In this document: in pieces, positions 1 through 28,222 of the stretch | How the letters are laid out: every line of letters starts with the position of its first letter | Position numbering within the stretch: the first letter of the stretch is position 1 | From: a virus | Length of the DNA: 28,222 bases | Virus record (IMG/VR): IMGVR_UViG_3300025037_000003 | Coordinates: 1-28,222 of that record | Strand: one strand, 5' to 3' | Notes under the pieces: model-generated | Told to the model about the DNA's origin: nothing | Database searches by the model: none | The model's input: the letters and a program-made list of their open reading frames with translations, nothing else | Made by a program: the position numbers and the translations under genes

Positions 1-217
1 ATGATAAGCAACAGTCAAAAAACGCGGTAAAAGGCTAAGCTGATAAAAGCCTGTAGTAGATAATGACAATTATTTAACAAAGACTAAAAACTAGGTATGA
101 CATGGGTTTAAAGGGCTTGAGGTAATGTGTGGTTATGTCTAAATACAATGATTGGCGCGCCCACCAGATTCCAAACTGATAATATAAATTATTGTTTTGT
201 ATAGATATTTTACGCAT
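1..217. other. non-coding left end, possible attachment region
   Basis: I find no convincing gene here on either strand. The stretch lies just beyond the terminator of the leftward operon, where temperate phages usually carry the att site and integrase; the integrase itself is not in the window. Positions 153-180 read on the minus strand resemble a tRNA 3' end (a 5-bp T-arm-like stem, then a GC-rich stretch ending in CCA), but the loop is 8 nt long and lacks the conserved TTC. Calling it an att site is speculative. Confidence 0.3.
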
Positions 218-248
218 AAAAAAAGACGATACCGTCACCGATACCGTC
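218..248 (-). terminator. intrinsic terminator of the leftward early operon
   Basis: Read leftward, a 10-bp stem (239-248 with 225-234, two G-U pairs) closes on a GTGA tetraloop of the GNRA class and is followed by seven T (224-218). It sits 15 bases beyond the last leftward gene. The two arms are also direct repeats of GATACCGTC on the plus strand. Confidence 0.85.
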
Positions 249-263
249 ATTCGTTAAAGTGGG

Positions 264-461
264 TTATTCTTTTGGGTCGGTTCGAATCCCATTTGTTGGG
301 TCCACAATAGCATCAATTTTGGTTTTTAGCCACTTGTTAGGTCGGCCCTTAATATCCGGCTCAGGTAGAAAACCTGATTTTCTACGTTGGGCCAGCGTGT
401 CATCTGATCGCCATTGGAATATTTCTTTAAGGTCTTGAGTGGTGTAGTAGATTCCGGTCAT
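264..461 (-). CDS. AlpA/excisionase-like helix-turn-helix protein
   Basis: A 65-aa protein whose N-terminal half (YYTTQDLKEIFQ) and following RKSGFLPEPD region fit the MerR-like winged HTH of AlpA and phage excisionases, where the second helix meets DNA and the wing carries the substrate-specific residues. It is the last gene of the leftward operon, next to the expected att/int side, which fits a recombination directionality factor. The start is supported by a GAGGTGA ribosome site, and its ATG overlaps the stop of the preceding 38-aa gene. A plain transcriptional regulator is the alternative. Confidence 0.65.
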   Translation of the reverse strand: MTGIYYTTQDLKEIFQWRSDDTLAQRRKSGFLPEPDIKGRPNKWLKTKIDAIVDPTNGIRTDPKE

Positions 462-574
462 TTTGTCACCTCGCTTAACTTCAGTTGCAACGCTTTTGTC
501 ATCGTCTCTATATCTTCAGCGCTAAACTCTTGCAGTGTATATAAAACCCATAACGCCATTTTCTCGTTAGCCAT
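458..574 (-). CDS. small hypothetical protein (38 aa)
   Basis: A 38-codon frame from the ATG at 574-572 to TGA at 460-458. It is supported by tight coupling: its ATG shares one base with the stop of the upstream gene, and its stop overlaps the start of the HTH gene by four bases. A GGAGAGTG ribosome site precedes it. The product is a short acidic helical peptide beginning MANEKMALWV. No family is recognised. Confidence 0.6.
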   Translation of the reverse strand: MANEKMALWVLYTLQEFSAEDIETMTKALQLKLSEVTK

Positions 575-765
575 CAGTCACTCTCCAACCAGTCTTCGTG
601 AAATTCAATAGCCGCTCGCTCTTTGTCCCATAATCGTTGCTGCTCTACAAACAACGCTCTAGCAAACTCATAAACATAAGGGTTTAAATCCATTTCACCG
701 TTTGGCTGCTCTTTGAGCTTAAAGCCGTTTGCCAGTGCGATTTCTTTAATTTGGTCATTAGTCAT
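574..765 (-). CDS. hypothetical phage protein (63 aa)
   Basis: A 63-aa soluble protein with the segment DLNPYVYEFARALF, which I recall as typical of small proteins in the early left operons of Moraxellaceae and other gammaproteobacterial phages. No catalytic motif is visible. It overlaps the DUF551 gene upstream by 8 bases and the 38-aa gene downstream by one base, so it is translated as part of the polycistron. The function is unknown. Confidence 0.65.
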   Translation of the reverse strand: MTNDQIKEIALANGFKLKEQPNGEMDLNPYVYEFARALFVEQQRLWDKERAAIEFHEDWLESD

Positions 766-1039
766 CTGTCACCTCGCTTATCTGTAATTGCATGTGCATT
801 GCTTCATAGAGTGCTTTTGTCTCTATCGGCTGCCAATAGTAAACATCGGTTAAAAAGTCACCGCCATTCTTTACATCGCTAAATCCAATCATTCCATCGT
901 CATCAAAATAATCAGCATTGAAATATAATGAGTATTCAATATTAGCGCCTTCATCTTCATTGTATCGATAGACGATAACTTCTTGTTGATGAGTCGGCAG
1001 CTTGTCTTTAACGCTTATCCAGCCGTCTAAATCTCTCAC
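758..1039 (-). CDS. DUF551 domain protein
   Basis: The core (DGWISVKDKLP at the N-terminus, YYWQPIE towards the C-terminus) is the DUF551 signature found in many phage early operons; the family's function is unknown. I choose the GTG at 1039-1037 because an AAGGAG site lies six bases before it. In-frame ATGs at 1060 and 1069 would start inside the upstream gene and have no comparable site. The product is 93 aa, acidic and without membrane segments. Confidence 0.75.
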   Translation of the reverse strand: MRDLDGWISVKDKLPTHQQEVIVYRYNEDEGANIEYSLYFNADYFDDDGMIGFSDVKNGGDFLTDVYYWQPIETKALYEAMHMQLQISEVTDD

Positions 1040-1052
1040 ATCACTCTCCTTG

Positions 1053-1229
1053 TTAAACATAAGCACCAAAAGATATTTTCACCGACGCAACAAGAGTCAG
1101 ATCAGTCTTACAGTGCTCGCAGTTGTAATGCAGCTCATCTTCGTCACGAAAAACATCGCCATACTCAGCGCCTTGCACATCGTTTTGCAGCAGGTTTTCG
1201 CAGTTAGGGCATTCGATATTAGGTTTCAT
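1053..1229 (-). CDS. small zinc-ribbon protein (58 aa)
   Basis: A 58-aa frame from the ATG at 1229-1227 to TAA at 1055-1053. It has two paired cysteine knuckles, CPNC (residues 7-10) and CEHC (37-40), spaced as in a zinc ribbon. A GGAGAGTGACAG ribosome site lies directly upstream, and the gene fills what would otherwise be a gap between the MazG-like and DUF551 genes. The fold is a confident prediction; the partner (DNA, RNA or protein) cannot be told. Confidence 0.75.
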   Translation of the reverse strand: MKPNIECPNCENLLQNDVQGAEYGDVFRDEDELHYNCEHCKTDLTLVASVKISFGAYV

Positions 1230-1232
1230 CTG

Positions 1233-1928
1233 TCACTCTCCTTTGCTTAAAAACGGCGTCAAATCAGGCTCACTATAACTCTCAGGCTTTATAATCTTGC
1301 CGTTCTCGTCAAAGGTAAACTTGCCCTTTACCATCTTGCTATTATTCGAGCGTATGACCTCTTTTAATGCGCCCTCAATATCAAAGCCCATCATATAAGC
1401 CACACCAGTAGCGGTTACGATTTGGTCGCAAAGGCTGTCTAGTAGCTCCAATTCGTCAACGCAACTCAGGTTTAATTGAGCAGCAACATCGCTCTTTATT
1501 CCCTTGTAGTGTTCTGCGCTGTCCGCATTGTGCTCGCCATTATTGGATAAAGCGGCATCCATCTCATCAATCTCTTCATAATGGCAGCCAATTTGAGTGC
1601 AAATGTCTCTGTCAGTCGGCTCAGGCTTCGCAGCTTTAAACCAGTTTGCAATATCAGTTATAGAGTCAGGCTTGATATACGGCTGCATACTCCGCTGATA
1701 ATGCGCCCATGCTTCATCTTGAGCATCTTTTGCACTTGTAAAGCCAGTCATAATTTCAGACTTTTTATAAGAGTCGGTCAGGCGTGTTTTTTTAATCTCA
1801 AACTTGCCTCGCTTTGGCTCTGTTATTTCATACTCGTGTAATGCGCTGTATGCTGTTAGGTGTAGCTCAGCAAGTGGGTTTAGGTCTTTTTGCGTCCACT
1901 TTAGCGGCTTTAACGGTAAATTATTCAT
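1233..1928 (-). CDS. MazG-like/PRA-PH-type pyrophosphohydrolase with N-terminal accessory module
   Basis: A 231-aa protein in two parts. Residues 90-200 look like an all-alpha NTP pyrophosphatase: acidic residues E118, E119 and E122 on one helix and D164 and D168 on a later one, the spacing used to bind Mg2+ and triphosphate, followed by ATGVAYMMGFDIEGAL. Such enzymes hydrolyse (d)NTPs to monophosphates; the substrate here is unknown. Residues 10-82 form a separate module resembling the whole neighbouring 69-aa protein. It is coupled to that gene by an overlapping start and lies with other nucleotide and DNA metabolism genes. Confidence 0.7.
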   Translation of the reverse strand: MNNLPLKPLKWTQKDLNPLAELHLTAYSALHEYEITEPKRGKFEIKKTRLTDSYKKSEIMTGFTSAKDAQDEAWAHYQRSMQPYIKPDSITDIANWFKAAKPEPTDRDICTQIGCHYEEIDEMDAALSNNGEHNADSAEHYKGIKSDVAAQLNLSCVDELELLDSLCDQIVTATGVAYMMGFDIEGALKEVIRSNNSKMVKGKFTFDENGKIIKPESYSEPDLTPFLSKGE

Positions 1929-2130
1929 CGTTTTCTCCGTATTTATTATGATAGTTTTGTGCCCATTGCTTAGCAGCTTCTACGCTGTCAAAATCGCTTG
2001 ATACAAAAGCAGGGTTGTCACCAATTTTGCTATATATCACGCGGCTGTTATTGCCGATTGTCTCGACACGGTACGTATGCGACCGAGTGTTTGCGACATC
2101 GTTTGTCGTCCATTCTAAGTTTTTAGTCAT
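1921..2130 (-). CDS. hypothetical phage protein (69 aa)
   Basis: I start it at the ATG 2130-2128, preceded by AAAGGACG; the longer in-frame extension has no ribosome site. The protein runs LEWTTND, a Y-x-V strand pair, then FDSVEAAKQWAQNYH. The same order (L-x-W-T-x-x-D, strand, F-x-S-x-x-x-A helix) appears in the N-terminal module of the downstream MazG-like protein, suggesting tandem copies of one small domain. Function unknown. Confidence 0.65.
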   Translation of the reverse strand: MTKNLEWTTNDVANTRSHTYRVETIGNNSRVIYSKIGDNPAFVSSDFDSVEAAKQWAQNYHNKYGENDE

Positions 2131-2282
2131 AGTTGACGTCCTTTTAAAATAGGGTGGCTCGTATCGTGAGCCAGTCGGCTTTGCCTCGACTGCGCTTTCA
2201 ACGCACATGCTAAGCACGTAAGGAATTGTCAGTCTCTGCTGCTAGTAGTTAATCGCCACCATCTAGCTATGCGCGTCTCATA
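2131..2282 (-). other. 152-nt untranslated gap in the leftward operon
   Basis: No supported gene. Read leftward it contains a small hairpin (GGCTC-7 nt-GAGCC, 2175-2159) shortly before the ribosome site of the 69-aa gene. It could tune translation or hold a secondary promoter, but I see no good -35/-10 pair. Confidence 0.35.
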
Positions 2283-2507
2283 TTAGCCCCTGAGCTGGGT
2301 ATAACTGGTTGTTTTAAGTTGGTACGTGTATTCGTTCGCATAGTAGTGGTCACTTGCTTCTACTATCTCAGCGTCCATTAACTGCTTGATATGTCTTTGT
2401 ATCGTCCGTTTGTGCATCTTGGTTCTTTCGTGCAGCTGTCTAACGGATAACGGCTTAGCACAGTCAATGAACGCCTTTGTGGTAGTTAGAACTGTGGATT
2501 TTGTCAT
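2283..2507 (-). CDS. winged-helix DNA-binding protein (74 aa)
   Basis: A 74-aa protein that is almost entirely one winged HTH: helix 1 (TTTKAFIDCA), helix 2 (SVRQLHERT), recognition helix (HKRTIQRHIKQLMDAEIV), then a beta wing (YYANEYTYQL). This resembles the small MarR/IclR-type HTH modules of phages. It may regulate the leftward operon or assist recombination. A TGAGG site lies eight bases before the ATG. The gene begins 10 bases after the stop of the exonuclease gene. Confidence 0.7.
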   Translation of the reverse strand: MTKSTVLTTTKAFIDCAKPLSVRQLHERTKMHKRTIQRHIKQLMDAEIVEASDHYYANEYTYQLKTTSYTQLRG

Positions 2508-2517
2508 GGCTTAGACC

Positions 2518-3156
2518 TCAGCTAGATATCTCTTTAAGTAATTCGTTGTAGTAGTCCCGCGACATTTCGACACGTTCCTTTGCTTGCTCAATTAGCGACT
2601 CGTCGTACTCAATCTTGACCGACCTAATGCGCTTTTGTAGCGGTATTCGATTGACCAGATCAACGTGCTCATACTCGTCATCGTTATAGCCAAGCAAGCT
2701 ATGAGGGGTGGGTAGCAGAACAAAGTCCACGTAATGCACCTTTTTACCCCATAGCTCCATATAGACCTGACCTTGCCAATCGTAACCCCCGTCTTTAACT
2801 TTTTGCACAGCGTCGTCATGTGTCCATGGGAAGCTATCAATCGACCATGAGCACTTGGTGTCTCTTATGCTATCGTCAGTCAGCAAGTCACATTCACCGC
2901 TAAACCAATCGTTACTTTTGCGCTCAGTGTTCTTAGTGAGCTTGACAGCTTTTAGCAGACTGATAGCTTTGATTGCGTCATCTTCGAGCATCAAACCCTT
3001 GTTAATCATCTTTGCGTCAATCTCGCGACGATAATCAAACACATCAAGCAAAACAGCATTGAGTACCACTTTTTTTGATGTTTTACCGAGCGTGGTCTTG
3101 TTCTGTAAGCGCGTCATCAATCCACCTAACGCGCTTGCTCTGCATTTGAAAGTCAT
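2518..3156 (-). CDS. YqaJ-like phage recombination exonuclease
   Basis: A 212-aa PDDEXK-type nuclease. The catalytic core is visible as GECDLL (about residues 87-92) followed by DTKCS, the D-x(n)-(D/E)-x-K pattern, then a Q-x-x-x-Y helix (WQGQVYMEL) typical of YqaJ/lambda-exonuclease-like enzymes. It should resect double-stranded ends to give 3' single strands for the RecT annealase encoded immediately upstream, whose stop overlaps its start by four bases. That pairing is the best evidence for the call. The second acidic residue is Asp instead of the usual Glu. Confidence 0.85.
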   Translation of the reverse strand: MTFKCRASALGGLMTRLQNKTTLGKTSKKVVLNAVLLDVFDYRREIDAKMINKGLMLEDDAIKAISLLKAVKLTKNTERKSNDWFSGECDLLTDDSIRDTKCSWSIDSFPWTHDDAVQKVKDGGYDWQGQVYMELWGKKVHYVDFVLLPTPHSLLGYNDDEYEHVDLVNRIPLQKRIRSVKIEYDESLIEQAKERVEMSRDYYNELLKEISS

Positions 3157-4013
3157 GATGCCGCTAACTCCTGTCTTTGTTGGTCGCTAATGATGTAACC
3201 AGCTTGACCGCTTAACACTTGCGCCTTGTCAAGATTGCCGTTTTGCACCGATGTTTTTACATCATTGAACAACTCAGGATTATTACTAATATCCATTTCA
3301 ATAGCGGCCTGCTGTGGTTGATTGTCGGCATACTCATAAGACGGCTGACCATTCACATCACGTATGATTGCTTGGTCTGCTTGTACCGCATCAGCCAGTG
3401 TAGGCACGATAGATAGTGGCGCTTGCTTGCTCAGTAGTAGCTTTAATACTGTTTTTTGAGCCATAGCCTCAAAGTTATCCTTCCAAACGCCATAGCCTTT
3501 TTTGAATGACTGGCTATACTGTCCGGCATGAGCCGCCATTTCTTTATTGGTCATCGCTAAATGAGCCTCAAAGCCGTTTAGTAATTGAAAGTAGGCGATA
3601 TAACCCGTGACTTCTCCCTTTGGTTCTTTAGGTAAAAATGCAGTTAGTCGCTCATAAACTGATTGCTCAGTGTCACCTGAATACGTTTTACAGGCATTGA
3701 TGCGCTTAAACTGACCGCTACGCTGTGCGAGCTGCACAAAGCCCTTGTAACCCATTTGAAAGCTAGCTTGACCTTTAAACGGTACGATATAAGCAAAGCC
3801 TAGATTGTCATTGATCGGCAAGTTAAGAGTGGCAGCCGTGACCACCGCGCCAAAAATACTTTCAGGTGATGCGTTTTGCAGCGCCTTGTTGCCGTTGACC
3901 ACTTGCAAGGCGCTTGTTAAAAATACGTCTTTGCGTTCGCCAAGTAATTCTTCTAACTTGCGCTGTACGCCTTGACCATTCATATATGCTTTAATTGCTA
4001 CTGCGTTACTCAT
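3153..4013 (-). CDS. recT: RecT-family single-strand annealing protein
   Basis: A 286-aa RecT family member at normal length. Recognisable blocks are AVVTAATLNLPINDNLG, a conserved aromatic and glycine-rich stretch (FQMGYKGFVQLAQRSGQF), and the YGVWKDNFEAMAQKTVLK segment. RecT binds single-stranded DNA and anneals complementary strands during phage recombination and replication repair. It is translationally coupled (ATGA overlap) to the YqaJ-like exonuclease. The last 70 residues are low-complexity and Gln-rich, as is common for a RecT C-terminal tail. Confidence 0.95.
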   Translation of the reverse strand: MSNAVAIKAYMNGQGVQRKLEELLGERKDVFLTSALQVVNGNKALQNASPESIFGAVVTAATLNLPINDNLGFAYIVPFKGQASFQMGYKGFVQLAQRSGQFKRINACKTYSGDTEQSVYERLTAFLPKEPKGEVTGYIAYFQLLNGFEAHLAMTNKEMAAHAGQYSQSFKKGYGVWKDNFEAMAQKTVLKLLLSKQAPLSIVPTLADAVQADQAIIRDVNGQPSYEYADNQPQQAAIEMDISNNPELFNDVKTSVQNGNLDKAQVLSGQAGYIISDQQRQELAAS

Positions 4014-4017
4014 AATC

Positions 4018-4164
4018 TTATCCTTTTATCCGTTTTAGCGACTCATTTGCCGCTTTGATTGTTTTGTATTGCTCTGACTCGTAGTAGCTGTCGGTGGCTA
4101 GTGCCTGATGCGTAACAAACGCACCAAGACCAGCCCAAACCGCGATAAAAATGATTTGTTTCAT
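4018..4164 (-). CDS. small exported or membrane-anchored protein (48 aa)
   Basis: A 48-aa frame: lysine at residue 3, a hydrophobic stretch IIFIAVWAGLGAFV, then ALA at residues 21-23 that fits signal peptidase cleavage, leaving a charged 25-aa tail. Its ATG overlaps the stop of the 64-aa gene upstream by four bases, and its 3' end holds the AAAGGA ribosome site of recT. No family is recognised. It may equally be a single-pass inner-membrane peptide. Confidence 0.6.
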   Translation of the reverse strand: MKQIIFIAVWAGLGAFVTHQALATDSYYESEQYKTIKAANESLKRIKG

Positions 4165-4355
4165 GGCAGCACCTCACTAACTTCGGTTAATAAAGACTCT
4201 TTGCCGCCTGCATAAGCCAGGGCACTTTCCTTGTCCTCAAACACTGGTATAGCGCCAACCATTCCATCAGCCCAATTCAGCTCCATTGGTCTCTCAAGAC
4301 CCATAACATCAATTGTTATATCGGTTTTCAGTGTGTTTACTGCGTACATGCTCAT
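4161..4355 (-). CDS. hypothetical protein (64 aa)
   Basis: A 64-aa acidic protein with no recognised domain. The C-terminal half (FEDKESALAYAGGKES) looks like a strand-helix unit. An AAGGAG site precedes the ATG at 4355; a second ATG two codons in is possible. It overlaps both neighbours by four bases, so it is certainly part of the polycistron. Function unknown. Confidence 0.6.
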   Translation of the reverse strand: MSMYAVNTLKTDITIDVMGLERPMELNWADGMVGAIPVFEDKESALAYAGGKESLLTEVSEVLP

Positions 4356-4510
4356 GCGCCTTCTCCTTCGACTTCAAAAACCGATACAAGGTCGAGCTGT
4401 CTTTTGTAGTGATTGGTCAGCACACTACGCGCTTGCATCTTAGTGTCAGCCTCTACGCGCTCAACCATCGTCACGCCTTCGATAACGTGTGTAATTTCAA
4501 ATGTTTTCAT
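4352..4510 (-). CDS. hypothetical protein (52 aa)
   Basis: Started at the ATG 4510-4508, where AAGGAG lies six bases upstream; a longer frame without a ribosome site is rejected. The 52-aa product (FEITHVIEGVTMVERVEADT, then a basic helix SVLTNHYKRQ) looks like a small alpha/beta protein. It overlaps the next gene by four bases. No family recognised. Confidence 0.6.
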   Translation of the reverse strand: MKTFEITHVIEGVTMVERVEADTKMQARSVLTNHYKRQLDLVSVFEVEGEGA

Positions 4511-4520
4511 GTCATGCTCC

Positions 4521-4877
4521 TTATGCTGCGTAGTGGTCGTATGCTGGTTTTTTGGTGGGCTGGATATACTCACAGATCACTTCTTTGATTAACTCAATGA
4601 TGATGGGCTTATCTGCCTCTGTTATCTCCGTGCTATCTAGCGCAAGATCATCATCTGTCTCAGGGTCGTAAGCCCGCGTGATTTGCAAGTTGCTCACGCT
4701 GTCAACCTCAATCCAACTGTCACCTTCAATCGCTACGTGACCGCCCCATATCTCGCCGCGCTCACCGTTCTCACTCCATTCGCAATCAAAACTAATCTCT
4801 AGCCCGATGCCGTCTTTGATGACGTAGATATAGTCGTCATCGCTATCTGCTTGCGTGTCTATCGTTATATGTGCCAT
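4521..4877 (-). CDS. hypothetical acidic protein (118 aa)
   Basis: Started at the ATG 4877-4875 with GGAG about 11 bases upstream; the longer in-frame extension would run through a hairpin. The 118-aa product is strongly acidic (DSDDDYIYV, DPETDDDLALD) and mostly beta, ending in a helix IIIELIKEVICEY. No family recognised. Highly acidic early phage proteins sometimes act as DNA mimics or inhibitors, but nothing here demonstrates that. Confidence 0.6.
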   Translation of the reverse strand: MAHITIDTQADSDDDYIYVIKDGIGLEISFDCEWSENGERGEIWGGHVAIEGDSWIEVDSVSNLQITRAYDPETDDDLALDSTEITEADKPIIIELIKEVICEYIQPTKKPAYDHYAA

Positions 4878-4900
4878 AATCTTTTTGCTCCTTTGTGAGT

Positions 4901-4938
4901 AAAGCCGCTGCCAGTCGAAAGGATTAGCGGCTTTTTTG
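4901..4938. other. 9-bp stem hairpin inside the leftward operon
   Basis: AAAGCCGCT (4901-4909) pairs perfectly with AGCGGCTTT (4926-4934). On the plus strand it is followed by a T-run, so as an intrinsic terminator it would stop rightward, antisense transcription. Read leftward it has only three T after the stem and could act as a weak attenuator between the 68-aa and 118-aa genes. Confidence 0.55.
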
Positions 4939-4944
4939 TGTCTG

Positions 4945-5151
4945 TTATTTAGCAATAATTGAAATATAAAATTCAGCTATCGCTTTCATCTGCTTTTTAT
5001 TTAAGCTGAACATCGCATAGTTAAGCGGCAGGTCGTCAGCTTCGTATGACTTTTCAGCTATTGATACTGAAACGCCAAAAGGTCTTTCTTCTAAGGACAT
5101 CTCTGAAACGGTGTCGTCAAACCTGTTCTTGATCGTTATCTTTTTACTCAT
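4945..5151 (-). CDS. hypothetical protein, first gene of the leftward operon (68 aa)
   Basis: A 68-aa protein with a basic N-terminus, a strand-rich middle and a C-terminal helix KKQMKAIAEFYISIIAK. AAGGAG precedes the ATG. It is the first gene after the leftward promoter, the place lambda uses for N. It lacks an obvious Arg-rich RNA-binding motif, so I do not call it an antiterminator. Confidence 0.6.
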   Translation of the reverse strand: MSKKITIKNRFDDTVSEMSLEERPFGVSVSIAEKSYEADDLPLNYAMFSLNKKQMKAIAEFYISIIAK

Positions 5152-5177
5152 ACCCTTATCTCCTTAGTTAGTACGCA

Positions 5178-5201
5178 ATAGCCGTCGATTAAAACGGCTA
5201 T
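5178..5201 (-). promoter_or_regulatory. leader hairpin of the leftward transcript
   Basis: An 8-bp perfect inverted repeat (ATAGCCGT / ACGGCTAT, loop 8 nt) lies in the roughly 125-nt untranslated leader between the leftward promoter and the first gene. It has no T-run, so it is not an intrinsic terminator. It could act as a nut-like or stability element; this is inference. Confidence 0.45.
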
Positions 5202-5284
5202 GACTTACTAGCTTGTAATCTCTACGTTTTTAAATAGTGTCTTGCTATCGCTGCGTCGTCCGCGTTTTGCCTTGCGATGTGGTT

Positions 5285-5313
5285 ATAATAGCAATACTAT
5301 TAATAATAGTCAA
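5285..5313 (-). promoter_or_regulatory. leftward early promoter (PL-like)
   Basis: On the minus strand TTGACT (5313-5308), a 17-nt spacer and TATTAT (5290-5285) form a near-consensus sigma-70 promoter. Transcription would begin near 5278. One repressor operator (5287-5301) covers the -10 and spacer, and another (5312-5326) touches the -35, so repressor binding would block it. Confidence 0.85.
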
Positions 5314-5355
5314 TAGCTCAACTATTAATTAGCAAAAATAAATAGCTAAACTACT
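5287..5355. promoter_or_regulatory. left operators (three 15-bp sites)
   Basis: Three copies of a 15-bp dyad with half-sites AATAG/CTATT: 5287-5301 (AATAGCAATACTATT), 5312-5326 (AATAGCTCAACTATT) and 5341-5355 (AATAGCTAAACTACT, one half-site change). They match the set at 6155-6215 on the other side of the repressor gene. This parallels lambda OL1-OL3. Confidence 0.8.
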
Positions 5356-5374
5356 ATTATTTATTTTAGACAAT

Positions 5375-5398
5375 AAAAAACCGCCTCGTAAGGCGGCT
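5375..5398 (-). terminator. intrinsic terminator of the repressor gene
   Basis: Read leftward, a GCCGCC/GGCGG stem with a 6-nt loop is followed by six T (5380-5375). It lies 17 bases after the repressor stop and before the left operators. Confidence 0.85.
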
Positions 5399-5414
5399 TA
5401 GTTATTGGGCTTTG

Positions 5415-6122
5415 CTACACAAGCAGCTTGCTGTACTCCACAGCTACACCGCAAATCTCAAAAGGCGCAAACCTGCTATCTATAATAGGGTAGTCCTCGT
5501 TTGATGGCACAAGCTCGCTATACTCCCTCCCTGTCTGCTCATCAAAACCTCTTGGCCGCCATTTTTTAAACGTGGTTGCATTCTCGCCTTTTTTAAGCGC
5601 TATTACAAAGTCACCCGCTTTTGGCTGCCTGCTTGGGCTGATTAAAACCATGTCCTTTGGGTAAAAATCCTTAATCATACTATCGCCCTCTATCACGACC
5701 CAGAAACAATCATCACCGTGTAGCTCTGCGTTATAGGGCACTCCTTCTTCAACAATCGCATCATCAAAATAATCACAAAACGAACCGGCTTGTACATAAT
5801 TTAGTATCGGCGCTTTTTTAAACTTGGATTTTCCTTGCACCGTAAAGTTATCGCCACTCATTTGTTTGGCTAAAGACGGTGAGAAGTCCGACACTGGTAC
5901 TTGTAGTGACTCAGCCAGTTTTATTGCGGACTCCAAGCTCAAAGCTGTACGACCATTTAAGAAGTGACCTACTGCGCCTTGTGTCCATCCGCAATCTGCT
6001 GCAATAGTTTCTTGGCTTATCTTCTTGCCTTTGTTGCGCGCCTCAATCTTTTTAGCCTCATAGATCGCCTTTAGTCTAGCAGCATCTTTTAGCTGCGCCT
6101 CTGTCAATCCAACCTTGCTCAT
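5415..6122 (-). CDS. CI/LexA-type prophage repressor (HTH plus S24 peptidase)
   Basis: A 235-aa repressor. Residues 36-76 form an XRE-type HTH (QETIAADCGWTQGAVGHFLN). The C-terminal half is a peptidase S24 domain with the Ala112-Gly113 autocleavage site (VQAGSF), the nucleophile Ser148 in EGDSM, and a Lys around 186-187 as general base. It should hold the lysogen and be inactivated by RecA-stimulated self-cleavage. AAGGAG precedes the ATG. It is divergent from the Cro-like gene, with three operators in the shared region and three beyond its 3' end; its own terminator follows. Confidence 0.93.
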   Translation of the reverse strand: MSKVGLTEAQLKDAARLKAIYEAKKIEARNKGKKISQETIAADCGWTQGAVGHFLNGRTALSLESAIKLAESLQVPVSDFSPSLAKQMSGDNFTVQGKSKFKKAPILNYVQAGSFCDYFDDAIVEEGVPYNAELHGDDCFWVVIEGDSMIKDFYPKDMVLISPSRQPKAGDFVIALKKGENATTFKKWRPRGFDEQTGREYSELVPSNEDYPIIDSRFAPFEICGVAVEYSKLLV

Positions 6123-6154
6123 AACGACTCCTTATTAATTTTTGCGTATTTTGT

Positions 6155-6215
6155 AATAGCTTTGCTATTAATACAAATACCGTGGCTATTGATTTAATAT
6201 AATAGTGGTGCTATT
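6155..6215. promoter_or_regulatory. right operators (three 15-bp sites)
   Basis: AATAGCTTTGCTATT (6155-6169, a perfect dyad), AATACCGTGGCTATT (6176-6190) and AATAGTGGTGCTATT (6201-6215), with start-to-start spacings of 21 and 25 bp. They fill the gap between the divergent repressor and Cro-like genes and share the consensus of the left set. Confidence 0.85.
6198..6203 (+). promoter_or_regulatory. -10 of the rightward early promoter (PR-like)
   Basis: A perfect TATAAT lies 45 bases before the Cro-like ATG. The upstream 6174-6180 region is a poor -35, so the promoter may be weak or need a helper. The -10 abuts one operator and the -35 region lies in another. Confidence 0.55.
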
Positions 6216-6247
6216 ATTAATACCTAAGATACTTATGGGGCAAACTT

Positions 6248-6487
6248 ATGGACATCCTAACGCTAGAAAAAGCAGTAAGAATGTATAAGCAAGACCCACT
6301 TGCTGACCTTTTAGGGGTAACGCAGGGCGCTGTCCAGCAAGCAAGTGGCAAAAATCGAAACATATTCATTGTGCAGGACGATGACGGCTACACAGCCTTT
6401 GAAATCAAACCTGCATTTAGAACCAATCCAAATATTAACGATATTAGCCAGCTCATCAGTAGCGGACTACAACCAGAGGAAGCATAA
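6248..6487 (+). CDS. Cro-like repressor
   Basis: A 79-aa protein. Residues 16-40 (DPLADLLGVTQGAVQQASGKNRNIF) form an HTH of the kind seen in short Cro proteins. The rest lacks a peptidase domain. It is the first gene rightward, divergent from the CI-type repressor, with the operators between them. A GGGG site lies before the ATG. By position it should repress the repressor promoter and commit to lytic growth. Confidence 0.8.
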   Translation: MDILTLEKAVRMYKQDPLADLLGVTQGAVQQASGKNRNIFIVQDDDGYTAFEIKPAFRTNPNINDISQLISSGLQPEEA

Positions 6488-6489
6488 CC

Positions 6490-6864
6490 ATGTCCACAAA
6501 TCAATTATCACCTGAGCGGCTTGCATGGTCACGCAATATGCAATCTCAAATCCTGCAAGCGATTGATGCCACAGGGCAACAAGTTGTAGCTAGCTGCATC
6601 GGTATTGACCCAACAGCTATTACAAAAATGAAGTCGGCACAGGGCACAGCAAAACACGGTGACATAGAGCGCCTTTGCCACATTCTTTCAGTAATTGGGT
6701 TGAAGGTTGTGCCAGCAGATATGAAGTGCTACGACGCATCGAAGATTGACATTCTATTTCGCTTGGCTAAAGACAACTTTCAGCGATTAGAGGAAGTTGA
6801 CGACTTTTTCCACGACGACGCTAAGGCTCAAATCGCCGAAGGCACTTACCAACCAAGGGGGTAG
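6490..6864 (+). CDS. CII-like transcriptional regulator
   Basis: A 124-aa protein two bases after the Cro-like stop. The central segment (VVASCIGIDPTAITKMKS) is an HTH and the whole resembles the phage CII family in length and domain layout, with a longer acidic C-terminus (EEVDDFFHDD). In lambda CII activates repressor and integrase promoters to favour lysogeny; the gene order cI-cro-cII supports the same role. GAGGAAG serves as ribosome site. Confidence 0.8.
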   Translation: MSTNQLSPERLAWSRNMQSQILQAIDATGQQVVASCIGIDPTAITKMKSAQGTAKHGDIERLCHILSVIGLKVVPADMKCYDASKIDILFRLAKDNFQRLEEVDDFFHDDAKAQIAEGTYQPRG

Positions 6865-6866
6865 TT

Positions 6867-7022
6867 ATGAACACACAAGACGATCTAGCTTGGAAGCGTG
6901 AGTTTGAACACGTAGAAGAAAAGCAGAGATGCAAAGAGGTGGTCACATTTGCAGGCGGTAAAACCTACCAGTTATCAGAAACAGCTAAGACAACTACATG
7001 GGGCAAAGACAATGAAAAATGA
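6867..7022 (+). CDS. small hypothetical protein (51 aa)
   Basis: A 51-aa charged protein from the ATG at 6867, with AAGGGGG before it, ending 11 bases into the next frame. It has a helical N-terminus (DDLAWKREFEHVEEKQR) and a Thr-rich tail. No family recognised. Its position directly after the CII-like gene and the tight spacing are the main support. Confidence 0.55.
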   Translation: MNTQDDLAWKREFEHVEEKQRCKEVVTFAGGKTYQLSETAKTTTWGKDNEK

Positions 7023-7221
7023 ACACGGCGCATATCTCGCATTAGCAATCGACGCTCAGGACGAGCAGGCCAAAATCAAGGAGAAAAACATGAACACCAT
7101 CAAGGAAGAAAAGCAGCGCAAACGCAATGTCAACACTCAGTTTTGGCACAGCATTAAATCATTGGTTTTTGTCATCTCATGTGCCGCTATCGCCATTTAC
7201 ACACTAATCCATTTTGCATAG
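7012..7221 (+). CDS. small C-terminally membrane-anchored protein
   Basis: The frame ends in one hydrophobic helix (SLVFVISCAAIAIYTLIHF) behind a basic region (KEEKQRKRNVN), which suggests a tail-anchored inner-membrane protein. Two starts are possible. The ATG at 7012 gives 69 aa and tight coupling to the previous gene. The ATG at 7090 gives 43 aa and has a perfect AAGGAG site. The region between reads like coding sequence, so I list the longer form. Function unknown. Confidence 0.55.
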   Translation: MKNEHGAYLALAIDAQDEQAKIKEKNMNTIKEEKQRKRNVNTQFWHSIKSLVFVISCAAIAIYTLIHFA

Positions 7222-7230
7222 GAGCCAGCC

Positions 7231-8193
7231 ATGTCAGACAGAGAAGTGCACTTTCCACCAATGAGCAGCTACCCAAAAAATAGCGATACAGCAATAGCCG
7301 TCGATGCAGTAGAAGCATGGCTCGACCAGTTTCCACACAAACGCGCCGAGAACAAACCAAACGGCGGCATCATTCGCAGCGTAGCGGACACCAGCGACTT
7401 GCGATTGCGCGAAATGTCACCGAGAGAGCGCAAGGTGGCACGCGCTAAAGCCCAGCGTGAGCATAAAGAAGCGCTGAAAAACCTAGCTAAAAAAGAGGCT
7501 CAGGACGCTAAGAAAATCGCCAAGCAGATAGCTATTTGGAAGCGAGAGCAGCGCACTAAATCAAAAGCCAGTGAGCAACCAAAGAAAGTTAAAAAGCATA
7601 ATTACCCATCAACTAGAAAACGTGCCAAGCATAAAGCTGGTCGAGCACTTCCGCAGATTCAGATTGAATCAAATATCAGACGCGACGAGCTAGCCAAGCA
7701 ATTAAAAGCAGGTCAGTTAATAGAGATGGCAGAAAGATCAGGTGGCACTGGCGCAGGTTGCTTGTATAGACAGCAAAAGTTTGACCTAAAGAAGTTAGCG
7801 CAAGCTGGTTTACAGACAGTAAGAATCGCGAGCGCGCTAAACAGGAAGTCTTATTTTGCTTTAAATCAATTTGAAGTCTATCAGTCAGACGTAAAGCTCA
7901 AGGGTAACTTTGATAGCAAGTCAAAGCGAGCAATGCAAGCAGCATTAGCAACTGGCCAGATGGTAGCAGCCGACCAATTCACCAACAGCACAAGATTGGT
8001 TGCAGCTTCAATGACACTCCTATCCAAGCTATTCAATCTTGATATTTACACGGTTTATGACAGCAAAACGATATTAGGCTGGATTTTGCTAGAGGATAAA
8101 TCAAAAGAGGTCGCTTACAAAGAGTTTGAAGCTATCGCGGCAGGGGTTGATGCAACGGTCAAGCAGGTAGTTGCTGCGGGCAACAGGCAATAA
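7231..8193 (+). CDS. unrecognised basic 320-aa protein
   Basis: A 320-aa protein between the CII-like gene and the replication initiator. Residues 60-150 are extremely Lys/Arg/Ala-rich (PRERKVARAKAQREHKEALK) and probably form a long charged coiled coil or nucleic-acid-binding arm. Residues 150-320 look globular, with LVAASMTLLSKLFNLDIYTVYD as the most hydrophobic part. I recognise no family. Its place suggests a role near replication or regulation, but this is position only. A GGAG site precedes the ATG. Confidence 0.7.
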   Translation: MSDREVHFPPMSSYPKNSDTAIAVDAVEAWLDQFPHKRAENKPNGGIIRSVADTSDLRLREMSPRERKVARAKAQREHKEALKNLAKKEAQDAKKIAKQIAIWKREQRTKSKASEQPKKVKKHNYPSTRKRAKHKAGRALPQIQIESNIRRDELAKQLKAGQLIEMAERSGGTGAGCLYRQQKFDLKKLAQAGLQTVRIASALNRKSYFALNQFEVYQSDVKLKGNFDSKSKRAMQAALATGQMVAADQFTNSTRLVAASMTLLSKLFNLDIYTVYDSKTILGWILLEDKSKEVAYKEFEAIAAGVDATVKQVVAAGNRQ

Positions 8194-8225
8194 AAAACGC
8201 CAATCAGGGCAAACTGATCAGCGTT
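8192..8225 (-). terminator. leftward intrinsic terminator before the O gene (tO-like)
   Basis: Read leftward, a 12-bp stem (8225-8214 with 8207-8196, two G-U pairs), a 6-nt loop and a T-run (8197-8192). It points against the surrounding rightward genes. On the plus strand the G-U pairs become mismatches and no T-run follows. It could end an OOP-like antisense transcript. Confidence 0.75.
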
Positions 8226-8260
8226 CAACAACTAAGCAAGCATAGGAGCTTACAAGGAGT

Positions 8261-8289
8261 ATTAAATCATGACCGATGACGAAAGGCAA
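8261..8289 (-). promoter_or_regulatory. possible leftward promoter (pO-like)
   Basis: On the minus strand TTGCCT, a 17-nt spacer and TTTAAT (8266-8261) form a fair sigma-70 match at the very start of the O-like gene. A start near 8254 with the terminator at 8225-8192 would give an RNA of about 60 nt. Untested; such matches also occur by chance. Confidence 0.4.
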
Positions 8290-9225
8290 GAGCTACTAAT
8301 GAATGACTTTGTAAGAGTGCCAAACATTATATTGCAGATGCAACGAGTGCTAAAGAATGGCAATACCTACGCTTGCCTTCAATTCATCTGGTGCAAGACT
8401 GGCGGTTGGGGGCGAAATGAGGACACCATCGCTTACTCGCAATTTATCAATGATAAACGTTATGGAACTGGCTTAGGCGAAAAAACGATACGCAGAGCTG
8501 TAGAAAAACTAGCTGATTTAGGTGTGATCACTATGTCGCCAAGCTTCAATAATATGCACGAGTTTTCCGTAAACGTAGAACGAATAAGAGAGTTGGTAGG
8601 TGATGAAGCATGGTCAAAAAGACCACCCTTAGAAGATACGAGCATGGTCAATTTGACCGAAAGTCCGGTCATTTTGACCGAAAGGGTGGTCAATTTGTCC
8701 GACAAGCATGGTCAATCTGACCACCACACTAGAACTACTACACAAGAACCTTTACACAAGAATACTAATACTTGTGATAGTGAGCCAGATGATCAGGAAA
8801 AACCAAAGAAAACAGCAAAAAGCAAAAAGGTTGATCAAACAACTGATCAAGCAAAAGCACTAATTGATTATTGGAACGACAATCATGGAAAAGGAGACAA
8901 GGCGAATGTAAAACACTCAGTTTGGATAGACACAGTTAAATCACGGTTAAAGACTTTTACCGAGGAAGAAATACGTACGGCAATGCAATCAGTCATCAAT
9001 AGCAACTGGCATCAACAAAACAAGCAAGTGCTGATCAAAAACGCTATCGACAGTAACAAGCGTTGTGAGCAAGCAATCAGCAAGTTTAATCAGACAGCCA
9101 CAGCAAAAACGATTGATCGTAGTACGGACAGACTCGCAGTAAACAACAACTGGGCAGGTGCTAACAAATCGAACATTGTAGCGCCCAACACAAATATCGA
9201 CGACATGTTAGGAGAGCCAACATGA
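8269..9225 (+). CDS. O-like replication initiator
   Basis: A 318-aa protein. Residues 10-110 form the winged-HTH domain of phage replication protein O-type initiators (FVRVPNIILQ, then a recognition region YGTGLGEKTIRRAVEKL). Residues about 115-152 are a linker encoded by five iterons. The C-terminal part, from about 195 to 280 (IDYWNDNH, NSNWHQQNKQVLIKNAID), should meet the helicase loader encoded next, whose ATG overlaps its stop by four bases. AAGGAG precedes the ATG. The layout copies lambda O: initiator, origin inside the gene, loader downstream. Confidence 0.88.
   Translation: MTDDERQELLMNDFVRVPNIILQMQRVLKNGNTYACLQFIWCKTGGWGRNEDTIAYSQFINDKRYGTGLGEKTIRRAVEKLADLGVITMSPSFNNMHEFSVNVERIRELVGDEAWSKRPPLEDTSMVNLTESPVILTERVVNLSDKHGQSDHHTRTTTQEPLHKNTNTCDSEPDDQEKPKKTAKSKKVDQTTDQAKALIDYWNDNHGKGDKANVKHSVWIDTVKSRLKTFTEEEIRTAMQSVINSNWHQQNKQVLIKNAIDSNKRCEQAISKFNQTATAKTIDRSTDRLAVNNNWAGANKSNIVAPNTNIDDMLGEPT
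8612..8722. repeat. iterons of the replication origin (five copies)
   Basis: Five 13-bp near-palindromes with consensus GGTCAATTTGACC at 8612-8624, 8646-8658, 8667-8679, 8688-8700 and 8710-8722. The last four repeat every 21-22 bp, two helical turns, so a bound dimer would sit on one face. A/T-richer DNA follows (8730-8780), a possible unwinding region. Iterons inside the initiator gene are the lambda-type origin design. Confidence 0.85.
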
Positions 9226-10079
9226 ATTTATCAGCAATGATTGAAAGCGGCATGGATTTTAGTCCAAAAGACGTGCAAGCGGAATGTGATCAACACGGAT
9301 TAACTGATCATTATCAAATAGCAGTTATGAATCCAGTCTGCAAGCAATGTGAAGCAGCACAAAAAGAAAAGGCAGCCAAAGAGAACGCCGATGCAATTTA
9401 CAAGAAATACAAATCCATCATGAAATCAAATGGCGTCAATCCAGACGGCAAGCGTTTTGACGAATGGCGCTTTGATCAAGATCAAGCAGAACGTCAGCAA
9501 AAGATTATCGACACACTTAAAAATATAGCATCAAAAATTAAGATTATCGGCATTGATGGTCGCAACGGCAAGCTACCAAACATCATGCTGGTGGGCGGTA
9601 CTGGGTCAGGAAAGACGATGTTAGCCAATGCTTTAGCTAAAGCGGTATATCGCAAAGCGGCCGCAATAGACGTAGATAAAAACACAGATGCTTATCAAGC
9701 TGGCAGATCATGCGCTCAACTGATCACATCAAGAGATATTACTGATCAAGCCAAGGCCACATGGGGCACTTATGGCGATAGTGAGCACCAACTGATAGAT
9801 CGATTGTCAAACATGGAGCTATTGATCATCGATGATTTGGGTGACAGTGATACCGCTAGCAATGAGGCTATGGCTGCAACTGATCGAGGTCGTGTTGGTC
9901 AGATTATCAACAAACGCTACCAAAAACGACCAACGGTGATCACCACTAACTTAACGCCTGATCAGGTCGTTGATCATCTAGGCGATAGGGCTTGGGATCG
10001 TCTGCAAGAGAATCTGATCATCATCCAATGCGACTGGCCTAGCTATCGTCAGTCAGTGGCTAAGGTGGCGTACCTATGA
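9222..10079 (+). CDS. DnaC-like helicase loader ATPase
   Basis: A 285-aa AAA+ ATPase of the DnaC/IstB type. The N-terminus has a likely zinc site (C22, H25 or H30, C40, C43). Walker A is GGTGSGKT at 125-132, Walker B LLIIDD at 200-205, and a sensor-1 like TTNL follows. It should load the host DnaB helicase at the origin in the preceding gene, like lambda P in role but DnaC-like in sequence. It is coupled to the O-like gene by an ATGA overlap. Confidence 0.92.
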   Translation: MNLSAMIESGMDFSPKDVQAECDQHGLTDHYQIAVMNPVCKQCEAAQKEKAAKENADAIYKKYKSIMKSNGVNPDGKRFDEWRFDQDQAERQQKIIDTLKNIASKIKIIGIDGRNGKLPNIMLVGGTGSGKTMLANALAKAVYRKAAAIDVDKNTDAYQAGRSCAQLITSRDITDQAKATWGTYGDSEHQLIDRLSNMELLIIDDLGDSDTASNEAMAATDRGRVGQIINKRYQKRPTVITTNLTPDQVVDHLGDRAWDRLQENLIIIQCDWPSYRQSVAKVAYL

Positions 10080-10267
10080 GACAGATAACAATGATTGAAC
10101 ACAAAGACGGCAAGCTGTCCGGCGAGGTTTTAGAGGACGGCAAATACTGGCAGATACCAGCGTTTGAGTATAGCGGCAAGCACAAAGAGGCTGCGTTGAT
10201 GGATAGGCTAGATATTGTGCAGATTGAGGCGCAACTGGAAGCAGATATAGCAAGGGGTGGGGTATGA
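10076..10267 (+). CDS. small hypothetical protein (63 aa)
   Basis: A 63-aa acidic protein with ATGA overlaps at both ends. A beta-like first half (GKLSGEVLEDGKYWQIPAF) precedes a helix. No family recognised. Translational coupling on both sides is the main evidence that it is real. Confidence 0.6.
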   Translation: MRQITMIEHKDGKLSGEVLEDGKYWQIPAFEYSGKHKEAALMDRLDIVQIEAQLEADIARGGV

Positions 10268-10725
10268 GCAGAAACAAAAAGACAGCAGCGCAAAAGAAGC
10301 GAGAAGCCCAAAAGCGTGACGCGCTAGCTAGGAAGGTTTATTTAGGACAAGCAGAGCCTGAGCCTGAGAAGTTTGAGCCAGTGTATGACGGCTATTTCAA
10401 GATATTCCTTCATGATGACGATTACAAAAGGGCGGCGGATAGAGCTGAGTTTACAGAGGATTGGCGGGCTAACCAAAAGCGCGGCGAGATCATGAGGCGC
10501 GAGCGTAAGTTTCAAGTAACGCTGCATATCATAGATACGGACGGATATAAGCGAGGACTAGAGGGAATGGTATTTACAGTCAAAGGTGGGCAGCGAGCAT
10601 TATCCAAGGTGATATTTGGTTTTGGTAATGGGTTTTGTGACGAGCTGCGAGCAAGGATTAAGAAAGAGTATGACGAAGATTTGAAAGTGGATTTGGTTAA
10701 CAGTTATGCGGTGGTTCGCGCATGA
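10264..10725 (+). CDS. hypothetical protein (153 aa)
   Basis: A 153-aa protein with a Lys/Arg-rich N-terminus (KKTAAQKKREAQKRDALARK) and a compact C-terminal half (FQVTLHIIDTDG, RALSKVIFGFGNGF). The basic arm suggests nucleic-acid contact. It overlaps both neighbours by four bases in the replication/nin-like operon. No family recognised. Confidence 0.65.
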   Translation: MSRNKKTAAQKKREAQKRDALARKVYLGQAEPEPEKFEPVYDGYFKIFLHDDDYKRAADRAEFTEDWRANQKRGEIMRRERKFQVTLHIIDTDGYKRGLEGMVFTVKGGQRALSKVIFGFGNGFCDELRARIKKEYDEDLKVDLVNSYAVVRA

Positions 10726-10916
10726 ACATAAATGACTTGGTGAATGGGTTAATGATCGCGTATTTAATCTGCGCTTACTTCATCGCTTATAGATTTGCAC
10801 TGCTAGCGCATCGAGCATCAAAAAGCACAGCCGTGTCTTTTGGGTTTAATTGGTACGAGAGACTAGCTAGCACTTACGTTTTAGCATTGCCGATATTTTT
10901 ACTTTTGGTTATTTGA
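10722..10916 (+). CDS. small membrane protein (64 aa)
   Basis: A 64-aa protein with two predicted membrane helices (about residues 6-30 and 48-64) joined by a short polar loop. It overlaps the previous gene by four bases. Position, far from the late region, argues against a holin, but an early membrane function such as exclusion or host shut-off cannot be told. Confidence 0.6.
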   Translation: MNINDLVNGLMIAYLICAYFIAYRFALLAHRASKSTAVSFGFNWYERLASTYVLALPIFLLLVI

Positions 10917-10932
10917 TTGGGAAGGTCAGCGC

Positions 10933-11067
10933 GTGAAAAACATCTACAACAAAAAGACGGTACAGCGCATGGAGTGGGTTAAGGCGGACACGGTGGTTAT
11001 CACATACACAGACGGCAGCAAAGAAACAATGAGCCGCAAGAGTTTTGAGCAGATTATTAAGGGGTAG
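10933..11067 (+). CDS. small hypothetical protein (44 aa, GTG start)
   Basis: A 44-aa frame from the GTG at 10933, with GGAAGG upstream, to TAG at 11065. The product is basic with a beta-hairpin look (VVITYTDGSKETM). It fills the gap between the membrane protein and the HNH gene. No family recognised. Confidence 0.5.
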   Translation: MKNIYNKKTVQRMEWVKADTVVITYTDGSKETMSRKSFEQIIKG

Positions 11068-11070
11068 GGT

Positions 11071-11484
11071 GTGAGATTAAACAAAGAACAGCGCGAGGTA
11101 TTAAAGAAAAAATTCGGCGGCAAATGCTCATATTGCGGCATTGAGCTAAACAACCGATGGCAAGCCGACCACTTAGAGCCAGTCGAGCGCGAAGTGATTT
11201 GGTATAAGTGCGAAAAGTCACGGACGATGAAAAGCAAAAGCGGTGATATGCGTAAGCCAGAGCATGACCATATCGACAACATGATGCCGTCCTGTGTCAA
11301 GTGTAATAACGACAAATCGAGCATGACACTAGAGAGCTGGCGCAGAGTCATTAAGGATAGAGTTAAGACGCTCAACACAGACCCAAAATATGCAAGCTAT
11401 CAAAAAGCCAAGCGGTATGGATTGGTTGTTGAGACTGATATTGATGTGGTTTTTTACTTTGAGAAATACGAGGCTGCCGAATGA
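11071..11484 (+). CDS. HNH endonuclease
   Basis: A 137-aa protein, GTG start. Zinc knuckle CSYC (residues 19-22) is paired with CVKC (75-78); ADHLEP with His34 gives the catalytic histidine motif; NN at 79-80 closes the HNH. It is a stand-alone nuclease of the kind found in nin regions, possibly for recombination or packaging; a homing role is not excluded. It overlaps the VRR-NUC gene by four bases. Confidence 0.85.
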   Translation: MRLNKEQREVLKKKFGGKCSYCGIELNNRWQADHLEPVEREVIWYKCEKSRTMKSKSGDMRKPEHDHIDNMMPSCVKCNNDKSSMTLESWRRVIKDRVKTLNTDPKYASYQKAKRYGLVVETDIDVVFYFEKYEAAE

Positions 11485-11852
11485 CCGAACTATCAGAACA
11501 GCAAATACAAAACAAGATTATCCGCGATGCAAAGAAAATACCTTACAAGGGCAGGACGCTAGCGGATTACATCGTACACGTACCGAATGGCGGTAAGCGG
11601 AGTAAACGAGTCGCAGCAGGGTTGAAACATAGCGGGGTTAAGAGCGGCTACCCAGACTTGGTGATAGATATAGCTCGTAATGGCTACCACGGCTTGCGTA
11701 TTGAGCTTAAAGATGAAAGTGGGGGCACTACCTCAGACGACCAAAAGGAGCGCTTACAAATGCTCTCAGACGAAGGTTATTTGGCAGTAGTGAGAAGCGG
11801 CTATAAAGCAGCCTTTGACGAGTTGTTGGATTACATGGGCATTAAGCGATAA
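11481..11852 (+). CDS. VRR-NUC domain nuclease
   Basis: A 123-aa single-domain VRR-NUC protein of the PD-(D/E)XK superfamily. It shows GYPDL with P58-D59 and the E75-L-K77 catalytic pair, plus a conserved NGGKR motif near the start. Stand-alone phage VRR-NUC proteins have been linked to Holliday-junction resolution. Here the same role is likely, in a nin-like cluster where lambda carries rap and ninB-type genes. Confidence 0.88.
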   Translation: MTELSEQQIQNKIIRDAKKIPYKGRTLADYIVHVPNGGKRSKRVAAGLKHSGVKSGYPDLVIDIARNGYHGLRIELKDESGGTTSDDQKERLQMLSDEGYLAVVRSGYKAAFDELLDYMGIKR

Positions 11853-11950
11853 ACACGCACAAAAACGCATCAAATCGGCTCAAGGTGAGGTTTAAGAGTT
11901 GGTTTGATGCAATGGTAGCTTGAAGTTAATTAAATGGGTAGGTGGGCGTT
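11853..11950. repeat. gap with an inverted repeat
   Basis: No supported gene. An 8-bp perfect inverted repeat, GCATCAAA (11867-11874) and TTTGATGC (11903-11910), encloses 28 nt that can form a smaller CTCA/TGAG hairpin. There is no T-run. It may be a processing site, a protein-binding site or a structured leader of the next gene. Confidence 0.4.
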
Positions 11951-12286
11951 ATGATTGATTTTTTCATGTTCTCGTGGGGTGAAGTGCTGACAAGTTTGCG
12001 ATTTGTTTTCGTGTTGGTATTGGCTGTCGTTCTTTTGGTTTTAATAGCGGCTTTTTTGGAAGCATCAAGAATAGCAGTATCTTACGGTAGGGTTTTTAAG
12101 CACGTAATAAAACCTTTGACGTATAAGGATTATTGGCCGTTTATCAAGCACTGCTACCGAGTGCCAAACGCTGGAATACAAACCACATGGAATGATGGTT
12201 CGTACTGGAAAGGTACTGAAAACTGGGCTTATTACGATAAGAAAAAGGGCGAATGGGTGAGAAGTAAAGGAGTAACCAATGATTAG
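11951..12286 (+). CDS. membrane-anchored hypothetical protein (111 aa)
   Basis: A 111-aa protein started at the ATG 11951 (GGTGG upstream); an in-frame GTG three codons earlier is possible. One long hydrophobic helix (residues about 12-38, FVFVLVLAVVLLVLIAAFL) anchors a cytoplasmic or periplasmic tail rich in Tyr and Trp (YWPFIKHCYRV, WAYYDKKKGEW). No family recognised. Confidence 0.6.
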   Translation: MIDFFMFSWGEVLTSLRFVFVLVLAVVLLVLIAAFLEASRIAVSYGRVFKHVIKPLTYKDYWPFIKHCYRVPNAGIQTTWNDGSYWKGTENWAYYDKKKGEWVRSKGVTND

Positions 12287-12440
12287 CAAAGACAAGATTT
12301 GGGTCAACAAAGAAACAAGGCAGTCGGTGTTGGTTTTGTATGTGAGTAATGAGCTGGTGACGTACCAAGCAGCAGATAGTCAGACACCAATGCCAGTGCG
12401 TAAGTTTATCTTTTTGCAAGATTTTGAGGAGTTGTTATGA
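12279..12440 (+). CDS. small hypothetical protein (53 aa)
   Basis: A 53-aa frame starting 8 bases before the previous stop, with AAAGGAG upstream, and ending in an ATGA overlap with the next gene. It looks like a small beta-rich protein (SVLVLYVSNELVTYQ). No family recognised. Confidence 0.6.
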   Translation: MISKDKIWVNKETRQSVLVLYVSNELVTYQAADSQTPMPVRKFIFLQDFEELL

Positions 12441-12955
12441 GTGATATTGAGCTTCGTAGTGTTTGGATTAATAAAAAAGATACAAGAAAGCCGAGGGTTG
12501 CGAGTCGCTTGGTAGTGATTCACAACAAAGCAAAATCATCTTTTGGCGAGACTTGGACAGCGAGTTACTTCAAAGGCAGTTTTTTGGAAAAATTCAGCAC
12601 GATAACATCCGAAAAATTATTATCAGATTATCTCAAAACAGAGTCAAAGTGCATCAATGAGTATTTAGGTGATTTAATTAAAGGCCGCAAAGATGACAGT
12701 GCAAAGCGACGTTACAGCTTGCTACCAAAAGGCACGGTTAATAGCGTGGTCGATGTGTTGGAGTTTGGTTCAAAAAAATACGCAGACAACAACTGGCAAA
12801 AAGTGCCAAACGCAAAGACGCGCTACTACGATGCTGCATTACGGCACATCGACGCTTGGTTTGGTGGTGAGATTAAAGACAGCGAGACAGGTTTGCCGCA
12901 TTTAGCCCATGCGACTTGCTGCCTAATGTTTTTGATGTGGTTTGACAGTGAGTAA
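12437..12955 (+). CDS. dATP/dGTP diphosphohydrolase-like protein (DUF5664/MazZ type)
   Basis: A 172-aa protein. Residues 90-172 fit the dATP/dGTP diphosphohydrolase domain (RRYSLLPKGTVNSVVDVLEFGSKKY is its opening, written here in two halves: RRYSLLPKG and VVDVLEFGSKKY), with NNWQKV, RYYDAALRHIDAWFGGE and GLPHLAHATCC following. These supply the acidic and His residues of the MazG-like fold. Relatives trim purine dNTPs, and in Z-genome phages they support 2-aminoadenine; no PurZ is seen here. The N-terminal 90 residues look like a separate module. Confidence 0.8.
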   Translation: MSDIELRSVWINKKDTRKPRVASRLVVIHNKAKSSFGETWTASYFKGSFLEKFSTITSEKLLSDYLKTESKCINEYLGDLIKGRKDDSAKRRYSLLPKGTVNSVVDVLEFGSKKYADNNWQKVPNAKTRYYDAALRHIDAWFGGEIKDSETGLPHLAHATCCLMFLMWFDSE

Positions 12956-13244
12956 GCGCGATAACGACAGGCTAAAAGCCATTCGTAAGATGATTTGCTG
13001 TGAGTGCGGCGCTGATGCACCAAATCAAGCCGCTCATAGCAACTTTGGCATACATGGTAAGGGCAAGGGGGTTAAGGCAGATGACTGCTATACAATCCCT
13101 TTGTGTTATTCATGCCATGCCGATTTAGATCAGAACTTATCACAGCAGACAAGGCAGCAGCAGATGGATTGGTTTAATCGCAAACTTAAATTTATCAACG
13201 AGGTATTGGATGACCAAGAAAAAGGCGAAACCTCAGTATTTTAG
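12948..13244 (+). CDS. YbcO-like (DUF1364) nuclease
   Basis: A 98-aa protein started at the GTG 12948. Cysteines near residues 17-20 (CCEC), AAHSNFG with His30, and LCYSCHADLDQ (C53, C56, H57) match the treble-clef, HNH-like layout of YbcO/DUF1364 proteins, which lambdoid phages keep in the nin region. DNase activity is inferred from family. It overlaps the NinB gene by 35 bases. Confidence 0.8.
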   Translation: MSKRDNDRLKAIRKMICCECGADAPNQAAHSNFGIHGKGKGVKADDCYTIPLCYSCHADLDQNLSQQTRQQQMDWFNRKLKFINEVLDDQEKGETSVF

Positions 13245-13698
13245 ATTAACAAGCGAGGCGGTACGCGATAACTGCGTCAAAGCCTTGTTTTTAGCGCATC
13301 AGAGCAGCGATGAGGTGCTAGAGGTAGTAATTCAACCTGAGAGCCGTAAGCGGTCACTGGCGCAGAATAGGCTCTACTGGATGTGGGTAACACAGGCGGC
13401 TGATGAGTGGGGTGATGCCAAGGAAGGCGTGCATTACGATTTTAAGAGGCGGTTTTTACTCAAGATTTACTACAGAGATAGTCTGTCGTTTGCTGCAATG
13501 TGCGATTCAATTAAGGCGCTACAAGGTTTGGACTTGCAGCATTACGACATGATAGCAAAAGAGGTGGTCAGTCTGGTGAGCACGACCAAGGCTAACGACA
13601 AGCAGATGGGTGAGTATTTAGATGACATTTACAGGTTTTGCTACACGCAAGGTTTGTTTTTGTTGACACCGGATGATTTGGCATGGGTGAGGGATTGA
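13210..13698 (+). CDS. ninB: NinB-like recombination protein
   Basis: A 162-aa protein carrying the NinB hallmark RSLAQNRLYW (about residues 48-57), followed by the conserved helical domain with FKRRFLL. In lambda NinB (Orf) binds single-stranded DNA and acts as a recombination mediator, replacing RecFOR. Here it sits with HNH, VRR-NUC and YbcO-like nucleases, just before the Q-like gene, which is the lambda order. Confidence 0.88.
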   Translation: MTKKKAKPQYFRLTSEAVRDNCVKALFLAHQSSDEVLEVVIQPESRKRSLAQNRLYWMWVTQAADEWGDAKEGVHYDFKRRFLLKIYYRDSLSFAAMCDSIKALQGLDLQHYDMIAKEVVSLVSTTKANDKQMGEYLDDIYRFCYTQGLFLLTPDDLAWVRD

Positions 13699-14099
13699 TG
13701 GATATTAAAGATAAACTAGCAGCGTGGGGCGCATGGAGTCGGTCAGATAGCAGTGGGCTAGGGTATATAAGCCCTTGTTTGCTCATGATGCGCGGTAACG
13801 TAGCAGAGACACGCAGAGCGCCGAGAGCGCACTATATCAGCGATGACGATGCAATGTTAGTCGGTGCTGCTATAACGGCGCTCAGACGTGATTACGAGGT
13901 GCTAGCAGAGATGGTAATACGCAAATACTACCGATGCTGGACAGCTAAAGAGATTGCCCAGCACTATCTGACGGACATCGAATATCCACGGCTGGCGCAT
14001 TTAGATTGGGAGCATGAGGATAAAAAGCGGTCAGATCATCGTCATGTCGGACTCATGCTAAAACAGGCTGAGCGCATGATTGAGCAGTATTTAGCGTAA
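13698..14099 (+). CDS. Q-like late antiterminator
   Basis: A 133-aa protein starting at the ATG that overlaps the ninB stop. It opens with DIKDKLAAWGAWSR and has a central HTH-like part (WTAKEIAQHY), matching the antitermination Q family of lambdoid phages (short type). It should load onto RNA polymerase at a late promoter downstream and let it pass terminators. A terminator and then a strong promoter lie right after it, and several terminators punctuate the late genes. Confidence 0.82.
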   Translation: MDIKDKLAAWGAWSRSDSSGLGYISPCLLMMRGNVAETRRAPRAHYISDDDAMLVGAAITALRRDYEVLAEMVIRKYYRCWTAKEIAQHYLTDIEYPRLAHLDWEHEDKKRSDHRHVGLMLKQAERMIEQYLA

Positions 14100-14104
14100 G
14101 AGAC

Positions 14105-14129
14105 TCCCGCAATGCGCGGGATTTATTTT
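14105..14129 (+). terminator. terminator after the Q-like gene
   Basis: A 6-bp GC-rich stem (TCCCGC/GCGGGA, loop aatgc) followed by TTTATTTT. It would close the rightward early operon. Confidence 0.7.
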
Positions 14130-14150
14130 AAGTTATTTTGCATTAATCGC

Positions 14151-14179
14151 TTGACGGTGTGCCTAAAATTAGGTACTAT
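14151..14179 (+). promoter_or_regulatory. promoter after Q (first late-promoter candidate)
   Basis: TTGACG (14151-14156), a 17-nt spacer and TACTAT (14174-14179). The spacer contains the inverted repeat CCTAA-AA-TTAGG (14162-14173), a likely protein site. The same AAAnTAGGTA element recurs at the promoter 15764-15792. Confidence 0.8.
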
Positions 14180-14234
14180 AACCATATCAACAACGACAAG
14201 GCTACAGAGCCAGTCATCATCTAGGAGATACATC

Positions 14235-14735
14235 ATGGCTAAGCAATCAATCACATACAAAAAACTATCTGACGGCACTTGGGGTGCTTGGATTCCGGCG
14301 CATTTTGGCGATGTTGTAATTGGTGAGGAGATTTGCGTATCTCGCCGTGATCGCACTAAAAACCATCACGCTGTCCACTCTATCGTAACCACTTATGCTA
14401 GCGGCACTGTAGTGCGCATTATGGACATCGAGCAAGCAGCACCAGTTGCAGTAGTTGATGCTGAGGTTGCTCTTAATAAGTCTACTAGCAAATCAAACAT
14501 CTTTAAAGTAGCTCACAAATTAACTAAAGCGACTGTTAAGGCTGGCGATAGTTACCAAGCAACTTTTGCAATCTGCTTAAAATTAGTTATGAGTATTGCC
14601 AAAAGCATTAAGACATCAGCCATCAAGCAAGCCGCTAAACGCAGTCAGGTATCACGTGCTCAAATGTATGACAATATTATGAATGAGGGTTACAGCGACG
14701 CAGGTAACTTAAACCCATATCGCAAATACGCATAG
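14235..14735 (+). CDS. unrecognised protein after the Q gene (166 aa)
   Basis: A 166-aa protein from the ATG at 14235 (GGAGA upstream), about 50 nt into the transcript of the 14151 promoter. The N-terminal 70 residues are beta-rich (SDGTWGAWIPAHFGDVV, then EEICVSRRDRTK); the C-terminal half is a basic helical domain (KSIKTSAIKQAAKRSQVSRA). It looks able to bind DNA or RNA. No family recognised. It leads an accessory unit between Q and the late genes. Confidence 0.7.
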   Translation: MAKQSITYKKLSDGTWGAWIPAHFGDVVIGEEICVSRRDRTKNHHAVHSIVTTYASGTVVRIMDIEQAAPVAVVDAEVALNKSTSKSNIFKVAHKLTKATVKAGDSYQATFAICLKLVMSIAKSIKTSAIKQAAKRSQVSRAQMYDNIMNEGYSDAGNLNPYRKYA

Positions 14736-14743
14736 AGGTAGTA

Positions 14744-15277
14744 ATGGATATAAAACAGTTAGAGCAAGCAGGTCGCTTGCTATACGGCGACCAATGGCAA
14801 TCAAACATGGCACGAGATTTAAACATTGATAGCCGCCGTGTAAGGCAGTGGATGAGCGGTGATCGCCAAATATCCGGCTGGGTTGCAACAGAGGTCAGTG
14901 CGTTACTAGATAAAAAGCAATTTAATATAAACCAGTTTTTAAAAACGATCAACAAGGATAACGACATGACAAACTTTATAAATAGATTGCAACCAAACAA
15001 AGCTATGATTAACAAAGTGGCTCAAAACCCAAACAGCGCCAAAGTTGCTGAGGCGGTGCAAGCGCAGTTAAAAAGCATTGTAATGGCTGTTTATAAAAAC
15101 AATCTGTTTAAGATAGCGGGTATAGATGCAGACGGTAAAAAACTCATTGAGTTTACCGCAGTAAAAGGCGATGAGGGGCTGGTGTTTTGGTTTGGTGATG
15201 ACTGGCGCAGCAAGGTAACACGCATTGAGCGCATTGGCGATGCTGACGAGTTGCTAAGCATTGATGATGTCGCTTAA
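14744..15277 (+). CDS. HTH-containing protein (177 aa)
   Basis: A 177-aa protein. Residues 10-55 form the common phage HTH that begins LYGDQWQSNMARDL and continues DSRRVRQWMSGDR. Residues 75-177 form a separate domain (FKIAGIDADGKKLIEFTAV, FWFGDDWRSKV) that I do not recognise. It follows the 166-aa gene by 8 bases. It could regulate its own promoter at 14151, whose spacer holds an inverted repeat. Confidence 0.72.
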   Translation: MDIKQLEQAGRLLYGDQWQSNMARDLNIDSRRVRQWMSGDRQISGWVATEVSALLDKKQFNINQFLKTINKDNDMTNFINRLQPNKAMINKVAQNPNSAKVAEAVQAQLKSIVMAVYKNNLFKIAGIDADGKKLIEFTAVKGDEGLVFWFGDDWRSKVTRIERIGDADELLSIDDVA

Positions 15278-15762
15278 TGCGCATGACGATTGAGCAATGG
15301 CAGGCGGTTGACTGGTCAAAGGACAACCGCCAGCTTGCGCAGGAGCTTGGTAAGACTTACGACACGGTAGCAAAAAAGCGATGGATGCTTAAAGCGGGTA
15401 AGGCTAATCAGCGTGCTACACGTAAAGACAAAGGCGTAAGCAAGACCACGTATTTGCCGAGCGCTGAGCAACAAGTCAAGGCTACTGCCGCCGCCAAAGC
15501 AAGCGAGCTGGGCGGACGCGGCGTAAGTAATACACATGCCAAAAGCTGGGTGTTAGTGTCACCCAGTGATGATATTTATCATGTTAAAAACCTGCATCAC
15601 TTTGTACGCAATAACGCGCATCTGTTTGACGCTGCTGATACAACGTGGCGGCGCATAGGCGGCAAGCGCGGCACAGGTGGCGAGTATTGCAATGCGACAG
15701 CAGGATTGTCTAACGTAAGGCAAGGTAAATCGAGCGCGTGGAAAGGTTGGCGGTTAAAATAA
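15277..15762 (+). CDS. putative DNA-binding protein (161 aa)
   Basis: A 161-aa basic protein whose ATG overlaps the preceding stop. Residues 5-40 look like an HTH (WSKDNRQLAQELGKTYDTVAKKR). The C-terminal 60 residues follow a pattern I associate with small DNA-binding modules of phage HNH/NUMOD-type proteins: W-x-L-x-SP, VKNLHHFVRNN, YCNATAGL, WKGW. No nuclease motif is visible. Function unknown; possibly a nuclease remnant or a regulator. Confidence 0.65.
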   Translation: MRMTIEQWQAVDWSKDNRQLAQELGKTYDTVAKKRWMLKAGKANQRATRKDKGVSKTTYLPSAEQQVKATAAAKASELGGRGVSNTHAKSWVLVSPSDDIYHVKNLHHFVRNNAHLFDAADTTWRRIGGKRGTGGEYCNATAGLSNVRQGKSSAWKGWRLK

Positions 15763-15763
15763 T

Positions 15764-15792
15764 TTGACACTACCCGAGAAAATAGGTATATT
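15764..15792 (+). promoter_or_regulatory. strong promoter before the late genes (pR'-like candidate)
   Basis: TTGACA (15764-15769), a 17-nt spacer and TATATT (15787-15792), a near-consensus sigma-70 promoter starting two bases after a stop codon. Initiation would be near 15799. The spacer ends in AAAATAGG like that of the 14151 promoter. A terminator follows within 70 nt. Confidence 0.85.
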
Positions 15793-15798
15793 TAGGGT

Positions 15799-15866
15799 AC
15801 GCTGAACAGAATAGTGTAAAGCGAACCGATAATACAATGCCTCATCTATCCGATGGGGCTTTTTTT
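15799..15866 (+). ncRNA. short leader RNA of the late operon or independent small RNA
   Basis: Inferred transcript of about 68 nt from the promoter at 15764-15792 to the terminator at 15839-15866. It has no ribosome site and no frame of useful length. Lambda makes a comparable terminated leader (6S RNA) from pR' until Q acts. An independent regulatory RNA is the alternative. Confidence 0.5.
15839..15866 (+). terminator. intrinsic terminator (tR'-like)
   Basis: An 8-bp stem GCCTCATC/GATGGGGC with one G-U pair, loop tatcc, then seven T. It lies between a strong promoter and the late genes. Confidence 0.88.
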
Positions 15867-15895
15867 ATGTCTGAAATTTAGCAGGGACGCTGATA

Positions 15896-16147
15896 ATGCA
15901 CACCTCAGAACTCTCAGGCTCAGGTCAGCTAGGTGTGTGCGTAAAGTGCGGATTGATGCCTATTATTGATGGTGACGAGGTTTATGACGGCTGCATCGGC
16001 AAGTTGTCTGGTAACGTTATGAACGCTTGCTGTGGGCATGGTGACGATAGAGCGGCCTACATACAATATTGTGATGGGTCTTTGATATCGGGCGTTAGAG
16101 CTATTAATGAGCAGCGCGAAATTAACAATATGGCAGGGAAGCTATGA
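15896..16147 (+). CDS. small Cys-rich phage protein (83 aa)
   Basis: An 83-aa protein with CVKCG near residue 15 and the segment CIGKLSGNVMNACCGHGDD, which I recall as a recurring phage protein signature (zinc binding likely from four Cys and a His). It is the first gene after the late leader. Function unknown. Confidence 0.7.
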   Translation: MHTSELSGSGQLGVCVKCGLMPIIDGDEVYDGCIGKLSGNVMNACCGHGDDRAAYIQYCDGSLISGVRAINEQREINNMAGKL

Positions 16148-16308
16148 GTACCTACGCAAAATCGCACGAGTATATTTATAACCAATACCATAAAACTGAT
16201 AACGTGGTTACCAAGCGATCTTACTTGGACATACTTAAGCGTCGTGCCAACAATGGCAGCAAGGTCGCTCAACAGTACGTTGATAAGATAGAGCGATGTA
16301 ATAAATAA
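16144..16308 (+). CDS. small basic hypothetical protein (54 aa)
   Basis: A 54-aa frame with an ATGA overlap to the previous gene. It is helical and basic (RSYLDILKRRANNG). No family recognised; coupling supports expression. Confidence 0.6.
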   Translation: MSTYAKSHEYIYNQYHKTDNVVTKRSYLDILKRRANNGSKVAQQYVDKIERCNK

Positions 16309-16319
16309 TGAGGTGGGAT

Positions 16320-16451
16320 ATGTTGATATTATCTGAGTTACCAGCACAAGAAGCAATCCTAGTCGGCATGGCTATTGGTTGGATTGGTCATAGGTTGTAT
16401 CTATCGAATTATTGGCGTTTTGCAAGCAAGCTACCTAAAGGCGATGCATGA
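16320..16451 (+). CDS. small membrane peptide (43 aa)
   Basis: A 43-aa frame with one hydrophobic helix (ILVGMAIGWIGHRLYL) and a basic tail, preceded by GAGGTGG. It sits in the late region in a cluster of small genes. A holin role is conceivable but no endolysin is nearby, so I do not assign it. Confidence 0.55.
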   Translation: MLILSELPAQEAILVGMAIGWIGHRLYLSNYWRFASKLPKGDA

Positions 16452-16642
16452 TGGTTGATTACTCAAAGATGACCACAGAACAGATAGCGGCTCATGTCGA
16501 AGCTGACGCCCATAACTGGGAGTGGTCAGTTGATGAGCATGGTAATGACGTTCCGCCTAAGTATGGTTATGATGAAAAATACATAAGGCGAGCGAGCCAA
16601 GAAGATGAAGATATGCTTGCTGAGTTACTAGGTAAGCAATAA
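16448..16642 (+). CDS. small acidic hypothetical protein (64 aa)
   Basis: A 64-aa acidic protein overlapping the previous stop by four bases; a second ATG one codon in is possible. It has EADAHNWEWSVDEHGNDVPP. A terminator follows. No family recognised. Confidence 0.6.
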   Translation: MMVDYSKMTTEQIAAHVEADAHNWEWSVDEHGNDVPPKYGYDEKYIRRASQEDEDMLAELLGKQ

Positions 16643-16649
16643 CCACTTT

Positions 16650-16677
16650 GCCCACATTGATTTGATGGGCTTTTTTT
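16650..16677 (+). terminator. intrinsic terminator in the late operon
   Basis: A GCCCA/TGGGC stem with an 11-nt loop, then seven T, between the 64-aa gene and the metallopeptidase-like gene. Confidence 0.75.
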
Positions 16678-16704
16678 ATATGCAACAAGGGCGCTGGAGG
16701 GCGT

Positions 16705-17157
16705 ATGTCAATTGAACGTCCAATGCCTCCCGATGATATGCCGATGTTTGTAGCAGCACCCGAAATCTACGAATGGCTACACTCTACGATATTCAACCCT
16801 GACCATGCTTGGTTTAACGCAGACCATGACCACCTACTAGACTACCAAGTTAATGAGCTTGCATTTATGTGGGCGCGTAGTGAGTACATCAAAGCGGGTA
16901 AGCAAATATTAGGTACGTGTGAAAAACCTATGTTTATGGCAGGCGGCTGGAAACGTGAACGACAAATCATGTGGTTTGAAGACATGCTCGGTGAAGTGCC
17001 GGACATGCTTATCACGTTAGATGCTCAGTATTGTAGAGAGTGTAGCTATCATGATTTTGCTGCATTGGTAGAGCATGAGCTATATCACATTATACATAAG
17101 ACGGATAACTACGGTGAGCCATCGTTTAGATCAGATGGTAAGCCAAGATTGGATTGA
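16705..17157 (+). CDS. putative phage metallopeptidase, cut by an in-frame TGA
   Basis: A 150-aa product with HELYH at 124-128 (HExxH zinc metallopeptidase motif) and the N-terminal and central blocks of the putative phage metallopeptidase family. The frame meets TGA at 17155-17157 but stays open for 37 more codons to TAA at 17269-17271. That segment begins VSHDVEEF and has VVRRYG, which matches the family's usual C-terminus. So the gene is either a nonsense-truncated 188-codon gene or is read through. The role may be in lysis or virion processing; the family is poorly studied. Confidence 0.75.
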   Translation: MSIERPMPPDDMPMFVAAPEIYEWLHSTIFNPDHAWFNADHDHLLDYQVNELAFMWARSEYIKAGKQILGTCEKPMFMAGGWKRERQIMWFEDMLGEVPDMLITLDAQYCRECSYHDFAALVEHELYHIIHKTDNYGEPSFRSDGKPRLD

Positions 17158-17271
17158 GTATCACATGACGTTGAGGAGTTTAACGGAGTGGTCAGGCGAT
17201 ATGGCGGTGATGAGGCTGTAATTAAAATGATGGAATTGCAGAACCAAGAACCTGAATTAAAGATTGATTAA
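17158..17271 (+). pseudogene. C-terminal remainder of the metallopeptidase gene beyond the TGA
   Basis: In frame with the preceding gene after its TGA. It encodes HDVEEFNGVVRRYGGDEAV, the expected C-terminal block of the family, then a helix rich in Glu and Gln. There is no in-frame start with a ribosome site, so it is expressed only by readthrough or not at all. Confidence 0.65.
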
Positions 17272-17300
17272 TTTTTACTGAATTTTACAAGGTACATATT

Positions 17301-17783
17301 ATGAGCGACCTCACAAATGAGGCTAAAGCCTTTATTGTGCAAGGATTAGCCTCGTATATGACGCCCACAGAAGTGGTTAATGCTGTAAAAGAAGAGTTTG
17401 GTATTGAAGTATCTCGACAGACTGCATCAGCTTATGACCCAAACAAGGCTCAAGGCAAGGGACTGGCGCAAGAATGGCGAGACCTATTTGATGAGTGTCG
17501 TAAAAGATTTAATGAGAACCTATTGGATATTCCCATTGCTAATAAAGCCTATCGCTTAAATATGCTTGACCGTATGGCGCGTGATGCTGAGAAGTCAAAA
17601 AATAGACCATTAGCAGCAGCTTTGGCAGAACAGGCGGCTAAAGAAATGGGAGAGGTGTTTACCAATAAGCAGAAATTGGATCATCAGTCGAGTGACAAGA
17701 GCATGACGCCGACAATCAACAACTTCAACGGTGACGCTCAAGCAGCAAGCCAAGCCTATCAGGATATTATGGGTGGTAAATAA
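17301..17783 (+). CDS. terminase small subunit (DUF2280)
   Basis: A 160-aa protein. Residues 1-75 match DUF2280 small terminases: [33 protein letters not shown] (an HTH), [10 protein letters not shown]. The middle is helical (oligomerisation) and the tail Asn/Gln-rich. It should recognise the packaging site and deliver DNA to the large subunit, whose ATG overlaps its TAA by one base. Nearby DNA may hold the pac or cos site; none is recognisable. Confidence 0.88.
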
Positions 17784-19396
17784 TGCCTATCCCTTTTGCA
17801 TTTGATTTTAAAAATCCTGATTACGCGCAAGTATTCGAGTGGCGCATTGAACGATTACAGCGCATTAGACAGCAGCCCGACCAAATACCAGCGCTCAAAG
17901 CGTTTTATCGTGACAATCCCGCGCAATTTATTATTGATTGGGGCGTGACTTATGACCCGCGCAACATTGAGCGCGGCTTACCATCATATATACCGTTTCT
18001 GTTGTTCCCAAAGCAAGAAGAGTGGATTCATTGGCTGATGGACGGTTGGAGGTTGCAAAAACCGTCCATTACGGAGAAGACACGCGATATGGGTATGTCA
18101 TGGCTCATGATGGGCTTGTCATGCTCGCTAGGACTGCATAACAACGGCTTATCAGTCGGTGTTGGTAGCCGTAAAGAAGAATACGTTGACCTGATCGGCA
18201 GCCCAAAGGCACTGTTTGAAAAAGGCCGTATGTTTTTGAGCGGATTGCCGCCAGAGTTTCGCGGCGGCTGGGTAAGAGAAAAACACAGCCCCTTTAAGCG
18301 CATTATATTTCCCGAAACTGGCAGTGTGATTACTGGCGAGGCAGGTGATGGCATTGGTCGTGGTGATAGGGCGTCATTGTATTTTGTTGATGAGGCTGCT
18401 TTCTTAGAGCGTCCGCATTTAGTTGATGCGTCACTGTCTGCTACTACCAACAGTCGTAACGACATATCAACGCCCAACGGTATGAGTAATTCATTTGCAC
18501 AGCGTAGGCATAGCGGCAAAATCCGCGTGTTTACGTTTCATTGGCGCGACGACCCACGCAAAGATGACGAATGGTACGACAAGCAGCTTGATGAGCTAGA
18601 CGCGGTAACAGTCGCTCAGGAGATTGATATTGATTACGCTGCATCGGTTGAGGGAGTGTTGATACCGTCCGCATGGGTGCAGTCTGCTATCGATGCTCAC
18701 AAAAAGTTAGGTATTGATGTTAGCGGTAGCAAAGCGATGGCGCTTGACGTTGCCGACGAAGGTATCGATAAAAACTCAATATCCGGACGTTATGGCGTGT
18801 TGCTCAACTACTTAGAAACGTGGAGCGGCAAGGATTCAGATATATTCGCCACGTCTAAAAAAGCGGTCGAAGCCACAGCCGATAGCCACTCAGAATACTT
18901 TTTGTATGATGCCGATGGAATGGGCGCAGGGGTTCGAGGCGATGCCAGGGTAGTTAATGAGCAGCGTAAAGGCTTAGCTGATGTAATTGCTTATCCGTTT
19001 AGAGGTTCAGCGGGTATCTATAAGCCCGAAGCCGAGGACATTTTAGGTAAAAAGAACAAAGACGCTTTTGATAACTTTAAGGCGCAAGCAGGGTGGGCAT
19101 TACGCAAACGCTTTTTGCTTACTCATAGAGCGGTAGTTGATGGCATGGCGTTTGATCCAAACGATATTATCAGTATTGACAGCACGCTTGATGAGCTGTC
19201 CGCACTGACCACTGAGCTATCACAGCCAACCTATGCAAAAACAAACGCGGGTAAATTGTTAATCAATAAAAAACCAAAAGGCACGCCATCACCTAACCGA
19301 TTTGATGCGGTAATGATGGTGTTCGCTGACAATATGGTTGAGAAGAAATCCAATAAACGACATAGAGCCACTGCTGGCAAACGGACGTATAGATGA
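17783..19396 (+). CDS. terminase large subunit
   Basis: A 537-aa packaging motor. The ATPase half shows a deviant Walker A ([10 protein letters not shown], about 98-107), Walker [10 protein letters not shown] (about 199-207) and the coupling motif STPNG (229-233). The nuclease half shows D322 in ALDVAD, D376/D378 in YDADGMG and D508 in NRFDAV, the RNase H-like acidic triad. The type is like Mu gp28 relatives. It is coupled on both sides (TAATG before, ATGA after). Confidence 0.93.
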
Positions 19397-20916
19397 ATGA
19401 TATAACTGAAAAGCCGCGTTACCGTGTCACGGCAGGTAGGGCGCTAAGCCAAGAACAAGCGATTGATATGCGCGGTAAGCTGTTTTATCAGCAGTTATTA
19501 CGCCAAGATACTGACGAGATACTTAAGAAAGCTGGTATCAGTCGCTATGCGCTTAAGACATTACTTACTGACCCGGACATTGACCAAGCGGTCGATAGAC
19601 GTACTGAGGAGCTAACAAGCTCGCTTTATACGCTCATGCCAAGTGAGGGAGCGGTTGCTGAGTTTGTTTACAGCCAGTTAGATTTGCATTTAGAAGCAAT
19701 CTTGCAAGGCTCGATTGACAGCAAGTTATACGGCTATGATGTCGCTGAAATGGTTTGGGGTAAAGACGACAAGGGGCGCAACGCTGTCGCTAAGATGACA
19801 AGCAAGCCTATCGCATGGTTTGAGCCTAAAGCCAATGGCGATTTGTTATGGTTTCCGAATGACGGTAGTAACTCAGTCACCATCAGTGACCAAAAAGACT
19901 ACCCGTTCCGCTACCTATTCCAGCAGCATAAGCCGACATATTTAGAGCCAAAAGGTAAGTCGCTGCTAAGCCGTGTTTACTGGCTGCACTACTTCAAAAC
20001 CAATGGCTGGCGTTTTTGGTCTAAGTTCTTGGAGCGTTTCGGTTCACCCTTGCTGATTGGTAAGACTGATGCGACTAGCGATGATGACGCGCAAGAGTTT
20101 GCTGATGCACTACTCGCAGCGCACAATGCAGGTGTTGTTACAGTTGGCATTGACGAAGATGTGACGGCGGTCACAGGTGGTAGTGATGGTAAGGCGTTTG
20201 TCTCGTATAACGATGTGACCAAACAAGGTATTACAACTTACTTATTAGGTCAGACACTGACTAGCGGTACTGATAATGGCGGTACTTACGGACAAGGCAA
20301 GATACACCAAGAGCAGCAAGAGATTATCTTTAATAGTGACCGTAAACACGCGCTAAAAGCCGTGCAGCGTTTTATCAATATCATCTGTTACGCAAATGGC
20401 TATGAGCCGCCTGAGTTTAGGTGGGTGGCCAAGAAGTTTATTAATCAAGAGCAGTTAGATGCTGATAAAAAAGCTCATGAGATGGGTGTTCGTTTTACCA
20501 AGTCTTATTTTGTAGATGAGCATGGTTATAACGAGCAGCATATCTCGCACATGGATTATGGTGATGGACAAGGTGCTGTCAAGTTGCCAACGTCAGCACA
20601 AGCCAATCGCTATACGTCAATGGCTAACAAAACATGGCTGCCATTTAAAGCCGCTGATAGTGATAATGAATTTACTGACGAACAGCAAGAGCTTGAACAG
20701 GTCGCAGATGACGCGCTAAATGCGAGCGTACAGCCGTTTGACAGTAATGCGGTGCTATCGGCTATAAGTAACGCTACTGACGCTGACAGCTTACGTGAGT
20801 CGTTATTTAACCTATGCGGTGAGGGATTGGCTGATAGTGAGTTTACACAGTTGGTTAATACAGCTTTAGCGGTTGCTGATGTGCATGGGTTCGCTGATGA
20901 ATCGAGTGAGGTTTGA
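19393..20916 (+). CDS. portal protein, DUF935 (Mu gp29-like)
   Basis: A 507-aa DUF935 protein. [19 protein letters not shown] and [12 protein letters not shown] are hallmarks, followed by [19 protein letters not shown] and the long stem region with [16 protein letters not shown]. It forms the dodecameric channel at the head vertex and docks the terminase, whose stop it overlaps by four bases. The C-terminal 80 residues are acidic and variable. Length is normal for the family. Confidence 0.92.
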
Positions 20917-20917
20917 T

Positions 20918-21133
20918 GTGACTGACTTAACTAGGGTTACCAAAGGCGACTTATGGCGCGACGATAAAGGCGGTGTTGGCAAAGTTATTTGTAAGCTGCA
21001 TAAGATAAAGATTGAGTTAGAAGATGGCGAAATACTGAAACTGAATTATCGTCAATTTAGATCGCGTTTTAAGCCTTATGTTTTGGTAACCAAGCCAATG
21101 CAAGACGAATATATAGTTATCGGCTACCACTGA
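20918..21133 (+). CDS. small hypothetical protein (71 aa, GTG start)
   Basis: A 71-aa protein; GTG at 20918 is chosen because GAGG lies six bases before it. An in-frame ATG at 20897 would overlap the portal gene more. It is basic with a small beta-barrel look (GDLWRDDKGGVGKVICKL, EILKLNYRQF). No family recognised; it lies between portal and gpF-like genes. Confidence 0.65.
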   Translation: MTDLTRVTKGDLWRDDKGGVGKVICKLHKIKIELEDGEILKLNYRQFRSRFKPYVLVTKPMQDEYIVIGYH

Positions 21134-21142
21134 GTAAATATT

Positions 21143-21949
21143 ATGGCAACGACAACAGCAGGATTTGACGTACAGTTTATCGAAGCTATTGCTTACGCTT
21201 TAAATCGTGAGGTGGTCTTACCGGATAATTACTATAACGTAATGACACCGATACAGCGTCAGCAAGCGGTATCTATTGCAGGACTTGCACAGACTGAGCA
21301 GATTAAGCACGTCATGGGCTTGGTTAATGAGCAATTGGTCGATGGCGGTACGTTTGCAGACTTTCAAAGGGCGGTCAAAGACGGTGACATTGATGTTAAT
21401 CTGCCAAGACATCGGCTAGATAATATATTTCGCACCAACATCCAAGGCGCGTATGGCCGTGGTCGTTGGTATCAGCAGCAAGAAAACAAGGCTGAGCGTC
21501 CGTATTTGATGCGTGACGGTATCAATGATATTAGACAGCGCCCAGCGCATAAAGTGCTAGATGGCGTGGTTAGACATATTGATGATCCGTTTTGGCAACA
21601 ACACTATGCTCCATCGGGCTATCGCTGCCGGTGCGTTTGTCGCTCGCTTACTGAGTCTCAAGCTCAAGCAAAAGGTATTACTGATGATGGCGACCTACCC
21701 AATGTGCCAAATGATAAAGGTTGGATTGGTGGTACGCCTGCTCAGTACACGGGCAATATGAATAAGCTGGTCAATGACAAAATAGCCGAACTTGCTATTA
21801 CGTACTACAAGCAGTCAGGTGCGATATTGGAAGCAAGACAACGTATTGAAGCGGCTATCACGGTGATGTTGGCACAGCCGATACCGGAGCTTGCGACATT
21901 GATTGACGAAGCTAAAGAGCTACTAGAGGAGCAAGGCGATGATGCGTAA
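21143..21949 (+). CDS. head morphogenesis protein (Mu gpF / SPP1 gp7 family)
   Basis: A 268-aa protein with the conserved C-terminal block of the family: NIFRTNIQGAYGRGRW, RDGINDIRQRPAHKVLDG, then YRCRCVCRSL, the Cys-containing signature. This minor head protein sits next to the portal in Mu-like and SPP1-like phages and is thought to act in head assembly or as an ejected protein. The position after a DUF935 portal is as expected. Confidence 0.9.
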   Translation: MATTTAGFDVQFIEAIAYALNREVVLPDNYYNVMTPIQRQQAVSIAGLAQTEQIKHVMGLVNEQLVDGGTFADFQRAVKDGDIDVNLPRHRLDNIFRTNIQGAYGRGRWYQQQENKAERPYLMRDGINDIRQRPAHKVLDGVVRHIDDPFWQQHYAPSGYRCRCVCRSLTESQAQAKGITDDGDLPNVPNDKGWIGGTPAQYTGNMNKLVNDKIAELAITYYKQSGAILEARQRIEAAITVMLAQPIPELATLIDEAKELLEEQGDDA

Positions 21950-22043
21950 ACGCACAAAGATACTTAAAGCCGTGGTGCTAGCCGTTGAGATAGCAGTCAC
22001 ACTCTACACAAAGAGACGCAAACAAAAACAAGACCGCCGATAA
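21939..22043 (+). CDS. small basic peptide (34 aa)
   Basis: A 34-aa frame overlapping the gpF-like stop by 11 bases, with GAGGAG upstream. A hydrophobic centre (AVVLAVEIAVTLY) is flanked by Arg/Lys clusters at both ends. It may be a short membrane peptide. Its stop is inside a terminator stem. No family recognised. Confidence 0.45.
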   Translation: MMRKRTKILKAVVLAVEIAVTLYTKRRKQKQDRR

Positions 22044-22055
22044 GGGCGGTTTTTT
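22033..22055 (+). terminator. intrinsic terminator in the head operon
   Basis: ACCGCC/GGCGGT stem, 6-nt loop, six T. It lies between the gpF-like gene and the protease gene. Confidence 0.85.
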
Positions 22056-22069
22056 AATGGGTGATGATT

Positions 22070-22339
22070 ATGATTGATGAGACCGACAGGAATAGTGCTG
22101 ATGATATTGAGCTAAATAGTGTTTGGCAGTTAGGTCAAAGGCTTGCGGTGGTTTCAGCGCTTATAGATGACAAGTGGATCACTATCGAGTATATCGATGG
22201 CAATAACGGAATGAAACGAACAGTTGATATTGATATACCACAATTCCTATCGTTCTATCGTTTGTTTTACAGGCCTAAGAATAAGTACTACTTATTGCAA
22301 GAGCTAATGAAAAACACACCGCCTATATCACTCGGTTAA
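22070..22339 (+). CDS. hypothetical protein (89 aa)
   Basis: An 89-aa protein; ATGs at 22064 and 22070 are both possible and I prefer 22070 for spacing to GGGTG. It is beta-rich at first (DDKWITIEYIDG), then aromatic and basic (FLSFYRLFYRPKNKYY). No family recognised. Confidence 0.6.
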   Translation: MIDETDRNSADDIELNSVWQLGQRLAVVSALIDDKWITIEYIDGNNGMKRTVDIDIPQFLSFYRLFYRPKNKYYLLQELMKNTPPISLG

Positions 22340-22354
22340 GTAAAGGTAAGAAAT

Positions 22355-23551
22355 ATGAACTTACAAGCAAAGATTAAGCGCGATATTGACAGTCATGCGC
22401 TCATGGCTTGCCACGACTTACAAGGCGAGCTTGCGTCTATCGACTTCAAGTCTTTAGCGCGATACAGCGATGATGATAGCGAACCTGCTTACACAGTTGA
22501 GAATGGCGTAGCGACTATTGACGTGCGCGGTCTGCTAGTACCTGAAACATCTAGCGATTATCGCTCATGGGGCGTGACAGGCTACGCAAACCTAGCTGAC
22601 TACATACAGCAAGCTAATGACGATTACACGGTGACAAGCATTGTCTTAGATATTGATAGTGTTGGTGGGTACGTCAAAGGCCAGCACTTGGTGGATGACG
22701 CACTGGCAGACAGCACAAAGCCAATTCAAACATTTGTCAGTGGCAACGCTTATTCAGCGGCTTATCGCATAGCAGTGCAGACGGATCGAATCACCGCATC
22801 ACAGTTTGCGGGCATCGGCAGTATCGGCACACTCGTCAAGCACACAGAGCGAACGGGTTACTTAAAACAGATAGGCGTCAAGGTGACAAATATCCGTAGC
22901 GGTAAATGGAAGGCTGTGTTTGGCGATGATGAGCCGCTGAACGATGAGCAAAAGGCAGAAATACAAGCTGGCGTAGATGCTAATGCTCAAGAGTTTTTTG
23001 AGCATGTTGCTAATTATCGAGGTTTGAAAGCTGACACGATTGCAGCACTCGAAGGGCGGTGTTTTGAGGCTGCCCGTGCAAAAGAATTAGGTTTGATTGA
23101 TGCGATTGCGGATAGCGTGACAGCGTCGAGCAGTACCAAACAGAGCAACACGAATCCAAAAACCGAGGGGGAATCAATGGATTTACAAGAGGCGCAAGCC
23201 AAAATCAAAGAGCTTGAGCAGTCTGAGGCGCAAGCTAAGCAAGCCGCTATTGACGCAAAGGCCGAAGCTGACGCAGCTAAGAACGAGCTACACGAAGCGC
23301 AGGCAGCCAATCGTCAAACAGCTATCGACAAACTAGCGGCTGATAATAACCGTGAGTTTACCGAAGCGCAAGTCAACGCATTTAAAGCAATGGACGAAGC
23401 CGGATTTCAAGCGGCTGCAAGTCTAGTCGCACCGCAAGCGCCTAAATTGCCGGACGGCTTGGATAAAGAGCAAGCTACAAGCGGTCGTCAAAGTGGCGAA
23501 AGTAAAATTCTAGCGGCTGTTGAAGCAGCCAAAGCACAAGGAGTTAAGTAA
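22355..23551 (+). CDS. S49-family capsid protease fused to a scaffold
   Basis: A 398-aa protein like lambda gpC. Residues 50-240 form a ClpP/SppA-type serine protease: DSVGGYV (oxyanion region), nucleophile Ser134 in AYSAAY, and the Lys around 184-186 in RSGKWK. Residues 275-398 are a coiled-coil, Ala/Glu/Lys-rich scaffold. The protease should cut the scaffold after prohead assembly. An internal start at 23177 probably makes scaffold alone. It precedes gpD and gpE-like genes, as in lambda. Confidence 0.92.
   Translation: MNLQAKIKRDIDSHALMACHDLQGELASIDFKSLARYSDDDSEPAYTVENGVATIDVRGLLVPETSSDYRSWGVTGYANLADYIQQANDDYTVTSIVLDIDSVGGYVKGQHLVDDALADSTKPIQTFVSGNAYSAAYRIAVQTDRITASQFAGIGSIGTLVKHTERTGYLKQIGVKVTNIRSGKWKAVFGDDEPLNDEQKAEIQAGVDANAQEFFEHVANYRGLKADTIAALEGRCFEAARAKELGLIDAIADSVTASSSTKQSNTNPKTEGESMDLQEAQAKIKELEQSEAQAKQAAIDAKAEADAAKNELHEAQAANRQTAIDKLAADNNREFTEAQVNAFKAMDEAGFQAAASLVAPQAPKLPDGLDKEQATSGRQSGESKILAAVEAAKAQGVK
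23177..23551 (+). CDS. nested scaffold protein (Nu3-like) from an internal start
   Basis: The ATG at 23177 is in frame with the protease gene and preceded by GAGGGGG six bases away, far stronger than expected for a random internal Met. The 124-aa product is the whole coiled-coil domain (QEAQAKIKELEQSEAQAK...). In lambda, Nu3 is made in just this way inside C. Start choice is inferred. Confidence 0.7.
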   Translation: MDLQEAQAKIKELEQSEAQAKQAAIDAKAEADAAKNELHEAQAANRQTAIDKLAADNNREFTEAQVNAFKAMDEAGFQAAASLVAPQAPKLPDGLDKEQATSGRQSGESKILAAVEAAKAQGVK

Positions 23552-23919
23552 TGGTCGCAACTACATTTACAACCCAGCATCCTTTACCAGTGGACATCAA
23601 ACCAACGACCGACAGTGTTGTGCCGACAGCTGCCACCGCTTATAAAAAAGGCGATTTGCTTGTGGTCGCTGCGGATACCAATGCCGCCACACACAGCGCA
23701 AATGGCGCAGATTGGCACGTTATCTGCCTTGCTGATGTGACAGCTGAGCAAGCCACTGAAAAATTGGCGATGGGCGTAGAAATGCCTGTATATGTTGCAG
23801 GTAAATTTGATGTGTCGCAAGTCAAAATTAATGGCACAGCGCTTGATGCAACGCAAACATTAGCTGCACGAGCTTACGCTAACCGAAACACTAAAATTAC
23901 GCTTAGCGTAGTCAAATAA
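23551..23919 (+). CDS. head decoration protein (lambda gpD-like)
   Basis: A 122-aa protein of the gpD family: an extended N-terminus, YKKGDLLVVAADT and a C-terminal ARAYANRNTKITLS. Trimers would stabilise the expanded capsid. Its start overlaps the protease stop (TAATG) and the capsid gene follows after 12 bases with GGAGAT before it. Confidence 0.88.
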   Translation: MVATTFTTQHPLPVDIKPTTDSVVPTAATAYKKGDLLVVAADTNAATHSANGADWHVICLADVTAEQATEKLAMGVEMPVYVAGKFDVSQVKINGTALDATQTLAARAYANRNTKITLSVVK

Positions 23920-23931
23920 GGAGATTTATAG

Positions 23932-25029
23932 ATGGCAACATTTACATTTGATAATGGCGATGCGATTGATACCGCCAGTTTTGAAGAATTGGCTGCGGTC
24001 TACGACTTTAGCAATCCAGTAAGTAGCTTTTTTCGTGACCGTTACTTTCCAGACCCTATCTATCTGAATAATGAAGATAAAGTGCCCGTAGGCGATATCA
24101 AGACCTACGTTCCGCTAGCCCCTGCTGTCGTACCAACTGCACAAGGCCGCGTTATTAAAGATAAAGTACAGGCCAACGTGGATTATATCCCAGCGCCTTA
24201 CTTTAAGCCCGCGATGACGGTTGAGCCACTGAGCAAGATTGATGCCAAATTGCAAAAATTGCTGCAAAGTATGCGCGTCATTGCTACTAATGCCGCAGGT
24301 GTGCCACCAACCATGCAGGACGAGTGGGAAATGGCGGCTGCTTACTCTTACTTTACTATCCGTAAGTCTTTAAATGCTCGTATCGCTTTAATGTGCCGTG
24401 ATGCGTTGCTATACGGCAAGGTGGTGGTGCAAGGTGATGATAACGCGGGTGTGACTGTTGATTTTGGTCGCCATTCAGATTTGACCTATAGCCCAACAGT
24501 CGCATGGGACCAAGCTGGTGCTGATCCATATCAAGACATCAAGAATATGGTTAAAAACTTGCTTGAGCACGGTAAGCGCCGCGCCGTTGATGCTGTCATG
24601 CCAAGCCGCGTGTTCGACGCATTGAGCGACAATGAAAAGTTTAACGACAAATTCACTGCTGCTCGTGGCGATAATGCTACTCGTGTCTTTGGCGGAACGT
24701 TTGGCGGTCGTGAAGAAGCCGTGCTACAGGGCACGATTGATGGCATCAACTTCTGGACTTACGACGCTGAGTTTGAAAAAGAAGATGGTACAAGCGAAAT
24801 GATGATACCAGAAGACGGTTTCTGGTTGATTGCTGAAGTCAATAACCCACTGTACTTCTGCATGATTAAACACCGCAAAAACCCTGCTAAATTGGCAATG
24901 GAGCTAATGCCGTACCATGTATTTAGCGATGATCCATCGGTCGATAAGTTTATTGCCGATTCAAGCCCATTGCCAGTGACCATCAACAAAAATGGCGCTT
25001 GCGGCGGTACTGGTTTTATCACTCTTTAA
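23932..25029 (+). CDS. major capsid protein (lambda gpE-like)
   Basis: A 365-aa HK97-fold capsid protein of the gpE family, normal in length. Clear blocks are RDRYFPDPIY near the start, VDYIPAPYFKPAMTVEPL, the helix AAAYSYFTIRKSLNARIALM, and the C-terminal NPLYFCMIKHRKNP. It lies after protease and decoration genes in the lambda order and is followed by a strong terminator. Confidence 0.95.
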   Translation: MATFTFDNGDAIDTASFEELAAVYDFSNPVSSFFRDRYFPDPIYLNNEDKVPVGDIKTYVPLAPAVVPTAQGRVIKDKVQANVDYIPAPYFKPAMTVEPLSKIDAKLQKLLQSMRVIATNAAGVPPTMQDEWEMAAAYSYFTIRKSLNARIALMCRDALLYGKVVVQGDDNAGVTVDFGRHSDLTYSPTVAWDQAGADPYQDIKNMVKNLLEHGKRRAVDAVMPSRVFDALSDNEKFNDKFTAARGDNATRVFGGTFGGREEAVLQGTIDGINFWTYDAEFEKEDGTSEMMIPEDGFWLIAEVNNPLYFCMIKHRKNPAKLAMELMPYHVFSDDPSVDKFIADSSPLPVTINKNGACGGTGFITL

Positions 25030-25046
25030 TGCCAACTAACTTTAAT

Positions 25047-25074
25047 AACCCTGTCTAATCGCAGGGTTTTTTTT
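25047..25074 (+). terminator. terminator after the capsid gene
   Basis: A 7-bp AACCCTG/CAGGGTT stem, 8-nt loop and a long T-run. Confidence 0.88.
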
Positions 25075-25084
25075 GGAGCAAATT

Positions 25085-25366
25085 ATGTCTAAGTATATTG
25101 CAAAACAATCGATAGGCCGTTTTAAAACTGGCGAAGTGGTTGAAGGTTTGACCGAGGATCGTGCCGAATTTTTATTAAGTAAAGGCGCCATCGTAGAAGC
25201 TGAAGCCGTTGAAGGCGAAGGTGTTGATACTGGCGAAGGCGGTGAAGTCGTCGAGCTAGAAAAGCTAACCAAAGCTGAACTCACGGCTTTACTCGATGAA
25301 GAAGAAATCGAGTACAACGACTCAGATACCAAAGCTGAGCTAATCGCACGCTTTCCAAAGGACTGA
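25085..25366 (+). CDS. head-tail region protein with HeH/LEM-like C-terminus
   Basis: A 93-aa acidic protein with TTGGAGC before the ATG. The last 35 residues (TKAELTALLDEEEIEYND, TKAELIARF) match the HeH/LEM helix-extended-helix motif seen in lambda FI-like and related proteins. The middle is a Gly/Glu-rich spacer. Likely a packaging or head-completion accessory; not certain. Confidence 0.7.
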   Translation: MSKYIAKQSIGRFKTGEVVEGLTEDRAEFLLSKGAIVEAEAVEGEGVDTGEGGEVVELEKLTKAELTALLDEEEIEYNDSDTKAELIARFPKD

Positions 25367-25368
25367 TT

Positions 25369-25806
25369 ATGTATGCGACTCATGACGATTTAATAAGCCG
25401 CTTTGGTGCGCTTGCTATAGCTGAGCTTGAGTCGATGCACAATGATGGCTCACTCGCGGTAAACAATGCGCTATCAGATGCCAGCGAAAAGATGAACAGT
25501 TACTTGTCGATACGCTATCAAACGCCATTGAACAAGACTGAGCATCTAAAACTAATTTGCGCTGATATTGCTCGCTATTTGCTTTATATGAACGAGCCTA
25601 CCGAGGAAGTCGAGGCGCGTTATAAAGAGGCGATTAAGTGGCTGCAAGATGTTGGCGCAGGTCGTGCTAATGTGACGTTTGCTGAGCCACTGACGGCCGA
25701 TGAGCAGCAAAGCACTTATGTTAGGCCTGCGGTACCAATCGGTGATAGTTACCGTGGTCAAGTCTTTGGTGATGATGTATTTGCCAAGATGCCTGGCATT
25801 AACTGA
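25369..25806 (+). CDS. neck protein, DUF1320 (Mu gp36-like)
   Basis: A 145-aa DUF1320 protein: YATHDDLISRFG at the start, then ALSDASEKMNSYLSIRYQTPL and ICADIARYLLY. Family members are head-tail connector (adaptor) proteins at the portal. Gene order (capsid, HeH, gp36, gpG, gp37) supports this. Confidence 0.9.
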   Translation: MYATHDDLISRFGALAIAELESMHNDGSLAVNNALSDASEKMNSYLSIRYQTPLNKTEHLKLICADIARYLLYMNEPTEEVEARYKEAIKWLQDVGAGRANVTFAEPLTADEQQSTYVRPAVPIGDSYRGQVFGDDVFAKMPGIN

Positions 25807-25814
25807 GGTAAACC

Positions 25815-26252
25815 ATGATTGACGCAAACTTATCAGGCGGTGACGAGGTAGTCAGACGGCTAGGTGATTTGCATTTTGATAATCAAAAAATGCAGAAGTT
25901 TAGCCGTATGGCTGGTAGCGAGATGGTCTATCAGACTGAGGAGCGCTTTTACAATCAGCACGACTTAGGGCGTCAACCGTGGTTGCCATCGCAAAGGGCT
26001 ATCAGAGATAACGGTAAAACGTTGCGCGATACTGGCCGACTGATGGCATCACTGACCTATGTGGCGCTACCTGATGGCGTCAAGTGGGGCACAAACGTTA
26101 TCTACGCTCGCATGATGCACTACGGTGGCAAAAAGGCGCTATTCCCTCACCTGTGGGGCGATATACCCGCTAGGCCATACATGGGCATGAATGACGACGA
26201 CAGAGCCAGTGTGCTTAACATCATTAATCGAATTATGGACGTGGACTTATGA
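25815..26252 (+). CDS. virion morphogenesis protein (Mu gpG-like)
   Basis: A 145-aa protein of the phage virion morphogenesis family. WLPSQRAIRDNGKTLRDTGRL and IYARMMHYGGKKA are typical, as is the C-terminal RPYMGM. It is thought to act in tail or head-tail completion. It overlaps the next gene by four bases. Confidence 0.88.
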   Translation: MIDANLSGGDEVVRRLGDLHFDNQKMQKFSRMAGSEMVYQTEERFYNQHDLGRQPWLPSQRAIRDNGKTLRDTGRLMASLTYVALPDGVKWGTNVIYARMMHYGGKKALFPHLWGDIPARPYMGMNDDDRASVLNIINRIMDVDL

Positions 26253-26671
26253 GTAATTATTTTGCAGTAGGTCTTGGCCTAATCGAGCATTTAGAAGCGA
26301 AGGCTAATAAGTGGGGTGTTAAGCACGTTGGTACGGTCGCTAGTATCAACAAGATCAATAAAAACGTCACACCTGCGCTTTACGTTATTAACACAGGTAA
26401 CAATCCAAACGCTAACGGCTCGATAGACAGTCGTGACGTACAGCAGTGGACGGTTGTTGTCGCTGTTAGTAATCAGGCAGCACAAGATGACGTTAAGGCG
26501 CTTATGGAGTCATCGGGCGAGCTTGTGAGCAAAGTTATCAATCATGTGCAGGGTTATCAACTTGACGACTATCACGATGCACTAGAGCGCACCACTACAA
26601 GCGGACGGCCTGATTACTTTAGTACGTTTGCACTATATCCACTCACCTTTCAAACCACTATTACGCCATAG
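26249..26671 (+). CDS. tail terminator-like protein (Mu gp37-like)
   Basis: A 140-aa alpha/beta protein with LGLIEHLEAKA near the start, PALYVINTG, a central WTVVVAVSN strand and FALYPLTFQT at the end, the topology of Mu gp37-type tail terminators. These cap the tail tube and set its length. It precedes the tail tube gene, as expected. Confidence 0.75.
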   Translation: MSNYFAVGLGLIEHLEAKANKWGVKHVGTVASINKINKNVTPALYVINTGNNPNANGSIDSRDVQQWTVVVAVSNQAAQDDVKALMESSGELVSKVINHVQGYQLDDYHDALERTTTSGRPDYFSTFALYPLTFQTTITP

Positions 26672-26683
26672 GAGACCTTAATC

Positions 26684-27427
26684 ATGGCAGATAAACAACA
26701 ATCACACGCTTTTGTTGGCAACGGCAAAGTGTATTTTACGCCAGTCAAAGGCGGCGTAGAGGGTAAGCCCTTTTGGGTCGGTGTCGCTAATGCTGCATCA
26801 TTCTCGCACTCAGTCGAAAACGAGAGCGAGCTAAAAGAGTACCACTCAGGCAAAAATCAAACATGGGATAAACTTGACGGCGATAAAGCTACCACGTTTA
26901 GCATTACGCTAAATGAGCGCCGTCAAGCAGCCATGCAAGCAGCACTGCAAGCGACCGTTACCGAAGTCGCTACTGGCACGGTAACAGCAGAAGAGCATAC
27001 CGTCGATGAGGTCGGTGATATTGTTTTCTTAAAACATAAAAATGTCAGCGATGTAGTGATTACCGATAGTACAGACACGCCGCTTAGTTTAATTGAGGGC
27101 ACAGACTATACAGTTGATGAGCAGTACGGCACCATCGAAATGACGCACGTACAGACCATCACATCGCCGATCAAAGTCGCTTACAGCTACGGCACTGCTA
27201 CAGTCATGAAGCCAATGACTGACGATGTTGATTATTACCGCATCCGTATCGACGGCCTAAACAAGGTTGGTCAAAAAGATAAACAAGTCGTTACAGCATA
27301 CCGTGCCAAGTTGTCACCTGCTGATACACTCGATTTAATCAATGACGACTTTAGCGAAATGACGCTTGAAGCTGATTTGCTGTACGACGAAGCCGAAGAA
27401 GCGACGTATGAAATTGTGAAGCTATAG
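26684..27427 (+). CDS. major tail tube protein
   Basis: A 247-aa protein with GNGKVYFTPVKGG at the start, a tube-fold N-terminal half and an extra beta domain in the middle (about 85-165: VDEVGDIVFLKHKNVSD and SLIEGTDYTVDEQYGTIEM). The latter reads like an Ig-like or display insertion. No tail sheath is found beside it, so a flexible siphovirus tail is likely. GGAG precedes the ATG. Confidence 0.8.
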   Translation: MADKQQSHAFVGNGKVYFTPVKGGVEGKPFWVGVANAASFSHSVENESELKEYHSGKNQTWDKLDGDKATTFSITLNERRQAAMQAALQATVTEVATGTVTAEEHTVDEVGDIVFLKHKNVSDVVITDSTDTPLSLIEGTDYTVDEQYGTIEMTHVQTITSPIKVAYSYGTATVMKPMTDDVDYYRIRIDGLNKVGQKDKQVVTAYRAKLSPADTLDLINDDFSEMTLEADLLYDEAEEATYEIVKL

Positions 27428-27432
27428 TTTAT

Positions 27433-27468
27433 GGGTCGGTTGGAAATGCAGCCGACCTATTTTTATTT
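27433..27468 (+). terminator. terminator after the tail tube gene
   Basis: GGTCGG/CCGACC stem around a 12-nt loop, then TATTTTTATTT. Confidence 0.7.
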
Positions 27469-27517
27469 AATTAAGCGACTGCTAGGCGGTTGCTTACTCA
27501 AATAAAAAGGGTTGATT

Positions 27518-27949
27518 ATGCGTACTAATACACAAACCAAGCTGACAAATACAGCGACCAATGAGGTTATCGTCTTATCAGACAGTCTTTATCCGGAGGG
27601 TGAGCACGATTGGTCGGCTATCGTATCAAATACTAAGTACGCGCTCGATGGCACAATGATAGTCGAGCAATCAGAGCGTAAAGCTGGCAGACCATACGTG
27701 ATGCAAGCACCTGCCGGTCATGGCGTACTATCACGAGCTACAGTTAATGCGCTCAAATCTGAGCGTGACAAGCTGGGCGCTACATTTTGGCTGGATTATC
27801 TAGCAGATGGGGCAGTTAAGCGCGTCAAGGTCATGTTTGACACGACAGCGGAGGCGATTGAGGCCAAACCGATCAAAGGCAGCACAAGCCCAGAGCTGAC
27901 CGACTACTATAACGTAACGCTTAGATTTTTAGAGATACCGAGCGTGTAA
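27518..27949 (+). CDS. tail-region protein (143 aa)
   Basis: A 143-aa protein started at the ATG 27518; the in-frame TTG two codons earlier is less likely. DWSAIVSNTKYALDGTMIVE and FWLDYLADGAVKRVKV suggest a small beta-rich tail protein like those between tube and tape measure in siphoviruses. I do not know the family. Confidence 0.65.
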   Translation: MRTNTQTKLTNTATNEVIVLSDSLYPEGEHDWSAIVSNTKYALDGTMIVEQSERKAGRPYVMQAPAGHGVLSRATVNALKSERDKLGATFWLDYLADGAVKRVKVMFDTTAEAIEAKPIKGSTSPELTDYYNVTLRFLEIPSV

Positions 27950-27964
27950 ATCTGATATTTATTT

Positions 27965-27987
27965 AGCCCTATATTCAGGGCTTTTTT
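27965..27987 (+). terminator. terminator before the last gene
   Basis: AGCCCT/AGGGCT stem, 6-nt loop, six T. Confidence 0.82.
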
Positions 27988-28014
27988 AATGCCTAAAATT
28001 TGACGGATGACGAC

Positions 28015-28222
28015 ATGGCAATTACTCAAAACGATTTAGAAATCCTCAAATCTGAGGTAATGAATGACACAGACGAGGGCGGCGGTCTGCCAACAGCCGA
28101 AGCGGTAGTCGATGGCGTGTCGAATAACCTATTCCCCGATGTGTCAGATATTGACCGCTTACTTGGCCGTGTGCGCCTGCGTAAAGTATCGCTCGCAGTT
28201 AAGACGGCCAATGCTGAGCTAT
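28015..28222 (+). CDS. large phage structural protein, N-terminus only (cut by window end)
   Basis: An open frame from the ATG at 28015 to the window edge (69 codons visible). The start (QNDLEILKSE, DTDEGGGLPTAEAVVDG, NLFPDVSDIDRLLGRV, LRKV) matches the N-terminus I recall from a large conserved tail/structural protein in siphoviruses of gammaproteobacteria. GACG-rich DNA before the ATG is a poor ribosome site. Most of the gene is outside the window. Confidence 0.75.
   Translation, partial: MAITQNDLEILKSEVMNDTDEGGGLPTAEAVVDGVSNNLFPDVSDIDRLLGRVRLRKVSLAVKTANAEL

Follow-up and report, generated by a model that had tools for sequence, protein, structure and literature searches.

A 1.8-kb block of phage replication genes was found to carry 16 exact copies of the palindrome TGATCA, and the word occurs nowhere else in the 44.4-kb record that contains the block. 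The array is very likely real and selected at the DNA level, and from alignments with related phages it looks like a recently evolved product of such selection in one lineage. The best single reading, which we offer tentatively and by analogy with known systems, is that it is a TGATCA-specific protein-binding array acting on replication. The window (the whole stretch of DNA that was analyzed, 28,222 nucleotides) is the reverse complement of bases 16174 to 44395 of IMGVR_UViG_3300025038_000008, a parent record of 44,395 bases. The features in and around the array are as follows.

7231 to 8193, + strand: 320-amino-acid protein without assigned function, directly upstream of the block
8192 to 8225, + strand: intergenic hairpin 5' of the O gene, which holds site 8215
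8215 to 10020, unstranded: TGATCA array, 16 exact copies (exact-word count, whole 44.4-kb record)
8215, 8525, 8790, 8832, 8844, 9032, 9287, and 9305: first bases of the TGATCA sites, left part
9473, 9721, 9743, 9823, 9937, 9959, 9971, and 10015: first bases of the TGATCA sites, right part
8269 to 9225, + strand: O-like replication initiation protein (318 amino acids; phrog_678, phrog_18020, E 3e-8), five sites
8604 to 8722, + strand: putative lambda-type origin with five 21-nt iterons of the GGTCAATTTGACC type, within the O gene
8767 to 8823, unstranded: mosaic junction inside the O gene, with sequence 88% identical to the G067 prophage on the left and L186-like sequence on the right
8790 to 10020, unstranded: dense array core, 14 of the 16 sites in 1,231 bases (11.4 per kb)
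9222 to 10079, + strand: DnaC-like helicase loader (285 amino acids; phrog_50, E 1.5e-46; IstB PF01695, E 3e-13), ten sites

All 16 coordinates listed in the original prediction were exact, and no further TGATCA was found in the rest of the window or elsewhere in the 44.4-kb record. First-order expectation is 1.0 copy in the 1.9-kb block, where 16 were observed, and 10.6 copies in the other 42.5 kb, where none was. TGATCA reaches a density of 8.5 per kb in the block; the dense core spans the C-terminal half of O and the DnaC-like loader gene, and sites 8215 and 8525 are leftward outliers from it. Five sites lie in the O gene, ten lie in the loader gene, and one (8215) is intergenic. The sites within ORFs occupy two codon phases, six as xTG-ATC-Axx and nine as xxT-GAT-CAx, as had been claimed, and the GATC enrichment first put at about ninefold proved to be 9.6-fold (11.66 per kb within the block versus 1.22 per kb outside). 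The block also contains two copies of TGATCG. Helical phasing was not detected in the spacing of the TGATCA sites (maximum R of 0.56, under the null 95% value of 0.63).

The original prediction had placed the array in a replication block around a lambda-type origin, and this assignment held: the block is of the lambda type, with O and helicase-loader genes, and the O iterons were located at positions 8604 to 8722. The O-like protein also matched Phage_rep_O at an E value of 5e-4, under Pfam's cut-off. CI-like and Cro-like regulators and a CII-like protein are encoded upstream of the block; RecT, exonuclease, and terminase genes are found elsewhere in the record, with an integrase at its far end. 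The iterons in O are likely the phage origin and form an array separate from the TGATCA words; they are shared with Psychrobacter prophage DNA (G067 and L062), where they occur without TGATCA. The relatives of the phage point to Psychrobacter as the host genus.

Amino acid usage had been dismissed at the outset as an explanation for the cluster, and the codon-shuffled control that had been proposed was run on the O and loader genes. When proteins were kept fixed and synonymous codons were permuted (5,000 runs), 3.9 TGATCA words were expected (standard deviation, 1.6) and no run exceeded 10, compared with 15 observed in the two genes; a control based on phage-wide codon usage gave 2.7 expected words and a maximum of 9. 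Chance and codon use were rejected by these shuffles. Words with one mismatch to TGATCA were at expectation in the two genes (23 versus 22.2), and a degenerate motif of the transcription factor type was rejected because such near-miss words were not enriched. TGATCA accounted for 15 of the 21 coding GATCs, compared with 25% in permuted genes (P of about 1e-5), and GATC as the selected unit was rejected because this share is far above that of permuted genes. The lack of enrichment of near-miss words, together with the finding that 16 of the 22 GATCs in the block are TGATCA, indicates that the exact hexamer, rather than GATC, is the selected unit.

Host-like composition was rejected by whole-genome counts, as three Psychrobacter genomes contained 0.12 to 0.40 TGATCA per kb. 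A triple-site search of 105 Psychrobacter genomes revealed no comparable swarm (a maximum of seven copies per 1.8 kb around the retrieved matches), and at most four copies per 1.8 kb occurred in 312 kb of DNA from related phages and prophages. Outside the block, the phage avoids GATC: genes there contain 17 GATCs versus 43 expected, and none of the 48 GATCs outside the block is TGATCA (about 9% expected from relatives; P of about 0.01). Strong GATC avoidance was also observed in several Psychrobacter phages and prophages (L015, L063, L009, L011, and L186), with two GATCs in 12.3 kb of L015 and none in 3.9 kb of L063; this probably reflects restriction at GATC in the genus.

The closest relative of the array core, L186 (IMGVR 3300028498_000027), shares the C-terminal half of O, the loader (68% amino acid identity over the best-matching segment), and the two ORFs that follow; no TGATCA occurs in 14.8 kb of L186. 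Over 1,221 aligned nucleotides, TGATCA was gained 11 times and lost 0 times relative to L186, while the next palindrome was gained twice and no other palindrome was gained more than two times; the direction of change was taken from the agreement of several relatives. Five of the 11 gains are synonymous, and six change the residue. The starting words in L186 vary (TGATTA, TTATCA, TAATCA, TGATGA, TGAACA, AGAGCA, and others). Because many different substitutions are required to reach TGATCA from the ancestral words, a mutational bias such as very-short-patch repair was rejected. At least one aligned relative without the word was found for 15 of the 16 sites; the word is absent in the aligned relatives at sites 8215, 8525, 8832, and 8844, and site 8525 is missing from the 88%-identical prophage G067. 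At site 8215, CTGAAAGG of L186 has been replaced by CTGATCAG, and the common hairpin is thereby weakened from -16.2 to -12.4 kcal/mol; the more stable L186 hairpin contains no TGATCA.

The TGATCA cluster is absent from the homologous O and DnaC-loader genes of related phages. Because these homologues occur without it, the array is not a required part of this replication system and represents a lineage-specific addition. A search of phage, plasmid, and viral-contig collections for closer relatives with the array found none; one phage of this kind was found, with no close relative conserving the array. Two outcomes had been named as counting against the original prediction, and they came out differently: homologous genes in related phages do lack the cluster, whereas codon-shuffled genes do not give similar counts.

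The O gene is a mosaic, and its recombination junction is sharp and lies directly after the iterons. L186-like ancestry runs from the junction to about position 10700, at similar divergence past 10020, the position at which the array stops although the L186-type sequence goes on uninterrupted. An imported cassette was rejected because the end of the array is not at an ancestry boundary. That varied substitutions converge on one exact word argues for selection on the DNA rather than for mutation bias or import. A passive origin, whether by chance, by codon or amino acid preference, or by acquisition of a cassette from a genome rich in TGATCA, would accord with the mosaic structure of O and with the avoidance of GATC elsewhere in the phage. 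It is nevertheless highly improbable, given that neither codon control reached 15 sites, that both codon phases and a noncoding hairpin carry sites, that the array stops within continuous L186-type ancestry, and that none of the genomes or contigs examined has 8 to 11 TGATCA per kb throughout. Conflict with other genetic elements is a further possible source of the array, its sites serving as decoys or marks toward host restriction, modification, or defense or toward a satellite that targets replication genes. Exact-word specificity does resemble that of a restriction or modification enzyme, and GATC avoidance outside the block, where no GATC is TGATCA, fits such a conflict; we consider this origin improbable, however, as a phage should pay for added restriction targets in its essential genes, relatives under equal GATC avoidance lack the array, and we know of no cognate restriction, modification, or defense system for it. 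Confinement of the array to two cistrons and their leader would also suit an RNA-level element, in which a protein or small RNA would bind the UGAUCA words of the O-DnaC mRNA, but an exactly matched, perfect palindrome is typical of double-stranded DNA recognition, and an RNA-level role is highly improbable. Control of the Dam/SeqA type had been among the candidates first put forward. SeqA reads hemimethylated GATC, and clustered GATCs would keep the origin region hemimethylated and sequestered, in agreement with the 9.6-fold GATC density and with the position of the O iterons within the GATC-dense block. Selection acts on TGATCA and not on GATC, however, so that the flanks are not free as in a dense origin GATC cluster. 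SeqA was found in 0 of 105 genomes of Psychrobacter, the probable host genus, with E. coli as the positive control; D12 methyltransferases were patchy in the same genomes (21 of 105 over the cut-off), and no methyltransferase was recognized among the phage ORFs scanned. The Dam/SeqA proposal was thus not supported, and we give it very little probability.

The main rival, which we regard as unlikely, is a packaging signal in the form of an extended P1-pac-like array, for which the small terminase would be the reader and cleavage would be gated by methylation. When viral contigs were scanned blindly for close TGATCA triples, arrays among the matches listed were often in or near small-terminase genes, and P1-like pac sites in PacA-type genes were recovered. 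Among the matches listed, arrays were present in PacA-type phrog_1711 genes (L077, L097, L303, and L168), in other small-terminase genes of phrog_370 (L085 and L103) and phrog_51 (L161), and beside phrog_309 (L183); L185 was a weak case. The seven arrays that lie inside these small-terminase genes hold four to eight TGATCA copies each. The scan suggests a wide distribution of P1-type pac signals outside P1 itself. Some arrays among the matches listed were in unrelated genes such as tail fibers, and the pattern suggests that TGATCA has been used repeatedly as a phage protein-recognition site. Two loci with high counts (L133 and L086) were excluded, as they consist mostly of intergenic repeats at short spacing and of CTC-rich DNA of low complexity. 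L086 contains extreme CTC/GAG-rich, low-complexity coding DNA at positions 1550 to 4300, dense in GAGCTC and CTCGAG, and a noncoding GATC cluster at 1241 to 1420 precedes this stretch.

The scattered form had a sole counterpart among the matches listed, in two records that overlap at 99% identity.

L180 (IMGVR 3300031658_000381), 12001 to 13927, and L181 (IMGVR 3300031628_001013), 2633 to 4559: swarm of 22 TGATCA in 1.9 kb

This swarm has a density of 11.4 per kb, with a single further copy elsewhere in 14 kb. It borders a putative small-terminase gene, a call based on its position by a large-terminase-like ORF and on the look of its sequence, as no family matched. Sequence comparison indicates that the swarm is independent and belongs to an unrelated phage; a reader shared between the two phages was rejected, as they have no protein similarity. 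A location of this kind favors packaging, as do the arrays in small-terminase genes of other phages, and to that extent the packaging signal suggested in the original prediction gained ground. It lost ground on the present phage itself, in which the terminase genes begin at 17301, at a distance of about 7 kb from the array. Moreover, the small-terminase candidate is of a different family (DUF2280/phrog_546), its 69%-identical homologues (L020 to L022) occur in phages with zero to five dispersed TGATCA, and P1 pac is compact.

In this lineage, TGATCA has arisen again and again, through unrelated substitutions, in the O gene, the loader gene, and the leader before O. Under the preferred reading, a protein-binding array acting on replication, the sites would be docking points for a TGATCA-specific, probably dimeric protein. 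The most likely role of such a protein would be to govern the timing or frequency of firing at the phage origin in O, possibly through titration or bridging of an initiator. Alternatively, the origin might fire according to whether the GATC core is methylated, as for RctB at the Vibrio oriII 12-mers. Points against a binding array include the presence of separate iterons for O and the lack of helical phasing in the spacing of the sites.

None of the conserved phage proteins stands out as a reader of the array, because homologues occur in array-free relatives. This is true of CI (67%), Cro (56%), and the 320-amino-acid upstream protein (82% identical in G067), and likewise of O and the loader as well as of the small-terminase candidate (69%); conserved phage proteins were rejected as readers on this basis. 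The reader would be either a host factor, or the product of a phage gene without a homologue in the compared relatives, or a protein with diverged specificity. The phage proteins scanned included no relative of RctB or PacA. Two phage proteins, neither with a homologue among the compared relatives, may be considered as candidates.

14744 to 15277, + strand: gp14744, 177-amino-acid protein with a Cro/YdaS-like HTH start (PF15943, E 7e-4, weak and under the cut-off), one candidate reader of TGATCA
15277 to 15762, + strand: gp15277, 161-amino-acid protein with an HTH-like start, by eye, second candidate reader of TGATCA

The sole match to gp15277 in the phage collection was 52% identical and came from a record named Inovirus D_HF2_82, an unusual pattern of gene sharing.

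Many independent changes, some of them altering amino acids, have brought the word to 11 per kb in essential replication genes. Its presence in an otherwise GATC-avoiding phage group implies strong, recent selection for the DNA word by a reader. If this is true, the array would be an added control layer on lambda-type phage replication or a packaging signal located where none was expected; relatives without the sites can serve directly as controls.

The array does not belong with P1 pac, RctB sites, or Dam/SeqA origins, and by analogy it may work like P1 pac or RctB sites. P1 pac (PacA/PacB, Dam regulated) uses TGATCA/G repeats and, like the present array, has several copies of the TGATCA hexamer inside a phage coding gene (PMC10028697). 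It consists of seven repeats in about 161 bp inside the terminase gene, whereas this phage has 16 exact copies, plus the two of TGATCG, over 1.8 kb of the O and DnaC genes, far from its terminase genes, and no PacA-family match (phrog_1711/370) was found in the proteins scanned. TGATCA is also the essential inverted repeat of RctB 12-mers (PMC5395669), which are bound efficiently only when fully methylated (PMC2865523). The RctB 12-mer and 11-mer sites of Vibrio oriII are likewise several TGATCA-inverted-repeat sites in a replication origin region (PMC5395669, PMC2865523), and the array described here overlaps an O/loader block with iterons. RctB sites form a compact array of 12-mers, whereas here the bare hexamer is scattered through coding sequence over 1.8 kb, with no wider common word by eye, and the initiator is O-like (phrog_678), accompanied by a DnaC-like loader, rather than of the RctB family. 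The GATC cluster of E. coli oriC, bound by SeqA, is similar in its high GATC density in a replication origin block; it differs in that the flanks are fixed here (T..A) and in that SeqA is missing from the probable host genus. As in a lambda-type origin, direct repeats of about 20 nt (five 21-nt copies) lie inside O, but the iteron word GGTCAATTTGACC is not TGATCA, and relatives have iterons without the TGATCA array. The L180/L181 swarm shares irregular spacing across small genes and gaps and an equal density, and differs in lying beside a putative small-terminase gene and in consisting partly of CCTGATCACC tandem copies. Known TGATCA arrays (P1 pac and RctB sites) are compact and their reader comes along with them, whereas this array is dispersed. 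Such a dispersed exact-word swarm might, somewhat more tentatively than the binding array itself, be a new sort of cis-element, one that defies codon constraint, belongs to one lineage, and would be read by a protein, with the same word recruited independently in L180/L181.
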